This document shows positions 1 through 64,000 of a stretch of DNA of 64,000 nucleotides, one piece after another. Source of the stretch: Aquimarina mytili (GTDB lineage: Bacteria; Bacteroidota; Bacteroidia; Flavobacteriales; Flavobacteriaceae); contig NZ_JAERQJ010000001.1 of assembly GCF_016735115.1 (NCBI RefSeq), positions 841,501-905,500 on the forward strand, read 5' to 3'. How positions within the stretch are numbered: position 1 is the first letter of the stretch; each line of letters starts with the position of its first letter. Both the position numbers and the translations under genes were made by a program. The notes under the pieces are model-generated. The model ran no database searches. It had not been told where the DNA came from and saw only the letters and a list, made by a program, of their open reading frames with translations.

Positions 1-1087
1 TTGCAGGAGGATCGCCATCGGTAATACCAACACCTGTAAGTTCTGTTGTACCACCCCAGTTTCCTGGCCAGTCATCACTATGTCTGAACTTTAATGGTCC
101 GTCAAATAAATCAACTCCTTCTAAGTACCAAATATGAGGGTTAAATGCAGATTGAGTCATATCAGTATCAGGAGCATTCCAACCACTATCATCACCGGTT
201 CTTGCAGCTCCAATAATACCAATTGTAGTATACTCAGGCTCTGTAGTAATAGTAAACGGAGTAAAAGAATATGTTAAATCATCAATATTAACTGTTAAGT
301 CATAATATCCAGTTGCAGCAACTTTAAATGCACCAGGGTCACCACCAAGAATATCACTGCTGGTAAATCCACCACCATCTAATCCCCATTGTGGTTGCCA
401 TGCTCCTTGGGTTTCTAACAGTTTAAATTCGTCTCCACCACCATCAGTACTGAAATATCCTCTAAAATGGAAAACATTTTCATTATCAGGATCTCTAAAT
501 AAATAGGTATTTGTAGAAGTCATTGCTCCTCCATTTTCCCAATCATCATTATTAGCAGTACCATCTTTGTTTGTGTCTACAGAATTACCAACTAAGAAAA
601 GGTTCTTTACAGGTACAACTGTAGCATAAGGTGTAACTACAACAGAAATTACATTCGACTCGATACCAGATCCGCCATCGGTTCCGATAGAAGAAACTAC
701 TCTTAATTGTATTGCACTTTCAACATCTGGTAATAAACCTATAGTAATCGCTAAATTATTAAGATCTCCTATTGTCCAAGTATAGAAAAGATCATTAGTT
801 GTTGCAGCAACCTGGGGAGTTTCAAAATTAGTTCCGCTAGCTGCAGCTTCTATAGTATATGTAATTGGTGTATCAACATTATATGCAGCATCTTTCCAAA
901 CAAAGGTAAACGCTTGTTGATCTGCCAGGTCTTTGTTAAGAGTAACTTCTGTTGCAGCAGGAGATACAATTAGCGGTCCTTCAGATTGTTCTTCCTGTAT
1001 TACAAATGTAGGCTCTTCGTCTTCTACACATGCATTGAAGCATAACGATGCTACAAATGCAAACATTAAAATTGATATTTTTTTCAT
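1..1087 (-). CDS. SusE-like outer-membrane lipoprotein (partial, 3' end outside window)
   Basis: Surface lipoprotein of a starch-type Sus system, expected to bind malto-oligosaccharides beside SusCD. Reading leftwards from an ATG at 1085-1087 the frame stays open to the window edge (about 362 residues visible). It begins MKKISILMFAFVASLCFNAC, a lipoprotein signal with Cys20 as the lipidated residue, followed by an acidic stretch (VEDEEPT). An SusE-type N-terminal domain follows (SPAATEVTLNK...FTFVWKDA). The visible end has aromatic-rich repeats (FRHSDDWPGNWGG) typical of SusE/SusF starch-binding modules. An in-frame ATG at 1109-1111 would add 8 residues and sit 6 nt after susD; I prefer 1087 because it gives a clean signal peptide. 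It is the third gene of the minus-strand susCD operon. The family call rests on order, lipobox and motifs; the C-terminus cannot be seen. Confidence 0.85.
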   Translation of the reverse strand, partial: MKKISILMFAFVASLCFNACVEDEEPTFVIQEEQSEGPLIVSPAATEVTLNKDLADQQAFTFVWKDAAYNVDTPITYTIEAAASGTNFETPQVAATTNDLFYTWTIGDLNNLAITIGLLPDVESAIQLRVVSSIGTDGGSGIESNVISVVVTPYATVVPVKNLFLVGNSVDTNKDGTANNDDWENGGAMTSTNTYLFRDPDNENVFHFRGYFSTDGGGDEFKLLETQGAWQPQWGLDGGGFTSSDILGGDPGAFKVAATGYYDLTVNIDDLTYSFTPFTITTEPEYTTIGIIGAARTGDDSGWNAPDTDMTQSAFNPHIWYLEGVDLFDGPLKFRHSDDWPGNWGGTTELTGVGITDGDPPA

Positions 1088-1117
1088 GACTGTATAATTT
1101 AAATTTTTCATAGTTTA

Positions 1118-2788
1118 TTAGAATCCTGGATTTTGTCCAAGGTTTGGATTTGCCGATAGGTTTTGAGCAGGAACTGGGAATAGTTTAAATTGCTCTCCAA
1201 TTGAAGATCCATTAGGAGTACCTCCTTTATATCTCCAATTATATGCTCCTCCTGTATACAAACCAAATCGAATCAAATCTTGTCTTCTGTGTGCTTCCCA
1301 ATATAGCTCTCGCGCTCTTTCATCGATTAGAAAGTCTAGAGTCAATTCTGGATCTGTAATGTTTCCAGAAGTATCTCCAAAAGCTCTTTCTCTTAGTGCA
1401 TTTACATATCCTAAGGCAACACTTCTATCTCCACCACCATTTCGTAAGTGTGCTTCAGCATACATTAAGTATACATCTGCTAATCTAAACATCGGGAAAT
1501 CAGTGTCGGCAAAAGTAACATTCGGTGCTGGTTCACCTGTTGATTTAATATTAGAGTATTTGGTTACCAAATATCCTCTAGTGAAATCAGTAAAATCATC
1601 GCCAATTTCTATTGGTCTATCAACTGGTGGATCTGTACTGGTTGGGTCAGAGCTTATATCCTGAGTAACTAAAGCATTTCTACTATCATTTTGGAAAAGA
1701 GGATCAGTTACAAATTTTTCAGAAAACTGTCTTCTAGCTCTATATAATGTTGTAAATCCTTCTACTCCTAATGACGCTGGAGTTGGTTCAAATCCTGGTG
1801 CATTTTGTTCTCCTTGTATAATTAAAGATGCACCTCCAAAGTTTCTTACAGAATTACCATCTCCAACAATTGGAAATATGATTTCATTCTGAGCTCCATT
1901 AGAGTCATTGTCTGCATTAAAATTGTTTAGGTAAACAGGGTTTAATGAATATCCGCTATTGATAATTTCTTCACAAACACGTAAACAATCTGCATAACGT
2001 CCATTACCAGCACCTAAATACACTTCTGCATTAAGATATAATTTGGCTAGAATCATTTTTGCTACTCCTTTGTCTGCACGAGCATAATTTTGACCTGGAG
2101 TTACAGCTAAAAGATTTGCATCTGCAGCAATAAGTTCTTCCTCTATGTAGTTAAACAACTCTTCGTCTTTGATTTCAGGTAGTCTTGTAAATCCTACTTC
2201 ATCATTCTCGGTAGCAAAAGGAGCTCTTCTGTATAAATCTAATAAATGATAGTATGATAGAGCTCTTAATACACGTGCTTCTGCTCTAAAAATTTGTATT
2301 TCATTTCTTAAATCTCCAGCAACTCCTCTTTCATCTAGTTTTCCGTCAGTTGTTTGGCGTAAAAACTCATTTGCCAAAGAAATTTGGAATGATGCTCTCG
2401 AGAAAAAACTAAGTAAAAATACATTGTTGGCATCCCAAGAGTTTCTTTGAATGTCTGCAATACCAGGGTCATTTTCGTAAGACCATATTACTTCGTCAGT
2501 AGAAACGTTTTGTAGCGAAAACAAACCTCTTACATATTGACTGGTTCCATCATCAATTCCTTCTAAGTTAGCTGTTTCGGGTCTACCGTCAGCAGTTACA
2601 TCAAGTCCAATTAGAGAAAGGTTAGCATAAACCCCACCTAAAGCATTTCTGTAGTCATCTCTATTATTGAAGACATCACTTGCCAGTAAATCATCATCAT
2701 CTTCTAATTCGATATCTAAATCACCTTCGCAAGAAGAGAAGATACCTATGAATAGAAATGCGTATAAAAAAATCTTATATAGTTTCAT
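1118..2788 (-). CDS. susD: SusD/RagB-family starch-binding outer-membrane lipoprotein
   Basis: Surface lid lipoprotein that captures glycan for its SusC partner. The 556-residue length is normal for the family. The N-terminus MKLYKIFLYAFLFIGIFSSC ends in a lipobox with Cys20, followed by acidic residues (EGDLDIELEDDDD), a usual surface-export signal in Bacteroidota. SusD-like features include an N-terminal stretch SDVFNNRDDYRNALGGVY, a TPR-like helical core (RAEARVLRALSYYHLLDLY), a C-terminal ERARELYWEAHRRQDLIRFG motif, and an ending LNANPNLGQNPGF-like tail (actual residues LSANPNLGQNPGF). It lies 11 nt downstream of susC and immediately upstream of susE. The alpha-glucan substrate is inferred from neighbouring GH13 and GH65 genes, not from SusD itself. 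Confidence 0.95.
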   Translation of the reverse strand: MKLYKIFLYAFLFIGIFSSCEGDLDIELEDDDDLLASDVFNNRDDYRNALGGVYANLSLIGLDVTADGRPETANLEGIDDGTSQYVRGLFSLQNVSTDEVIWSYENDPGIADIQRNSWDANNVFLLSFFSRASFQISLANEFLRQTTDGKLDERGVAGDLRNEIQIFRAEARVLRALSYYHLLDLYRRAPFATENDEVGFTRLPEIKDEELFNYIEEELIAADANLLAVTPGQNYARADKGVAKMILAKLYLNAEVYLGAGNGRYADCLRVCEEIINSGYSLNPVYLNNFNADNDSNGAQNEIIFPIVGDGNSVRNFGGASLIIQGEQNAPGFEPTPASLGVEGFTTLYRARRQFSEKFVTDPLFQNDSRNALVTQDISSDPTSTDPPVDRPIEIGDDFTDFTRGYLVTKYSNIKSTGEPAPNVTFADTDFPMFRLADVYLMYAEAHLRNGGGDRSVALGYVNALRERAFGDTSGNITDPELTLDFLIDERARELYWEAHRRQDLIRFGLYTGGAYNWRYKGGTPNGSSIGEQFKLFPVPAQNLSANPNLGQNPGF

Positions 2789-2799
2789 TTCTTATTTTT

Positions 2800-5730
2800 T
2801 TAAAATTTATAGTTTATTCCAAACAAGAGAGAGCGTCCTCTTGGGAAGATCGTATTGTCTACACCATCATTTTGGATTTCAGGATCCAAACCAGTATAAT
2901 CTGTGATTACAAAAGCATTTTGTAAACCTGCCCATATTCTAAGGCTTGAAACTCCTCTCATGATATCTCTTAGAGTATATCCCATTGTGATGTTATCCAT
3001 TCTCAAGAAAGAAGCATCCTCTATATAGAAGTCAGAAAGTATAACATCTGGTGTACTTTGAAAATTAGTATCTAGTACAGAAACTGGTGTGTTGTTAAAT
3101 ACTGATCTAACTATGTTCCCTAATTGCGCATTTGATGATGCTACATTATTATATATTTCAGCACCTAAATTTGCTCTCATGCTAAAACTAAAATCAAAGT
3201 TTTTATAATTAAATCTCGATTGAAGTCCCATGATATAATCTGGGGTACCTTTACCCGAAACGTATCGGTCACTGTTGTTTAATAAACCATCTCCATTTAG
3301 ATCGGCATAAGCTCCTTCAATTGGTCTACCTGCACTGTCATAAATTTGAGCAAATGTATAAAAGGAGTTTGGAGCTTCACCTTCTCTTTGTACTTGAATG
3401 GTGTTACCAGTTCCTCCACCGATATCCTTAGTTAAGATATCTTGTCCAAATGCTAATTCTTCTATTTCTCGATCTATAAAAGTAGCATTATAGCTTACAT
3501 TCCAATTTACATCATTATTTCTTATGATATCGGCACTGACAGAGAATTCAATACCTTGTGTAACAAACTTACCGATATTTTGGAAACCTTGGTTAGAAAA
3601 GTTAGCTCCATCTGGTATTGGTGCTTCAGAAAGTAGATCTTTAGATTCTTTTTTGAAGACATCTATTGCACCACTAATTCTGTCGTTTAAGAAACCATAA
3701 TCCAGACCAAGGTTGTATTCTGTGATCTTTTCCCATTCGATTCCTTCATTTCTGAACTGAGGTTGTACAATGTTAATTACTTGTCCATCAAGAATATATT
3801 GAGTAAATGGACTTCCTCTTCTATATCTTTCTAAGTAATCGAATCCATTATCACCAATGTCTTGCTGACCTGTAATACCGTATCCTAAACGTAGTTTTAA
3901 GTCACTTAAAACAGATGAGTTTTTTAAGAAGTTTTCTTCGCTGATCTGCCATCCAAACGATGCTGCAGGAAAATATCCCCATCTATTATCCGGTCCAAAT
4001 CTTGAAGTTCCATCTCTACGGATAGAAGCTGATAAGAAGTATTTATCATTAAACTTTAGATTCGTTCTTAAGAAATATGCTAATAATACGATATCCGGAC
4101 TAATTGTTCTTTCAGTAAGAGCATTTGGGTCACGCTGATTTCCTGTTTCTATTTTGTCAAAATCGAATTTCTGATAAGAATAACCTCCTGTAGCTTCAAT
4201 ATCTAAACCACCAAGAGTTTTGTTATACGTTAAATACGTATCTAAAAGTCGGTTTTTGAGTAATAAGTCTGTATCAGATTTAGAACCAAGTAGTTCTCCT
4301 AGCGTAGAGTTAAAACCTAATGCACTTTGCGTAGAAACGTCTTTAAAACGATCTGTTTCACTATCATCTACACCGATGTTCACTACAGCGCGTAAATCAG
4401 GAAAGAAATGCAATTGATAATCAAGTTTTACATTACCGTAGTAACGTCTAACATTTGCAATTTCTCTTGTTTGTTCTAACTCAGCAACTGGGTTTCGTTG
4501 TACATTTCCAAGCGCAAATCCTGTAGCTGGGTCTCTGTATTCAAAAAAGCCTCCATAACGAGTATCTGTATCAAAAACAGGCTGTGTAGGGTCAAATGTA
4601 ATCGCAGCTCCCTCAACACCTGGTGCAAATCTATTCTTTTCGAAGTTTAGGTTTGCGTTTATATCTATTTTAAGATGATTGTTAAATAGTCTTGGGTTTA
4701 AAGAGAGAGAAGTAGTCGTTCTTTCAAATTTTGAAGTTTTTCTTAGACCTTCTTGATCTGACCTTCCGATTGCGACACGTGTAGGTAATACATCGAAAAG
4801 AGATCCACTTGCTGATAAAGTATGTATAGATGAATATGCCGTACGGTAAATTTCATCTTGCCAATCTGTATTAGCATTACCTAATTCATCAACACGATCA
4901 GGAAAGTTTTCTTGAATAAATTCTCGATACTGGCTAGCCGAAAATACATCAACAGTTTTATTAACTCTTTCCACAGTTGTTTGAGAATCTAAACTGATTT
5001 GAAGTTTCTTCTTTCCTTTCTTAGTAGTAATGATAATAACTCCATTTGCACCACGATTACCATATATTGCGGCAGATGATGCATCCTTTAGAATAGAAAA
5101 AGATTCTATATCATTTGGATTTATTGTCGAAAGAAGAGATCTAGAACCATTAGCCAAATCATCTGGATCATTTAATGGTAAACCATCAATTACAATTAAT
5201 GGATCATTTGATGCATTTAAAGAAGCACCTCCTCTAATTCTAATTTCCGAGTTTCCTGCAGGACCACCATTTGTATTGATGTTTACACCTGCTACTCGTC
5301 CGTTAAATAAATTTTCAGCAGTAACATTGTTACCTGTATTAAAATTTTCTGATGTTACAAGTGCAACAGATCCGGTAAGGTCTCTTTTTCTAGAGGCACC
5401 ATAACCGATAAGTACTACTTGTTCAAGTTCTGCGGCGTCTTCTTCTAATGCAATATTGATTGTAGCTTGACCGCTGTAAGCTACTTCCTGTGCTATAAAA
5501 CCAACATAAGAGAATACTACGATATCCCCTTGGTTAACATTGCCTAAAGAATAATTACCATCAAAATCAGATGATGTTCCATTTGTAGTTCCCTTTACAA
5601 TGATATTTACACCAGGAATGGGTTGACCACTTCCTGCATCAGTAACTACTCCATTGATAGTTGACTGCGCAAAAAAGCTCATTGGTATCAACCACAATAA
5701 AAACAATGCGCTTTTTGTAAATGTTTTCAT
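2800..5730 (-). CDS. susC: SusC/RagA-family TonB-dependent glycan transporter
   Basis: Outer-membrane active importer of oligosaccharides, energised by TonB. It has 976 residues. A cleavable signal peptide (MKTFTKSALFLLWLIPMSFFAQ) is followed by a carboxypeptidase-like regulatory domain (about 24-105: INGVVTDAGSGQPIPGVNIIVKG...). A plug domain follows (LTGSVALVTSENF... IRGGASLNASNDPLIVIDGLPL... ILKDASSAAIYGNRGANGVIIITTKKG), and then a long beta-barrel ending in Phe (FGINYKF), as expected for barrel insertion. It is the first gene of susC-susD-susE and is divergent from the LacI-family regulator at 6041. A LacI-type palindrome lies at 5839-5852, about 110 nt upstream of the start codon. Confidence 0.96.
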   Translation of the reverse strand: MKTFTKSALFLLWLIPMSFFAQSTINGVVTDAGSGQPIPGVNIIVKGTTNGTSSDFDGNYSLGNVNQGDIVVFSYVGFIAQEVAYSGQATINIALEEDAAELEQVVLIGYGASRKRDLTGSVALVTSENFNTGNNVTAENLFNGRVAGVNINTNGGPAGNSEIRIRGGASLNASNDPLIVIDGLPLNDPDDLANGSRSLLSTINPNDIESFSILKDASSAAIYGNRGANGVIIITTKKGKKKLQISLDSQTTVERVNKTVDVFSASQYREFIQENFPDRVDELGNANTDWQDEIYRTAYSSIHTLSASGSLFDVLPTRVAIGRSDQEGLRKTSKFERTTTSLSLNPRLFNNHLKIDINANLNFEKNRFAPGVEGAAITFDPTQPVFDTDTRYGGFFEYRDPATGFALGNVQRNPVAELEQTREIANVRRYYGNVKLDYQLHFFPDLRAVVNIGVDDSETDRFKDVSTQSALGFNSTLGELLGSKSDTDLLLKNRLLDTYLTYNKTLGGLDIEATGGYSYQKFDFDKIETGNQRDPNALTERTISPDIVLLAYFLRTNLKFNDKYFLSASIRRDGTSRFGPDNRWGYFPAASFGWQISEENFLKNSSVLSDLKLRLGYGITGQQDIGDNGFDYLERYRRGSPFTQYILDGQVINIVQPQFRNEGIEWEKITEYNLGLDYGFLNDRISGAIDVFKKESKDLLSEAPIPDGANFSNQGFQNIGKFVTQGIEFSVSADIIRNNDVNWNVSYNATFIDREIEELAFGQDILTKDIGGGTGNTIQVQREGEAPNSFYTFAQIYDSAGRPIEGAYADLNGDGLLNNSDRYVSGKGTPDYIMGLQSRFNYKNFDFSFSMRANLGAEIYNNVASSNAQLGNIVRSVFNNTPVSVLDTNFQSTPDVILSDFYIEDASFLRMDNITMGYTLRDIMRGVSSLRIWAGLQNAFVITDYTGLDPEIQNDGVDNTIFPRGRSLLFGINYKF

Positions 5731-5761
5731 AAAATTAAATTAGTTTTTGATTGTTTTAAAT

Positions 5762-5778
5762 CTTATATTTTCACTTTC
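5762..5778. repeat. 17-nt exact repeat, copy 1 (susC leader)
   Basis: CTTATATTTTCACTTTC occurs here, in what would be the 5' untranslated region of susC, and again at 7117-7133 before the MFS transporter gene. The copies are in the same strand orientation, but the two genes run in opposite directions. Function is unknown, and a chance match in AT-rich DNA is not excluded. Confidence 0.4.
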
Positions 5779-5838
5779 CTGCAACCAAAGTATGTAAATT
5801 TTGTGTTAATTTTTAGAGAAGCTGTAGTCTGAACCTTA

Positions 5839-5852
5839 CGAAAACGTTTGCG
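5839..5852. promoter_or_regulatory. LacI-type operator upstream of susC
   Basis: CGAAAACGTTTGCG is a near-perfect 14-bp palindrome (one mismatched pair) centred on a CG step, the classic architecture of LacI/GalR-family operators. It lies between susC (minus) and the LacI-family gene (plus), so it could control both. An 11-nt identical core (CGAAAACGTTT) recurs upstream of pfkA at 15311. Binding by the adjacent regulator is an inference from family and position. Confidence 0.65.
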
Positions 5853-6040
5853 TGTGGAAAACTTTTAAAATTTCGTTAAAATTTTAAGTATAATTATGAC
5901 CATATAGCATATTTTCGCCTTCAAAATTGACTTTTAATTAAAAAAGGACTGCCATAGACCAAATTGTGCTAAGTTACGTTGGGATTGATTAAATTGCAGT
6001 TAGCCACCCTTTTGGGTTGTAAAAAAAATAAGTAAGATAA

Positions 6041-7072
6041 ATGAAACAAAAAGTTACGTTAAAACAAATTGCAAAAGAGCTGGATGTTTCCATTTCTACA
6101 GTATCAAAAGCATTAAAAGATAGTGTAGAGATAAGTTTGGACACTCGTCAAAAGGTAAAAGCCTTCGCTAAACTGTATAATTACAAACCTAATAACATTG
6201 CATTAAGTCTTAAGAATAGAAAGACAAAAACCATTGGTGTTATTATACCAGAAATTGTGCACCATTTTTTTACTACGGTGATTGGAGGAGTAGAGAAGGT
6301 GGCTAACGAAAAAGGGTATAATGTAATTATATGTTCCTCAAATAATTCATTTGACAAAGAGGTAATTAACATGGAAATGTTAGCTAGTGGTAGTGCAGAT
6401 GGATTTATTTTATCAGTAGCCAAAGAGACACAGCAAAAGAAAGATTATCATCATATAGAAGAAACGATGAGTCAAGGGATGCCCGTTGTTCTTTTTGATA
6501 GGATTATCGATGAAGTAGTTTGTGATAAAGTAATTATTGACGATGCGAAAGGAGCTCAAACGGCTACAAATCATTTATTATCAATAGGTTGTAAAAAAAT
6601 AGCTATTCTAACTACAGTTGATTATATAAGCGTAGGTAAATTAAGAACAAACGGATATCTTAGAGCCTTACGAGCATATGATATTCCTGAAAATGAAGAG
6701 TTTATTCTTAAAATCGAGGATATTGATAATTGTGAATCAGAAATCGAAGATTTTCTGAAAAATAAAGATGTTGATGCTGTATTTGCCGTAAATGAATTAT
6801 TTGCTGTTACCGCAGCTAAAGTTTTAAATGAACAAGGGAAGAAAATTCCAGATGATGTGGCTATTATAGGGTTTACTGATGGTATATTATCCAAGCATTT
6901 TATCCCAAGTTTAACAACAATAAGTCAGCATGGAGAAGATATGGGAGTTCGAGCTGCAAAACTGCTAATTGATAAGCTAGAAGGGGATGATGCTTTAACC
7001 GAAGAGTATAGAACAGTTATAATTGATACAAATTTAATTCATAGACAGTCAACAAAAAAAACTAAGGAGTGA
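6041..7072 (+). CDS. LacI/GalR-family transcriptional regulator (MalR-like)
   Basis: Ligand-responsive DNA-binding regulator, 343 residues, the usual length. The N-terminal LacI helix-turn-helix spans about residues 5-24 (VTLKQIAKELDVSISTVSKALK), with the hinge region up to about 60. A periplasmic-binding-protein-like sensor domain follows (TKTIGVIIPEIVHHFFTTVIGGVE... GFTDGILSKHFIPSLTTISQHGEDMG). It is divergent from susC and upstream of the sugar transporter and phosphorylase genes, which suggests it governs the alpha-glucan locus. The operator-like palindrome at 5839 is 190 nt upstream of this gene and may also give autoregulation. Whether it represses or activates, and its inducer, cannot be read from the sequence. 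Confidence 0.93.
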   Translation: MKQKVTLKQIAKELDVSISTVSKALKDSVEISLDTRQKVKAFAKLYNYKPNNIALSLKNRKTKTIGVIIPEIVHHFFTTVIGGVEKVANEKGYNVIICSSNNSFDKEVINMEMLASGSADGFILSVAKETQQKKDYHHIEETMSQGMPVVLFDRIIDEVVCDKVIIDDAKGAQTATNHLLSIGCKKIAILTTVDYISVGKLRTNGYLRALRAYDIPENEEFILKIEDIDNCESEIEDFLKNKDVDAVFAVNELFAVTAAKVLNEQGKKIPDDVAIIGFTDGILSKHFIPSLTTISQHGEDMGVRAAKLLIDKLEGDDALTEEYRTVIIDTNLIHRQSTKKTKE

Positions 7073-7110
7073 TCCTTTTTATTCAAAAATTATAATATCT
7101 TTGGCCCCAG

Positions 7111-7171
7111 TCAAAACTTATATTTTCACTTTCTACATTTAAATAAGTTTTGATAAGTCATGCGCTTATCA
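7111..7171 (+). promoter_or_regulatory. Nested inverted repeats before the MFS transporter gene
   Basis: Two inverted repeats share this leader. TCAAAACTTA (7111-7120) pairs perfectly with TAAGTTTTGA (7144-7153), and TGATAAG (7151-7157) pairs with CTTATCA (7165-7171). The arms overlap at 7151-7153, so the two hairpins would be mutually exclusive over those bases. The first loop contains the second copy of the 17-nt repeat (7117-7133). There is no U-run, so neither is a plain terminator. The role is unknown: a protein-binding site or an RNA switch are both possible. Confidence 0.45.
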
Positions 7172-7194
7172 GTGTAATAATTAAATTTCACTTA

Positions 7195-8775
7195 ATGAAC
7201 AAGCGTAAGTTAAGTTTCTGGGAAATTTGGAACATGAGTTTCGGTTTCTTAGGAATTCAATTCGGTTTTGCATTGCAAGGCGGATTTATGTCTAGAATTT
7301 TCCAAACCTTAGGTGCTGAGATATATGATATACCAATCATGTGGATTGCAGCTCCTTTAACAGGCTTATTGGTACAGCCTATTATAGGATATCTTAGTGA
7401 TCGTACTTGGAGTCCTAGATGGGGAAGACGTAGACCATATTTTTTAATTGGAGCAGTTTTTAGTTCTATAGCATTATTTTTTGTTCCATATTCTCCTGCG
7501 CTATGGGTAGCAGCAGGGTTTTTATGGATTCTAGACGCTTCAATCAATGTTTCTATGGAGCCTTTTAGGGCTTTAGTAGCTGATAAACTACCTGATTCTC
7601 AGAGATCGTATGGTTTTGTTGTGCAGACTTTGATTATTGGTATAGGTACATTTGTAGCAAGTAACTTACCTTGGATGGTATCTCAATTAGGAGTTAGCGA
7701 TTCAGCGCCGAGTGGAGTAGTACCAATGTCCGTAAAAGTGGCTTTTGCAATAGGAGCTTTTGTCTTTTTTATTAGTATTCTATATACTGTGTTTACAACT
7801 ACAGAGTATCCCCCAGAGGATATGGAGGAATTTGAAAGAGAGAAAAAGGAGAAAAATAGTTTTGTATCTGACATTTTAGGAAACATAGGAAGCATGCCAT
7901 TAACTATGAAAAAATTGGGTTTAGTTCAATTTTTTAGCTGGTTTGCCTTTTTTACTATGTGGGGACTAACAAATCCTGCTTTAACTGAGCATGTTTTTAA
8001 AACCCCTAACCCAACTCAGGAGTTATACGAGGTGGCTGATAAAAGTACGGAATCTATAGAAAAAATTAAAAGTGAGTTTTTAGTAATAGCAAAAGAAGAT
8101 TCACTGTTTTTTAGTAACGCTCTTGCAGATACATTAATTTCAGATTCAAGGTTATCTGAACAGTACAAAGTGAAATATAATTCTTTGGAAGATAACGCGG
8201 AAAAGTATGCATTTGTGCAATCTGTTACTAAAGATTTTGATAATCATAAGGCTTGGTATTGGGTAAGTAACAATAAATTTCAAAAGTCTTCGAACAAAGT
8301 AGGAAGCTATATGGGAATATATGGCTTATCTTCTATGGCTTTTGCATTGATTTTGGTTTTTTACACCTCTAGAAGAAGAATAAACAGAAAGTTAGTTCAT
8401 CTATTTTCTTTAGTACTTGGTGGGCTTGGATTCATATCCATGTATTTTGTGCCTTCACCATCATGGTTGATTCTATCTTTTACGTTGATAGGTTTTTCTT
8501 GGGGTAGTATATTGTCAATGCCTTATGCAATGCTTTCTAGCTCAGTAGATCCAAAGAAAATGGGAGTGATCATGGGGATTTTTAATATGTTTATAGTAAT
8601 ACCTCAGGTAATAGCCGCAGTTGGAGGTATAAATTTCACATATAAGCTTATTGGAGAAGACACAATTAATGCAATGATTGTTGCTGGAATTAGTTTAATC
8701 ATTGCTGGATTTTGTAACTTGTTGATTACCAATAAAGATGCCATAACGTATAATCCAAAAGAAGTAACAGAATAA
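7195..8775 (+). CDS. MFS maltose/oligosaccharide transporter (SLC45/GPH-like)
   Basis: Inner-membrane sugar importer of the major facilitator superfamily, about 526 residues. The start [27 protein letters not shown] is chosen because the family begins with this motif; an upstream in-frame start at 7150 adds a non-conserved extension. The loop [22 protein letters not shown] between TM2 and TM3 is the MFS signature. About twelve membrane segments are visible. An unusual hydrophilic insert of about 105 residues (roughly 264-368) follows TM7 and should be periplasmic by normal MFS topology. The stop codon overlaps the ATG of the beta-phosphoglucomutase gene by one base, so translation is probably coupled. 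Maltose or maltodextrin as substrate is inferred from the operon. Confidence 0.88.
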
Positions 8776-9437
8776 TGAAAAAAGGATTTATATTTGATTT
8801 AGACGGAGTAATTGTTGATACTGCAAAATATCATTTTTTGGCGTGGCAAAATCTTGCAAATAGCTTAGGTATTTCTTTTTCTGAAGAACAAAATGAACAA
8901 CTAAAAGGAGTTAGCCGAATACGATCTTTAGAAAAAATATTAGAATGGGGTAATAAGACCATTTCAGAAGAAGAGTTTACCAGACTAATGTCAGAGAAAA
9001 ATGAAGAATACCTTGTGTATATATCTAAAATGGACGCGAGTGAAATTCTTCCTGATGTGCCAAGAGTTTTGGATTATTTGATGTCAAAAGAGCAAGCAAT
9101 CGCTTTGGGGTCTGCTAGTAAAAATGCAAGAGTTATTCTTGATAAAGTGGATTTAACCGCTAAGTTTCAGGCCATTGTTGATGGGACTAATGTCTCTAAG
9201 GCAAAACCAGACCCAGAGGTATTTTTAATTGGAGCTAAAGAGTTAGGAATATCACCAGAAAACTGTGTGGTGTTCGAGGATTCTGTTGCAGGAGTTCAAG
9301 CAGCTAATATTGCTAATATGATCAGTATTGGTATAGGAGATGCAAAGGTACTACACGAAGCGGATTATGTTTTTAATGATTTTACAGAAATAAAAGAAGA
9401 GTTTATAAATAATTTGGTTGCGGCCAAAAAAGTTTAG
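8775..9437 (+). CDS. pgmB: Beta-phosphoglucomutase (HAD superfamily)
   Basis: Converts beta-glucose-1-phosphate to glucose-6-phosphate, the step after an inverting phosphorylase. It has 220 residues, typical of the family. The HAD motif I is FDLDGVIVD with nucleophile Asp8 and acid/base Asp10. The cap helix follows, then motif II (GSASKNAR), motif III lysine (KAKPDPEVF) and motif IV (VFEDSVAGVQAA). It overlaps the transporter stop codon by 1 nt and ends 6 nt before the GH65 gene, forming a tight transporter-mutase-phosphorylase operon. That context makes beta-phosphoglucomutase far more likely than another HAD phosphatase. Confidence 0.93.
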   Translation: MKKGFIFDLDGVIVDTAKYHFLAWQNLANSLGISFSEEQNEQLKGVSRIRSLEKILEWGNKTISEEEFTRLMSEKNEEYLVYISKMDASEILPDVPRVLDYLMSKEQAIALGSASKNARVILDKVDLTAKFQAIVDGTNVSKAKPDPEVFLIGAKELGISPENCVVFEDSVAGVQAANIANMISIGIGDAKVLHEADYVFNDFTEIKEEFINNLVAAKKV

Positions 9438-9443
9438 AAGAAG

Positions 9444-11750
9444 ATGAATCAGGATTATATAAAACCAGATAACTGGTCAATTATTGAAGAAGGGTTTGAT
9501 GTAGAACGAGTTAAATCCTCAGAAAGCCTTTTTAGTATAGGTAACGGAGCGATGGGACAGAGAGCTAATTTTGAAGAAACGTACTCTGGACCTACTTTTC
9601 AAGGAAGTTATATTGCAGGAGTGTATTATCCTGATAAAACCAGAGTAGGTTGGTGGAAAAATGGATATCCAGAATATTTCGCAAAAGTGCTTAATGCTCC
9701 TAACTGGATAGGGATTGATGTAAAGGTAAATGGTGAAAAATTAGATTTATACAGATGTAAATCAGTAACTAATTTTAGAAGAGAACTTAACATGAAAGAA
9801 GGTTGGTATCAACGAACCTTTAATGCTGTTCTCCTAAATGATGTTGAAGTATCTGTAAAATCGACACGTTTTTTAAGTCTGGACCTTGATGAAGTAGGAG
9901 CTATACAGTATGAAGTTACTCCTGTAAATCAAGAAGCTGAGATTGTATTTACTCCATATCTCGATGCAGGAATTACGAATGAAGATACCAATTGGGATGA
10001 TAAGTTTTGGGATACATATGATTTATCTCATAAAGGTAATTCTGCCCAAATCTTATCTAAAACGATGAAAACCGAATTTCATGCCTGTACGGGAATGTTA
10101 AATCAGGTTTTTGTCGAAGGAGAACAAATTGATATTTATCCAAAAGTAGAAACTAATAGTGTCTATGTTAAACTTAATTATAGTGTGGAAGTACCTAAAG
10201 GAACTAAAGCTAGTTTAGTTAAGTTTGGTGGGTATACAGTCTCTCTTAATCATAAAAAAGAGGATTTAGCTTCTGCAAGTAAGACAGTACTAAAACAGGC
10301 TTCTGAAGCTGGTTTTGATGCATTATTAGACTTACAGAAGAAAGCATGGTCTAAGATATGGGAAATGGCTGATATCACTATCGAAGGCGATGTGAAAGCG
10401 CAGCAAGGTATCCGTTTTAATATTTTTCAGTTAAATCAAACATACCTTGGTAAAGATGCTCGTTTAAATATCGGTCCTAAAGGATTTACTGGAGAGAAAT
10501 ATGGCGGAAGTACATATTGGGATACAGAAGCTTATTGTATTCCATTTTATATGGCAACCAAGGATCAGCTAGTCGCTCGTAATTTATTGACATATAGATA
10601 TCATCACCTTGAAAAAGCAATAGAAAATGCAGAAAAGCTTGGTTTTAAAAACGGAGCCGCATTATATCCTATGGTAACCATGAATGGTGAAGAATGTCAT
10701 AACGAATGGGAAATTACTTTTGAAGAAATACATCGTAATGGAGCCATGACATTTGCTATTTATAATTATGTTAGATATACCGGGGATTATAGTTATGTAC
10801 CAGAAAAAGGCTTAGAGGTAATGATTGCGATTGCCCGTTTTTGGCATCAAAGAGCAACTTTTTCTACTGATAAAAATAAATATGTTATTCTTGGAGTTAC
10901 AGGGCCTAACGAATACGAAAATAATATAAACAATAACTGGTATACAAACTATCTTGCAAAATGGTGTATTGAGTATTGTGTAGAAAATATCAATAAGGTA
11001 AAAAAAGAGTATAGTAATGATTATTCTAGAATCACCAAAAAGACAAACCTTGATCAGGAAGAGATAAATGCAATGTTAGAGGTTGCTGAAAAAATGTACT
11101 TCCCATATTCAGAAAAGCATCAGGTATACTTACAGCAAGATGGATTCTTAGATAAAGAGTTAATCACAGTAGCTGATCTTGATACATCACAACGACCAAT
11201 TAATCAAAAATGGAGTTGGGATAGAATATTGCGCTCTCCTTATATAAAACAAGCAGATACTCTTCAAGGATTTTATATGTTTGAAGATCAGTTTACTAAA
11301 GAAGAGCTAGAACGTCACTTTGACTTTTATGAGCCGTTTACGGTACACGAATCTTCGCTATCACCATGCGTACATAGTATCCAAGCGGCTACTTTGGATA
11401 GAATGGATCAGGCATATACTTTTTATTTAAGAACTTCTAGACTGGATCTTGATGATTATAATAAAGAAGTTGAAGAAGGCCTGCATATAACTAGTATGGC
11501 GGGTACCTGGATGAGTATTGTTGAAGGATTTGGAGGACTGAGGATTAAGAATGACAGATTATCATTTACACCAAAAATTCCTAAAGAATGGAAAGGTTAT
11601 AGTTTTAATGTAAACTTTAGAAATCAGATTCTTAAAGTTAATGTTTCACAACAAGGAACATCATTCAATCTCGAAGGCGATAAGGATTTAGTGATTTATG
11701 TTGATGGTAAGGAGTTTAATATTTCTCCTAATAGTCTAATTACGGTTTAA
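9444..11750 (+). CDS. GH65 glycoside phosphorylase, probably maltose phosphorylase
   Basis: Cytoplasmic inverting phosphorylase releasing beta-glucose-1-phosphate and glucose from a glucosyl-disaccharide. It has 768 residues with the GH65 layout: an N-terminal beta-sandwich, an alpha/alpha-barrel and a C-terminal beta-sheet domain. The catalytic acid is Glu490 in TGPNEYENN. Substrate and phosphate pocket motifs are visible: YWDTEAY, NGEECHNEWEITFEEIHRNG, QKWSWDRILRSPYIKQADTLQGFYM and HESSLSPCVHSIQAA. It sits 6 nt downstream of pgmB, the enzyme that uses its product. Maltose is the likely substrate given the GH13 and Sus genes, but trehalose or kojibiose phosphorylases share the fold and cannot be excluded. 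Confidence 0.92.
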   Translation: MNQDYIKPDNWSIIEEGFDVERVKSSESLFSIGNGAMGQRANFEETYSGPTFQGSYIAGVYYPDKTRVGWWKNGYPEYFAKVLNAPNWIGIDVKVNGEKLDLYRCKSVTNFRRELNMKEGWYQRTFNAVLLNDVEVSVKSTRFLSLDLDEVGAIQYEVTPVNQEAEIVFTPYLDAGITNEDTNWDDKFWDTYDLSHKGNSAQILSKTMKTEFHACTGMLNQVFVEGEQIDIYPKVETNSVYVKLNYSVEVPKGTKASLVKFGGYTVSLNHKKEDLASASKTVLKQASEAGFDALLDLQKKAWSKIWEMADITIEGDVKAQQGIRFNIFQLNQTYLGKDARLNIGPKGFTGEKYGGSTYWDTEAYCIPFYMATKDQLVARNLLTYRYHHLEKAIENAEKLGFKNGAALYPMVTMNGEECHNEWEITFEEIHRNGAMTFAIYNYVRYTGDYSYVPEKGLEVMIAIARFWHQRATFSTDKNKYVILGVTGPNEYENNINNNWYTNYLAKWCIEYCVENINKVKKEYSNDYSRITKKTNLDQEEINAMLEVAEKMYFPYSEKHQVYLQQDGFLDKELITVADLDTSQRPINQKWSWDRILRSPYIKQADTLQGFYMFEDQFTKEELERHFDFYEPFTVHESSLSPCVHSIQAATLDRMDQAYTFYLRTSRLDLDDYNKEVEEGLHITSMAGTWMSIVEGFGGLRIKNDRLSFTPKIPKEWKGYSFNVNFRNQILKVNVSQQGTSFNLEGDKDLVIYVDGKEFNISPNSLITV

Positions 11751-11775
11751 TTAAATACTATTGATAAAACATATG

Positions 11776-11810
11776 ATACCCCAAAGACTTGGTTTTTGGG
11801 GTATTTATTT
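11776..11810 (+). terminator. Intrinsic terminator after GH65
   Basis: ATACCCCAAA (11776-11785) pairs with TTTGGGGTAT (11795-11804), giving a 10-bp stem with a 9-nt loop and a weak T-rich tail (TTATTT). It probably separates or attenuates transcription between the transporter-pgmB-GH65 operon and the GH13 pair. Confidence 0.75.
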
Positions 11811-11858
11811 CTACAATAAAGAAGAGATTCACTTTTATTTTAAATAAAAACTCATAAA

Positions 11859-13715
11859 ATGAAAACTAAACTAATCGTTCTGCTTTCTTGGTGTTTAGTG
11901 GCTTTGACACAAGCGCAAGTAGAAAAAATTGAACCTCCATTTTGGTGGAGTGGGATGCATGCCCAAAAGCTACAACTAATGTGCTATGGAAAAGATATTT
12001 CCAAATACAATGTACAGATTGAAGGTATCACGATTGACGAGATAAAGAAGACAGAAAATCCAAATTATCTATTTGTAACTATAGATACCAAAGGGATAGA
12101 ACCTGGAACCTTTTCTATACATTTTTTAGAAAAAGATAAAATTGCCTTTTCGCAACCTTATGAGTTAAAAAAGAGAAGAGAAAATTCTTCTCAGCGTAAA
12201 GGATTTGATAGTAGCGATGTTATGTATTTGATCATGCCAGATCGATTTGCGAATGGTAATGCTAATAATGATTCGCACCCTGATACTGTTGAGAAAGCAG
12301 ATAGGTCAAAACCAGGAGGTCGCCACGGAGGCGATATACAAGGAGTAATAGATCATTTAGATTATCTAAAAGACCTTGGAGCAACAGCTTTATGGAGTAC
12401 TCCATTATTAGAGGATAATGAACCCGTATATTCCTATCATACCTATGCTCAAAGTGATTTATATAAGATTGATCCTAGATACGGAACTAATGAAGACTAT
12501 AAACGTTTGGCTTCAGAAATGCATAAATTGGACATGAAACTAATCATGGATTATGTTACGAATCATTGGGGGTCAAAACATTGGATGATTAAAGATTTAC
12601 CAACTAAAAATTGGATCCATCAATGGCCAGAAGGATTTAAGCGAAGCAACTATCGTATGACTACACAGTTTGATACTAATGCTTCTGTTGTAGATAGTAA
12701 AGGATGTATGGATGGTTGGTTTGACACAACCATGCCCGACATGAATCAAAGCAATCCACTGCTTCTTAAGTACATTACCCAAAATGCAATCTGGTGGATA
12801 GAGTATGCAGATTTAGATGGATTTCGTGTAGATACGTATTCTTATAATGATAAAGAAGGAATAGCCAAGTGGACCAAAGCGATTATGGATGAGTACCCTG
12901 ATTTTAATATCGTAGGTGAGGTGTGGATGCATGATCAGGCACAAATGGCGTATTGGCAAAAAGACAGTAAGATAGGAGCGATTGATAATTTCAACTCTCA
13001 TTTACCTTCAGTAATGGATTTTACGCTTCATGATGCATTAATGGTTGTCTTTAATGAAGATAAAGGAGCATGGGATAAAGGGATGATCAAAGCATATGAT
13101 AATTTCACAAACGACTTTTTATATCCTGATATTAATAATCTTCTATTGTTTGCCGGCAACCATGATACTAATCGTATTAATGAGATATATCAAGGAGACA
13201 TAAATAAGTATAAAATGGCTATGACATTGGTGTTTACCACTAGAGGTATTCCTCAAATGTATTATGGAGATGAAATAGGAATGCTGGGCAATCGAGATAA
13301 AAAAGGAGATGGAGATATTCGAAGAGATTTTCCAGGGGGATGGAAAGGAGACACCCAAAATGCTTTCTTGTCATCTGATAAGGAAAATGGAAGGACTAAT
13401 GATCAGGAAGCTTTTCATTCTTTCACTAAAAAAGTATTGAATTGGAGAAAAAATGCAAAAGTAATACACACAGGCAAACTTTTACAGTATATCCCTTTTG
13501 ATAATGTATATGTCTATTTCAGGTATAAAGAAGAAAAAAGTGTAATGATAATTATTAATAATAATTCTAATGATCAAGAATTAAATGTTACTCGATTCAA
13601 AGAAGGTCTTAAGGATTATAAAATGGGGACAGATATTATTACAGATTCTAATATTGATGTCACAGAAGCGATTACCATTCAAGGTAAAACATCAATGATA
13701 ATCGAATTAAAGTAA
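11859..13715 (+). CDS. GH13 neopullulanase/cyclomaltodextrinase-like alpha-amylase (SusA-like)
   Basis: Exported alpha-glucan hydrolase of 618 residues. The signal peptide MKTKLIVLLSWCLVALTQAQ has no lipobox, so the protein is probably periplasmic. An N-terminal immunoglobulin-like cyclomaltodextrinase domain (about 22-115, PPFWWSGMHAQKLQLMCYG) precedes the GH13 barrel starting at DVMYLIMPDRFANGN. The catalytic triad is visible: nucleophile Asp325 (DGFRVDTY), acid/base Glu354 (IVGEVWM) and Asp436 (AGNHDTNRI). A C-terminal beta domain follows. This layout matches periplasmic SusA-type neopullulanases that shorten imported maltodextrins. It is 28 nt upstream of a second GH13 gene. Confidence 0.92.
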   Translation: MKTKLIVLLSWCLVALTQAQVEKIEPPFWWSGMHAQKLQLMCYGKDISKYNVQIEGITIDEIKKTENPNYLFVTIDTKGIEPGTFSIHFLEKDKIAFSQPYELKKRRENSSQRKGFDSSDVMYLIMPDRFANGNANNDSHPDTVEKADRSKPGGRHGGDIQGVIDHLDYLKDLGATALWSTPLLEDNEPVYSYHTYAQSDLYKIDPRYGTNEDYKRLASEMHKLDMKLIMDYVTNHWGSKHWMIKDLPTKNWIHQWPEGFKRSNYRMTTQFDTNASVVDSKGCMDGWFDTTMPDMNQSNPLLLKYITQNAIWWIEYADLDGFRVDTYSYNDKEGIAKWTKAIMDEYPDFNIVGEVWMHDQAQMAYWQKDSKIGAIDNFNSHLPSVMDFTLHDALMVVFNEDKGAWDKGMIKAYDNFTNDFLYPDINNLLLFAGNHDTNRINEIYQGDINKYKMAMTLVFTTRGIPQMYYGDEIGMLGNRDKKGDGDIRRDFPGGWKGDTQNAFLSSDKENGRTNDQEAFHSFTKKVLNWRKNAKVIHTGKLLQYIPFDNVYVYFRYKEEKSVMIIINNNSNDQELNVTRFKEGLKDYKMGTDIITDSNIDVTEAITIQGKTSMIIELK

Positions 13716-13743
13716 GACCAATAACCACTAATAAAACTAAAAA

Positions 13744-15123
13744 ATGAAAAATTTAATTTTAAGTTTTGTTTCTGCTGGGATATTATTTTCCTGCGGCAAA
13801 GCTAAAAAAGAAGAAGCAGTAGCTGAAGTCACTCAAGAAGAAGTTAAAGAAACACTTGCACCAGTAAGTGACGCAATAATGGAAAACGCCGTTATTTATG
13901 AAGCTAATATACGCCAATACTCAGAAGAGGGTTCGTTTAAAGCATTTACCAAAGATATTCCAGAGCTTAGAAAATTAGGCGTAAAAATACTATGGATCAT
14001 GCCAATATACCCAATTTCTACAACCAAAAGTAAGGGATCTCTTGGAAGTTATTATGCTATATCGGATTACACCAAAGTAAACCCAGAATTTGGTACGATA
14101 GAGGATTTTAGGGAGTTAGTTAAAACCGCACATGATAATGGAATCTATGTAATCTTAGATTGGGTTGCAAATCATACAGGGTGGGATCATACATGGCTAA
14201 AAGAACATCCCGAATATTATACTAAAGATGAAGCTGGTAACATAACACATACAGTTGATACAGATTGGACCGATGTTGCAGATCTTAATTATGACAATCA
14301 AGAGATGCGTGAACAGATGAAAAAAGACATGATATACTGGTTAAAAGAGGAAGGTGTAGATGGATTTCGTTGCGATGTAGCAGGAATGGTACCAGTTGAT
14401 TTCTGGGATGCCACTGTAGCAGAGCTTAAAAAAATAAAACCAGTATTTATGCTAGCTGAAGGTTGGGAGCCAGAGTTATTAGAAAATGCTTTCGATATGG
14501 GGTATGGTTGGGATACACACCACAAAATGAATGATATTGCTCAAGGAAAAGCAGATGCAAAAGAGTGGGATAAAAGGATGGTACAAATAGATACAATGTA
14601 TGCTAAAGATGATATTTTAATGAACTTTACCTCTAATCATGATGAAAATTCATGGAACGGAACCGTTCAAGAGCGAATGGGAGATGCTGCAGCCATGTTT
14701 GCTGCATTATCATATGTTGCTCCAGGTATGCCTTTAATCTATTCCGGTCAGGAGTATGATATGGATAAGCGATTATTGTTTTTTGAAAAAGATACAATTA
14801 TAAAAAAGAAGGGTAAGTTTTTTCCTTTATATGAAAAACTTGGAAAGCTGAAAAATAATAATCCTGCACTACATGGAGGTAAAAATGCAGCTTCTTACAC
14901 AAGGATTAAAACTTCAGATGATAACAAAGTTCTGGTATTTAAAAGGGAAAAAGATAATAATACGATCGTATTCGTTTCAAATATGACAAAAGAACCTGTG
15001 AAATTTACTGCAGAATTTGAAGGTAAATTTAAAGACTACCTTTCTGAAGAAGAATTAGAAAGCAAATTAGGTCAAGAATATGAGCTTGATTCATGGCAGT
15101 ATATGATTCTGATTAAGGAATAA
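13744..15123 (+). CDS. GH13 alpha-amylase-family lipoprotein
   Basis: Membrane-anchored alpha-glucan hydrolase of 459 residues. MKNLILSFVSAGILFSC is a lipoprotein signal with Cys17, followed by a charged linker (KAKKEEAVAEVTQEEVKET). The barrel begins at NAVIYEANIRQYSEEGSFKAF. The triad is visible: Asp211 (DGFRCDVAG), Glu239 (LAEGWEP) and Asp300 (SNHDENSW). A compact C-terminal beta domain (FKREKDNNTIVFVSNMTKEP) is present, but no extra starch-binding module is seen, so it is shorter than SusG-type surface amylases. It is the last gene of the GH13 pair and is followed by a terminator. It may be a surface or a periplasmic enzyme; the linker does not settle this. Confidence 0.9.
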   Translation: MKNLILSFVSAGILFSCGKAKKEEAVAEVTQEEVKETLAPVSDAIMENAVIYEANIRQYSEEGSFKAFTKDIPELRKLGVKILWIMPIYPISTTKSKGSLGSYYAISDYTKVNPEFGTIEDFRELVKTAHDNGIYVILDWVANHTGWDHTWLKEHPEYYTKDEAGNITHTVDTDWTDVADLNYDNQEMREQMKKDMIYWLKEEGVDGFRCDVAGMVPVDFWDATVAELKKIKPVFMLAEGWEPELLENAFDMGYGWDTHHKMNDIAQGKADAKEWDKRMVQIDTMYAKDDILMNFTSNHDENSWNGTVQERMGDAAAMFAALSYVAPGMPLIYSGQEYDMDKRLLFFEKDTIIKKKGKFFPLYEKLGKLKNNNPALHGGKNAASYTRIKTSDDNKVLVFKREKDNNTIVFVSNMTKEPVKFTAEFEGKFKDYLSEEELESKLGQEYELDSWQYMILIKE

Positions 15124-15148
15124 TTAAAAATAGATATATTTATTTGAG

Positions 15149-15177
15149 AAAACGACTTGCAAATGCAGGCCGTTTTT
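15149..15177 (+). terminator. Intrinsic terminator after the GH13 pair
   Basis: An imperfect hairpin (AAAACGACTTGC / GCAGGCCGTTTT around loop AAAT) with one mismatch and one wobble, ending in a T-run. It lies 26 nt after the second GH13 stop. Confidence 0.7.
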
Positions 15178-15310
15178 GCTTTTATATATGTTTAATATCG
15201 TACAACGTTCCAAAAGTGATCATTTTATGATAATAATCTATTCTTAACAAAATCAATGAAAATGTGTTAAAATTTCCCCATTTCTGTCAGTAAATACTGA
15301 ATTTATCAAC

Positions 15311-15324
15311 CGAAAACGTTTTAG
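15311..15324. promoter_or_regulatory. LacI-type operator upstream of pfkA
   Basis: CGAAAACGTTTTAG contains the perfect 10-bp palindrome AAAACGTTTT and shares 11 identical bases (CGAAAACGTTT) with the operator-like site before susC. It lies about 50 nt upstream of the pfkA ATG, a position suited to control by the same LacI-family regulator. Binding is inferred. Confidence 0.6.
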
Positions 15325-15374
15325 TTTTTTGGCAAATTAGGTTATTATATTCATTAACAATAGATTTGACTTCA

Positions 15375-16361
15375 ATGATAAAGAAAGTGAAAAATATAGC
15401 CGTACTTACCTCAGGAGGAGATGCTCCGGGAATGAATGCTGCAATACGTGCTGTAGTGCGTGCCTGTAGTTATTATGAAGTACAATGTTTTGGTATTTAT
15501 AAAGGATATGAAGGTCTTATAAATAATGAAATTGAAGCGCTTAATGCGCGATCTGTTCGTAATATTATAAACAAAGGAGGTACTTTCCTTAAATCTGCAC
15601 GGTCTGCAACATTTAGAACTGTAGAAGGTAGACAAAAGGCCCATGAAAATTTAGTTAAGAATAATATTGATGCGCTTGTAGTAATCGGTGGAGACGGAAG
15701 TTTTACTGGCGCATTAAAATTGTCAGAAGAATTTAATTTTCCTGTAGTTGGTATCCCAGGTACTATAGATAATGATATTAATGGTACAGATTATACCATT
15801 GGATATGATACCGCACTAAATACTGTCGTTGATGCGATTGACAAAATAAGAGACACCGCAAGTTCTCATAACCGCTTATTCTTAATTGAAGTTATGGGAC
15901 GTGATGCGGGTGATATTGCCTTAAACGCAGGGATAGGGGCTGGAGCCGAAGAGATTTTGATTCCTGAAGAAAATATGGGAGTTGATAGGCTAATTGATTC
16001 TCTCAAGAAAAGTAAAAAAACAGGTAAAACATCGAGTATTATAGTAGTAGCAGAAGGCGATAAATCAGGTAAAAATATTTTTGAACTTGGTGAATATGTC
16101 GAAGAAAACCTGGATGACTATGAAGTTAGGGTGTCTGTATTGGGGCATATTCAGCGTGGTGGTGCACCAAGTTGCTATGATAGAGTGCTTGCAAGTAAAC
16201 TTGGAGTAGGAGCAGTCGAAGCATTGTTAGAAGGTAAAAGTGAGGTAATGATTGGTATTGTTCATAAAACAGTAACAATTGTACCATTAAAAAAAGCATT
16301 AGATAAAAGATCCCATAGTCATGATGGGTTAATTAAAGTAGCTGATATTACTTCAGTATAA
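15375..16361 (+). CDS. pfkA: ATP-dependent 6-phosphofructokinase
   Basis: Phosphorylates fructose-6-phosphate, committing hexose to glycolysis. I choose the ATG at 15375 (MIKKVKNIAVLTSGGDAPGMNAAIRA), giving 328 residues; an upstream in-frame TTG adds only three codons. Family motifs are visible: the ATP-binding TSGGDAPGMNAAIR, the GGDGSFTGA loop, the catalytic PGTIDNDINGTD segment with its substrate-binding aspartates, and the IEVMGRDAGD effector-pocket motif. HIQRGGAPSCYDR is near the C-terminus. It is 44 nt upstream of gapA, likely one operon. A LacI-type operator lies upstream, linking glycolytic flux to the alpha-glucan locus. Confidence 0.96.
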   Translation: MIKKVKNIAVLTSGGDAPGMNAAIRAVVRACSYYEVQCFGIYKGYEGLINNEIEALNARSVRNIINKGGTFLKSARSATFRTVEGRQKAHENLVKNNIDALVVIGGDGSFTGALKLSEEFNFPVVGIPGTIDNDINGTDYTIGYDTALNTVVDAIDKIRDTASSHNRLFLIEVMGRDAGDIALNAGIGAGAEEILIPEENMGVDRLIDSLKKSKKTGKTSSIIVVAEGDKSGKNIFELGEYVEENLDDYEVRVSVLGHIQRGGAPSCYDRVLASKLGVGAVEALLEGKSEVMIGIVHKTVTIVPLKKALDKRSHSHDGLIKVADITSV

Positions 16362-16369
16362 TTATATAA

Positions 16370-17407
<1,038 letters not shown>

Positions 17408-17422
17408 TAGAACTATATTTCA

Positions 17423-17450
17423 TGCCCCGAAATTAATTTTGGGGCTTTAT
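17423..17450 (+). terminator. Intrinsic terminator of pfkA-gapA
   Basis: GCCCCGAAA (17423-17431) pairs with TTTTGGGGC (17436-17444, one G-T wobble) around a 4-nt loop, followed by TTTATTCT. It lies directly after the gapA stop. Confidence 0.85.
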
Positions 17451-17481
17451 TCTCTTTCTTTAACAACAAATACATTTTAAA

Positions 17482-18354
17482 ATGATTTTAATAGCTGACG
17501 GTGGTTCTACTAAGTGTGATTGGATTCTTCTTGATGAATCAGGAGAAATCGTTTTTAAAACCCGTACAGAAGGTTTAAATCCTGCTGTATTTGAAATTTC
17601 TTTGTTAGAAAAAAGAGTTAAAAAGAACGAGGAACTCACTGCGTATCGCGATAAAATTGATATTGTTCATTTTTATGGCGCTGGCTGTGGAACTAAAAAG
17701 CCAGCGGCAATGTTAAAAGAAGTCTTTGAAGACTTTTTTACTAATGCTTCAGAAGTTGTTGTTAAAGAAGATATGGTGGCGGCAGTATATGCAGCCACAA
17801 CAGAGCCAGGTATCGTTTGTATCCTGGGTACAGGATCTAATAGTTGCTATTTTGATGGAGATGAGATTAAAATGACGGTCGATTCTCTTGGATATATCCT
17901 TATGGATGAAGCCAGTGGTAACTATTTTGGAAAACGACTAATTAGAGATTATTATTATAAGAGGATGCCTCCGGAGGTAGCCGCAGAATTCGAAAAACGT
18001 TTCGATTTATCTTCTGATGCTATTAAAGAGAATCTGTATAAAAAAGATAATCCTAATACGTATTTAGCATCTTTTGCAGAGTTTATTTTTACAAGTGAGC
18101 GTAATGGATATTTTTATAAAATCGTAACCGAAGGAATTCAAGAGTTTGTTGAAAACAGAGTCTTATGTTTCCCAGAAGCACAAAATGTTCCGGTACACTT
18201 TATTGGTTCAATAGCCCATTTTAGTGAAGATATTATTAGAGCAGCTGTTTGGCCATATCATCTTACCGTAGGTAATATAGTACGACGACCAATAGATGGT
18301 ATTATTGATTATTACAGAAATGAGGTCATAAAAAAAAAAGTAAATAAGGTTTAA
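17482..18354 (+). CDS. BadF/BadG-family sugar kinase (N-acetylglucosamine kinase-like)
   Basis: Actin-fold (ASKHA) ATPase of 290 residues resembling eukaryotic-type N-acetylglucosamine kinases. The phosphate-1 motif DGGSTKCDW lies at the N-terminus, and phosphate-2 GTGSNSCYFDG is mid-protein. The motifs GYILMDEASGNYFGKRLIRDYY and VHFIGSIAHF follow. In Bacteroidota these are usually labelled GlcNAc kinase. Here it follows an alpha-glucan and glycolysis block that liberates free glucose by GH65 and GH13 action, so a glucose-phosphorylating role is possible but unproven. It is convergent with the sensor kinase gene, with only 4 nt between the stops and no obvious terminator. Confidence 0.82.
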   Translation: MILIADGGSTKCDWILLDESGEIVFKTRTEGLNPAVFEISLLEKRVKKNEELTAYRDKIDIVHFYGAGCGTKKPAAMLKEVFEDFFTNASEVVVKEDMVAAVYAATTEPGIVCILGTGSNSCYFDGDEIKMTVDSLGYILMDEASGNYFGKRLIRDYYYKRMPPEVAAEFEKRFDLSSDAIKENLYKKDNPNTYLASFAEFIFTSERNGYFYKIVTEGIQEFVENRVLCFPEAQNVPVHFIGSIAHFSEDIIRAAVWPYHLTVGNIVRRPIDGIIDYYRNEVIKKKVNKV

Positions 18355-18358
18355 ATAC

Positions 18359-20179
18359 CTAAGTTTTTGGAATATTGAAATTAAGCGTTACTCTGGTTCC
18401 TTCATTAGGAATTGAGTTAATAAATATTCTTCCATCAATATAATTCATTCGTTCTTTCATAAAAAATAACCCCATTCCTCCTTCGGCTTTATTCGTTGGT
18501 TTAGAAGGGATTGTTTTAATGTCAAATCCTTTTCCGTTATCGCTTATGGTTATGCTTAAAAGGGTGTCTGAATGATTTACAGAAATCATTATATAACTTG
18601 ATTGTGCATATTTAATTGCATTATTTACCGCTTCTTGTGTAACACGATACAGATTAGTCTCGATTAACGTGTCAAAACGTTGATCAAAATTGGAATTATT
18701 TTCAAAAATGATATTCTTACCCGTTAATTTAGAGAGTTCTTTTGCCATTTTTTGAAGTGCAATAGAAATTCCATAATCTTTTAGCTCTGGCGGAGTAAGG
18801 TTAAATGTCGCAATACGTATACCTTGGATCAGGTCTTCAGATATTTTTTTTAAACCTTCAATCCTAAGATTGGCTTTTTCAATATTACTAAGATTAATAG
18901 ATTCGATATTTAACTTCAGTGCAGTTAACATTTGCCCTATGCTGTCATGGATCTCTTTTGCAATTCGCTTTCGTTCTTCTTCTTGAGCTTCTACAATTTG
19001 ACTAGCATTAGATTTTTGTACCTCTTCCTTTTCCTTATACCGAGCTGCATTTAATCGTTCAACTTCGTTTTGAGCTTCTTTTCGTTTTGAAATATCTGAG
19101 CATAATACTAACCTTTCTGATAAACCTGATTCTTTATAGACGGTAAGTATTGTTATATCCAACCATATTTTTTGTCCTAATATAGTATCAAACTCAAATT
19201 CTTCATTAAAGACTCCACCTTTGTTTTGGGTAATAAGATCATCCAATCTACTTTTTTGAACTTCACTCAAATTCATATAATCTGAAAGCTGTTTTCTTTG
19301 ATAATTATGCTCTACACCTAATAAATCAGCAAAGCGTCCTCCTAAACTGAGTATGGCTCCATATTCATCAACTCTCGCATATAACAAGGTTTGATCAATG
19401 GCTCTGGTTAGCGAAACTAATTCTTGTATGTTTTCTTCTTGAACTTTTCTTAATTCATCTGCCCTGGATGCCATTTGTTCGGCTTTTTCTTGAGCAACCA
19501 ATAAGTTAGAGATTGTCTTTTTTATACTCAAAGCTACAGGTCGAAAAAGCAACAAAAATTCGAAAATCAGAATTAGAATTATCAGGCAAAACAATAACAA
19601 TTCGATTTTCTTTAAGCTAGCCACTTTCTGTTGTGCTTCTTTTTCATATTGAAATACAATGGCGTCCATTTGTTTCAAGAAGAAAGGTTCGTTCAAAATA
19701 ACGGCTTCTAGATGAGGTTTTAATTGTTGATGATCTATAGAGTCTTTTCTGGTTAATTGAATCGCTTTTATACTACTTTGGTAAATCGAATTAAAATATG
19801 GCTGTAAAGCCACAAACATTTGTTTAATCTTAAGGCTGTCTTTACTTTCTTTCTGTATTGAATCATTATACTGTATAAGGCTTTGATGAGATTGCTGCCA
19901 AAGTTCGAGAGTAGATTCGAGCTCTTTAATGTATGACGTTTTAAGTCTATTATTCTTTACATCGGATAATAGAAGAATTTCTTTAGATAATTTTTGGCTT
20001 AACATTCGCTGTCTCCCTGAGATGTTAATAATCCTAGAATCATCAATTTGTGAATTTAGATAGCGTTGGATAAAAAATTGACCTCCAATAGTGAATATAG
20101 CAATAGCGCCTAATGCAATGATGTATATTTTACTTAGGCGTTCAAATGTTTGGTGGTCTAAGGTTTCTTTTCTATTCAA
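18359..20179 (-). CDS. Sensor histidine kinase with PilJ/NIT-like nitrate sensor domain
   Basis: Membrane sensor kinase (606 residues), probably the nitrate/nitrite sensor of this cluster. TM1 (about 17-38) is followed by a periplasmic helical domain with a P-box-like motif IINISGRQRMLSQKLSK (about 50-66), as in PilJ N-terminal and NarX-type sensors. TM2 lies at about 193-213. A coiled-coil linker, a PAS domain (about 265-360) and a HisKA_3 dimerisation domain follow, with phospho-acceptor His in KRIAKEIHDSIGQ (about residue 411). A HATPase domain closes the protein (NNAIKYAQ, DNGKGFD, GGMGLFFMKER). HisKA_3 kinases pair with NarL-type regulators, and the one at 25513 is the obvious partner. 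It is the last gene of nirB-nirD-DUF4202-kinase. Confidence 0.88.
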   Translation of the reverse strand: MNRKETLDHQTFERLSKIYIIALGAIAIFTIGGQFFIQRYLNSQIDDSRIINISGRQRMLSQKLSKEILLLSDVKNNRLKTSYIKELESTLELWQQSHQSLIQYNDSIQKESKDSLKIKQMFVALQPYFNSIYQSSIKAIQLTRKDSIDHQQLKPHLEAVILNEPFFLKQMDAIVFQYEKEAQQKVASLKKIELLLFCLIILILIFEFLLLFRPVALSIKKTISNLLVAQEKAEQMASRADELRKVQEENIQELVSLTRAIDQTLLYARVDEYGAILSLGGRFADLLGVEHNYQRKQLSDYMNLSEVQKSRLDDLITQNKGGVFNEEFEFDTILGQKIWLDITILTVYKESGLSERLVLCSDISKRKEAQNEVERLNAARYKEKEEVQKSNASQIVEAQEEERKRIAKEIHDSIGQMLTALKLNIESINLSNIEKANLRIEGLKKISEDLIQGIRIATFNLTPPELKDYGISIALQKMAKELSKLTGKNIIFENNSNFDQRFDTLIETNLYRVTQEAVNNAIKYAQSSYIMISVNHSDTLLSITISDNGKGFDIKTIPSKPTNKAEGGMGLFFMKERMNYIDGRIFINSIPNEGTRVTLNFNIPKT

Positions 20180-20189
20180 TGCAACAGGA

Positions 20190-20777
20190 TTATGCCAAAG
20201 CTCGTTTTATCAAATCTAATGCTTTTTCTGAATATGATAGTTTTAATGCTGCTTTATGACCTTTTTCAGACATTTTTCTCCAGGTTTTTTGCAAAATATC
20301 GATTACTTTTTCATCGTTGTGTTTTGCTGAAAACTCTTCGTAGTAATATGCTAAAAAGACTAAACAAATTACATCTTCCAAGGTTTGAGTTTCCTCGTCT
20401 TTTTTTAATTTCTTTTTTTGAAGTAAAAAGGATACTCTCTGGATAATATCATCATCATATCCTATTTCTTGAAGAATTGTTGACGCTTTTGAGGCATGAA
20501 ATTTTTTAAGTTCTTCTCTCCATTTTAGATAGCCAACACGGTCCATAGGGTAGCTGTCTCTAGGAATTTCCCAACGACAAATGTGTTGAGATCTGGCCGC
20601 AAGCTTTAAAGCCTCTGAGGCATTTGAATCAAAATTTTCCAGAGTTTTGGTCATACGTTGCCCATAAATTAATTCTTTAGGAACTAAGTTTCCATCAATT
20701 TTTTCGGAATTGGGATCCTTAGCATTAACTTCATCAAATACTTTGTAAGCCTTAAGTAATAATTTTTCAGAAGACAT
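20190..20777 (-). CDS. DUF4202 domain protein in the nitrite reductase operon
   Basis: A 195-residue soluble protein of the DUF4202 family, with unknown biochemical function. Recognisable features are the N-terminal KAYKVFDEVNAKDPN, LVPKELIYGQRMTKTLENF, the His/Arg-rich LAARSQHICRWEIPRDSYPMDRVGYLKWREELKKFHA, and VSFLLQKKKLKKDEETQTLEDVICLVFLAYYYEEF. The conserved His, Arg and acidic residues resemble an HD-like helical metal site, which is my inference. It sits between nirD (64 nt gap) and the sensor kinase (10 nt gap), so it is co-transcribed with nitrite reduction. I see no signal peptide or membrane segment. Confidence 0.85.
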   Translation of the reverse strand: MSSEKLLLKAYKVFDEVNAKDPNSEKIDGNLVPKELIYGQRMTKTLENFDSNASEALKLAARSQHICRWEIPRDSYPMDRVGYLKWREELKKFHASKASTILQEIGYDDDIIQRVSFLLQKKKLKKDEETQTLEDVICLVFLAYYYEEFSAKHNDEKVIDILQKTWRKMSEKGHKAALKLSYSEKALDLIKRALA

Positions 20778-20841
20778 AAAATAGTTTATAATTGGTAAGC
20801 TACCAAAGTTAGTACTTTTTGTACCTTAATCAAATAATCCT

Positions 20842-21231
20842 TTATTCTGAAAAACCAATGTATACGACATCATTTTCAATTTTTACGGGGTATGTGGCAA
20901 TGGCATCTAAATCTCCATTTAGATTTTCTCCATTCTCTAGAGAAAACGTTTTTTTATGCATTGGGCAGGCTACCTTTGGTATCCCATTTTGATCACCTAT
21001 CATACCACGGCTCAACACCATCTCCATTTTGTGAGGGCAAACATTCTGACAGGCATACCATTTGTTTTTTCTTTCGAAATTAAAAATGGCTATTTGTTTT
21101 TCTTTGTATTTGATACAAGCCCCACCATTTTTCGGAAAATCACTAACCTTGGCGGCTTCAAACCATATCTTTACATCTTCTGTCGTTGTAGTTCTATATA
21201 TATCTAAGATTTCTTCCATTTTTTTATTCAT
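20842..21231 (-). CDS. nirD: Nitrite reductase small subunit with full Rieske ligand set
   Basis: Small subunit of assimilatory NAD(P)H nitrite reductase, 129 residues. The start MNKKMEEILDIYRTTTT is used; an internal Met at residue 5 is possible. The Rieske-type fold carries both ligand motifs, C-P-H (VCPHKMEM) and C-P-M-H (ACPMHKKTF), separated by 21 residues, so a [2Fe-2S] cluster is likely. Some NirD proteins, such as that of E. coli, lack these ligands. It lies 32 nt downstream of nirB and upstream of DUF4202 in the same operon. Confidence 0.92.
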   Translation of the reverse strand: MNKKMEEILDIYRTTTTEDVKIWFEAAKVSDFPKNGGACIKYKEKQIAIFNFERKNKWYACQNVCPHKMEMVLSRGMIGDQNGIPKVACPMHKKTFSLENGENLNGDLDAIATYPVKIENDVVYIGFSE

Positions 21232-21263
21232 TTAATTTTATCTTTTTCTTAAAAGATCAATTC

Positions 21264-23777
21264 TTATTTCCAGAGCTTTGGCATTTTTTGATCCCTTAAG
21301 GGAACAAATACAAGATTGTCATCGGGTTGATCGCTATTCACGAAGTGATTAAAACGTTTCATAATTTCTTCATCTCGTATGGCTTGAGTCCACTCACATT
21401 GAAAATTGTGGACCAATGTTGCCATTTCGGCCTCGAGCTCTTCTACCAATTCAAGGGTGTCATCGATTACTACTTGTTTTAGGTATTCTATGCCTCCATC
21501 AAGTTTGTCTAACCACTTAGCTGTTCTTTCTAATGGTGCTGCAGTTCTGATGTAGAACATTAAAAATCGATCAAGATATTTGATTACTGTTTCGTTATCG
21601 ATTTGCTCTGCCAGTAATTCAGCGTGTTTTGGGTTGGCACCTCCATTTCCGCACACATAAAGATTCCATCCTCCTTCAACGGCAATAACCCCAAAGTCTT
21701 TGCAACGAGCCTCGGCGCATTCTCTAATGCATCCAGAAACCCCACCTTTAATTTTATGTGGCGATCGTAATCCTTTGTAACGTTCTTCTAATTCTATGGC
21801 AAAACTTACGCTTTCATCCATACCGTATCGGCACCAGGTGGATCCTACACAACTTTTAACGGTACGTAAAGATTTTCCATAGGCATGTCCGCTTTCGAAA
21901 CCATGATCAATTAAATCTTTCCATATTTTGGGCAGTTGATCCAACCGTGCACCAAAGAAATCTACACGTTGTCCTCCCGTAATTTTAGTATATAACTCAT
22001 ATTTTTTACCCACTTCACCTAAAGCGATTAATTTTTCAGGAGTAATTTCTCCTCCAGGAATTCTGGGCACCACCGAATAAGTACCATTACGTTGAATATT
22101 TGCTAAGAACTTATCGTTAGAATCTTGTATCACTTCTTCTTCATTAGCGGTATCGGCGTAGATGCTGGCCATAATGGATGCAACAACAGGCTTACAGATT
22201 TCGCATCCATCACCTTTTCCATAATGATCCAATACATCATCAAATTTTCTGTATCCTTTTAACTTTATAATATCAAAAAGCTCCTGTCTGTTATATTCAA
22301 GATGTTCGCAAATTGTGTCTTTAACTTCTTTTCCTAAAGATTTTAGAGTTGCATCAACCAAATCTTTGACCATAGGTTTACATCCTCCACATCCTGTTCC
22401 GGCTTTAGTATAACTAAAAACATCGCCAAGATCATTGCATGTTCCGTCTTGAATAGCGTCACAAATAGCGCCTTTGCTTACACTTTCACAAGAGCATATT
22501 TGGGCATCATCAGGTAGATCCATTATATCTCCTAATAAAGAATTACCTTCTCCACGACTACCAAATATTAAGTCTTCGGGATCTTCTGGTAGTGCCATTG
22601 ACGTATCATATATTTGAAAGAGAGCATTATAATCTGACGAATCTCCAACTAAAATTCCTCCAAGAAGTTTAGATCCGTCCTCAGAAACATTGATCCGCTT
22701 ATAAATACCTTTTCTTTTGTTTTCGTAAACGATAGTGTCTATAGTGTTATTTTCTGATAAAGCATCTCCAAAACTTGCTACTTCGGTACCTATCAATTTT
22801 AATTGCGTAGACATATCAATATGATCTATCATGGTTTCAGTGGTATTACCAGTTATTTGAGATACAGCAATGGTTGCCATATCATACCCCGGTGCAACAA
22901 GTCCATAGATCATGTTATTATATAACGCAACTTCTCCTATGGCATAAATACTAGTATCCGAAGTTTTCATGGCATTATCTACAACAACACCGCCGCGTAA
23001 TCCAGTTTCTAGTCCGCATTCTTTCGCAACTTCGTCTCGAGGTCGTATCCCGGCAGAAATCACTAGCATATCTAACTTTAATTCTGACCCATCGATATAT
23101 TGTAATCCTTCGATGGTTTTATCGCCTTGAATATATTTGGTTTGCTTACTTACATGTACATGTAGTCCAAGCTCTTCGATTTTTGCTTGAAGCATATCAC
23201 TACCTCCTTGATCCAACTGTCTAGGCATTAATCTAGGGGCGAACTCTACAACATGAGCTTCAAGTCCTAATTCTTTTACAGCATTTGCAGCTTCAAGACC
23301 TAATAATCCACCGCCAAGTACTGCAGCTTGCGTTTTGCCTTCAGATTTTAGTTTTTTTGCATAGGTTTCAATTGCTTCGAGATCTTCTATAGTTCTATAT
23401 ACAAATACGCCTTCTTTTTCTACTCCCGGAATAGGAGGAACGAATGCTGAGGATCCAGTGGCTAACACTAAGTAGTCGTATGAATATTTAGTACCTCGGT
23501 GGTTAGACACTGTTTTTTCTTCTCTGTTAATTTCGGTAATCATTTCAGAGGTATGAAGATCTATATTATTTTCCTCATACCAATTGGCAGAGCACATACT
23601 TAAATCTTCAGCAGTTTTTCCTGCATAATACTCACTTAAGTGAACCCTATCATAAGCTCTTCTGGGTTCTTCACCAAAAACGGTAAGTTTATATTCGTTG
23701 AATTTTTCTGAGGCCACAAATTTCTCACAAAACTTGTAACCAACCATTCCATTACCAATAACTACTACTTTCTTCAT
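21264..23777 (-). CDS. nirB: Nitrite reductase [NAD(P)H] large subunit
   Basis: Siroheme enzyme reducing nitrite to ammonium in the cytoplasm, 837 residues. Order: FAD/NAD(P)H-binding reductase domain (VVIGNGMVGYKF; AVLGGGLLGLEAAN), Bfd-like [2Fe-2S] segments (ICSCESVSKGAIC..., GTGCGGCKP and GDGCEICKP), a ferredoxin-like half-domain, and the siroheme/[4Fe-4S] domain. The cluster ligands are seen in SCVGSTWCRYG and GCIRECAEARCKD. It is transcribed from its own promoter: the palindrome at 23803 overlaps a TAATTTTG -7 box, and an upstream terminator isolates it from the porin gene. Siroheme synthesis genes are not in the window. Confidence 0.96.
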   Translation of the reverse strand: MKKVVVIGNGMVGYKFCEKFVASEKFNEYKLTVFGEEPRRAYDRVHLSEYYAGKTAEDLSMCSANWYEENNIDLHTSEMITEINREEKTVSNHRGTKYSYDYLVLATGSSAFVPPIPGVEKEGVFVYRTIEDLEAIETYAKKLKSEGKTQAAVLGGGLLGLEAANAVKELGLEAHVVEFAPRLMPRQLDQGGSDMLQAKIEELGLHVHVSKQTKYIQGDKTIEGLQYIDGSELKLDMLVISAGIRPRDEVAKECGLETGLRGGVVVDNAMKTSDTSIYAIGEVALYNNMIYGLVAPGYDMATIAVSQITGNTTETMIDHIDMSTQLKLIGTEVASFGDALSENNTIDTIVYENKRKGIYKRINVSEDGSKLLGGILVGDSSDYNALFQIYDTSMALPEDPEDLIFGSRGEGNSLLGDIMDLPDDAQICSCESVSKGAICDAIQDGTCNDLGDVFSYTKAGTGCGGCKPMVKDLVDATLKSLGKEVKDTICEHLEYNRQELFDIIKLKGYRKFDDVLDHYGKGDGCEICKPVVASIMASIYADTANEEEVIQDSNDKFLANIQRNGTYSVVPRIPGGEITPEKLIALGEVGKKYELYTKITGGQRVDFFGARLDQLPKIWKDLIDHGFESGHAYGKSLRTVKSCVGSTWCRYGMDESVSFAIELEERYKGLRSPHKIKGGVSGCIRECAEARCKDFGVIAVEGGWNLYVCGNGGANPKHAELLAEQIDNETVIKYLDRFLMFYIRTAAPLERTAKWLDKLDGGIEYLKQVVIDDTLELVEELEAEMATLVHNFQCEWTQAIRDEEIMKRFNHFVNSDQPDDNLVFVPLRDQKMPKLWK

Positions 23778-23796
23778 AAATTACGTATTAACAATT

Positions 23797-23821
23797 CAAA
23801 ATTAAGTATTAATACTTAATT
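23797..23821 (-). promoter_or_regulatory. Nitrate-regulon palindrome fused to -7 box, nirB promoter
   Basis: A perfect 22-bp palindrome (23800-23821) contains the 16-bp core TAAGTATTAATACTTA (23803-23818). Read on the minus strand, the last two core bases (TA) begin the -7 box TAATTTTG (23797-23804). Flanking half-sites TTACGTATT (23781-23789) and AATACGTAA (23833-23841) are also mirror images of each other. The nirB ATG is only about 20 nt downstream of the box. Confidence 0.8.
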
Positions 23822-23865
23822 AATTAGTGAATAATACGTAATTATAGCTAGGGGAAATTGACGAT

Positions 23866-23921
23866 TCCAAAAAAATAAACAGTTAACCTTGCTAAAAATG
23901 ATTTTGGCAAGGTTAACTGTT
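23866..23921 (-). terminator. Strong terminator between porin gene and nirB
   Basis: A perfect 15-bp stem: AACAGTTAACCTTGC (23878-23892) pairs with 23907-23921 around a 14-nt loop, followed on the minus strand by a T-rich tail. It ends the porin transcript and leaves nirB dependent on its own promoter. Confidence 0.88.
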
Positions 23922-23940
23922 GTTAAAAATTAGAAATATA

Positions 23941-25260
23941 TTATTGCTCTTCAGTTGGAGTTGGTTTTGGGCTCCATTTTAAGAAATTTGGTTTTACAAC
24001 TAGCATAGCCCATCCCCAATATTGTGCATCTGCCGGTTCTGAAACTCCTTTTAGAATCTCCATAGAGTCAGAAGCAAACATATGAGAATACCCTATTTTC
24101 AAGGTAGCAAATGGCAGTAGTTTTTGAGTATAAACGATATCCAATTCGGTTCCTAGATAATCATCAACATTTGCACCCAGGCTTTCAGCTCCAGCAAAGT
24201 AATGTGCTTTCAATAGTAAACTCGATTTCTCTCCGGTTTTAATTACTGTTTTTGCATAGATATCATTTAATCCAATATTGTTTGCATGATTACCGACATA
24301 AAAATAATCCATATACCCATTAAATTTATGATTGGTACCAAAAATTGGAAAGAATGATTCGATTTCACCATCACTTCCACCATTGTCATCACCACTAAGT
24401 GTTTCGAACCCAAGCCCAAATAATGTTTTCCCTGGTTTGTAGTTAACCTCTAACATAGCATTGTAAGCAGATAGATCGACTTCTTCAGTAAACTCTCCTG
24501 TTTGACCATATATGTTAGCAGTAATAGATAAGCCCTTTGAGGGTTTTGCGACCAAATGTGTTCCAAAGGTTTGACGATTTACATTACCATCAATTGGTGT
24601 TTGACCATCGGTTGGGTCTAAATTTTGATAAGAATTATTAGCAACTAAAAGGCTTGCTGAGAACTTCTCCCAATCTTTATGCAGCCATGCATATATCATT
24701 CCTTTATAGTCGAATACTGCTCTGGCATTTCCCGAGTTATTTGGATCAAAGAGAGTCGTTTGCCGACTAACACCATTTTGATTGAAAGCAACACCAAGAT
24801 CAAACTTAAATCCTTCTTTTGTATATTTAAGTAGAGCCGCATCATGAAAACGTCCTTGCATAGCCCAATCTAGACCTCCAAAGATTCGTTGATCATCATA
24901 CGACAGTGCCTGTCTACCAAGTTTTGTTGACCAGCCACTTCCGAACTTAAAATCAATCCAGGCTTGAGCTAAAGAGAAACTGTTGTTGTTATCTGCAGCT
25001 GCAATTTGGGGTGTATCTCCCCAGACACTTACATCCTGTACACTTACATAAGCTGAGAATTTTTCCTGTTTATATCCAAGCTTTAAGCGAGAGCGTTGTT
25101 GAACAAATATCCCCGCATCAACGCCTTCTGGGATAAGGCTGCCAAAACCGTTTAAATACTCGAATCGAGGTCTGATATCGGCATCAATACTAACCTCTTG
25201 TGCTTTTCCCTTTATTGCCACTACGAATAGAAGTAAGGCAAAATATAACTTGTTTTTCAT
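23941..25260 (-). CDS. Alginate-export-family outer-membrane porin, nitrate-locus associated
   Basis: Predicted outer-membrane beta-barrel of 439 residues with signal peptide MKNKLYFALLLFVVAIKGKAQ. The barrel begins with the family pattern SIDADIRPRFEYLNGFG and FVQQRSRLKLGYKQEKFSAYVSVQDVSVWGDTP, and includes LGRQALSYDDQRIFGGLDWAMQGRFHDA. The family name comes from AlgE-like proteins, but nothing here concerns alginate. It sits directly upstream of nirB and its promoter carries the same palindrome and -7 arrangement, so a nitrate/nitrite uptake porin is a reasonable inference. The last residues (KWSPKPTPTEEQ) extend beyond the barrel. Confidence 0.8.
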   Translation of the reverse strand: MKNKLYFALLLFVVAIKGKAQEVSIDADIRPRFEYLNGFGSLIPEGVDAGIFVQQRSRLKLGYKQEKFSAYVSVQDVSVWGDTPQIAAADNNNSFSLAQAWIDFKFGSGWSTKLGRQALSYDDQRIFGGLDWAMQGRFHDAALLKYTKEGFKFDLGVAFNQNGVSRQTTLFDPNNSGNARAVFDYKGMIYAWLHKDWEKFSASLLVANNSYQNLDPTDGQTPIDGNVNRQTFGTHLVAKPSKGLSITANIYGQTGEFTEEVDLSAYNAMLEVNYKPGKTLFGLGFETLSGDDNGGSDGEIESFFPIFGTNHKFNGYMDYFYVGNHANNIGLNDIYAKTVIKTGEKSSLLLKAHYFAGAESLGANVDDYLGTELDIVYTQKLLPFATLKIGYSHMFASDSMEILKGVSEPADAQYWGWAMLVVKPNFLKWSPKPTPTEEQ

Positions 25261-25350
25261 TTAAAAATAGTTTTATTGTCTTGCAATTGATTACATGACA
25301 AGTTTTGATTCGTCTTTTCTGTTGATTCTATTAGTTATTGATTTATGACT

Positions 25351-25372
25351 CAAATCTAAGTATTAATACTTA
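25351..25372 (-). promoter_or_regulatory. Nitrate-regulon palindrome fused to -7 box, porin promoter
   Basis: TAAGTATTAATACTTA (25357-25372) is a perfect 16-bp palindrome. On the minus strand its final TA starts the -7 box TAGATTTG (25351-25358). The porin ATG is about 90 nt downstream. The geometry is identical to the nirB, nrtA and nasA sites. Confidence 0.8.
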
Positions 25373-25388
25373 TTTTTAGACTTTTTTT

Positions 25389-25445
25389 TATGTAAAAATA
25401 CGTATGCTTTGTTTTCATTTGTTTAAATTTATGTAGCTACTTTTG
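25389..25445 (+). promoter_or_regulatory. Candidate promoter and degenerate operator of the NarL-type regulator
   Basis: TACTTTTG (25438-25445) matches the TAnnTTTG -7 consensus about 70 nt before the regulator ATG. Upstream, TATGTAAAAATACGTA (25389-25404) resembles the nitrate palindrome with several mismatches and could be a weak autoregulatory site. Confidence 0.4.
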
Positions 25446-25512
25446 AATAATTCATATATTTCGTTTATTTGAAAGTAAATATGACCTTTTAATAACTACT
25501 TAGATTAAATAC

Positions 25513-26193
25513 ATGATTAAAATAATATTAGTTGATGATCACTTTATGGTAAGAGATGGTATTCGTGCAATCTTAGAGGAAGAGGATGATTATGAGGTTG
25601 TTGGCGAGGCATCCAATGGAAAAGATGCTATTACATTGGTAAAATCAATCAAACCTGATATTGCTATATGTGATATCCGCATGCCAGAAATGTCGGGTAT
25701 TGAAATGGTTCAGGAAATGATAAAAATGAATGTGCCAACTAAGTTTGTTATGCTGTCTATGCATGATTCTGATGAATATATTTTACAGTCTATTAATGCG
25801 GGTGCAGATGGATATCTTCTGAAAGGTTCTAGTAAGGAAGAGTTTATGAAGGCTCTTTCGGTTGTAAGTAGAGGGGAAAAATACTTTAGTGGTGATGTTT
25901 CTTCAATTTTGGTGAGAAAAATAAAGTCTGAAAAAAATGTTGATGCCTCTGATATGGCTTCCGATGTCATGGAATCAAAAGAAAAGATGCATAACCCATT
26001 TGATTTGACAAAAAGAGAAAATCAAATTCTACGACTTGCTATTTCCGGAAAAACGAACAAAGATATAGCCGAAGAACTTAAAATCAGTAAACGTACTACT
26101 GAAGTTCATCGATTTAATTTGATGAAAAAAATGGGAGTTAAAAATGTGTCTGAACTAAATAATAAGGCTAGGGAATATGGAATGATTCCCTAG
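25513..26193 (+). CDS. NarL/LuxR-family response regulator (nitrate locus)
   Basis: DNA-binding response regulator of 226 residues. The receiver domain has acidic pocket residues in ILVDDHFMVRDGIRAIL and phospho-acceptor Asp54 (AICDIRMPEMSG), with KG at LLKGSSKEEF. The LuxR-type helix-turn-helix spans about 157-222 (LTKRENQILRLAISGKTNKDIAEELKISKRTTEVHRFNLMKKMGVKN). Divergent from the porin-nirB block, it is the likely partner of the sensor kinase at 18359 and the likely reader of the 16-bp palindrome. That link is inferred from gene order and family. Confidence 0.9.
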   Translation: MIKIILVDDHFMVRDGIRAILEEEDDYEVVGEASNGKDAITLVKSIKPDIAICDIRMPEMSGIEMVQEMIKMNVPTKFVMLSMHDSDEYILQSINAGADGYLLKGSSKEEFMKALSVVSRGEKYFSGDVSSILVRKIKSEKNVDASDMASDVMESKEKMHNPFDLTKRENQILRLAISGKTNKDIAEELKISKRTTEVHRFNLMKKMGVKNVSELNNKAREYGMIP

Positions 26194-26203
26194 CCAGTTT
26201 TTT
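26166..26203 (+). terminator. Terminator embedded in the 3' end of the regulator gene
   Basis: GGCTAGGGAAT (26166-26176) pairs perfectly with ATTCCCTAGCC (26185-26195) around an 8-nt loop, followed by AGTTTTTTA. The right arm includes the stop codon of the regulator, so the last codons double as terminator. The convergent gene ends at 26202. Confidence 0.85.
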
Positions 26204-27032
26204 ATGTACTTTTTGCAATCAACTCGTAGATTCCGGTAATTTTATTAAAACTTTTAGTGAGATTGTTAGAAGTGTAAAAAACTTCTTCAAGCGTAAATCC
26301 ATTGCTATAAAATCCTTTTTTATTTGATTGAAATTTCTCCCAGATAGACATTACATTACCAAGTTCTTCTTCAATTTCTGTAGTATTATAACTACTAATT
26401 AATAAATCACCAATAACGCTGTCGAATTCTTCAAAAACTTGATTTAAAATTCGTCTGTATTCTGCTTTTTTGTTTGGAAACATACTAGAAGCGGTATAAT
26501 ATAAACAAAGTCTTTGAGATAGCATTCGCTGTTTTCCTGATACATTAATAATGCTTATTAGGTCTTGATTTTCGGTTTTAAAAAATTGATTATTATATTT
26601 CGAGCTTGTTTCGATGCTTAACACTAATTCATGACATGCACTTAGTAATTTTGTATTGAGTTCCATAACCTCTAATGAATTTGTAAAGCTGGGAGCTGTG
26701 GAAATTAACCCTTTAAATTTTGACCAGAACTTTTTTACATTCTTTATCGATAATTTAACCGCAGTACTTGAAGCATTTTGAGTTAAAATTTCTAATTGTT
26801 TGTCAAAAATAAACTTACTGGAATTTAATTCTTTAGAGATTTCTTTGTTGTTGATTCCCTTAGCTAATAATAAATAGGCTTTAGACATTTTTTGAGATAA
26901 CATTCTTTGTTTTCCCGAAATATTAACAGCCTTATTGTAGCTAATACTTCCATAACTCTGAGATTGCGAATGCAATTTTGTTACACATAGTAAGGTAAAC
27001 GTAAAAAAAATAGATATGATTTTAGTTTTCAT
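26202..27032 (-). CDS. Secreted protein with two PilJ/NIT-type P-box domains
   Basis: A 276-residue exported protein with signal peptide MKTKIISIFFTFTLLCVTKLHSQ and no membrane anchor or lipobox. It holds two copies of the sensor helix motif: NISGKQRMLSQKMSKAYLL (about 38-56) and NVSGKQRMLSQRLCLYYTA (about 160-178). Each is followed by helical sequence. This motif is the ligand-contacting P-box region in PilJ-type and NarX-like nitrate sensors, and a third copy is in the sensor kinase of this cluster. It lacks any output domain, so a periplasmic nitrate-binding or accessory sensor protein is my inference. A degenerate nitrate palindrome lies about 40 nt upstream. It is convergent with the regulator gene. 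Confidence 0.8.
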   Translation of the reverse strand: MKTKIISIFFTFTLLCVTKLHSQSQSYGSISYNKAVNISGKQRMLSQKMSKAYLLLAKGINNKEISKELNSSKFIFDKQLEILTQNASSTAVKLSIKNVKKFWSKFKGLISTAPSFTNSLEVMELNTKLLSACHELVLSIETSSKYNNQFFKTENQDLISIINVSGKQRMLSQRLCLYYTASSMFPNKKAEYRRILNQVFEEFDSVIGDLLISSYNTTEIEEELGNVMSIWEKFQSNKKGFYSNGFTLEEVFYTSNNLTKSFNKITGIYELIAKST

Positions 27033-27069
27033 AGGATAGTTGTTTATCTAGGGGTTAATAAAAATATTT

Positions 27070-27085
27070 TAAGTAAAAATACTTA
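27070..27085 (-). promoter_or_regulatory. Degenerate nitrate palindrome upstream of the double-P-box gene
   Basis: TAAGTAAAAATACTTA matches the 16-bp nitrate palindrome at 14 of 16 positions, about 40 nt upstream of the ATG. On the minus strand it is followed by TAAAATAT, which does not match TAnnTTTG, so the -7 arrangement seen in the other four sites is not preserved. The rest of the 27033-27416 intergenic region is AT-rich with no other gene. Confidence 0.55.
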
Positions 27086-27356
27086 TTTTTTTTCTACCAC
27101 CAAAAGTTCAAGCTGTTTGATAATTTTCTTTATTCAGTTGAATATATTTATTTGGTTTAATTACGTTGAAACCATCTTTTTTTAATGTATATACCTTGAT
27201 TTAAAAGGGTTTTTTAAAGTCTGTTTCTTTCTTTTTATGTTATTTTTAATTTTGTAAGGGGTAAATTATTAAAAAGATAATTAATATAACTACTTATTTT
27301 ATTATGCATAATAATTACATTAATACGTACTTTTTATTCTTTAAATAGTTTTTAAA

Positions 27357-27378
27357 TAAGTAATAATACTTAGTTTTG
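27357..27378 (+). promoter_or_regulatory. Nitrate-regulon palindrome fused to -7 box, nrtA promoter
   Basis: TAAGTAATAATACTTA (27357-27372; one base off the perfect palindrome) overlaps by two bases the -7 box TAGTTTTG (27371-27378). The nrtA ATG is 39 nt after the box. Confidence 0.8.
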
Positions 27379-27416
27379 AATTGATTCTATTAGTGAAATT
27401 CTCAAAACACAGAGTT

Positions 27417-28811
27417 ATGAAAACAGTATATCTTAAAATTGTAATTATTATGACCGCAATGACGCTAATGTCTTGTGGTGGAGAAAAGAAAAAACAAATA
27501 GCAGCAAGTGATTCTTCGGTAAGTGGTTCTTCGAAGCTACTTATAGAAAAGCCACAATTAACTTTTGGTTTTATTAAGTTAACCGATATGGCGCCCCTTG
27601 CTATAGCTAAAGAAAAGGGATTCTTCGAGGATGAAGGTCTTTTCGTATCGATAGAAGCGCAATCGAATTGGAAAAATGTATTAGATAGGGTTATTGATGG
27701 GCAATTGGATGGTTCACATATGTTGGCAGGACAGCCTATTGCTGCAGGAGCAGGATTTGGTAGGCAAGCAGATTTAGTAACGCCTTTTTCTATGGATCTA
27801 AACGGAAATGGAATTACAGTGTCTAATGATGTTTGGTCAAAAATGAAACCCAATGTTCCTGTTGGTGAAGATGGAAAGCCGATACATCCAATTTCGGCGA
27901 AAGCACTAAAACCTGTTATTGAATCTTACAAGAATGAAGGAAAACCTTTTAAAATGGGAATGGTTTTTCCAGTATCTACTCATAATTATGAAATACGATA
28001 TTGGTTGGCAGCGGCTGGGATCAATCCAGGAATGTATTCTAAGAATAATATACAAGGGCAAATTGATGCAGATGTATTGTTGTCTGTAACTCCACCACCA
28101 CAAATGCCGGCAACTCTGGAAGCGGGTACTATTTATGGTTATTGTGTTGGTGAACCATGGAATCAACAAGCCGTTTTTAAGGGCATTGGAGTGCCAGTTA
28201 CTACCAACTATGATATCTGGAAAAACAACCCAGAGAAGGTGTTTGTAATGACCAAAAAATTTGTAGAACAATACCCGAATACTGCTACTGCGGTTACAAA
28301 AGCTTTGATTAGAGCAGGTAAATGGTTAGATACTCCAGGAAATCGTAAGGAAGCGGTTAAAATATTATCTATGCCAGAGTATGTTGGTGCAGATGAAGTG
28401 GTTTTGGCAAATTCTATGACGGGTACGTTCGAGTTTGAAAAAGGGGATAAGAGAGAAATGCCAGATTTTAATGTGTTTTATCGTTATCATGCAACTTATC
28501 CATTTTATTCTGATGGAATCTGGTTCTTAACCCAGATGAGGAGATGGGGACAAATACCAGAAAGCAAACCAGCGGATTGGTATCATAGCAAGATCAAAGA
28601 AATTTATAGACCAGATATTTGGATCAAGGCTGCAAATCTTTTGGTTGAAGAAGGCTATCTAGAATCTTCAGAGCTACCTAAGACTGATGGTTACAAACCT
28701 GCTACTACAGATTTTATAGATGGTAAAAAATATGATGCAAAAGATCCTTTAGGGTATATAAATAGTTTTAGTATAGGAAATAAAGAAACGGAAGTTCCTA
28801 GTATTCAATAG
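27417..28811 (+). CDS. nrtA: Nitrate ABC transporter substrate-binding lipoprotein (NrtA/CmpA type)
   Basis: Periplasmic-face nitrate-binding component, 464 residues from the ATG at 27417. An in-frame TTG at 27381 would lie inside the promoter region and is rejected. The N-terminus [20 protein letters not shown] is a lipoprotein signal (Cys20). Family features: [79 protein letters not shown], and [31 protein letters not shown]. It is the first gene of nrtA-permease-ATPase-ATPase and has its own palindrome-regulated promoter. Confidence 0.94.
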
Positions 28812-28899
28812 TAGTAAATAATAGTATGCCGGGTGAAATAACCGCTTGGTGTACTGTTATGTTAAAACTAAAGTAACAGCAATATATAAATTTTGATAA

Positions 28900-29997
28900 A
28901 TGAAAGATAGATCAATTCATATCCTAAATTTTGTAGGGTTAAGTTTTTTCGAGCCGGCAATTAGATTGGCCTCTGGAGAAGAAGTCAAGAAAAATTTGAT
29001 TGCCTTATTTAAAAAAGTATTTCTACCTATTCTTTCAGTAGGATTGTTTTTAATATTTTGGCATTCAGGAGCGACTTATTTATACAATATTGAAAAAGAT
29101 GCACGTATAGAAAAAGCTCTAAATGATAGAGGAGAAGTTGCAGCTTCAGAAATGAAAGCGTGTATAGAATCTGGAGACATAAGTTGTCAGCCTAACACTT
29201 TGCCTTCTCCATCACAGGTTTGGGATGCTTATAAATCACTTTTAGCAGATCATAGGGCGATTTCGCAAAAGAAAGCTGCATTTTCAGAAAAAATTGCTAC
29301 AACAAATACACAACGAGAAGCGCAAGGTTTAATACCAATAAAATATACAGGACGCCCATCTTTTGTTGACCAAATCTTAACGAGTCTTAAAACTGTTTTT
29401 GCAGGATTTTTATTGGCATTTTTAATTGCGGTTCCTATAGGTATTATGCTAGGGCTTAGTCCTACACTCAGGTCATCGGTTAATTGGTTAATACAAATCT
29501 TTAAACCAGTTTCTCCGGTGGTTTGGTTGTTGTTGGTGTTTATGATAGTCAAAACATTGACAAGAAATTCAGATTCTGATAGTTCGTTTATCATTTCCTT
29601 TATAAGTGTTGGGTTATGTTCTATGTGGGCTACTTTGGTGAATACAAGTATGGGAGTGTCTTCAGTTGATAAGGACTACATTAATGTGGCTAAGGTATTG
29701 CAGCTTAATGTAGGGCAAAAGGTGTTTAAAATCATTTTACCATCCTCATTCCCGCTTATTTTTACAGGACTTCGAATTACGCTGTCAGTAGCATGGATGG
29801 TGCTAATTGCTATCGAATTGCTTGCTCAAAGTCCAGGTCTTGGTTCGTTTGTATGGGAAGAATTTCAAAATGGAGCCAATGATTCTAACTCAAAAATTAT
29901 AGTAGCGATGTTTGTGATTGGTATCATTGGGTTTTTATTAGATCGTATAATGCTTACTATCCAAAAGTTTGTAACATTTACTGAAGAAACCGCTTAA
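28900..29997 (+). CDS. nrtB: Nitrate ABC transporter permease (NrtB)
   Basis: Inner-membrane channel subunit, 365 residues, longer than typical NrtB. After TM1 ([22 protein letters not shown]) there is a periplasmic insert of roughly 110 residues (about 65-155) containing charged helical sequence and two cysteines (CIESGDISC). The remaining transmembrane segments and the cytoplasmic EAA-like loop ([30 protein letters not shown]) follow. It is downstream of nrtA and 10 nt upstream of the first ATPase. Confidence 0.9.
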
Positions 29998-30007
29998 AGA
30001 TAGATGT

Positions 30008-30871
30008 ATGGCATATATTGAATTAAGAAACGTATCTAAATCATTTGGTATTGGAAAAGATCGCACTCAGGTATTATCAAACATCAACCTTGAAATTGAA
30101 GAAGGAGAGTTTGTTGCGATTGTTGGGTTTACCGGGAGTGGTAAAACTACTTTAATCAATCTAATATCGGGTTTGATCATGCCCGATGAAGGAGAGGTTC
30201 TTTTTAAAGGAGAACCTGTAACAGGTCCTAGTCATGAACGAGGAGTGATTTTTCAGAATTATTCTTTATTGCCATGGTTGAATGTTGGAAGCAATGTCGG
30301 TATGGCTGTTAAGGAAGCTTTTAAAAAAATGACCCGAAGAGATAGGAAGAAAAGAGTAGAGGAGTTTGTGGAGATGGTTAATCTGTCACCAGCTATAAAT
30401 AAGTTGCCCAAAGAACTTTCTGGAGGTATGAGACAAAGAGTATCTGTAACCCGAGCATTATCGATGAGTCCGGAAGTAATTCTTATGGATGAACCGCTAA
30501 GTGCCCTTGATGCGTTAACCCGAGGGAATCTTCAGCAAGAAATACTAAACATCTGGAACAAGGATAAGAAGACGGCATTATTAATTACCAATGATGTAGA
30601 TGAAGGGATCTTGATGGCAGATAGAATTATTCCTCTAAAACCGGGACCTAAAGCTACTCTGGGCCCGGAGTATAATATTAATCTTGAACGACCAAGAGAT
30701 AAAACTGCTCTTAATCATAATGAGGAGTACAAAAAACTAAGAAACAGTATTATGGAATACTTAATTCAGATTGGAGAGCAACGTGCTTCTAAGAAGGAAA
30801 ATAATTATGCATTGCCCGATATTAAACCAGTGATTAAACCTGCACCATTCGGAAAGTTAAACTTTGGATAA
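30008..30871 (+). CDS. Nitrate ABC transporter ATPase, first (NrtC-like, Asn at H-loop)
   Basis: Cytoplasmic ATPase of the nitrate importer, 287 residues. Walker [10 protein letters not shown], signature [10 protein letters not shown] and Walker [13 protein letters not shown] are intact. The switch histidine expected in ITHDVDE is replaced by Asn195 ([10 protein letters not shown]), so its own catalytic site may hydrolyse ATP poorly. The C-terminal tail ([17 protein letters not shown]) is short and lacks the NrtA-like regulatory domain of cyanobacterial NrtC. It overlaps or abuts the second ATPase, so the two probably form a heterodimer. Confidence 0.92.
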
Positions 30872-30881
30872 AAAGTATAAT

Positions 30882-31703
30882 ATGAAAATACTTGAAAAAA
30901 CAGCAACGCGAAGAATAGAAAATGGATTATTTGAAGATAAATATATGCTTGATATTTCGGGCCTTACCAAAATATATCCAACACCTAAAGGAGATTATGT
31001 AGTTCTAGATGATCTTGATCTTAAGATAAAGCATGAAGAGTTTGTTTCTATTATAGGTCATTCGGGCTGCGGAAAATCAACATTGCTTACAATGATAGCA
31101 GGTCTTAATCCGATCTCCAAAGGGACAATTGTAGTTAATAATCGAACGGTAAAAGGACCTGGGCCTGATCGCGGAGTAATTTTTCAATCTCCGAGCCTTT
31201 TACCCTGGATGACTGCTTATGAAAATGTAATGCTAGGAGTAAAACAAGTTTTTGCACATGGAACCAAAAAAGATCGAGATGATATAGTGAAGTACTACTT
31301 GGCTAAAGTTGGTTTGGAAGATGCAATGCATAAAAAAGCCAAAGAATTATCACAAGGAATGCAACAACGCGTTGGTATAGCAAGGGCATTTGCCCTGAAA
31401 CCGAAGGTTTTACTATTAGATGAACCTTTTGGAATGCTGGATTCTTTAACCCGAGGCGAACTACAGGATGTGCTTATAGAAGTGTGGAATCAAGAAAAAA
31501 TAACGGCCATTATGATAACTCATGATGTTGATGAGTCAATATTTCTTGCTGATAGGGTCATTATGATGACAAGTGGCCCTAGAGCAAAAGTTGGAGATAT
31601 ATTAGAGATAGATTTTGAAAGACCTCGTCTTAGGAAAGATGTTTTGGAGCATCCAGATTACTACAAATACAGGGAACACTTAATTAACTTTTTGGAGCAT
31701 TAG
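30882..31703 (+). CDS. Nitrate ABC transporter ATPase, second (NrtD-like)
   Basis: Second ATPase of the importer, about 273 residues from the ATG at 30882; a TTG at 30864 overlapping the preceding gene is a less likely start. Walker [10 protein letters not shown], Walker [13 protein letters not shown] and the switch histidine in MITHDVDES are canonical. The signature motif reads [10 protein letters not shown] instead of LSGGQ. In a heterodimer this weak signature would face the Asn-containing site of the partner. It is the last gene of the nrt operon. Confidence 0.92.
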
Positions 31704-31999
31704 TGATAATATATACATTATGATTAATGACGAATAAAAAAAAGAATTTTGCCGATGATTTTTATTTCCGATTCAAGGATTATTGGTATATTTAATATAT
31801 TACAACTTTTGTGCTTAACTATCGACGACATAAAAATCAGTCTTTCCTACTTTTTTTATAGAATAAAGTAGGGTTCTAATCGTTACATAGAATTGTATTC
31901 CTAGAATATTGATATGTTGCAATAAAATTATAAAAGTATATATAACTTAGTGTTGAAACACTTTAAAGAACTATGTTACTTTAAGTGTTTCTTGTGTTG
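31704..31999. other. Non-coding interval between nrt operon and nasA terminator
   Basis: No credible gene is visible. The right part holds an inverted repeat: AAACACTTTAAAG (31956-31968) against CTTTAAGTGTTT (31979-31990), with one bulged base and a 10-nt loop. It lies immediately before the terminator at 32000. The hairpin-plus-terminator arrangement would suit the 3' end of a small RNA, but no promoter could be assigned. Confidence 0.35.
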
Positions 32000-32031
32000 C
32001 CGGTTACAACAAGTTTGTAACCGGTTTTTTT
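32000..32031 (+). terminator. Strong intrinsic terminator upstream of nasA
   Basis: CCGGTTACAA (32000-32009) pairs perfectly with TTGTAACCGG (32015-32024) around a 5-nt loop, followed by seven T. It lies 296 nt after the last nrt gene and before the nasA promoter. Confidence 0.88.
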
Positions 32032-32154
32032 ATAATAAATATGATAAAATAGACTTCCTGATAGTCTCAATACCGTTTTTTAAATAGACATATTTTGCTG
32101 AATTAATAATTCTTTCACTTCAAGAACAGAAATCAGTTACTAAACTATGATACA

Positions 32155-32176
32155 TACGTATTAATACTTAGTTTTG
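32155..32176 (+). promoter_or_regulatory. Nitrate-regulon palindrome fused to -7 box, nitrate reductase promoter
   Basis: TACGTATTAATACTTA (32155-32170; one base off) overlaps by two bases the -7 box TAGTTTTG (32169-32176). The reductase ATG is 30 nt after the box. From the palindrome through TAGTTTTGAATT the sequence is nearly identical to the nrtA promoter. Confidence 0.8.
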
Positions 32177-32205
32177 AATTTCTAATATTAGCGTAGAAAT
32201 AAAAT

Positions 32206-35200
32206 ATGCCGGCATTCAAATCATATAAAACAACATGTTCCTATTGTGGAGTTGGTTGTGGGATCATCGCCAAAAAAGATACAAAAGGAGTAATCACAGT
32301 TGAGGGAGATCCCGACCACCCCGTAAATAGAGGCATGTTGTGCTCAAAAGGGATGAATCTTCATCATGTTGTTCAGGATAAGAGTGACCGTATTTTATAT
32401 CCAGAAATGAGATGGAGCAAAGGGCATGATCGCCAGCGCGTATCTTGGGAGCAAGCGTTAGAAAAAGCGGTTGCGGTTTTTAGTACCATCATCAAAAAAT
32501 ATGGACCTGACAGTGTAGGGTTTTATGTTTCTGGGCAATGTTTAACTGAAGAATATTATTTAGTGAATAAACTCGCGAAGGGATTTATTGGAACTAATAA
32601 TGTTGATACCAATTCTAGGTTATGTATGAGTTCTGCGGTTGTTGGGTATAAGCAGGCTTTAGGAGAAGATAGTGTTCCTATTGCTTATGAAGATATAGAA
32701 CTTGCAGATTGTTTTATGATTGCTGGTGCAAATCCCGCTTGGTGTCATCCTATTTTGTTTAGAAGAATTGAAGCACAAAAAGAAAAGAATCCTAACACAA
32801 AAATCATAGTAGTAGACCCCCGAAGAACACAATCATGCGATATAGCAGATCTACATTTACAAATTCTTCCTGGAACCGATGTGATTTTATATAATGCTAT
32901 CGCAAAAAGGCTTATTGATAGAAAAAAAATAGACAAAAATTTCATTAATAATCATACTAATGATTTTGAAAAGTTGAAAGAATCTTTGCGGTCAACTTCC
33001 TTGGCGGAAGCTGCTAAATTATGTGGAATTACCGTAGCTGAAATCAAGAAAGCTGCTTCATATATAGCGGATGCTAAGGGATTTATTACGCTTTGGGCAA
33101 TGGGATTAAACCAAAGTTCTATTGGGGTAAACAAAAATAATGCACTACTAAACCTGTCTTTATTAACCGGACATATTGGTAAACCTGGATCTGGACCATT
33201 TTCTCTAACTGGACAGCCTAATGCAATGGGAGGTCGAGAAGTAGGGGGTATGGCAAATCTGTTAGCTGCTCATAAAAATTTAGCTAATGATGATCATAGA
33301 AGAGAAGTGGCTAATTTTTGGGGAGGAAAAGAAATATCACCAAAACCAGGACTTACAGCAACAGAGATGTTTGATGCTTTAGAAAGTGGAAAGCTAAAAG
33401 CGGTTTGGATTATATGTACCAACCCTTTAGTAAGTTTACCAAATGCAAATAAAGTTGAAAATGCGCTAAAAAAAGCTAAATACGTTATTGTACAAGATAT
33501 TTCGCATCGATCTGAAACTACAGAATATGCTGATTTGTTGCTGCCAGCTGCCGGATGGGCAGAAAAGGAAGGGACAATGACCAATAGCGAGCGCCGTATT
33601 ACATATCTTAATAAAGTAATTGATCCTCCTGGCGAAGCAATTTCCGATTCAGAGATATTATGGAGATTTGCAAGAAGAATGGGGTATCATGGATTTGATT
33701 ACAATTCTGCAGAAGAGGTGTATAAAGAACATTGCTTATTAACCAAAGGCACAAATATTGATATTTCTGGACTAAGTTATACCCGATTAAAAGAAGAAGG
33801 AAGTTTTCAATGGCCTGTACCTCAAAATAATCATGAAGGTACATCACGACTTTTTGAAGATAAAAAGTTTTATACCGATACCGGAAATGCAAAATTTGTA
33901 GTGCCAAGATTTACAAAACCCACTTCAGAATTACTTACTGAAGACTATCCGCTTATTCTCACTACAGGAAGAGTTCGTGATCAATGGCATACCAGAACCA
34001 AAACAGGAAAGGTCAATAGACTCCTTACGCACATTTCAGATCCATTTTTGGAAATGAATCAAGTTGATGCTTTTTTATTGAAATTAAAAGAAGGTGATAT
34101 AGTTGTTGTTGAAAGTAAAAGGGGGAAAGTACAGGTGAAAATAAAAGTAAGCGATACCATTAAAAAAGGAGTCGTTTTTCTTCCAATGCATTGGGGTAAA
34201 GTATTGGGTAACGATTATGGAAGAGCTAATAATCTAACAACAAATATTGTTGATCCTATTTCCAAAGAACCAGATTTCAAATTTACTGCAGTTCGGGTTT
34301 CAAAATATGTGAAACCAAAGCAAAAAATCTGTATCATAGGAGCAGGAACAGCAGCTTATCGGTTTATTCAAACCTATAGAGAATTTAACAATCATGATGA
34401 AATTGTTGTGTTTTCCAAAGAACCTTATCCTTTTTATAATAGGGTATTACTTCCAGAATACGTAAGTGATGAATTGAAATGGGAGCAATTACAAAAGATG
34501 AGAGAGGGAAATATGGAATCTCTTAATGTAACACTCTCTACAAGCAATCCAATTAAAGAGATCAATAGAGAAGAAAAATATATTATTGATAGTCAAAATC
34601 AAAAACATAACTATGATGTAGTTTTGATGGCAACAGGTAGTCGTGCTTTTGTACCAAAAGAAGTACCTTTTCATTTGCCAGGTAGGTTTACTATGCGTGA
34701 TCGAAGTGATGCCGATAAATTAAAAGAATATCTTGATCAAACGGGATTGCCCGAAAACGAACAACATGTTACAATTGTAGGAGGAGGATTATTAGGCTTA
34801 GAACTAGCAGCCGCTCTAAGAAAGAAAGATATGAAAATTTCTATCGTACAACGGGGCAATCGATTAATGGAGCGCCAGTTGGATATAGTGGCTAGTAGAT
34901 TATTGGCAGAAGACGTGCAAGAAAAAGGAATTCAGATTCATTTTGATAACGAGGTTGATACCGTTTTTAATCAGGATTCCGGAGATTTATTGGTTAATCT
35001 AAAGTCTGGGAAGTCATTTACTTGCAATGCCGTTGTGTACTCTATAGGTACTATACCAAACATTGATCTGGCTAAAAAAACAGGAGTGAATTGCCGAAGA
35101 GGAATTTTAGTAAATCAATATTTACAATCAAGTGATACTAATATTTTTGCCATAGGTGAAATAGCAGAGTTTGAAGGGGATTTGTATGGTATAACAGCAG

Positions 35201-35727
35201 CTGCCGAACAACAGGCAGATATCGTAGCAAAATATTTACTAGGTGATTTTAGCGCAATCTATCGAGGTTCTGTATTTATGAATATTTTAAAGTTTGAAGA
35301 CCTTGATCTTTGTAGTATTGGAAATATAGATGTGCCAAAAAATGATCCATCCTTTGAAGAAATTGTTTTCATGGATGTAAGAAAACGTTTCTATAAAAAA
35401 TGTATCGTACAAAATGACAGGCTAATTGGGGCTATTTTAATGGGGGATAAGAAAGAATTTGCCGATTTTAAGAGTCTTATAGAGAAAAAAATAGAGCTAT
35501 CTGAGAAAAGAGAAGAGTTATTGCGTTCTTCGCAACCAAGCGAGCCCGTTGTGGGTAAACTAATTTGTTCATGCAGCCAGGTTGGAGAAGGCAATCTAGA
35601 AAAAGTTATAAGATCTGGATGCGAAGATTTCTCAGAACTTTGTATAAAAACTGGAGCTGGTTTAGGATGCGGCAGTTGTAAACCCGAAGTAAAAGAAGTG
35701 TTGAATGCTGTTATGCAAATGGTTTAA
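32206..35727 (+). CDS. nasA: Assimilatory nitrate reductase fused to NAD(P)H/FAD reductase and Bfd domain
   Basis: Cytoplasmic molybdenum enzyme reducing nitrate to nitrite, 1173 residues. Residues 1-700 form the molybdopterin domain: a [4Fe-4S] site with Cys11, Cys14, Cys18 and Cys46, then molybdopterin motifs (NTNSRLCMSS, GANPAWCHPILF, SLTGQPNAMGGREVGGMANLL) and the C-terminal nucleotide domain (TGRVRDQWHTRTKTG). Residues about 705-1060 are a NirB-like FAD/NAD(P)H reductase (IIGAGTAAYRF, IVGGGLLGLELAAAL). Residues about 1115-1170 are a Bfd-like [2Fe-2S] domain (ICSCSQVGEGN, GLGCGSCKPEV). The fusion joins what are separate NasA and NasC proteins elsewhere. It has no Tat signal, consistent with cytoplasmic assimilation. 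The rubredoxin protein gene begins 2 nt after its stop. Confidence 0.93.
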   Translation: MPAFKSYKTTCSYCGVGCGIIAKKDTKGVITVEGDPDHPVNRGMLCSKGMNLHHVVQDKSDRILYPEMRWSKGHDRQRVSWEQALEKAVAVFSTIIKKYGPDSVGFYVSGQCLTEEYYLVNKLAKGFIGTNNVDTNSRLCMSSAVVGYKQALGEDSVPIAYEDIELADCFMIAGANPAWCHPILFRRIEAQKEKNPNTKIIVVDPRRTQSCDIADLHLQILPGTDVILYNAIAKRLIDRKKIDKNFINNHTNDFEKLKESLRSTSLAEAAKLCGITVAEIKKAASYIADAKGFITLWAMGLNQSSIGVNKNNALLNLSLLTGHIGKPGSGPFSLTGQPNAMGGREVGGMANLLAAHKNLANDDHRREVANFWGGKEISPKPGLTATEMFDALESGKLKAVWIICTNPLVSLPNANKVENALKKAKYVIVQDISHRSETTEYADLLLPAAGWAEKEGTMTNSERRITYLNKVIDPPGEAISDSEILWRFARRMGYHGFDYNSAEEVYKEHCLLTKGTNIDISGLSYTRLKEEGSFQWPVPQNNHEGTSRLFEDKKFYTDTGNAKFVVPRFTKPTSELLTEDYPLILTTGRVRDQWHTRTKTGKVNRLLTHISDPFLEMNQVDAFLLKLKEGDIVVVESKRGKVQVKIKVSDTIKKGVVFLPMHWGKVLGNDYGRANNLTTNIVDPISKEPDFKFTAVRVSKYVKPKQKICIIGAGTAAYRFIQTYREFNNHDEIVVFSKEPYPFYNRVLLPEYVSDELKWEQLQKMREGNMESLNVTLSTSNPIKEINREEKYIIDSQNQKHNYDVVLMATGSRAFVPKEVPFHLPGRFTMRDRSDADKLKEYLDQTGLPENEQHVTIVGGGLLGLELAAALRKKDMKISIVQRGNRLMERQLDIVASRLLAEDVQEKGIQIHFDNEVDTVFNQDSGDLLVNLKSGKSFTCNAVVYSIGTIPNIDLAKKTGVNCRRGILVNQYLQSSDTNIFAIGEIAEFEGDLYGITAAAEQQADIVAKYLLGDFSAIYRGSVFMNILKFEDLDLCSIGNIDVPKNDPSFEEIVFMDVRKRFYKKCIVQNDRLIGAILMGDKKEFADFKSLIEKKIELSEKREELLRSSQPSEPVVGKLICSCSQVGEGNLEKVIRSGCEDFSELCIKTGAGLGCGSCKPEVKEVLNAVMQMV

Positions 35728-35729
35728 TT

Positions 35730-37172
35730 ATGGAGAAAGAATTGTCCCTGCACAGAGTTGATATAAAAGGAGGTATTTTATCGCCTATAGAGTTACAGCG
35801 TATTATTGAATATGGTCAAAAGCTGGGTTTAGAAACCTTTCATTTTGGATCTAGACAGGATATTATATTTCCTTCAAAGGACAAAGATGGTAATATACTT
35901 ACTAAACATGACGCTTTTGATCCTGCTTTTTTTGCTTCAGAAACACAAGAAAACATAAGTTGTTCGTATGTTTCTATTGATATTTTTGACTCTACTGTAT
36001 GGCTAAGAGGAACTACATACTTATATATTTTAGAAGATTTTAGGTATACACCTACGTTAAAAATCAATATTACAGATCCAAAGCAACAAGTGGTATCGTT
36101 GTTTACAGGAGATTTAAATTTTATAGCTTCTCCTCATGAGGATTATTGGTATTTGTTCCTAAAGCTGCCGGGTTGGGAAGAGGTGTATTATCCTGCGTTA
36201 ATCTATACCTGGGATATTGCTAAGGTAGCAGAAGCAATAGAAAAGCAATATGAAACTGTAGATGATATTGATGAGCTTTTTCAATTTCTTAATGAAAATT
36301 TGGATACAAATAATCGAATCATTGAGAAACCGCTGCAAATTGAATTTAATCCCTTTCCATATTATGAAGGGATGAATAAAATGGGGATAAACCAGTATTG
36401 GTTGGGATTGTACTGGAGAAATAACCAGTATGATTTAAAATTTCTTAAAACACTATGCCAATTTTGTTTAGAACATAGAATAGGGAAAATTTGTTTAACT
36501 CCCTGGAAGTCGTTTATTATAAAAGGAATCCCTAAAGAAAGTAAATTAGCTCTAGAGAAGCTATTAGGACAGTCCGGAATAAATGTTCGACATTCTGCTT
36601 TGGAGTTAAATTGGCATTTGCCTGTACATAATAAAAAAGCATTAGATCTTAAGAAGTTTTTGGTCATGAATTTTGATCAAAATGATATTAGTACATATGG
36701 ATTAACGTTTGGTATTACTGCAAGCCGTAACCAAAAACGATATTTTACTTCTATAATGATAGAAGAGAATAAAACCCCGTCGGCTGTTAAGGATTTTGTG
36801 GTTAGACCCACTTACAATGTATTGTATGCTAGAAATTTTAATTCAAATACCCAAAAATATATTGTTTATGCTCAAGATGTTGATCAAATCGATCTTCCAG
36901 GTTTATTGCTGGAGCTAACTAAAACTTATTTTCAAAACCTTGGAACGACAGAGGTTGAGCAAAATAATAACCAAACCACAAAGAAAGAAATTCTTGAAAT
37001 TGAAGTATATCAGTGTAAAGATTGTCAAAATGTTTACGACCCTACATTAGGGGATGCTTCTTTTAATATTTCTGCGGGAATTGATTTTGCAGACCTTCCT
37101 GATGACTATTGTTGTTCTCTATGTGAAGCTTCAAAAGACAATTTTCAGAAAATCAACCTAGAAGTTGTTTAA
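35730..37172 (+). CDS. Rubredoxin-tailed redox protein, nitrite/sulfite-reductase-like N-terminus
   Basis: A 480-residue protein whose last 55 residues (about 425-478) are a rubredoxin: YQCKDCQNVYDPTLGD and DLPDDYCCSLCEASKDNF give the four Cys ligands of one Fe. The N-terminal portion (LHRVDIKGGILSPIELQRIIEYGQKLG... FGSRQDIIFP) resembles the ferredoxin-like half-domains of nitrite/sulfite reductases. I see no siroheme/[4Fe-4S] cysteine set (no CX5C...CX3C), so it is unlikely to be a reductase itself. With only 2 nt between genes, it is co-translated with the nitrate reductase. An electron-transfer or assembly partner is inferred. Similar genes are known to me in Bacteroidota nitrate clusters, but I know of no assigned function. 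Confidence 0.82.
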   Translation: MEKELSLHRVDIKGGILSPIELQRIIEYGQKLGLETFHFGSRQDIIFPSKDKDGNILTKHDAFDPAFFASETQENISCSYVSIDIFDSTVWLRGTTYLYILEDFRYTPTLKINITDPKQQVVSLFTGDLNFIASPHEDYWYLFLKLPGWEEVYYPALIYTWDIAKVAEAIEKQYETVDDIDELFQFLNENLDTNNRIIEKPLQIEFNPFPYYEGMNKMGINQYWLGLYWRNNQYDLKFLKTLCQFCLEHRIGKICLTPWKSFIIKGIPKESKLALEKLLGQSGINVRHSALELNWHLPVHNKKALDLKKFLVMNFDQNDISTYGLTFGITASRNQKRYFTSIMIEENKTPSAVKDFVVRPTYNVLYARNFNSNTQKYIVYAQDVDQIDLPGLLLELTKTYFQNLGTTEVEQNNNQTTKKEILEIEVYQCKDCQNVYDPTLGDASFNISAGIDFADLPDDYCCSLCEASKDNFQKINLEVV

Positions 37173-37371
37173 AGGAAAATTCAGAAATATTCTCATCTCT
37201 TTTTAATAATCATTTTTTTTACCTTTCATTAACAAAATATTAAGGCTTTAAAGGGGTTGGCTAAGAAATGGCTAATGTAAGTGAGTTTTAAAAAAACAAT
37301 TTTTTATGTTCTTGTATTATTAAATAGTCAATTTATATAAATTAAATTTTAGTAAAGTGTAATTATTGGTA

Positions 37372-37408
37372 ATATACCCTATATTTTTTAGGGTATATTT
37401 TTATTTTT
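37372..37408 (+). terminator. Candidate terminator downstream of the nitrate reductase operon
   Basis: ATATACCCT (37372-37380) pairs with AGGGTATAT (37390-37398) around a 9-nt loop, followed by TTTTATTTTT. It is 200 nt after the rubredoxin-protein stop and 116 nt before the next ORF. The region 37173-37371 shows nothing else recognisable. Confidence 0.65.
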
Positions 37409-37524
37409 ATGTCGTTTATGTATAGATTTGTTTAGTTTTTATAGGGGTGTAATTTGATTTATTAATGTTTTTTTTTGATTTGACCCCTGTTTTAATAAAC
37501 AGTATTAATATTAACCCAAAAATC

Positions 37525-37860
37525 ATGATTATGAATTTAGAAGAGGTAATTATGGCATCAATTGCAGAGTTTTTAGATGTAGAAGTGCATAGAGATACAG
37601 AAACTTTAGATCTTGCATCCAAAATAGAGATTGTCCAAAGAAGAATTGCAGATAAAGCCAAAAATAATCCAATGCCTTCCTTTGTACCAAAAGGATTGAA
37701 AGGATACGAATATGAAATGTTCTTTAGTAGTAATCCCAATGATATGATTAAGATAGATGGTTGGATACCTATTGAAACTGAAAAAATAGGTAAAGCTGAT
37801 AAAATTTCGGAGTATATAGAAATTGGGCTTTTAAGAAAAATTAAACCTAGTTATAGCTAA
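37525..37860 (+). CDS. Small conserved-looking hypothetical protein
   Basis: I do not recognise this protein. From the ATG at 37525 (MIMNLEEVIMASIAEFLDVEVHRDTE) it has 111 residues; an upstream ATG at 37465 would add a hydrophobic, unconvincing extension. The composition is balanced and soluble, with two likely helices (IEIVQRRIADKAKNN; KADKISEYIEIGLLRKI) and a central aromatic segment (KGYEYEMFFSSNPNDMIKIDGW). There is no signal peptide. It stands alone between two terminators, downstream of the nitrate cluster, so it is probably its own transcript. A regulatory or stress role would be a guess. Confidence 0.6.
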   Translation: MIMNLEEVIMASIAEFLDVEVHRDTETLDLASKIEIVQRRIADKAKNNPMPSFVPKGLKGYEYEMFFSSNPNDMIKIDGWIPIETEKIGKADKISEYIEIGLLRKIKPSYS

Positions 37861-37929
37861 CAAACATTAGTATGTAATTATTAATTATATTATTTTTTAC
37901 ATTACAAAGACTTATATTATATAAGACCT

Positions 37930-37962
37930 CCGGTTAGAGCTTTGTTTTTAACCGGTTTTTTT
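37930..37962 (+). terminator. Terminator after the 37525 hypothetical gene
   Basis: CCGGTTA (37930-37936) pairs with TAACCGG (37949-37955) around a 12-nt loop, followed by seven T. The CCGGTTA/TAACCGG stem is the same as the inner sequence of the terminator at 32000. The rest of 37963-38254 shows no gene or clear motif. Confidence 0.75.
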
Positions 37963-38254
37963 ACCAATGGTAGTCTCGATCTTTTATTTTTATATGTTCT
38001 GTAACATAGGGGTCTATAAAAATGCTTTCCGTAGAAAATTGCTTGTGCCTATGTTGTAGCAGGAATGTGTCCTTTGTAATTTTTAAAATTTTAAAATACT
38101 TATGATTTTGTTTAGTGTTCAATATTTCAGGAAGTTGATTGCTAATCCATTTTAAGTGAATGATAATTGTTAATACTTCTGTGTAAAAGTATTCAGCGGA
38201 TCATCAATTTGGATCTATTTAAAGATCTATTTTAGCCTTGATAATTTTTATAGT

Positions 38255-38443
38255 ATGACAGAATACGTGCTTTTAACTGAAGATCAGAATTATTTTGTAG
38301 AATATCTTATTGGGGAACTTGTATTGTCTAATAGTATAAGTGAAGCCATGAAATTTAATGACGAAAATATCGCTTTGAGATTTAAGCAAATGTTGCATGC
38401 TTCATGTAAACTTACTACAAGTGTAAATACGTATATCCAATAA
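38255..38443 (+). CDS. Possible small protein of 62 residues
   Basis: The ORF starts MTEYVLLTEDQNYFVEYLIGEL and ends KLTTSVNTYIQ. It has no signal peptide or recognisable domain, is acidic in the first half, and looks helical. It stands alone, convergent with the S41 peptidase gene (11 nt apart), and no ribosome binding site or promoter was convincing. Coding potential is plausible from composition (ordinary codon choice, no long low-complexity runs), but it could be a chance ORF. Confidence 0.4.
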   Translation: MTEYVLLTEDQNYFVEYLIGELVLSNSISEAMKFNDENIALRFKQMLHASCKLTTSVNTYIQ

Positions 38444-38454
38444 AAATTATCATT

Positions 38455-39912
38455 TTATCCTTTGATCAATCTAAAAATATAATCTAATAAAGGATCTTTG
38501 CCATCTATTAATTGTTGTACAGAAAGATCAATATATTTATCAGGAGGTACTCCTGACCCTATAGGTACGGTTTTATCTTTGACATAATTTTGTACTTTAA
38601 CCATAGACATAACCATGATAATTTTTGAATTAGGAAATTCATAATATACAGGAAATTGTCCATTTAATAAGTGATATCCTCCACCGGTTTCTTCTCCTAT
38701 TAGCGTGATGTCGTTATCGTTTTTTGCATTGAGAGCAAAGGTAGAAGCTGCAGAAAAAGTAGTCCCACTGGTTAGTACATATACCTTTCCTTTAAATCTA
38801 TTATAATGATCAGGGACCATTATAGATTCGAGGTCATCAAAAGTTAATTTCCAACCATCATAAACAGGGTGGTTTTTAAATCTATCGGTTAAAAAATCTT
38901 TTTCATTTAAAAATGTTCGTGTAGCATATTCTTTTTCTTGTACAGATAACGAAATAACATATTCGCTTACCATTTGTTTAAATGGTCTTTTTGTTACAAA
39001 TGAAAACAAATGAACTGCATTTGGTCTAAAGCCACCATCATTATTACGTATATCTACAATTAGATGTTTAATTTTCTTTGCTTTTAACTCTTTAAAAATT
39101 TTAACAAGATTAGACTTAAATACGCGTACGTCAATTCCGAAAGTGTTTACAACCAATATAGCAGTACTTAATTCTTCTTTATAATAAACAAAAGGATCTT
39201 TGGTATTGATGTGTTTGTCAAAAAAATCAAATCTATTTGTCTGGTTATGATATGAAGCAAAATATGAATTACGTTTTACATTCCTTAGTTTAACCTTTAC
39301 AAATGACTCTGCATCAAGATCAATTGACTTTTCTGTACCATCAGGTTCTGTATATTGTATAGAGAAACGTTTTGCTATTCCGTATTCGTAGGCATAAAAC
39401 AACCCAAATTTTAATTCGATATCTCTATATTTTCTAGTCAAATTATATCCATCGGTAGCTGCATACTTCTTTAAACTTTCAATAATTTTGGAAGTCTTTT
39501 TTTTGTTAATCGAATTGATTTTTGACCCTATTGGAATATCAAAATCATCAGTATCAGTATACAATTCTGTATCAATAATTTTAAGAATTAACGGAAAGTA
39601 ATATTGTTCACTTTTTATAGTATTGGGGGCAAATAACAAAAGGTGCCCGTCTTTTACTTTATCCGTTATGTCAAGCATCTTTTTGTATAGATCTATATCT
39701 GTAGAAACGTTTGAAAGCGATTCTTTTTTAGTTTTAAAAAGATAATCTAAAGAATCTTGATTAATATATTCATAAAGACTGGGGTGCCCATTTTTTAGGA
39801 TGTTTTCAAAAATTTTGAAATCTTTTTTAATACCAAGAGAATCTATTGGTTTTTGTGCAAATAATGTATGGATGTTTATCCAGCAAAGTATAATGAAAAG
39901 TGTTCTCAACAT
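38455..39912 (-). CDS. S41-family (C-terminal-processing-like) serine peptidase, secreted
   Basis: Exported peptidase of 485 residues with signal peptide MLRTLFIILCWINIHTLFAQ. The C-terminal half has the S41 core: HLIVDIRNNDGGFRPNAVHLFSFV, GKVYVLTSGTTFSAASTFALNAKN with the candidate nucleophile Ser in FSAAS, and IGEETGGGYHLLNGQFPVYYEFPNS. The N-terminal half (YKKMLDITDKVKDGHLLL) matches the TSP/tricorn-like helical region. A PDZ-like segment (DDFDIPIGSKINSINKKKTSKII) is present. It is a single gene with its own promoter, not clearly linked to neighbours. Substrate is unknown. Confidence 0.85.
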   Translation of the reverse strand: MLRTLFIILCWINIHTLFAQKPIDSLGIKKDFKIFENILKNGHPSLYEYINQDSLDYLFKTKKESLSNVSTDIDLYKKMLDITDKVKDGHLLLFAPNTIKSEQYYFPLILKIIDTELYTDTDDFDIPIGSKINSINKKKTSKIIESLKKYAATDGYNLTRKYRDIELKFGLFYAYEYGIAKRFSIQYTEPDGTEKSIDLDAESFVKVKLRNVKRNSYFASYHNQTNRFDFFDKHINTKDPFVYYKEELSTAILVVNTFGIDVRVFKSNLVKIFKELKAKKIKHLIVDIRNNDGGFRPNAVHLFSFVTKRPFKQMVSEYVISLSVQEKEYATRTFLNEKDFLTDRFKNHPVYDGWKLTFDDLESIMVPDHYNRFKGKVYVLTSGTTFSAASTFALNAKNDNDITLIGEETGGGYHLLNGQFPVYYEFPNSKIIMVMSMVKVQNYVKDKTVPIGSGVPPDKYIDLSVQQLIDGKDPLLDYIFRLIKG

Positions 39913-40044
39913 GCCTTAATTCTCAAAAAGTATACCGTTATTAGTAATAAATGACTTGTCAACACGGGTTGATGTTGCAACTCTTTATTTAGATGATGGT
40001 AAAAATAACAAAATTATATAGTGGATACAGTGGTATTTAAATAA

Positions 40045-40079
40045 TAAAAAAAGAATGCATAGGAGTGCATTCTTTTTTT
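40045..40079 (-). terminator. Terminator of the carboxypeptidase-regulatory-domain gene
   Basis: A long perfect stem with arms AAAGAATGCA and TGCATTCTTT around a 6-nt loop, flanked by an A-run on one side and a T-run on the other, so it can work in either direction. It sits between the S41 gene start and the end of the 40107 gene. Confidence 0.85.
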
Positions 40080-40106
40080 ATTACTTGCTTTACAATCAAA
40101 CGAAAC

Positions 40107-41399
40107 TCAATTTAGTTTACGCAGTTGTTTCTGTATTTTTTTAATCGCAGATTCGATAGATTTTTCAGGTTCGATAACATTGTATTCTCCCCAAAACTTT
40201 GGATCAGAAAATCCGGATGCTTCATCGCTAATTACAACAGTAGATTTTAAGCGATCTTTCGGTTTTAGAGTTTCATTATCAATATTCTTTTTCCAATCCG
40301 TAATAGCCATTTCTACATTTAGTTTGTATACAGAATTGAATAGTCTCTTTTTCCAATTAATTTTAATGGCAAGGTCAATTCTTCCATAACTATAATACCA
40401 TTTGCCATTACTTTGTCTATAATCTATATTGTAGGTTGCTTCTGTAGGCTGTACCTTGGCATTTCTAGGTTTTTTCCTCACAAACATTCTACTTACTTCT
40501 TCTTTGTTTTCCATATTTAAGCTATAGACAGCTTTGGTCATTGCAAGAGTTTCAGAATCTATATAGAGTTTTCCGAAGTACATTGGTTCGGTTATCTGTG
40601 GGCGCTGTTTAAATTTTAATACGTAAATATATCGATCATTAATTTTAGTGGATTTGTCAAAACTAAATTGGTACGTATTTAGCATATTATCAGTAAAAAG
40701 AATCTCAGGATTTTTCATTACATCAATATATAGCGTACTTGATGGCCCTCCTTGTAATTTTACCGTTAAGGTGTCTAGCTTTTTGTAATCAGCGCTTTTT
40801 CTTGCTCTGTATAGTTTAATAATATCCGTTTTGGAAGACTCGTAGGGGTTTTTATATACATCAACAACGGCTTCAGATAGAGAAACATAACTTCTACGTT
40901 TTTTAATAGTTTCTCTGTAAAAAGCAGTCATAATAGTATTGTGATCGATATAATTACTCCCTTTTTTCTTCATTACCGCCCGTATTAAAGATTCAGGGTC
41001 TCTAGGATCAATATTAATTTCTGAAAGCTCAGTAATTGATAATTCGAGTTTTATTTTTAGTTCCTTACCTTGAAATTTTGAAAGACTTAAGACTTTATCA
41101 TTATATCCTAGATAAGAAATTGTGATTTCATTATTTGAAATGTCTTTGGGAACTTTTAGTAAAAACTCTCCCTCATCATTAGTAACGGTAGAGATATTAG
41201 TATTATTAACAGAAATAGATGCAGAAACAAGTAATTGATTGGTCTCTTTGCTAACTACAATTCCTTTATACTCATTATAGTCAGCGTCATCTTGAAAATA
41301 CGTAAAAGCCTGAATGTTATTTGATTGCCCAACAAGAAAAAAGACAAACAATAAAGAGGTCAAATGTTTTTTGCAGAATAGAATGCTTTTTTTGTTCAT
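40107..41399 (-). CDS. Exported carboxypeptidase-like regulatory domain protein
   Basis: A secreted or envelope protein of about 430 residues. I use the internal start MNKKSILFCKKHLTSLLFVFFLVGQSNNIQAF, a signal peptide; an upstream in-frame extension to 41447 is less signal-like. A CarboxypepD_reg-like beta domain follows (about 40-120: YKGIVVSKETNQLLVSASISVNNTNISTVTNDEGEF...ISYLGYNDKVLSLSKF). The larger C-terminal region (PESLIRAVMKKKGSNYIDHNTIMTAFYRETI... ) has alternating strands typical of outer-membrane-associated Bacteroidota proteins. Function is unknown. Only the regulatory domain is recognised. Confidence 0.75.
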   Translation of the reverse strand: MNKKSILFCKKHLTSLLFVFFLVGQSNNIQAFTYFQDDADYNEYKGIVVSKETNQLLVSASISVNNTNISTVTNDEGEFLLKVPKDISNNEITISYLGYNDKVLSLSKFQGKELKIKLELSITELSEINIDPRDPESLIRAVMKKKGSNYIDHNTIMTAFYRETIKKRRSYVSLSEAVVDVYKNPYESSKTDIIKLYRARKSADYKKLDTLTVKLQGGPSSTLYIDVMKNPEILFTDNMLNTYQFSFDKSTKINDRYIYVLKFKQRPQITEPMYFGKLYIDSETLAMTKAVYSLNMENKEEVSRMFVRKKPRNAKVQPTEATYNIDYRQSNGKWYYSYGRIDLAIKINWKKRLFNSVYKLNVEMAITDWKKNIDNETLKPKDRLKSTVVISDEASGFSDPKFWGEYNVIEPEKSIESAIKKIQKQLRKLN

Positions 41400-41512
41400 A
41401 GCCCGAGTTTTTAGTTTTAAAATTCTCATAAAAGAGCTTATGTACAAGATAATGATTTTTATTCAATAATTTTATTAGAATATTAAAAACGGTGGGTTTT
41501 CTATTTTCATAT

Positions 41513-42916
41513 CTAATGATATTTATGGTGGTCCCCAAACCAATTTTTGAGTTTAATGTTTAAGATCTCTGTTGTAAAAGGTTTTGTGATATAATCATCC
41601 AGTCCTTTGGCTATAAATTTTTCTGCATCCCCTGGCAGTGCATTTGAGGTGAGTGCTATAATTGGAGGTATTTTATTAAAGTTTGTTCGGATTAAATTAC
41701 AAGTTTGTACGCCATCTAATTCTGGTAAATTGATATCCATTAAGATAAGATCGTACATGTCTTCTTTAAATTTTTTTAAAGCGCTTTTACCATCTTTTGC
41801 AATGTCTACAGTACACCCCAAATATTTCAAAATTTGTTGAGATACCAGTATATTCGTGTCAGAATCTTCCACTAATAAGACATGCAAGTTATAATTTTGG
41901 TTTTGAGTGCCAACTTTACTTCTAGTTTCTTGGTTCGAAGAGATATTTGAGGTTTTGGTTTTAAAGGTGAACCAAAAATTACTCCCCTTACCAAGTTCGC
42001 TTTCTACACTAAGTTTACCCCCCATTAACTGTACAAGGTTTTTGCATATAGTTAACCCTAGTCCGCTTCCTTCTCCGGCTATAATAGATGCTTCATGAAA
42101 TTGGCTAAAACGATTAAACAGATCTTCCAAATCTGCTTTGCAAATACCAGCTCCTGTATCTATGATCTCAATTTTGATAATTAATTCATTACTCTTTTTT
42201 GACTCTAAAGTAGTGTTGATTTTTATAGTTCCTTTTTCGGTAAACTTAATAGCGTTACCAATTAAATTTGAAATAATCTGTGTAAGTCTTTGGTTATCAG
42301 TTAAAACAAATTCTGGAAGTTCCTCTGAGTACTCTAAGGTTAAATCTATTTCTTTGGCTTTAGCTGTGGCAATAAAAAGATCAATGTTTTGTAGAATTAA
42401 CTCTTTTAAATTTGTGTTTTGAGGAGAGAGTTTAAATTTTCCCGCCTCTATTTTTGAAAGATCTAAAATTTGATTTAGAATATCCAACAAGTTGAGAGAG
42501 GATCTGTGAATAATATTTACATATTCTTTTTGTAAATCATCTAAATTAGTGGTCTTGTAGAGTAGATCAATCATTCCGATAACCCCAACCATTGGTGTTC
42601 TTATTTCATGACTCATGTTTGCAAGAAAATCTTGTTTAAATTTTGAAGCCTTCAGTATTTGCTGATTTTTTTCTTGTAATTTATCTAAGTTTTTTCCACC
42701 ATACATTGCAAATAAACCTAAAAATAAAGGAGCAGTATTTATAATATAATGAATAGGGGAGTTTTTTTGAACAAACAAAGCAGATTGCCAAGTAAACTCA
42801 AGGTCATGCGCTGAAATATCAATACACGTAGCTAAAATTGGAAATATTAAACCAAAGAACATTCCGTAAAATGCATATTTGGTTGCCTCCGATTTGAACC
42901 ACGATCTTCGTGTCAT
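41513..42916 (-). CDS. Hybrid sensor histidine kinase/response regulator
   Basis: A 467-residue hybrid kinase. Two membrane segments lie at the N-terminus (about 15-32 and 56-72), with no large periplasmic sensor. The HisKA domain has phospho-acceptor His103 (FLANMSHEIRTPMVGVIGM), and the HATPase follows (NLIGNAIKFTEKG; DTGAGI; GEGSGLGLTICKNLVQLMGG). A C-terminal receiver has LLVEDSDTNILVSQQIL and the acceptor Asp in YDLILMDINLPELDG. There is no DNA-binding output domain, so signals must pass through a separate phosphotransfer protein. No cognate partner is adjacent. Confidence 0.88.
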   Translation of the reverse strand: MTRRSWFKSEATKYAFYGMFFGLIFPILATCIDISAHDLEFTWQSALFVQKNSPIHYIINTAPLFLGLFAMYGGKNLDKLQEKNQQILKASKFKQDFLANMSHEIRTPMVGVIGMIDLLYKTTNLDDLQKEYVNIIHRSSLNLLDILNQILDLSKIEAGKFKLSPQNTNLKELILQNIDLFIATAKAKEIDLTLEYSEELPEFVLTDNQRLTQIISNLIGNAIKFTEKGTIKINTTLESKKSNELIIKIEIIDTGAGICKADLEDLFNRFSQFHEASIIAGEGSGLGLTICKNLVQLMGGKLSVESELGKGSNFWFTFKTKTSNISSNQETRSKVGTQNQNYNLHVLLVEDSDTNILVSQQILKYLGCTVDIAKDGKSALKKFKEDMYDLILMDINLPELDGVQTCNLIRTNFNKIPPIIALTSNALPGDAEKFIAKGLDDYITKPFTTEILNIKLKNWFGDHHKYH

Positions 42917-43065
42917 AATAATTGATTTGGTTACTTACGTAATTAGTAATTCAAAAATTAGGGATAGGGGTAATTTTTAGAGGTATTAGTTTTTAAATAT
43001 AAGTTATTTAGTGTTTCATCCCAAATATCTGTATAAAATTAAGGAATGATTTGCTTGTAATAAGA

Positions 43066-43104
43066 TAAAAAAAATCCACGATATGTAATTAATTATCGTG
43101 GATT
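43066..43104 (-). terminator. Terminator of the small secreted protein gene
   Basis: AATCCACGATA (43073-43083) pairs perfectly with TATCGTGGATT (43094-43104) around a 10-nt loop. On the minus strand it is followed by a T-rich tail. It closes the gene at 43132. Confidence 0.85.
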
Positions 43105-43131
43105 CTAAACCTTACTTTTATTGATTATGGG

Positions 43132-43665
43132 TTAACCTTTGAATATGTATTTTTTTATTTTATAACCTTCTACTTTGATTAAATACGTTTTTGGATCTAC
43201 AAGGTAGTGTATGTAGTCGTCAATTCGTCCTTTGTCTAATAACCTTCCTGATGTAGTATAAAGACTATATCTTAGGCCTTGAGGTACTTCTATAATATGT
43301 CTAAAAGTTTTCTGATCTGTACTTTGTTGACAAGTATCATCAGCCAAAAATTTATTGATAAATGTAATTCTTCCTTGTTCCTCTCCTTCAAGAGTTACGG
43401 TTGCTGTACTGTCGACATCAATAATACCGGTACCGGTTAAGTTTCCAAGAATGATTAAGCAGGCATTTCTTACTTTAATACGTGCGCCAGCTTCAAGATG
43501 TAAGCTCTCAGTAATGAAAATAACACCTTCTTCGGTATTTTCATCTAAACCATCAACTACAGTGTTCTCTGTAACCGACATCAACTTGTATGAAATGTCG
43601 ATTTTTGTGTTTGCGAAAGTAATGCTTGTTAAAAACAAAGCGATTAGGGGTAAAAGTGTTTTCAT
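43132..43665 (-). CDS. Small secreted protein with possible type IX secretion C-terminal tail
   Basis: A 177-residue protein with signal peptide MKTLLPLIALFLTSITFA. The middle holds repeated short hydrophobic strands (IFITESLHLEAGARIKVRNACLIILGNLTGTGIIDV), suggesting a beta-solenoid-like fold. The last 45 residues (RYSLYTTSGRLLDKGRIDDYIHYLVDPKTYLIKVEGYKIKKYIFKG) resemble a type A type IX secretion sorting domain: an YSLYTTSGRLL strand, a YLIKV strand, and a basic hydrophobic end. I infer cell-surface export. No enzymatic domain was recognised. Confidence 0.65.
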   Translation of the reverse strand: MKTLLPLIALFLTSITFANTKIDISYKLMSVTENTVVDGLDENTEEGVIFITESLHLEAGARIKVRNACLIILGNLTGTGIIDVDSTATVTLEGEEQGRITFINKFLADDTCQQSTDQKTFRHIIEVPQGLRYSLYTTSGRLLDKGRIDDYIHYLVDPKTYLIKVEGYKIKKYIFKG

Positions 43666-44171
43666 ATAGTTTGGTTTTAGGGTTAAACCTCAATTTTAAT
43701 ACATGTAGGTTTTAGATTACATATATTATAATTTTATCGATATAAAACGTAAAATCAACGACAATATACAATTTTTTGTAATAAAAGTGTAATTTTTTTA
43801 GGCGTAATATTGAATTTTCAATAGCAAAAAAGTACAAAAAAGCTCAAATGCCTTGTAATTACAATAGATTCAAGGTGTTGCATTTTTTGTTTTTTTTAAC
43901 AATTTTTTTTCATTTTATTGTATTTATTTGATTTTTAGCGTTCTAATATCTTGAAATAGAAAGATAGAAGTGCTGTTTATTGATTTGAGAAAGTGTAAGA
44001 TTAAAATAAGCATGTGCATAATATATTACCCTACAACATTGACTCTTTTTATTACGTTATACTGTTTTAAGAAAATAGAAATACTTCATTTCTATTTATT
44101 TTGAATTATTTTTTTAAGAAATTAAGACAAATGTCATTATTTTTTGTATTTTTGTCGTAAAATGTAAAGTT
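43666..44171. promoter_or_regulatory. Long AT-rich intergenic region with toxin-antitoxin promoter
   Basis: About 500 nt without a credible gene. A -7 box TATTTTTG (44147-44154) matches TAnnTTTG and lies 17 nt before the antitoxin ATG. Just upstream, GACAAATGTC (around 44126-44135) is a short palindromic element that may be an operator for antitoxin autoregulation; the GTCG at 44154-44157 is not clearly part of it. The rest shows only homopolymer-rich DNA. Confidence 0.5.
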
Positions 44172-44624
44172 ATGGGAGCAGTATCTCCGTTAGATTTTGA
44201 TAGTTTTGAAAATAAAGGGTTATTAAGATATCTTAACATAGATATTCCTTTGCGTAATATGTATGACTTTATTGAGTTGTCTAGAAATGGGATTGACAAA
44301 AAGGCATTATTACACCTTGCAAAAACAATAGGTTTTGACCTTAAAGAGTTAGCTCATGTGCTTCATATGTCTGAGCGAACGATTCAACGCTATGATTTGA
44401 ACAAAAAAATGAGTACCGAAGCTAGTGCAAAAGCATTACAGCTGGCTAAACTTTATGCAAAAGGTGAAAATATTTTTGGAGATCTTAAACGCTTTAAAAA
44501 TTGGATGGAACACCCTAGTGTTGCTTTAGCTATGAAAAAGCCAAAAGAGCTTTTAGATACTACTTTTGGATTTCAATTACTTAATGAAGAGTTAGTTCGT
44601 ATTGAGCATGGAATTTTTGCATAA
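44172..44624 (+). CDS. Xre/MbcA/ParS-type antitoxin (RES-Xre module)
   Basis: Antitoxin of 150 residues. The N-terminal half has an Xre-like helix-turn-helix (FDLKELAHVLHMSERTIQRYDLNKKMSTEASAKAL, about 54-90). The C-terminal DUF2384 toxin-binding domain is GDLKRFKNWMEHPSVALAMKKPKELLDTTFGFQLLNEELVRIEHG (about 101-146). The stop codon overlaps the ATG of the RES toxin gene by one base, standard for the module. It probably represses its own promoter through the HTH domain and neutralises the toxin by covering its NAD pocket. Confidence 0.93.
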   Translation: MGAVSPLDFDSFENKGLLRYLNIDIPLRNMYDFIELSRNGIDKKALLHLAKTIGFDLKELAHVLHMSERTIQRYDLNKKMSTEASAKALQLAKLYAKGENIFGDLKRFKNWMEHPSVALAMKKPKELLDTTFGFQLLNEELVRIEHGIFA

Positions 44625-45079
44625 TGCACGTATATAGAATAGCAAAGCAAAAATATATTAATGACCTTACAGGCATTGGGGCTAAAACAGTAGGAGGAAG
44701 ATGGAATCCTAAAGGAGTAGCGGTATTATATACAAGTACTACCGCGGCGCTTTCTGCTTTAGAAGTGTTGGCGCATTTGCCGGCAGCCTATTTTCCAGAT
44801 GATATGGCAATTGCAACAATAGAAATACCAGATGATCTGGTAACCGAAATTGACCATGAACAACTTCCCGAAAATTGGAAAAAAATTCCTGCACCTATAG
44901 AAGTTCAGAGTTTTACCATGAAGTGGATTAATGAAGAGAAGTATTTAGGAATAAAAGTACCTAGTATTATTATTCCTAATGAAAAAAACCTTTTGATTAA
45001 TCCTTTACATCCTAAATTTAATAAAGTAAAGTTGATTACAGTAGAACCTTTTAGTTTTGATTCGAGACTAATAAAGTAA
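44624..45079 (+). CDS. RES-domain toxin (NAD-degrading)
   Basis: Toxin of 151 residues with the RES fold related to ADP-ribosyltransferases. The motif GGRWNPKGVAVLYTSTTAALSALEVLAHL holds the conserved Arg26, Tyr36 and Glu47, and Ser residues consistent with the R-E-S signature. The N-terminal MHVYRIAKQKY is also typical. Family members such as MbcT deplete cellular NAD by hydrolysis or phosphorolysis. Length and catalytic residues look intact, so the module may be active. Confidence 0.92.
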   Translation: MHVYRIAKQKYINDLTGIGAKTVGGRWNPKGVAVLYTSTTAALSALEVLAHLPAAYFPDDMAIATIEIPDDLVTEIDHEQLPENWKKIPAPIEVQSFTMKWINEEKYLGIKVPSIIIPNEKNLLINPLHPKFNKVKLITVEPFSFDSRLIK

Positions 45080-45284
45080 TCTTTCCCAAAATGCGGTCTT
45101 ATATCCTCAAGTCAATAGTTTTATTTTGAGCAATTTGCTTTTTTGATTCTTAATTTTTTAGTTAAAAAACGAGATTCAGTTCATTAATGGTATTCATTTT
45201 CTATATATTTCGGGCGGAATAAACGTAACAAAAACATAATTTGTACGTCATATTTTCTAAAACTAATCTTAATTTGATAATAAA

Positions 45285-47360
45285 ATGAGTATAAAATTGA
45301 CGAAAGTATATTTTTTAGCTACTTTCATACTAGCTTTTGTAAGCTGTAAAAATGAAACAAAAAAGGAAGACAGTGAGCCTGTTGCCGAAATAGAAAAAAT
45401 TCCCGGGATTGTTCTCGAGAATATGGATACTAGTGTTAGTCCAAAAGAAGATTTCTACAATTATGTAAATGGTAATTGGATGAAAAACACAAAAATTCCT
45501 GATGATCGAACAACTTGGGGTGGATTTGGAGTACTGCGTAAGTCTACAGATCAAGATGTTTTGGATATTTTGGCAAAAGCCAAAGAAAGTGGTAAATATA
45601 GTGCTGATACTGATCAAGCCAAAGCACTAGCTATTTTTGATACTAAGTTAGATACTGTGGCTAGAAACGAAGCAGGCTTAAAACCATTGCAACCAGCCCT
45701 AGATGAAATTGCATCGATCAAAAACTTGAACGATTTACAAACTGTGTTGGCAAAGAATTCTTCTGTTTCTTCGCCGTTTGTTAGTGTTGGTGTACAGGCA
45801 GATTTAAACAACAGTGCTATGAATGCTGTGTATTTAGGAGCTAGTCAATTAGGGTTGCCAGATCGTGATTATTATTTAGATCAGGATGAGAAATCTAAAG
45901 AGATTCGTGAAGAATATAAAAAGCATATCACTAAAATGCTACAAATTCTTGGCGACTCAGAAACAGATGCTATAGCGGCAGCTGCAAAAATACTTGAATT
46001 AGAGACAAAACTTGCTGAGCCTAGATTAGATAAGGTTGAGAGTAGAGATGTTCGTAACTATAATAACCCTAGAACCATTGCAGAAGCTGATGCTATGCTC
46101 TCTTCAATTGATTTTAAGAAATTAATTGAAGATGTTGGTATTACAAAGAAATTTGATACTATTATTGTTACTCAAGTACGCTTTACAAAAGTATTGAATG
46201 ATTTTTTGAAGAATACACCGATAGAAGATCTTAAAACTTTGGTTAAATGGGATACTTTCAACAATGCATCCAATAGATTAACTACAGATATAGAGAAAGC
46301 TAGTTGGGAATTCTATAGTAAATATCTTAGTGGTCAAAAAGAACAGCGTCCTGCCAATGAACGTGCATTGGCAACCGTAAATAATACTGTTGGCGAAGCT
46401 TTAGGTCAATTGTATGTTGATGAAAAGTTTCCGCCAGAAGCGAAAGCCAAGGCAGAAAAAATGATTGCAAATGTAATCGAAGCTTATAAAGCACGTATCC
46501 AAAAATTAGATTGGATGAGCGATGAGACGAAAACAAAAGCAATTGAAAAGCTAAATAAATTTACAGTTAAAATTGGATATCCTGATAAGTGGGAAGATTA
46601 TTCAAAAATGGAAGTGTCTGCAGATAAATCCTATTTTGAAAATATGATCGCGGTAGACAAGTGGGCTATTGACAAAAATTTTGCTGATATAGGAGAGCCT
46701 GTAGATAAAACTAAATGGGGAATGTCTCCTCAAACCGTAAATGCTTATTTTAATCCTCTTAATAACGAGATTGTATTCCCGGCAGCTATTTTACAACCTC
46801 CGTTTTATAACTACACTGCAGATGAAGCCGTTAATTATGGTGGGATAGGTGCAGTTATCGGGCATGAAATATCACATGCGTTTGATGATTCTGGTGCGCG
46901 TTTTGATGCAGAAGGAAATCTTAAAAATTGGTGGGCAGAAAATGATCTTAAAGCATTTACTGAGAGAGGTAATGCACTTGCAGAGCAATATAGCGCCATT
47001 GAAGTATTGGATAGTGTTTTTATTAATGGAAAATTTACCCTTGGAGAAAATATTGGAGATTTAGGAGGAGTTTTAGGTGCTTATGATGGTCTTCAAAAGT
47101 TTTTTGCTGAAAATGAAAGACCTGAAGATATTGATGGATTTACTGCAGAGCAGCGTTTCTTTATGTCTTGGGCAACAGTATGGCGTACGCTTATGCGAGA
47201 TGATGCATTAAGAACCCGTATCAAAACAGATCCGCACTCTCCAGGAGCAGTTAGAGCAGTTCAACCATTACTTAATATAGATGCTTTTTATGAAGCATTT
47301 GATATTAAAGAAGGAGATAAAATGTACTTAGCACCAGAAAAGAGAGTTAGAATCTGGTAG
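45285..47360 (+). CDS. M13-family zinc metallopeptidase (neprilysin/PepO-like) lipoprotein
   Basis: Envelope-bound zinc endopeptidase of 691 residues. MSIKLTKVYFLATFILAFVSC is a lipoprotein signal (Cys21). The peptidase starts at NMDTSVSPKEDFYNYVNGNWMKNTKIPDDR. The zinc site is IGHEISHAFDDSGARFD (HExxH near residue 527) and the downstream glutamate ligand is in LGENIGDLGG. The substrate-binding NAYFNPLNNEIVFPAAILQPPFY and the C-terminal RVRIW end are conserved for M13. It is a single gene followed by a bidirectional terminator. Confidence 0.95.
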   Translation: MSIKLTKVYFLATFILAFVSCKNETKKEDSEPVAEIEKIPGIVLENMDTSVSPKEDFYNYVNGNWMKNTKIPDDRTTWGGFGVLRKSTDQDVLDILAKAKESGKYSADTDQAKALAIFDTKLDTVARNEAGLKPLQPALDEIASIKNLNDLQTVLAKNSSVSSPFVSVGVQADLNNSAMNAVYLGASQLGLPDRDYYLDQDEKSKEIREEYKKHITKMLQILGDSETDAIAAAAKILELETKLAEPRLDKVESRDVRNYNNPRTIAEADAMLSSIDFKKLIEDVGITKKFDTIIVTQVRFTKVLNDFLKNTPIEDLKTLVKWDTFNNASNRLTTDIEKASWEFYSKYLSGQKEQRPANERALATVNNTVGEALGQLYVDEKFPPEAKAKAEKMIANVIEAYKARIQKLDWMSDETKTKAIEKLNKFTVKIGYPDKWEDYSKMEVSADKSYFENMIAVDKWAIDKNFADIGEPVDKTKWGMSPQTVNAYFNPLNNEIVFPAAILQPPFYNYTADEAVNYGGIGAVIGHEISHAFDDSGARFDAEGNLKNWWAENDLKAFTERGNALAEQYSAIEVLDSVFINGKFTLGENIGDLGGVLGAYDGLQKFFAENERPEDIDGFTAEQRFFMSWATVWRTLMRDDALRTRIKTDPHSPGAVRAVQPLLNIDAFYEAFDIKEGDKMYLAPEKRVRIW

Positions 47361-47385
47361 TTTAGTTTTTTCAAAAGAATAATTT

Positions 47386-47417
47386 TAAAAAAACCTGCTC
47401 ATAAGAGTGGGTTTTTT
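47386..47417. terminator. Bidirectional terminator between M13 peptidase and the ACT-like gene
   Basis: A-run, then a stem formed by AACCTGCTC (47392-47400) and GAGTGGGTT (47405-47413) around ATAA, with two wobble pairs, then a T-run. It lies between convergent genes. Confidence 0.7.
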
Positions 47418-48062
47418 TTAGTTTTCTTTTATTTCATTCATAAGAAGAAAGGCTTTGTTTACATATTCTTTTTCTAAAAATAGGGTAAAGTAATTGGAGG
47501 TCGAAATCACTTCAAAAACTGGAATGCCTTCATAAGCTAATAGTTTGAAAATATAAAAGTATAAACCAATTGCTTTAGAATTATCTTCGGGTAATGCAAT
47601 CGATATTGAAGATAAATTGTCGGCAACAGAAATGCAAGTTTCGTCCATAAAATACTTCTCTACAGTGTCTTTTAGAGATGAAGTAACCAGTATATTACTT
47701 TCCTGAAAATTACTGGAATATGTAAGATAGGCTTTAGCTTCATTTTTGACGCTATTTAAAAGGTTGGTTTGGCTCGTTAGAATCGTATTAGAATTTAAAA
47801 AGGTGTATTCTGTAATTCCTGAACGTACCACTATATCACCTAAGTTCCTTAAGTTATAGTCATGTTTGATTTTTCTTGGGTTATAACGCCTAAGAGCCAT
47901 AACAATAGAGCCTTGCTTTACAGGCTTTCTCATGATTTTTTCTACTTGCGGCATGAGATCAATAGCTAGAGAACTAAAGTTAATAATATCTCTCGATAAT
48001 GCATCTTCAAGAAAGGGTTGATGTCTTAAGATATTATGTACACAGTCTGTAATAGTTTTCAT
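47418..48062 (-). CDS. ACT-like regulatory protein divergent from aspartate kinase
   Basis: A 214-residue soluble protein I cannot name with certainty. The N-terminal region (ALSRDIINFSSLAIDLMPQVEKIMRKPVKQGSIVMALRRYN) looks helical and may be a winged-helix-like part. The C-terminal region (ISVADNLSSISIALPEDNSKAIGLYFYIFKLLAYEGIPVFEVISTSNYFTLFLEKEYVNKAFLLMNEI) has the beta-alpha-beta pattern of an ACT domain, like those of aspartokinases. It has no kinase residues. The gene is divergent from lysC with 113 nt between the ATGs, so it may sense an aspartate-family amino acid, either as regulator or accessory subunit. That role is inference. Confidence 0.7.
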   Translation of the reverse strand: MKTITDCVHNILRHQPFLEDALSRDIINFSSLAIDLMPQVEKIMRKPVKQGSIVMALRRYNPRKIKHDYNLRNLGDIVVRSGITEYTFLNSNTILTSQTNLLNSVKNEAKAYLTYSSNFQESNILVTSSLKDTVEKYFMDETCISVADNLSSISIALPEDNSKAIGLYFYIFKLLAYEGIPVFEVISTSNYFTLFLEKEYVNKAFLLMNEIKEN

Positions 48063-48175
48063 TGTTATATATTTAACATTTTGTACAAATTTATACTTTT
48101 TATTTTAAAATATTTATTCTTCACAGGTTATTAATTAACTATGCAACTTTAAAAAATAATAATAAGCTAGAATCG

Positions 48176-49510
48176 ATGAAAATTTTAAAGTTTGGTGGGA
48201 CCTCTGTTGGATCAGTAGAAAATCTATATAAAGTAAAGGAAATTTTAACATCTGACACTGAAGAGAAAATTGTGGTTTGTTCTGCAATGTCTGGTGTTAC
48301 TGATCAATTGGTAAGGTTGCTAGAGAATATTAAATTTGGAGATACAGATGCCATCACCAGAAATTTACATCGACTTGAAAGTAAACATAGTGATGTCATT
48401 GATGTCTTAATTGAAGATGTTGAGATTAGAAATGGATTAAAGGATGGTTTGTCAAGTATGATCACTGATATGTTTGAGATATCAAGTCAAGAATACTCTG
48501 AAGAAGTTAATTCTAAAATAATAACTTATGGTGAAACGCTGTTAACTTATATTTTCTCAGGTTTTTTGAATGCTACTGGTGTGACTAATGTACTATTGGA
48601 TGCTAAAGAATTCATGCACGTAGATTCCACCGAAAACCCTAATATAGAAAAGGTATGTAAAAGAATACATAAAGTTCTTGATAATAACATTGATACAACG
48701 CTTTATATTACTCAAGGTTTTGTTTGTAGGGATATAGATGGACAAATAAGTCATTTAAAACGAGGAGGTAGTGATTATACCGCAACAATTATCGGGGCCG
48801 CTCTAAACGCTTCAGAAGTGCAAATATGGACAGATATTGATGGGTTGCATAATAATGATCCAAGATATGTAGAGCATACACAGCCTATATCCCATCTAAC
48901 GTATAATGAAGCAGCAGAACTTGCTTATTTTGGAGCTAAAATTCTTCATCCTCAAACTGTTTCTCCGGTTGTGGATAAAGGTATCCCGGTCTTGTTAAAA
49001 AATACATTTGATCCAGAAGCACAAGGGACTATTATTTCTGATAAGATTCATAAGAAAGGACTCAAAGCAATTTCTGCAAAAGATGGTATAACCGCGATTA
49101 AAATTAAATCCAATAGAATGTTAATGGCGCATGGTTATTTGAGAAGAATTTTTGAGGTTTTCGATAATTTTCAAACTTCTATCGATATGATTACCACTTC
49201 CGAAATTGCAATATCCTTAACAATTGATAACACAAGTAATCTTGATAAGATAATAAAGGAGCTAGAAGGGTATGCAGAGATTACGGTTGAGCATGATCAT
49301 AGTATTATTTGTATTGTAGGAGAATCTGTGATTAATGATAAGAATTCCTATAAATTGTTTGAAATTTTAAATTACATTCCTGTCAGAATGGTTTCTTATG
49401 GGGGAAGTAATAATAATATTTCAATTTTAGTAGATACTAAGGATAAAATACCAACGCTAAAATTTTTAAATGAAAAGTTGTTTCAAGTTGAAGCAATAGC
49501 AGCGGTATAA
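48176..49510 (+). CDS. lysC: Monofunctional aspartate kinase
   Basis: Phosphorylates aspartate, the first step to lysine, threonine and methionine. It has 444 residues. The kinase starts MKILKFGGTSVGSVENL, with LKRGGSDYTATIIGAALNA as the nucleotide and aspartate region and FGAKILHPQTVSP closing the catalytic domain. A C-terminal pair of ACT domains (about 300-440: ITAIKIKSNRML... ITVEHDHSIICIVGE) should give feedback control. There is no fused homoserine dehydrogenase domain. It is divergent from the ACT-like gene and closed by a strong terminator. Confidence 0.95.
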   Translation: MKILKFGGTSVGSVENLYKVKEILTSDTEEKIVVCSAMSGVTDQLVRLLENIKFGDTDAITRNLHRLESKHSDVIDVLIEDVEIRNGLKDGLSSMITDMFEISSQEYSEEVNSKIITYGETLLTYIFSGFLNATGVTNVLLDAKEFMHVDSTENPNIEKVCKRIHKVLDNNIDTTLYITQGFVCRDIDGQISHLKRGGSDYTATIIGAALNASEVQIWTDIDGLHNNDPRYVEHTQPISHLTYNEAAELAYFGAKILHPQTVSPVVDKGIPVLLKNTFDPEAQGTIISDKIHKKGLKAISAKDGITAIKIKSNRMLMAHGYLRRIFEVFDNFQTSIDMITTSEIAISLTIDNTSNLDKIIKELEGYAEITVEHDHSIICIVGESVINDKNSYKLFEILNYIPVRMVSYGGSNNNISILVDTKDKIPTLKFLNEKLFQVEAIAAV

Positions 49511-49589
49511 TTTTTTTGTTATGTGATTAAGTTGAGTTGCATTTGATATCGTACGTAATATATCCTTTACTTGCAGCCTCGCTTTAATT

Positions 49590-49629
49590 AAGCCTGAAAA
49601 GAATAGTTCTTTTCAGGCTTTAATTTTTT
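49590..49629 (+). terminator. Strong terminator of lysC
   Basis: AAGCCTGAAAAGAA (49590-49603) pairs perfectly with TTCTTTTCAGGCTT (49607-49620) around TAG, followed by TAATTTTTT. Confidence 0.88.
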
Positions 49630-49704
49630 CTGTTATATAAAAATTCAGTTTCATTTTTTAAAACTAATAGCACCTACTTTTGCATTTAAGCAAAAAATAA
49701 AGCG

Positions 49705-51243
49705 ATGTTAATTAAGGTTTTCGGTAGTGCTGTTTTTGGGGTAGAAGCCACTACGATTACAGTTGAGGTAAATATAGATAAAGGTATAGGATATCACCTT
49801 GTTGGATTACCTGATAATGCCATTCGAGAAAGTAGCTATCGAATAGCTGCGGCACTACAAAATAACGGGTACAAACTTCCGGGTAAAAAGATAACGATCA
49901 ATATGGCCCCTGCTGACTTAAGGAAAGAGGGTTCGGCATACGATCTTACATTGGCATTAGGTATTCTATCTGCCAGTTCGCAAATCAAGGGAGATAATAT
50001 TTCAGAATATTTGATCATGGGAGAACTGTCTCTGGACGGAAATCTTCAGCCAATCAAAGGCGCTTTGCCAATAGCTATTAAAGCTAGGGAAGAAGGGTTT
50101 AAAGGATTTATTCTTCCAAAACAAAATGCAAAAGAAGCGGCAATTGTAGATAATCTGGAGGTGTATGGAGTAGAAAACATTAAAGATGTAATCGATTATT
50201 TTGATGGTAAAGGTCAATTAGAGAGGACCCTTGTAGATACAAGAGAAGAGTTTTATGCTGCTCTTGATAATCCCGAGTTTGATTTTGCAGACGTTAAAGG
50301 GCAAGAAAGTATAAAGCGTTGTATGGAAATAGCTGCATCGGGGGGTCATAATATTATATTAGTAGGCCCTCCGGGAAGCGGCAAAACCATGCTTAGCAAA
50401 AGGCTGCCAAGTATCTTGCCTCCAATGTCTTTACAAGAGGCTTTAGAAACCACCAAAATACATAGTGTGGTTGGTAGAATTAAAGATAACGTAGGGCTAA
50501 TGGCACAAAGACCTTTTAGAAGCCCGCACCATACCATTTCCAATGTAGCTCTAGTTGGAGGAGGCAGTTACCCACAGCCAGGAGAGATTTCATTATCACA
50601 TAATGGAGTTTTGTTTTTGGATGAATTACCAGAATTTAAAAGAGAAGTATTAGAAGTTATGCGTCAACCCCTGGAAGATAGAGAAGTTACGATATCTCGT
50701 GCCAAATTTACGGTTACGTACCCTTCCAGTTTTATGTTAGTAGCAAGTATGAATCCAAGCCCCGGAGGGTATTTTAATGACCCCGAAGCCCCGGTAACCT
50801 CTTCTCCCGCCGAAATGCAACGGTATCTCAGTAAAATTTCAGGCCCATTATTAGATAGAATAGATATTCATATTGAAGTAACTCCGGTGCCATTTGATAA
50901 ATTAAGTGATGATAGAACTGGAGAATCCAGCGTCGATATAAGAAAGCGGGTCATTGCAGCCAGAGATATTCAAACCAAAAGATATATAGACTTGCCAAAC
51001 ATTCATTATAATGCTCAAATGGGAGTAAAACAAATAAGAGAATTTTGCGAGTTAGATCCATCTTCAAAAGAGTTGCTAAAAATGGCTATGGAAAGATTAA
51101 ATCTTTCTGCAAGAGCTTATGATCGTATTTTAAAGGTTTCTCGTACTATCGCAGATCTTGATGGGGTAAATAATATTAATGGGGATCATATTTCTGAAGC
51201 AATTCAGTACAGAAGCCTGGATCGCGATGGCTGGTTGGGTTAA
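49705..51243 (+). CDS. YifB/ComM-family magnesium-chelatase-like AAA+ ATPase
   Basis: A 512-residue AAA+ protein of the YifB/ComM family. An N-terminal Lon-like domain (MLIKVFGSAVFGVEATTITVEVNIDKGIGYHLVGLPD) precedes the ATPase core: Walker A VGPPGSGKTM, RPFRSPHHTISNVALVGGG, Walker B VLFLDELPEF, and a VASMNPSPGGY segment. The C-terminal ARAYDRILKVSRTIADLDG closes it. In other bacteria ComM acts as a hexameric helicase promoting branch migration during natural transformation. Here there is no competence gene nearby. Full length, with no oddity seen. Confidence 0.94.
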   Translation: MLIKVFGSAVFGVEATTITVEVNIDKGIGYHLVGLPDNAIRESSYRIAAALQNNGYKLPGKKITINMAPADLRKEGSAYDLTLALGILSASSQIKGDNISEYLIMGELSLDGNLQPIKGALPIAIKAREEGFKGFILPKQNAKEAAIVDNLEVYGVENIKDVIDYFDGKGQLERTLVDTREEFYAALDNPEFDFADVKGQESIKRCMEIAASGGHNIILVGPPGSGKTMLSKRLPSILPPMSLQEALETTKIHSVVGRIKDNVGLMAQRPFRSPHHTISNVALVGGGSYPQPGEISLSHNGVLFLDELPEFKREVLEVMRQPLEDREVTISRAKFTVTYPSSFMLVASMNPSPGGYFNDPEAPVTSSPAEMQRYLSKISGPLLDRIDIHIEVTPVPFDKLSDDRTGESSVDIRKRVIAARDIQTKRYIDLPNIHYNAQMGVKQIREFCELDPSSKELLKMAMERLNLSARAYDRILKVSRTIADLDGVNNINGDHISEAIQYRSLDRDGWLG

Positions 51244-51350
51244 GAAGGGTAAGTAGTCGCCCTGGAATTTATAAACTATTTTAAATTCTTATTAACAATC
51301 ATGGTTTAGTGCCTTGAAAAATCAATATTTTTAAGAATAGACTAAAAATC

Positions 51351-52571
51351 ATGAAAAAATGGATTGCTAATATTGGCCCTGGAGCATTAGTTACTGCCGC
51401 GTTTATTGGCCCAGGTACGGTAACTGTATGTACTATAGCCGGAGTCAAATTTGGCTATACTTTATTGTGGGCTTTGTTATTGTCAATTGTGGCATGTATC
51501 ATTCTACAAGAAATGGCCGCCAGACTAGGTGTAGTAACACAAAACGGATTGAGTGAAGTGCTAAAGTCCCAGTTTCAAAACAAAGTTTTGAAATGGTCAC
51601 TTATTGGGATTGTTATTTCTGCAATTTTTATTGGTAATGCTGCCTATGAAGCCGGTAATATTAGCGGCGGAGTATTAGGAATGTCTACAATTTTAGGAAC
51701 GCCTACAATAAATTTGGGTGGCTTTACGCTAAATTATCAGAGCCTGATTATTGGCGTCCTAGCTTTTGTGCTTTTGTATATTGGTAATTATAAAGTATTG
51801 GAGCGTAGTTTAGTCGTGTTAGTGTTAGGGATGAGTTTAGCCTTTATTATTGCTGCGGTAGTAACAAAACCTGATGTATCTTTAGTTTTAAAAGGCTTTG
51901 TTCCTGTATTTGAATCGGAAAAAATTTTCATGATTATTGGATTAATTGGCACCACCGTAGTTCCTTATAACTTATTTCTTCATGCTTCATTAGTAAAAGA
52001 AAAGTGGAAAACTCCAGAAGAGCTTCCTTTAGCAAGAAAAGACACAATTATTGCTATAATAGGAGGTGGAATAATGTCAATGGCAATCATTATCGCCGGA
52101 GCAGCAATACAAAATATAGAAGTACAAAATGCCGCTGATCTTGCCAAAGGTTTAGAACCGGTTTTTGGAGTAGCAGCAAAGTATGTACTCTCTTTAGGAC
52201 TTTTTGCGGCGGGTGTTACTTCTGCAATTACGGCTCCTCTTGCTGCAGCATATGTTGTAAAAGGATGCATGGGGTGGAAAGGAGGGATGAAAAGTAAAGA
52301 ATTTCGATCTGTTTGGATGTTTATTCTATTGCTTGGCGTTGTGTTTTCTTCTCTAGGTATAAAATCAATAGAAATTATTCAATTTGCTCAAGTGGCTAAC
52401 GGACTTTTGTTACCCATTATAGCAGGTTTTTTAGTATGGGTTATGAATAGAAAGGTGCTTTTAGGTAAATACACCAACTCTTGGAAACAAAATCTTTTGG
52501 GATGTTTAATTCTTGGAGTTACAGTTTTTTTGGGATTAAGAAGTGTTTGGAAGGTAATTGTTGATTTGTAG
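51351..52571 (+). CDS. Nramp-like transporter lacking metal-binding residues, pxp operon
   Basis: Inner-membrane transporter of the Nramp superfamily, 406 residues, with about 11 membrane segments. In canonical Nramp, TM1 carries DPGN and TM6 carries MPH, which coordinate the divalent metal. Here TM1 reads IGPGT (Gly20-Pro-Gly-Thr23) and TM6 reads VVPYN (Val204-Pro-Tyr206), so four metal-contacting positions are changed while the fold (FGYTLLW, LFLHASLVK) is kept. The gene sits 27 nt before pxpA. B. subtilis has a comparable Nramp-family gene (ycsG) near its 5-oxoprolinase genes. I infer a non-metal substrate, perhaps 5-oxoproline or a related ion. It should not be annotated as a manganese or iron transporter. 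Confidence 0.87.
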   Translation: MKKWIANIGPGALVTAAFIGPGTVTVCTIAGVKFGYTLLWALLLSIVACIILQEMAARLGVVTQNGLSEVLKSQFQNKVLKWSLIGIVISAIFIGNAAYEAGNISGGVLGMSTILGTPTINLGGFTLNYQSLIIGVLAFVLLYIGNYKVLERSLVVLVLGMSLAFIIAAVVTKPDVSLVLKGFVPVFESEKIFMIIGLIGTTVVPYNLFLHASLVKEKWKTPEELPLARKDTIIAIIGGGIMSMAIIIAGAAIQNIEVQNAADLAKGLEPVFGVAAKYVLSLGLFAAGVTSAITAPLAAAYVVKGCMGWKGGMKSKEFRSVWMFILLLGVVFSSLGIKSIEIIQFAQVANGLLLPIIAGFLVWVMNRKVLLGKYTNSWKQNLLGCLILGVTVFLGLRSVWKVIVDL

Positions 52572-52598
52572 GTAAAATCTGATTATTATTGTAGGAAT

Positions 52599-53327
52599 AT
52601 GGAAAAGATAATCTTCAACGCAGATGTAGGTGAGGGGACTGGTTTTGATCACAAAATTATGCCTTATATTTCTTGGTGTAATATTTCTTGTGGTGCACAT
52701 GCTGGTAATGATGAGGTGATACAAGAAACCATAAAATTAGCTGCAAAATATAAAGTTAAAATAGGTGCTCACCCTTCATATCCAGATCATGAAAATTTTG
52801 GAAGAAGGAGTTTAGATATGCCTTATGACGATTTACTGAAATCTATTACAGATCAGATTTTAAAAGTAAAACGATTTACTGAACAAGCTGGCTTACAACT
52901 TCATCATATAAAGCCACATGGAGCACTTTATAATGATACGATAATAAATAAAACAGTAGCTAAAGCAGTGGTAGAATCAATAAAAAATATCGATAAAGGG
53001 TTGAGCGTGGTTACACTGAAAAATGGTTTACTTTCCGATCTGAGTATTGGGACTCTGGATGTTAAATATGAAGCTTTTGCAGACCGCAATTATAATAATG
53101 ATCTTACCTTAGTTTCCAGATTAGAAAATGATGCCGTAATTACCAATCCTAAAAGAGTTTTTAATCACGTGTTTAGAATGGTTAAAGAAGGTAAGGTTAG
53201 AACTATTAAGAATGAAGATAAGCCTGTTGTTTTTGATACGATATGTGTACATGGTGACAATCCAAAATCAGTTGAGATTTTGAAGTATGTGCATCAAAAA
53301 TTTTCTGATTTAAACTTTGATTTTTAA
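52599..53327 (+). CDS. pxpA: 5-oxoprolinase subunit PxpA (LamB/YcsF family)
   Basis: Subunit of ATP-dependent 5-oxoprolinase PxpABC, which opens 5-oxo-L-proline to glutamate. It has 242 residues. Family motifs are visible: FNADVGEGTGFDHKIMPYISWCNISCGAHAGND, KIGAHPSYPDHENFGRRSL, HHIKPHGALYND and a C-terminal DTICVHGDNPKSVEIL. It follows the Nramp-like gene and precedes pxpB by 9 nt. Confidence 0.95.
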   Translation: MEKIIFNADVGEGTGFDHKIMPYISWCNISCGAHAGNDEVIQETIKLAAKYKVKIGAHPSYPDHENFGRRSLDMPYDDLLKSITDQILKVKRFTEQAGLQLHHIKPHGALYNDTIINKTVAKAVVESIKNIDKGLSVVTLKNGLLSDLSIGTLDVKYEAFADRNYNNDLTLVSRLENDAVITNPKRVFNHVFRMVKEGKVRTIKNEDKPVVFDTICVHGDNPKSVEILKYVHQKFSDLNFDF

Positions 53328-53336
53328 ATTAAATTC

Positions 53337-54062
53337 ATGAAGTTTACATTGCAATACAAACGTTATTCTGAAAAGGCAATTTTGATTGAATGGCCTTCAG
53401 AAATCAACAAAAATATTCTCAAAGATCTTCTTTCTTATAAAAAACAGATAGAATATAAAAGTATTGAATCAGTTGTTGAGGTAATTACCGGATATAATTC
53501 ATTATTAATCTGTTACGATATCACTATAGATGATTTCTATGAGAAAGTTGAAGCCTTAAAATTATTATATGCTAGTAATTTTTTAAAGTTAGATACGAAT
53601 ACAAAACTTTGGGAAATACCTGTTTGTTATTCATTAGATTTGGCTCCTGATTTAAAAGAGTATGCTGCCACTAAATCGCTAACAATCGATGAAGTGATTA
53701 CACTACATACCACTCTTGTATATACGGTTTATTGTATTGGTTTTTTACCCGGATTTTTATATCTGGGTGGCCTTGATGAAAATCTATTTTTACCTAGAAA
53801 GAAAACCCCTTCCTTAAAAGTTAAAAAAGGGTCTGTTGCTGTAGGCGGAAATCAAACCGGAATATATCCTGAAGATAGTCCAGGAGGTTGGCATGTTATA
53901 GGAAAATGCCCTTTGGGTTTTTTTAATGTATATACTGAACCTCCTTGTGTTTTTGAACCAGGAGATACGATTAGATTTACGTCTGTTGATGTTGCCGAAT
54001 ATAACGATATAAGATCTCAAGTATATGAGAATAAATATTTGTTGAAATCTACTTCGATATGA
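53337..54062 (+). CDS. pxpB: 5-oxoprolinase subunit PxpB (KipI family)
   Basis: Second 5-oxoprolinase subunit, 241 residues, related to B. subtilis KipI. Motifs: FTLQYKRYSEKAILIEWPSEI at the N-terminus, VVEVITGYNSLLICYD, IDEVITLHTTLVYTVYCIGFLPGFLYLGGLDENLFLPRKKTP, VAVGGNQTGIYPEDSPGGWHVIGKCPL and a C-terminal FEPGDTIRFTSVD. Its stop overlaps the pxpC start by 4 nt (ATGA), so translation is coupled. No regulator of the KipR type is adjacent. Confidence 0.95.
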   Translation: MKFTLQYKRYSEKAILIEWPSEINKNILKDLLSYKKQIEYKSIESVVEVITGYNSLLICYDITIDDFYEKVEALKLLYASNFLKLDTNTKLWEIPVCYSLDLAPDLKEYAATKSLTIDEVITLHTTLVYTVYCIGFLPGFLYLGGLDENLFLPRKKTPSLKVKKGSVAVGGNQTGIYPEDSPGGWHVIGKCPLGFFNVYTEPPCVFEPGDTIRFTSVDVAEYNDIRSQVYENKYLLKSTSI

Positions 54063-54919
54063 TTGGAAAAGTAAAAGTTCTTCAAACCAATTTTTATGCA
54101 ACAATACAAGATCAAGGACGTTTTGGGTATGCAAAATTTGGTGTGCCAAAAAGTGGAGCAATGGATCAGTTTTCATTTATAATGGCAAATTTATTATTAA
54201 ACAATGATGAGAATGCAGCATGTATTGAATTTGCATTTCAGGATCTCGTCTTGGAGTTTTCTGATACTACTATGATTGCATTAACAGGTGCTAGCATTGA
54301 TGCTTTTTTAAACAATGATGGTGTACAAATGTACCGTAGAATTAATGTTACTAAAGGAGATGTTCTTAAGATTAAAAATTATAAAAAAGGGGTATATGGT
54401 TATGTAGGAATTTTGAAGGGTTTTTTGAATCCGACTGTGTTAAAAAGCAGATCGTATTATAAATCGATAACCACCAATTTTTGTTTAAAAAAGAATGATG
54501 AACTTTCTTATGCTGTTGGTGAGTATACAGATTTTCAGTTTTCTAATATTACAAGACCATTGTTGTTTGATGATCGCGAAACGCTTAAAGCATACCCAGG
54601 GCCAGAATTTTCATTATTGTCTGAAAAACAGCAATCTGTAGTTTCAGATTCGAATTTCACGATTTCCAGAAATATCAATAGAATGGCTATCGTACTGGAA
54701 GAACAGTTGGTTAATGATTTTGCCTCTATGCTTACGGGACCAGTTTTGCCTGGTACGGTTCAGCTCACACCTTCTGGATCATTAATTGTTTTAATGCGAG
54801 ATTGCCAAACTACAGGTGGTTACCCCAGAATTTTACAGTTAAGCGAAGCATCGATTAATTATATTGCTCAAAAACAAGTTGGGGGCACGTTTAGATTTAG
54901 GGTATCTAATACTTTTTAA
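54059..54919 (+). CDS. pxpC: 5-oxoprolinase subunit PxpC (KipA family)
   Basis: Third 5-oxoprolinase subunit, 286 residues, of the biotin-dependent-carboxyltransferase-like family. N-terminal VLQTNFYATIQDQGRFGYAKFGVPKSGAMDQFSFIMANLLL and C-terminal TGPVLPGTVQLTPSGSLIVLMRDCQTTGGYPRI are diagnostic. Mid-region LKAYPGPEF is conserved. It overlaps pxpB by 4 nt and is the last gene of the operon. It is somewhat short relative to some KipA proteins, but all key motifs remain. Confidence 0.94.
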   Translation: MIGKVKVLQTNFYATIQDQGRFGYAKFGVPKSGAMDQFSFIMANLLLNNDENAACIEFAFQDLVLEFSDTTMIALTGASIDAFLNNDGVQMYRRINVTKGDVLKIKNYKKGVYGYVGILKGFLNPTVLKSRSYYKSITTNFCLKKNDELSYAVGEYTDFQFSNITRPLLFDDRETLKAYPGPEFSLLSEKQQSVVSDSNFTISRNINRMAIVLEEQLVNDFASMLTGPVLPGTVQLTPSGSLIVLMRDCQTTGGYPRILQLSEASINYIAQKQVGGTFRFRVSNTF

Positions 54920-54954
54920 TTTCAAATGATATCAATTTTATTTTGTTAATAAAA

Positions 54955-55000
54955 AGGGGGGTAAAATCCCCTAGGACCTACAGGGGGAAAATCCCCTGCT
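54955..55000. promoter_or_regulatory. GC-rich tandem GGGG/CCCC element
   Basis: Two near-identical units 25 nt apart in otherwise AT-rich DNA: GGGGGGTAAAATCCCCT (54956-54972) and AGGGGGAAAATCCCCTG (54982-54998). Each can form a short hairpin (4 to 6 bp), and the CCCCT of unit 1 can also pair with the AGGGG of unit 2. The second unit is followed after five bases by TTTTTT, so it may be the pxp terminator, a tandem operator for the downstream cassette, or both. The remaining interval to 55162 shows nothing else clear. Confidence 0.5.
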
Positions 55001-55162
55001 TACATTTTTTATGAGTATAATACAGCTTAGTTAAGTCCTTAGTATATATCGTGTTAACAAGGGATTAAATATTTTTAAACTCTGAAAAAGGTAGGGTGTA
55101 TTTGCGTAAAAGGCTGTTTTTTAAATATATTAGCGATTACTAACCCTAAAAAAAGTAATGTA

Positions 55163-55558
55163 ATGGCAAAAAAAGTACCTAAAAAGTGTATTACAGTAGA
55201 CGAAGCTAGAGAACTACAAAAAGTATGGTGTGATACACGTACACCCGAGATAGATAAATGTATTGGATTTCAAGACACCCGAGAGTTTTGGTGGAGCGTA
55301 GAAGAATTAGAGGAATATCTTAAATATGTAAAAAAACAATCCAAAAAACAAGGGATCGATGATCCTGGAATTAGAATATATTTTGGTGCGTATCCTGAAT
55401 CAAAATGCAAAATGCATAGAGGATATTCTACTGTGTTTTTAGCACCAACGGGTGCACCTGCTGGTAGTTTTGGTAAAGGTGGAGATAGTGCTTCTAATAA
55501 TTATGAAATACAGCCAATGAATGGTGCTGGAGCAGGCTTTCCTCCGAAAGATTATTAA
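55163..55558 (+). CDS. Small conserved-looking hypothetical protein, sensory cassette
   Basis: A 131-residue cytoplasmic protein that I cannot assign. It starts MAKKVPKKCITVDEARELQKVWCDTR. A helical acidic segment (SVEELEEYLKYVKKQSKKQGIDDPGIRIYFGAYPESKCKMHRGYSTVFLAPTG) follows. The C-terminus is Gly- and Asn-rich (GSFGKGGDSASNNYEIQPMNGAGAGFPPKDY). Three Cys (9, 23, 33) and a later Cys could bind metal or form disulfides, but no classic motif is seen. It ends 3 nt before the membrane-protein gene, and the four genes 55163-57773 look like one transcript. A sensing or target role in the cassette is inference. Confidence 0.7.
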   Translation: MAKKVPKKCITVDEARELQKVWCDTRTPEIDKCIGFQDTREFWWSVEELEEYLKYVKKQSKKQGIDDPGIRIYFGAYPESKCKMHRGYSTVFLAPTGAPAGSFGKGGDSASNNYEIQPMNGAGAGFPPKDY

Positions 55559-55561
55559 AAA

Positions 55562-56254
55562 ATGTACTTGCTAATTATTGTAAATATATTTGAACTCTTA
55601 GCTGCATTGGTAGGGAGTTATACTATGAAAAAATACCGAGTTAGAAAATTGACTCGGTATTTCGTGTATTTTTTGTGGCTTACAGTTTTTGTAGAATTAA
55701 TATTTGGTTGGATTCCCTGGTTTGTTTATAAAATAGATTCAATTTCTCATTTAAAACAGACATTTTTAGGTAATAATCACTGGGCTTATAATGTTTATTT
55801 TATTATAAGTTTTTTGTTTTACATCTTTTTTTTCAAAGAAAATATACATTCAAAAAAAATAAAACTTTTCTTAAGTGTATTAATGTTTCTATATGTGATT
55901 GCTTCAACTTCAAATTTGATTTTTACAAATGTGTTTTTTGAAGGAACTTCTCCAGTTACTTACATTTTTGGAGCTATTTTAATATTCTTAAGTGTGATGC
56001 TTTATTTTTACGAAATATTGAAAAGTGATACTATTTTATCATTTCATAAAAGCCTTCCATTTTATATAGCAATAGGAGCAATGGTGTTTCATTTAATTGT
56101 TACACCGCTATTTATTTATATTCAGTATAATTCAGTGCAAAATCCGGATTTTGTTCAGGTTCGTAAAATAATACTTAATAGTGCAAATATTTTTCTGTAT
56201 ACTTGCTATACTATTGGTTTTATAGTATGCTCGAAAAAGAACAGATCTTATTAA
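55562..56254 (+). CDS. Polytopic membrane protein of the sensory cassette
   Basis: A 230-residue integral membrane protein with about six predicted hydrophobic segments (for example LLIIVNIFELLAALVGSYTM; YFVYFLWLTVFVELIFGWIPWFVY; VYFIISFLFYIFFF; LFLSVLMFLYVIAS; YIFGAILIFLSVMLYFYEIL; LPFYIAIGAMVFHLIVTPLFIYI). It lacks enzymatic motifs. Its 3' end overlaps the ATG of the kinase gene (56227) by about 28 nt. The downstream kinase has only one membrane segment and no periplasmic sensor, so this protein may supply signal input. No named family was recognised with confidence. Confidence 0.75.
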   Translation: MYLLIIVNIFELLAALVGSYTMKKYRVRKLTRYFVYFLWLTVFVELIFGWIPWFVYKIDSISHLKQTFLGNNHWAYNVYFIISFLFYIFFFKENIHSKKIKLFLSVLMFLYVIASTSNLIFTNVFFEGTSPVTYIFGAILIFLSVMLYFYEILKSDTILSFHKSLPFYIAIGAMVFHLIVTPLFIYIQYNSVQNPDFVQVRKIILNSANIFLYTCYTIGFIVCSKKNRSY

Positions 56255-57009
56255 TAATATACTTTACCATTATTATTTCATTTTTTATAGTATTTGGTAT
56301 AGTTTTCTTTATTGCCTTCCAACGCAGAAAAAATAAATTACTTCTCGATAAGTTTAAAGCCGAACAACGGTATGAAGATGAGATCTTTAAATCCCGAATA
56401 GAGATACAAGAACAGGCACTTAAAAATGTAAGTTGGGAGCTTCATGATAATATTGGTCAGTTATTGTCGACAGCTGTGATGCAAATCAATATCATGAGCA
56501 CAACCATTGATAAAAATGCTACAGATTCTCTCAACGATGTACGCAAATTGGTTGGAGATAGCCTTCAGGAAATACGCAACCTGTCCAAAACCTTAAATAA
56601 TGAGGTAATTCATAATATTGGTCTAGAAAAGTCGATACAAGTAGAATTGGATCGATTCGAAAAGCTTCGCTTTTTAAAAACAAAACTTTTGGTCACTGGA
56701 GAAGAGTTTCATATCGATCCTAAGGATGAGATTATTTTATACCGTATTATCCAGGAGTTTTTTTCAAATACGATAAAATATGCGGAGGCTTCAAATTTAG
56801 AAGTAGAATTGAAGTATTCTCCGGATAGTTTAGATATTAAGGTGCAAGAAGATGGTGTTGGCTTTGATATGAAATCTGTTCAGGCTAATTCTGGATTGTT
56901 AAACATGAAAAGCCGGGCTGCAATGGTTAAAGCAAATTATGAATATAAATCAGCCCCAGGTGAAGGAGTTATGCTTAGATTATCTTACCCCGCTAAGCAT
57001 AAAGATTGA
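56227..57009 (+). CDS. HisKA_3 sensor histidine kinase with single membrane anchor
   Basis: A 260-residue kinase from the ATG at 56227 (MLEKEQILLIIYFTIIISFFIV); an ATG at 56203 would add eight residues inside the previous gene. One membrane segment (about 8-30) leads to a coiled coil and a HisKA_3 domain with His73 (SWELHDNIGQLLSTAV). A HATPase follows (QEFFSNTIKYAE; EDGVGFD; LLNMKSRAAM). There is no sensor domain, which suggests input through a partner protein. HisKA_3 kinases pair with LuxR-type regulators, and the next gene is one. Confidence 0.88.
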   Translation: MLEKEQILLIIYFTIIISFFIVFGIVFFIAFQRRKNKLLLDKFKAEQRYEDEIFKSRIEIQEQALKNVSWELHDNIGQLLSTAVMQINIMSTTIDKNATDSLNDVRKLVGDSLQEIRNLSKTLNNEVIHNIGLEKSIQVELDRFEKLRFLKTKLLVTGEEFHIDPKDEIILYRIIQEFFSNTIKYAEASNLEVELKYSPDSLDIKVQEDGVGFDMKSVQANSGLLNMKSRAAMVKANYEYKSAPGEGVMLRLSYPAKHKD

Positions 57010-57122
57010 TTTAAGTATATTTATACTCTAAAAAATACAGGAGGCTTTGGTAATTGTAACAATGCTAGATCAAATAATTGTTAATTGGATCTCCTAATTT
57101 TTTGAAAAACACACAAATAGAA

Positions 57123-57773
57123 ATGATGAAGAAAAAGACTATAGTAATTGTTGATGATCATCTTTTGTTTGCACAATCTCTGGAGAGCTTGATAACAAAA
57201 CTTGAAGAATACGAAGTTTTGGCAATTCTAAAGAACGGAAAAGAGCTTACCCAATATTATCTACATAAGAGAAAAAAACCTGATTTAATTCTTTTGGATG
57301 TAAAAATGCCGGTGATGGACGGGGTGCAAACAATGCAATGGCTCAAAAAAAATAGGCCAGAGCAAAAGGTTTTAGCACTTACTATGGAAGACGATGAAGA
57401 AACCATCATTAAAATGCTTAGAGCAGGAGCAAAGGGGTATTTATTGAAAGATATTCATCCAGAGAATTTTGAATTTGCTATGAAGATGGTTATCGAACAA
57501 GGTTTTTATTATTCTGGTAAAGTCGAAAGTGCATTAAAACATTCTGAAGGTTTTGACCCGGTTGAAGATTTTCAGGAAAGGTTAACCGATAAAGAAAGAG
57601 GGTTTTTGAAATACGCGTGTTCAGAACTTACATATAAGGATATTGCTGCAGAGATGGGATTGAGTCCTAAAACTATAGAAAACTATAGAGAGACGGTGTT
57701 TAAAAAACTACAAGTAAAAACCCGGGTAGGTTTAGTGATCTATTGTATTAAAAATAATTTATTTAAGATATAG
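57123..57773 (+). CDS. LuxR/NarL-family response regulator of the sensory cassette
   Basis: Response regulator of about 216 residues from the ATG at 57123 (MMKKKTIVIVDDHLLFAQSLESL); an in-frame TTG at 57078 is unlikely. The acceptor is Asp59 (LILLDVKMPVMDG), and LRAGAKGYLLKDIHPENFEFAM follows. The LuxR-type helix-turn-helix is near the C-terminus (LTDKERGFLKYACSELTYKDIAAEMGLSPKTIENYRETVFKKLQVKTRVGLV). It is the natural partner of the preceding kinase. Its target site is unknown; the GC-rich element at 54955 is a candidate. Confidence 0.9.
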   Translation: MMKKKTIVIVDDHLLFAQSLESLITKLEEYEVLAILKNGKELTQYYLHKRKKPDLILLDVKMPVMDGVQTMQWLKKNRPEQKVLALTMEDDEETIIKMLRAGAKGYLLKDIHPENFEFAMKMVIEQGFYYSGKVESALKHSEGFDPVEDFQERLTDKERGFLKYACSELTYKDIAAEMGLSPKTIENYRETVFKKLQVKTRVGLVIYCIKNNLFKI

Positions 57774-57780
57774 TAAAACC

Positions 57781-57860
57781 CTATTTTGAAAAGCTTTGAA
57801 AGCGTATTCAAAATAGTAGGTTGAACTAATCCCGCTGTAGAGCGGGATCTATTAGGGTAT
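57781..57860. other. Inverted-repeat cluster downstream of the regulator gene
   Basis: CTATTTTGAA (57781-57790) pairs with TTCAAAATAG (57807-57816). A second, GC-rich hairpin ATCCCGCT/AGCGGGAT around GTAG lies at 57829-57848. Neither has a clear U-run. They sit 8-75 nt after the regulator stop and probably close that transcript or form a protective 3' structure. Confidence 0.5.
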
Positions 57861-57905
57861 TGTGTTGATTATTTTGAAAAGGATATAACTTTCATATAAT
57901 TTTTC

Positions 57906-57913
57906 TATATTTG
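57906..57913 (+). promoter_or_regulatory. -7 promoter box of the ilv operon
   Basis: TATATTTG matches TAnnTTTG and lies 8 nt before the first leader-peptide ATG, so that message would be almost leaderless. No -33 element with the expected spacing was found, which lowers confidence. Confidence 0.5.
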
Positions 57914-57921
57914 AATTGTAT

Positions 57922-57984
57922 ATGAAAAGCAACAACCCATATAATATAAACGTCATTAGTATTAAAGTGATTATTTCGCCTTGA
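57922..57984 (+). CDS. ilv leader peptide 1 (Ile/Val-rich)
   Basis: A 20-residue ORF, MKSNNPYNINVISIKVIISP, with 7 Ile/Val codons concentrated in residues 9-18. It is followed 30 nt later by an intrinsic terminator. The stop codon is 3 nt upstream of the antiterminator arm at 57987, the arrangement expected for ribosome-mediated attenuation: a ribosome stalled on Ile/Val codons leaves the arm free, while one reaching the stop covers it. It is too short for ordinary gene finders. Confidence 0.75.
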   Translation: MKSNNPYNINVISIKVIISP

Positions 57985-57986
57985 TG

Positions 57987-58021
57987 GGGATGTTTATACT
58001 ATGTTAGAGATATAAAATCCC
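57987..58021 (+). promoter_or_regulatory. Antiterminator hairpin of attenuator 1
   Basis: GGGATGTTTATA (57987-57998) pairs with TATAAAATCCC (58011-58021): 11 base pairs with one bulged G and a 12-nt loop. The right arm overlaps the left arm of terminator 1 (58014-58027), so the two structures are mutually exclusive. Confidence 0.75.
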
Positions 58022-58046
58022 TTTTTTCTAAAAAAGGGATTTTTTT
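58014..58046 (+). terminator. Attenuator terminator 1 of the ilv operon
   Basis: A 14-bp perfect stem, AAAATCCCTTTTTT (58014-58027) with AAAAAAGGGATTTT (58030-58043) around CT, followed by further T. It lies between leader peptides 1 and 2. Confidence 0.88.
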
Positions 58047-58063
58047 ATACACATAAATTTAGA

Positions 58064-58129
58064 ATGAATAAAGTAAAAAACAATATCGTTATCGTCATTA
58101 TTATTATCGTGATTATGTATTTGCGATAA
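58064..58129 (+). CDS. ilv leader peptide 2 (ten consecutive Ile/Val codons)
   Basis: A 21-residue ORF beginning MNKVKNN and containing the uninterrupted run IVIVIIIIVI (residues 8-17), then MYLR and stop. Ten adjacent branched-chain codons are the hallmark of an ilv attenuation leader. It lies downstream of terminator 1 and no separate promoter is evident, so it is translated only on transcripts that have passed the first attenuator. Its first bases, ATGAATAAAGTAAAAAAC, are repeated with one change at 58141. Confidence 0.9.
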   Translation: MNKVKNNIVIVIIIIVIMYLR

Positions 58130-58164
58130 GGGATATTGATATGACTAAAGTAAAAAACTCCCTT
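58128..58164 (+). promoter_or_regulatory. Candidate antiterminator of attenuator 2
   Basis: AAGGGA (58128-58133), overlapping the leader-2 stop codon, can pair with TCCCTT (58159-58164) in the left arm of terminator 2. It is only 6 bp with a 25-nt loop, weaker than antiterminator 1, but correctly placed: a ribosome at the stop codon would mask it. Confidence 0.5.
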
Positions 58165-58187
58165 CAAAAAGTGAAGGGAGTTTTTTT
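58152..58187 (+). terminator. Attenuator terminator 2 of the ilv operon
   Basis: A 15-bp perfect stem, AAAAAACTCCCTTCA (58152-58166) with TGAAGGGAGTTTTTT (58172-58186) around AAAAG, ending in T. It is downstream of the leader-2 stop by 22 nt. Confidence 0.9.
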
Positions 58188-58349
58188 GGTTTTAACATCA
58201 TGTTGAATAAAAAATTAACATATAGTGATTGTAAATATTTTGCACTTAAGTATCTGTTTATCAGTTGTTAATAAGGATATGGTGTTAAGTGGATATTGTA
58301 AGGGAATTGAATAATATACAATGGTTTAGCTACAACAAAATAATTTTAT

Positions 58350-58390
58350 ACTGTGGTTTATTTGTTAAGGTAAGAATACCGCAGTTTTTT
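58350..58390 (+). terminator. Third, weaker hairpin before ilvD
   Basis: ACTGTGGT (58350-58357) pairs with ACCGCAGT (58378-58385) including one wobble, around a 20-nt loop, followed by TTTTT. It is 41 nt before the ilvD ATG. It could be a third terminator or a 5' structure of the ilvD message. Between 58188 and 58349 no Ile/Val-rich ORF was seen. Confidence 0.4.
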
Positions 58391-58431
58391 AGTTAAAAAA
58401 TTAAATAATCCTCAAAAAACTAAATATTAGA

Positions 58432-60108
58432 ATGAGTATCAATAAATATAGTAAACAAGTCACACAAGATGACACACAACCTGCAGCACAAGCAATGTTG
58501 CATGCTATTGGTTTGACCGATGAAGACTTTACCAAACCATTAGTTGGTATTGCAAGTACAGGGTATGAAGGTAACCCATGTAACATGCATCTTAATGATT
58601 TGGCCAAATTAGTAAAGAAAGGAACTAAAGAAGAAGATGTCGTTGGATTGATTTTTAATACTATTGGAGTAAGTGATGGAATTTCTATGGGGACTCCAGG
58701 TATGCGCTTTTCATTGCCGTCAAGAGATGTAATTGCTGATTCTATGGAAACTGTCGTACAAGCTATGTCTTATGATGGTATGGTTACTGTCGTGGGATGT
58801 GATAAAAACATGCCAGGAGCATTAATGGCTATGTTACGATTAAATCGTCCGGCAATATTAGTGTACGGAGGAACAATTGCATCTGGATGTCATGAAGGTA
58901 AAAAGCTCGATGTGGTTTCAGCTTTTGAAGCTTGGGGAGAGAAAGTTGCAGGAACTATTAGTCAAACAGAATATAAAAATGTTATAGAAAAAGCTTGCCC
59001 TGGAGCAGGAGCTTGTGGCGGAATGTACACAGCAAATACTATGGCGTCTGCCATAGAAGCCTTAGGGATGTCCTTACCATATAACTCCTCTAATCCAGCA
59101 ATAAGCAAAAACAAAGAAGAAGAAAGCATTGCTGCCGGTCGTGCTATGCGATTACTTTTAGAAAAAGATATTAAACCTAAGGATATAGTCACTAAAAAAG
59201 CTCTTGAGAATGCTATTCGATTAGTAACCGTTCTAGGGGGGTCTACCAATGCGGTATTACACTTTTTGGCAATTGCTCGTGCAGCAGATGTAGAATTTAC
59301 GCTAGCAGATTTTCAAAGAATTAGTGATGAAACTCCTTTTCTGGCTGATTTAAAACCCAGTGGAAAATACCTTATGGAAGATGTACATGATGTTGGAGGA
59401 ATCCCGGCGGTATTAAAATATCTTCTTAAGAAAGGATTGTTACATGGAGATTGCTTAACCGTAACCGGAAAGACTTTAGCCGAAAATCTACTAGAAGTTC
59501 CTGATCTTACCGAGGGGCAAGATGTAATAAAGCCTCTAGAGAACCCAATCAAACAAACCGGACATCTTAGAATTATGTTTGGAAATCTTGCAGAAGATGG
59601 ATGTGTGGCAAAAATAACTGGAAAAGAAGGACTGCGTTTTGAAGGAAAAGCAAAGGTTTTTAATGGAGAGTATGCTGCAAATGACGGTATTCGCGACGGT
59701 AAAGTCGAAAAAGGAGATGTAGTCGTCATTCGATACGAAGGACCAAAAGGAGGACCTGGTATGCCAGAAATGCTAAAACCTACAGCGGCCATTATGGGAG
59801 CTGGTCTTGGTAAAGATGTAGCACTCATAACAGATGGAAGATTTTCTGGTGGAACTCATGGTTTTGTTGTAGGACATATTACTCCTGAAGCACAAGAAGG
59901 CGGCTTGATTGGTTTAGTGAAAGATGGAGATATTATTACAATTGACGCCGAAACAAATTCTATTGCAGTAGCTATTGATGATGCAGAGATTGAAAAAAGA
60001 AAAGCAATTTGGGAGCAGCCAGAACTAAAGTTTAAAAGAGGGGTATTGTATAAATATGCAAGAACGGTATCATCAGCTTCAGAAGGTTGTGTTACTGATG
60101 AATTCTAA
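58432..60108 (+). CDS. ilvD: Dihydroxy-acid dehydratase
   Basis: Fe-S dehydratase producing the 2-keto acids of isoleucine and valine, 558 residues. Cluster cysteines are in VGCDKNMPG and [12 protein letters not shown], with a third in the N-terminal [24 protein letters not shown], the substrate motif [21 protein letters not shown] and the [11 protein letters not shown] region are intact. It is the first structural gene after the tandem attenuator and is followed by ilvB at 115 nt. Confidence 0.97.
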
Positions 60109-60223
60109 TATAATCTGGTACAGAAAGTATAGGTAGGTTTCAATTAGAAAACATTTCCGAAATGACGGGAATCAAAATGAATTTTTTTCTAGTGATTACT
60201 AGAGCTTAAATAAGAGCAAGCGT

Positions 60224-61957
60224 ATGGAAACACAAACGCAAACAATTGAAAAGAAAACAAAAGTGGAAACAAAGCGTATGACTGGTGCAGAAGCAGTAAT
60301 CAGGTGTCTTTTGGCAGAAGGAGTAGATTTGATTTATGGGTATCCAGGTGGAGCCATTATGCCAGTATATGATGAATTGTATAAGTTTCAGGATCAATTA
60401 CATCATGTATTAACTCGGCACGAACAAGGTGCTACTCATGCGGCACAAGGATATGCAAGAACCAGTGGAAAAGTAGGTGTGGCTATTGCTACTTCGGGAC
60501 CAGGAGCGACTAATTTTGTAACAGGGATTGCAGATGCGCAGATTGATTCTACGCCTATGGTATGTATTACCGGTCAGGTAGGGTCACATTTATTGGGATC
60601 TGATGCATTTCAGGAAACCGATATTATCGGGATCTCTACTCCAATTACGAAGTGGAACCACCAGGTGACAAAAGCAGAAGATATTCCAACTGTTTTGGCA
60701 AAAGCTTTTTATATAGCCAAATCTGGACGTCCAGGCCCTGTATTAGTTGATATCACTAAAGATGCCCAGTTTGGAGAGTTGGATTTTGCTTACGAAAAAT
60801 GTAAAGGAGTGCGCAGCTATAAGCCCGTTCCTAAAACAGATCCAAAGAGTATAGAAAAAGCTGCTAAATTGATTAATGAGGCTAAAAAACCAATGATCGT
60901 TTTTGGCCAGGGTGTTATTTTAGGTGAGGCCGAAGAGGAATTAAAAAACTTTATAGAAAAATCTGGAATACCATCAGCATGGACAATTTTAGGGTTATCC
61001 GCATTGCCAACCGCACATCCTCTTAATGTAGGAATGGTTGGGATGCATGGTAATTATGGTCCAAATAAATTAACTAATGAATGTGATCTTCTATTGGCGA
61101 TAGGAATGCGTTTTGATGATCGTGTAACCGGTAATTTAAATACCTATGCCAAGCAAGCTAAAATCATTCATTTTGAAATTGACCCGGCAGAGGTAAATAA
61201 AAATGTAAAAGCAGATGTTGCTGTAATGGGAGATGTAAAAAACACACTCTCGCAGATCTTGCCTTTGGTTCAATCTAATTCTCATGATGCTTGGTTACAA
61301 GAATTCAAAGATTATGATGTAATAGAATATGATAAAGTAATCAAAGAAGAATTGTTTCCTTCCAAAGATGGGCTTTCTATGGGCGAGGTACTTAGAGGAA
61401 TTAATGAAGAGACCAAGGGAGATGCTGTTATAGTATCAGACGTAGGGCAGCATCAGATGATTGCCTGTCGTTATGCAGAGTTTACAACCTCTAAGAGTAA
61501 TGTAACATCTGGAGGTTTAGGAACTATGGGGTTTGCCTTACCAGCAGCGATTGGTGCCAAAATGGGAGCTCCAGAGAGAGAAGTAGTAGCGATTATTGGC
61601 GATGGTGGTTATCAGATGACCATCCAAGAATTAGGTACTATTTTTCAGACTAGAGTACCGGTAAAGATTGTAGTATTAAATAATGATTTTCTTGGGATGG
61701 TGCGACAATGGCAACAGCTATTTTTTGATAAGCGATATGCATCTACAGAAATGGTGAACCCAGATTTTGTGACCATTGCAAAAGGATATCATATCGAGGC
61801 TAAAAGAGTTACCAAACGTGAGGATTTGCAAGATGCTATTGCTGAGATGATTGCTAGTAAAGAGCCTTACTTTTTAGAAGTATGTGTAGAAAAAGAAAAT
61901 AATGTATTTCCTATGATCCCAACAGGAGCATCGGTTTCTGATATAAGATTAGAATAG
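60224..61957 (+). CDS. ilvB: Acetolactate synthase large subunit
   Basis: ThDP enzyme forming acetolactate or acetohydroxybutyrate, 577 residues. The N-terminal METQTQTIEKKTKVETKRM extension precedes the fold starting at TGAEAVIRCLLAEGVDLIYGYPGGAIMPVYDEL. The catalytic Glu is in TRHEQGATHAAQGYAR. The ThDP motif is IIGDGGYQMTIQELGTI...NNDFLGMVRQWQ. It is 2 nt upstream of the small subunit gene. The gap to ilvD holds no clear terminator, so the operon is continuous. Confidence 0.96.
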   Translation: METQTQTIEKKTKVETKRMTGAEAVIRCLLAEGVDLIYGYPGGAIMPVYDELYKFQDQLHHVLTRHEQGATHAAQGYARTSGKVGVAIATSGPGATNFVTGIADAQIDSTPMVCITGQVGSHLLGSDAFQETDIIGISTPITKWNHQVTKAEDIPTVLAKAFYIAKSGRPGPVLVDITKDAQFGELDFAYEKCKGVRSYKPVPKTDPKSIEKAAKLINEAKKPMIVFGQGVILGEAEEELKNFIEKSGIPSAWTILGLSALPTAHPLNVGMVGMHGNYGPNKLTNECDLLLAIGMRFDDRVTGNLNTYAKQAKIIHFEIDPAEVNKNVKADVAVMGDVKNTLSQILPLVQSNSHDAWLQEFKDYDVIEYDKVIKEELFPSKDGLSMGEVLRGINEETKGDAVIVSDVGQHQMIACRYAEFTTSKSNVTSGGLGTMGFALPAAIGAKMGAPEREVVAIIGDGGYQMTIQELGTIFQTRVPVKIVVLNNDFLGMVRQWQQLFFDKRYASTEMVNPDFVTIAKGYHIEAKRVTKREDLQDAIAEMIASKEPYFLEVCVEKENNVFPMIPTGASVSDIRLE

Positions 61958-61959
61958 TT

Positions 61960-62493
61960 ATGGAAAAAGAAAATTTTACAATATCGGTATATACCGAAAA
62001 TAATATAGGATTGCTTAATAGAATATCAGCGATCTTTTTAAAGCGTCATATTAATTTGGATAGTATGACTGCATCACAATCAGAAATCAAAGATGTGTTT
62101 CGATTTACTATTGCAGTAAAAGTGACCGAGGAACAGGTTAAAAAGATTGTTGGGCAAATAGAGAAGCAAATCGAGGTGATCAAAGCATTTTATCATAAAG
62201 AAGAAGATATTATTTATCAGGAAACGGCTTTGTTTAAAGTAGCTTCTAAATTGTTATTTGAAGAACGACAAATCCAAAATGTAATTAAAAATAGTAATGC
62301 GAATATAGTTACAGTAACCCCAGAATTTTTTGTAATTGAAAAGACGGGTAGGCGTAGAGAAGTACAGGCACTATATCATAAATTAGAACCGTATGGGTTA
62401 ATGCAGTTTGTGCGTTCGGGTCGGATTGCTGTAACTAAGGAGAAAATGGATATTTCAAAAATATTAGAAAGTTTTACAGAAGAAGCCGTGTAA
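61960..62493 (+). CDS. ilvN: Acetolactate synthase small (regulatory) subunit
   Basis: Regulatory subunit that confers valine sensitivity and activates IlvB. It has 177 residues. An N-terminal ACT domain (about 6-80: FTISVYTENNIGLLNRISAIFLKRHINLDSMTASQSEIKDVFRFTIAV) precedes the C-terminal ALS_ss domain (about 95-165: LFKVASKLLFEERQIQNVIKNSNANIVTVTPEFFVIEKTGRRREVQALYHKL). It starts 2 nt after ilvB stops, which suggests translational coupling. It is followed by a dispersed-repeat-like stem-loop before ilvC. Confidence 0.95.
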   Translation: MEKENFTISVYTENNIGLLNRISAIFLKRHINLDSMTASQSEIKDVFRFTIAVKVTEEQVKKIVGQIEKQIEVIKAFYHKEEDIIYQETALFKVASKLLFEERQIQNVIKNSNANIVTVTPEFFVIEKTGRRREVQALYHKLEPYGLMQFVRSGRIAVTKEKMDISKILESFTEEAV

Positions 62494-62630
62494 GGGATAG
62501 CAGCGACATCCTTTTATCTCTGATCCCAGAGGTTTTCGAAGGGATTTGAGATAAAAGATATAGCGGATAGCCCGACCCTAAGATGGCACTGAGTTTATCG
62601 AAGTGTCGGCTAAGGGATACACCCAAAAAG
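62494..62630. repeat. Long intergenic stem-loop between ilvN and ilvC
   Basis: A 16-nt arm TTTTATCTCTGATCCC (62512-62527) pairs at 14 of 16 positions with GGGATTTGAGATAAAA (62541-62556). It is flanked by GGGATAGCAGCGACATCC on the left and ATAGCGGATAGCCCGACCC on the right. From memory, this frame resembles dispersed intergenic repeats of Flavobacteriaceae (conserved flanks, variable hairpin); I cannot verify that here. The remainder to 62701 shows no gene. Confidence 0.6.
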
Positions 62631-62701
62631 AAAAACAACTATAAATCAAAATTAAAAATCAATATCCTGTAACAGGAAAAAACAACTAATTAAGAAGGAA
62701 A

Positions 62702-64000
62702 ATGGCAAATTATTTTAATACGCTATCATTAAGAGATCAATTAACACAATTAGGAAAATGTAGATTTATGGATGCCGATGAATTCTCGGCTGGAGTAGAT
62801 GTACTTAAAGGAAAAAAAATTGTTATTGTAGGATGTGGTGCTCAAGGACTTAATCAAGGTCTAAACATGAGAGATTCTGGATTGGATATCTCTTATGCGC
62901 TTAGAGAAGCAGCAATTAATGAAAAAAGACAATCTTATGTAAATGCTACCGATAATGGTTTTAATGTTGGAACTTATGAAGAATTGATTCCAACTGCTGA
63001 TGTGGTAATTAATCTTACACCAGATAAACAACATACTCAAGTAGTAACCGCAGTGATGCCGCTCATGAAAAAAGGAGCTACCCTATCGTATTCTCATGGT
63101 TTTAATATTGTTGAAGAAGGTATGCAGGTTAGAGAAGATCTAACTGTGATTATGGTGGCGCCAAAATGCCCTGGATCTGAAGTAAGAGAAGAGTATAAAA
63201 GAGGGTTTGGAGTTCCAACTCTTATTGCAGTGCATCCAGAGAATGATCCTCAAGGGCACGGTTTAGATCAGGCAAAAGCTTATGCAGTTGCAACTGGAGG
63301 AGACAGGGCTGGAGTATTAGAATCTTCATTTGTAGCCGAGGTTAAATCAGATTTGATGGGAGAGCAGACGATTCTTTGCGGTCTATTACAAACCGGATCT
63401 ATTTTGTGTTTTGACAAAATGTTGGAAAAAGGAATTGATGCAGGATATGCTTCTAAATTGATTCAGTATGGTTGGGAAACTATTACAGAGGGATTAAAAT
63501 ACGGAGGTATCACTAATATGATGGACCGTTTATCAAATCCGTCAAAAATAAAAGCGTTTGAATTATCTGAAGAATTGAAAGATATTATGAGACCTTTGTT
63601 TCAGAAGCATATGGATGATATTATTTCTGGACATTTCTCAAAAACCATGATGGAAGATTGGGCTAATGATGATAAAAATCTATTGTCATGGAGAGCTGCA
63701 ACTGGTGAAACTGCATTTGAAAAAACTGCAGCGGGAGCAGTTGAAATATCTGAACAAGAATTTTATGATCATGGAGTATTAATGGTGGCCTTGGTTAGAG
63801 CAGGGGTAGAACTGGCATTCGAAGCTATGACAGATTCTGGGATCATTGAAGAATCGGCTTATTATGAATCTCTGCATGAAACTCCACTTATTGCAAATAC
63901 TATTGCTCGTAAAAAGTTATTTGAAATGAATCGTGTAATTTCTGATACAGCAGAATATGGATGCTACCTATTTGATCATGCATGTAAGCCTTTATTAGGA
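62702..64000 (+). CDS. ilvC: Ketol-acid reductoisomerase, long class II type (partial)
   Basis: NADPH-dependent isomeroreductase of branched-chain synthesis; 433 codons are visible and the frame runs off the right edge. It begins [28 protein letters not shown]. The nucleotide-binding motif is [19 protein letters not shown] and the catalytic domain contains [18 protein letters not shown] and [21 protein letters not shown]. The visible length, with a second knotted domain repeat ([38 protein letters not shown]), fits the class II enzyme of about 490 residues rather than the short 330-residue class I. It is the fourth gene of ilvDBNC. Confidence 0.96.

Follow-up and report, generated by a model that had tools for sequence, protein, structure and literature searches.

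The window analysed here is a stretch of 64,000 nt on contig 1 of a 5.0-Mb Aquimarina (Flavobacteriaceae) genome. It contains a tandem leader followed in the 3′ direction by ilvD, ilvB, ilvN, ilvC and ilvA (Table 1), each of which passes the curated cut-off of one or more NCBIfam models. A preliminary description of this DNA had listed an ilvDBNC operon; all four genes are confirmed, and ilvA, which comes after ilvC, completes the list. The ilvD protein shares 97% identity with a protein of an uncultured Aquimarina sp., and its best named matches are also from Aquimarina. The products of the operon agree with the control codons of the leaders, Ile and Val. By eye, no leu genes were recognised among the ORFs in the 11 kb 3′ of ilvA. 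leuC sits on a different contig from the ilv operon, and the 4.4 kb around it showed no leader, although other genes of its operon may precede leuC. Other elements are also present in the neighbourhood: a Flavo-1 RNA (Rfam RF01705, 56.4 bits) occupies positions 62480-62581 at the ilvN-ilvC junction, and a perfect inverted repeat (ATCCCGCT..AGCGGGAT, 57829-57848), without a T run on the + strand, lies between a response regulator gene and the candidate promoter P1.

The leader comprises two successive units with the same plan. The two short ORFs rich in Ile and Val codons that had been read from the sequence, one with seven such codons in 20 and the other with ten in a row, are present where they had been placed, and each precedes a strong terminator hairpin. 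These terminators had been measured at 14 to 15 bp; the second does have 15 bp, while the first has 13. The first antiterminator also exists, with revised bounds, and starts one nt past the stop codon of leader 1 instead of 3 nt; the weaker 6-bp antiterminator of unit 2 was found as described. In addition to these elements, each leader contains a 1:2 hairpin. In unit 1, its outer helix includes 57946-57954/57989-57997, and an inner hairpin (57960-57986) spans the last control codons.

Table 1. Features of the tandem leader and the ilv operon, numbered from the first letter of the window
Feature	Position	Strand	Basis
P1 -7 promoter box TATATTTG (TAnnTTTG)	57906..57913	+	Sequence; putative start site
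Leader peptide 1, MKSNNPYNINVISIKVIISP; control codons Ile and Val (7/20)	57922..57984	+	ORF; codon conservation
1:2 hairpin, unit 1	57939..58004	+	-18.4 kcal/mol; cognate-arm test; two-sided changes
Antiterminator 1 (2:3)	57986..58022; 57986-58000 pairs with 58008-58022	+	-9.3 kcal/mol
Intrinsic terminator 1 (3:4) and U tract	58014..58046; hairpin 58014-58043, 13 bp	+	-12.6 kcal/mol; arms co-vary
Leader peptide 2, MNKVKNNIVIVIIIIVIMYLR; 11/21 Ile/Val, ten consecutive	58064..58129	+	ORF; codon conservation
1:2 hairpin, unit 2	58086..58146	+	-17.3 kcal/mol; helix 86.1% paired in alignment; cognate-arm test weak
Antiterminator 2	58128..58164; 6-bp helix 58128-58133/58159-58164	+	-5.7 kcal/mol; starts inside stop codon
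Intrinsic terminator 2 (3:4) and U tract	58152..58187; hairpin 58152-58186, 15 bp	+	-19.4 kcal/mol; arms co-vary
Conserved stretch between terminator 2 and ilvD: possible operator and candidate promoter P2, TAATTTTA (58341-58348)	58200..58430	+	Putative function
ilvD, dihydroxy-acid dehydratase	58432..60108	+	TIGR00110 above cut-off
ilvB, acetolactate synthase large subunit	60224..61957	+	TIGR00118 above cut-off
ilvN, acetolactate synthase small subunit	61960..62493	+	TIGR00119 above cut-off
ilvC, ketol-acid reductoisomerase	62702..64000, continues beyond window	+	NCBIfam profile match
ilvA, following ilvC	L240:780-2045 (outside window)		NCBIfam profile match

The folding energy of the tandem leader is 6.2 sd below that of dinucleotide shuffles. 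A unit detector, which demands an ORF with at least five Ile/Val codons close to a terminator, returned exactly these two units over both strands of the whole window. In the controls, none of 477 dinucleotide-shuffled upstream regions contained a unit, and 4 of 159 reverse complements contained one each. Because the detector requires at least five Ile/Val codons, the richness of the leaders in these codons is in part built into the search, unlike their placement and retention. Ile/Val content by itself is striking for ORF2 only: of 331 ORFs with an ATG start and 15-25 codons, nine have at least seven Ile/Val codons and two have at least nine. Leader families in Rfam stayed below their gathering thresholds (Thr_leader RF00506, 37.5 versus 55 bits; His_leader RF00514, 29.9 versus 49; Phe_leader RF01859, 26.5 versus 55), and the Flavo-1 RNA is the sole match at gathering level in the window.

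Codons and structures were compared across 42 aligned tandem Aquimarina genomes, that is, 84 units with leaders 18-28 codons long. Both ORFs are enriched in codons for the products of the operon, with Ile at 31.5% and Val at 11.7% of codons in unit 1, and 36.6% and 15.8% in unit 2. The branched-chain amino acid sensing originally proposed would concern Ile and Val, Leu being hardly present at 1.7% and 2.3% of codons. Two to four other codons follow the final Ile/Val codon in 84/84 leaders. At single-base differences, the Ile/Val class was kept in 2052 of 3255 cases in unit 1 (63%) and 2836 of 4058 in unit 2 (70%), against 0.38 expected without selection, these being pairwise counts on nucleotide-aligned codons in which the pairs are not independent. 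Conservation of the Ile/Val codons in an alignment of relatives, a check that the preliminary description had suggested, is borne out. Third positions are the most changeable in the aligned codons. An earlier version of the test aligned codons from the C-terminus (0.50 and 0.69 kept); it mixed registers and was replaced by the nucleotide-aligned one.

The Val codons of the leaders have an unusual composition. GTC makes up 45 of 95 in unit 1 and 58 of 130 in unit 2, with GTT contributing 1 and 6, whereas among the 270 Val codons of ten window genes GTC stands at 5% and GTT at 35%. Among 45 tRNA matches, two of which were weak and not called as tRNA, the sole tRNA-Val has the anticodon UAC. Decoding of GTC may be slow, which would favour stalls, but the bases of leader Val codons are constrained by RNA helices as well.

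Compensatory change in the stems, likewise proposed there as a check, is clear for the terminators of both units and for the 1:2 hairpin of unit 1, but weak for that of unit 2. In an alignment-free cognate-arm test on 32 and 29 non-redundant members of the 42, which asks whether the helix arms of a genome pair better with one another than with those from different genomes, the 3:4 terminators reached z values of -7.8 (unit 1) and -8.5 (unit 2), and the 1:2 helix of unit 1 reached -6.8 (0/5000 permutations). Values were weak for the 1:2 helix of unit 2 (-1.6, 302/5000) and for the 2:3 antiterminators (-2.7 and -1.8), and control region pairs lay between -0.8 and 0.8. Pair counting, in which the scored structures were read from members of the alignment and so carry a bias in their favour, gave 86.0% of cells paired with 19 two-sided pair changes in unit 1 (shuffled 80.0% and 11.1), and 88.2% with 10 in unit 2 (shuffled 83.7% and 5.6); slid structures were only 43-61% paired.

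Pairing in the antiterminator helix amounts to 81% in unit 1 and 88% in unit 2, and neither alignment gives a clear excess of covariation. All 84 units form at least five antiterminator pairs, which start between the first base of the stop codon and 2 nt past its end. Mean antiterminator energies are -10.1 and -10.4, compared with -4.8 and -4.6 when the spacer is shuffled, and shuffled spacers reached the native energy in 49/840 (unit 1) and 47/840 (unit 2) cases.

We also folded the nascent RNA up to the end of the terminator 5′ arm while masking 30 nt around the A site, an assumed ribosome footprint, at every codon. When the A site was set on the stop codon, folding gave the antiterminator in 0/42 genomes for unit 1 and 1/42 for unit 2. 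At the third codon before the stop, which is Ile or Val in 45% and 31% of leaders, it was predicted in 26% and 40%; at the fourth codon, in 81% and 69%; and from the sixth to the fourteenth, in 88-100%. Most Ile/Val codons fall within the range that frees the antiterminator, and none within the last two codons. By the same modelling, some are placed where a stall would seldom free it, including the eighteenth codon before the stop in unit 2, which is Ile or Val in 53% of leaders and frees the antiterminator in 39%. With no ribosome, the antiterminator formed in 20 and 16 and the 1:2 hairpin in 22 and 26 of the 42 genomes (units 1 and 2), and this mixed outcome gives no prediction for a leader that is not being translated. 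Both units thus combine an intrinsic terminator before the first gene with an antiterminator that a ribosome at the stop codon would occlude, and both have a 1:2 hairpin, strong in unit 1 and weak in unit 2.

The tandem arrangement is typical of the genus. Of 66 Aquimarina genomes searched, 64 had an ilvD match; we collected 900 nt 5′ of ilvD from 63 of these, the genome of the window included, and omitted one whose match lay at a contig edge. In the wider family 149 genomes were searched, the window's own among them, and the corresponding region was taken from 96 of 117 other family genomes that had a match. Under strict detection, 40 of the genus genomes had two units, 9 had one and 14 had none; among the family genomes these counts were 6, 32 and 58. 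The final genus tally is 44 two-unit, 6 one-unit and 13 no-unit genomes, where the 44 comprise 43 by relaxed thresholds, minus L026, plus L008 and L077 by inspection. In L008 and L077 an antiterminator-like hairpin had been taken for the terminator, so that the detector missed the second unit. The second units called in L026 and in L170 (Aquimarina pacifica) were spurious and were dropped. Since the genomes are related, the 44 do not represent 44 independent events. Eleven of the 13 no-unit members are among the most divergent, with ilvD 79-86% identical. Loss of the Ile/Val runs while the stems persist, the pattern that had been named as speaking against attenuation, was absent from the 10 inspected of the 19 genus members without a pair; in these 10, leader and CCCTT-type terminator are present together or missing together.

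Tandem leaders also recur in the family, so the duplication first singled out as notable for one Bacteroidota genome is real but is not a peculiarity of that genome. Of 80 named loci, 19 are tandem (one spurious unit dropped), 14 of them in Aquimarina, and those outside the genus include Bizionia arctica and Tenacibaculum agarivorans. Among the named Aquimarina species, A. longa and A. algiphila are of the two-unit kind, whereas A. algicola and A. pacifica have a single unit. Units 1 and 2 of the same Aquimarina genome have a mean identity of 81% over 75 nt (score 30.5 versus 10.5 shuffled, sd 2.8), which makes them probable copies of one another and suggests that the Aquimarina pair probably arose by duplication of one unit. 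Other genera, as judged from their sequences, pair dissimilar units instead: in seven tandem genomes the first has a CCTTCC-like stem and the second a CTGTATC-like one, and the two leaders score 14.3 versus 9.2 shuffled (sd 3.2). CCTTCC-like single units also occur in 10 of 26 further loci (L250-L259, one other family). The terminator stems of the second type (L049, L050, L053, L107, L108, L114, L116, L132 and others) are near-invariant across genera (CCTGTATC..GATACAGG), and this conservation exceeds a terminator's needs.

By every sequence feature tested, each unit is a classical leader-peptide attenuator, and we consider it very probable that transcription into ilvDBNCA is governed by two such ribosome-mediated attenuators arranged in series on a single transcript. 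Codon retention, covariation, geometry and order in the comparative data favour the series of two attenuators first proposed from the single sequence. In the mechanism that we infer, RNA polymerase would start at P1, a few nt 5′ of the first leader ORF. When charged tRNA-Ile and tRNA-Val are plentiful, the ribosome would reach the stop codon and cover the 5′ arm of the antiterminator, whereupon terminator 1 would form and transcription would halt. When Ile or Val is short, the ribosome would stall some 4-16 codons before the stop, breaking the 1:2 hairpin and leaving the antiterminator free, and polymerase would continue to face the same decision at leader 2. Full-length mRNA from P1 would then appear with probability r1 x r2, so that the pair would leak less and respond more steeply than one unit alone. 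Since Ile and Val codons occur together in each leader, the two units should sense the same inputs. The AND-type gate of the preliminary description is accordingly better described as a multiplicative double lock than as a two-input AND, with the same-signal series defined by anatomy only, that is, by shared Ile/Val codons and unit order. In a toy calculation with assumed read-through limits of 5% and 90%, control rises from 18-fold with one unit to 313-fold with two, and the 10-90% span narrows from 80-fold to 44-fold. The same genome has a His leader (MRKIAIHHHHSYIFAQAW, HHHH) with an intrinsic terminator before hisG (L245, minus strand) and a Trp leader (MNIILTNIWWWSSQNESVVR, WWW) with an intrinsic terminator before a trpE-type gene (L247, minus strand).

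Several other readings of the locus deserve consideration, beginning with where transcription starts. The Bacteroidota -7 consensus, TAnnTTTG as quoted in PMC7366714, occurs in the 45 nt before ATG1 in 26/42 tandem Aquimarina leaders, always 7-10 nt from the ATG (shuffled 87/1890), and off-consensus boxes such as TATATTTA were seen by eye before many of the remaining first leaders. A box at that distance would make the first Aquimarina leader nearly leaderless, with a predicted 5′ UTR of about 5 nt from P1; leaderless mRNAs make up 5.5% in F. psychrophilum (PMC9723704). Outside Aquimarina the strict box is rare before the first leader (1/7 tandem and 6/35 single genomes), and P1 is therefore less clear there. 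If each unit instead had its own promoter, the attenuators would work in parallel and not as a single series. The gap from the end of terminator 1 to ATG2, at 75-123 nt in 4/42 genomes, would leave space for a promoter in those few; it is, however, 12-30 nt in 26/42 (32-123 nt in the others) and 9-45 nt in the seven tandem genomes of other genera, and TAnnTTTG precedes ATG2 in 1/42. A promoter box before unit 1 and a second unit usually 12-30 nt past terminator 1 place the two in series, and parallel promoters appear extremely unlikely. The more serious competitor is transcription mainly from P2 under a conserved operator, with the attenuators acting on a minor upstream transcript only. A stretch located 3′ of terminator 2 and before ilvD is conserved across the genus, and partly so even in attenuator-free members such as L076 and L078, and across the family TAnnTT[TC]G lies within 150 nt of ilvD in 68/96 genomes (shuffled 15.6, sd 4.2). 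A TTGRATTTA-type element occurs within 200 nt of ilvD in 28 family genomes, of which 18 have a downstream box, all at 51-53 nt, and 10 do not; its Aquimarina counterpart lies exactly 50 nt before AATARTTTTA in 39/63. A tight pattern for the family form of the element matched 0/63 genus, 6/96 family and 1/795 shuffled sequences, and the spacing test was used instead; RNAalifold found no consensus structure in the roughly 250 nt before ilvD. We read the conserved stretch and box as a candidate second, regulated promoter that could bypass both attenuators. Such a promoter would limit what the double lock can achieve, and with it the very low basal level put forward in the preliminary description, which is so far only a prediction. 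Yet the Aquimarina P2 box is off consensus (TAnnTT[TC]G in 12/63, shuffled 12.2), whereas 26/42 tandem genomes match the consensus before leader 1. Selection on both attenuators argues that the upstream transcript matters, and we regard a dominant P2 as possible though rather unlikely.

Two further readings question the units themselves. The resemblance of units 1 and 2, together with the six genus members that have a single unit, would fit one working unit and one decaying duplicate, but both units keep codon class, terminator covariation and stop-codon geometry in 42 genomes, and we think this reading very improbable. It is less probable still that the ORFs are functional hydrophobic small proteins with incidental terminators, or that the terminators answer a protein or ligand in place of stalling. 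The peptides are indeed hydrophobic, many share a VIISP-like end, and a leader peptide acting in trans, peTrpL, is on record (PMC7298713); their residues towards the N-terminus are nonetheless more variable, and the Ile/Val codons are placed for the most part at positions from which a stalled ribosome would free the antiterminator, the last two codons being without any. Two attenuators in series remain the preferred reading.

The enterobacterial ilvGMEDA, ilvBN, trp and his operons have classical leader-peptide attenuators, as single units. The Aquimarina leader resembles these in its product-codon-rich ORFs, its 1:2, antiterminator and terminator helices and its stop-codon geometry, and differs in having two complete units per leader and scarcely any Leu codons. 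The ilvBNC operon of Corynebacterium provides a further classical example (PMC11857589). Closer to home, evidence for leader-peptide attenuation before amino-acid operons has been presented for F. psychrophilum (PMC9723704), although no tandem arrangement was seen there and the main text does not mention ilv; a cis-regulatory trp motif, the Bacteroid-trp RNA (RF01692), is known from the same phylum (PMC2864571).

Paired regulators in one transcript have been described elsewhere. Salmonella mgtCBR likewise has two leader ORFs in one leader mRNA, each acting on elongation, and its authors term it a singular example; there, however, mgtM answers ATP and mgtP proline, the effects are additive and the stems are not like intrinsic terminators (PMC3641672). 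At mefA/msrD, two leader peptides stall in response to the same inducer, erythromycin, the msrD attenuator uses an intrinsic terminator, and the authors describe the two as a double-lock against basal expression. Whereas the units described here are adjacent, one of those attenuators precedes mefA and the other msrD; they act on different gene sets and depend on drug-induced arrest, not tRNA charging (PMC10314930). Tandem riboswitches and T-boxes also place one-ligand units in series, with a steeper, more digital response predicted, but in them the RNA senses its ligand or tRNA directly, with no translating ribosome (PMC9481103, PMC7583486); how tandem T-boxes act is unknown, according to one review. 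Among the open-access matches listed, we found no description of tandem same-signal amino-acid leader attenuators. What is new here is that a single leader has two complete units for the same signal, one directly after the other.

We speculate, with about even confidence for and against, that doubling of same-signal leaders is a selected and recurrent design of the Flavobacteriaceae, reached in Aquimarina by duplication and in other genera by joining a CCTTCC-type unit to a CTGTATC-type one. Both forms would be pseudo-cooperative and ribosome-operated, their leak would be the product of two terminators, and they would constitute the first natural case described among leaders for amino-acid biosynthesis. 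Sharper responses have been attributed to tandem riboswitches (PMC9481103), and because one genus offers matched one-unit and two-unit relatives, it is possible to test here whether this also holds for translation-coupled attenuators.
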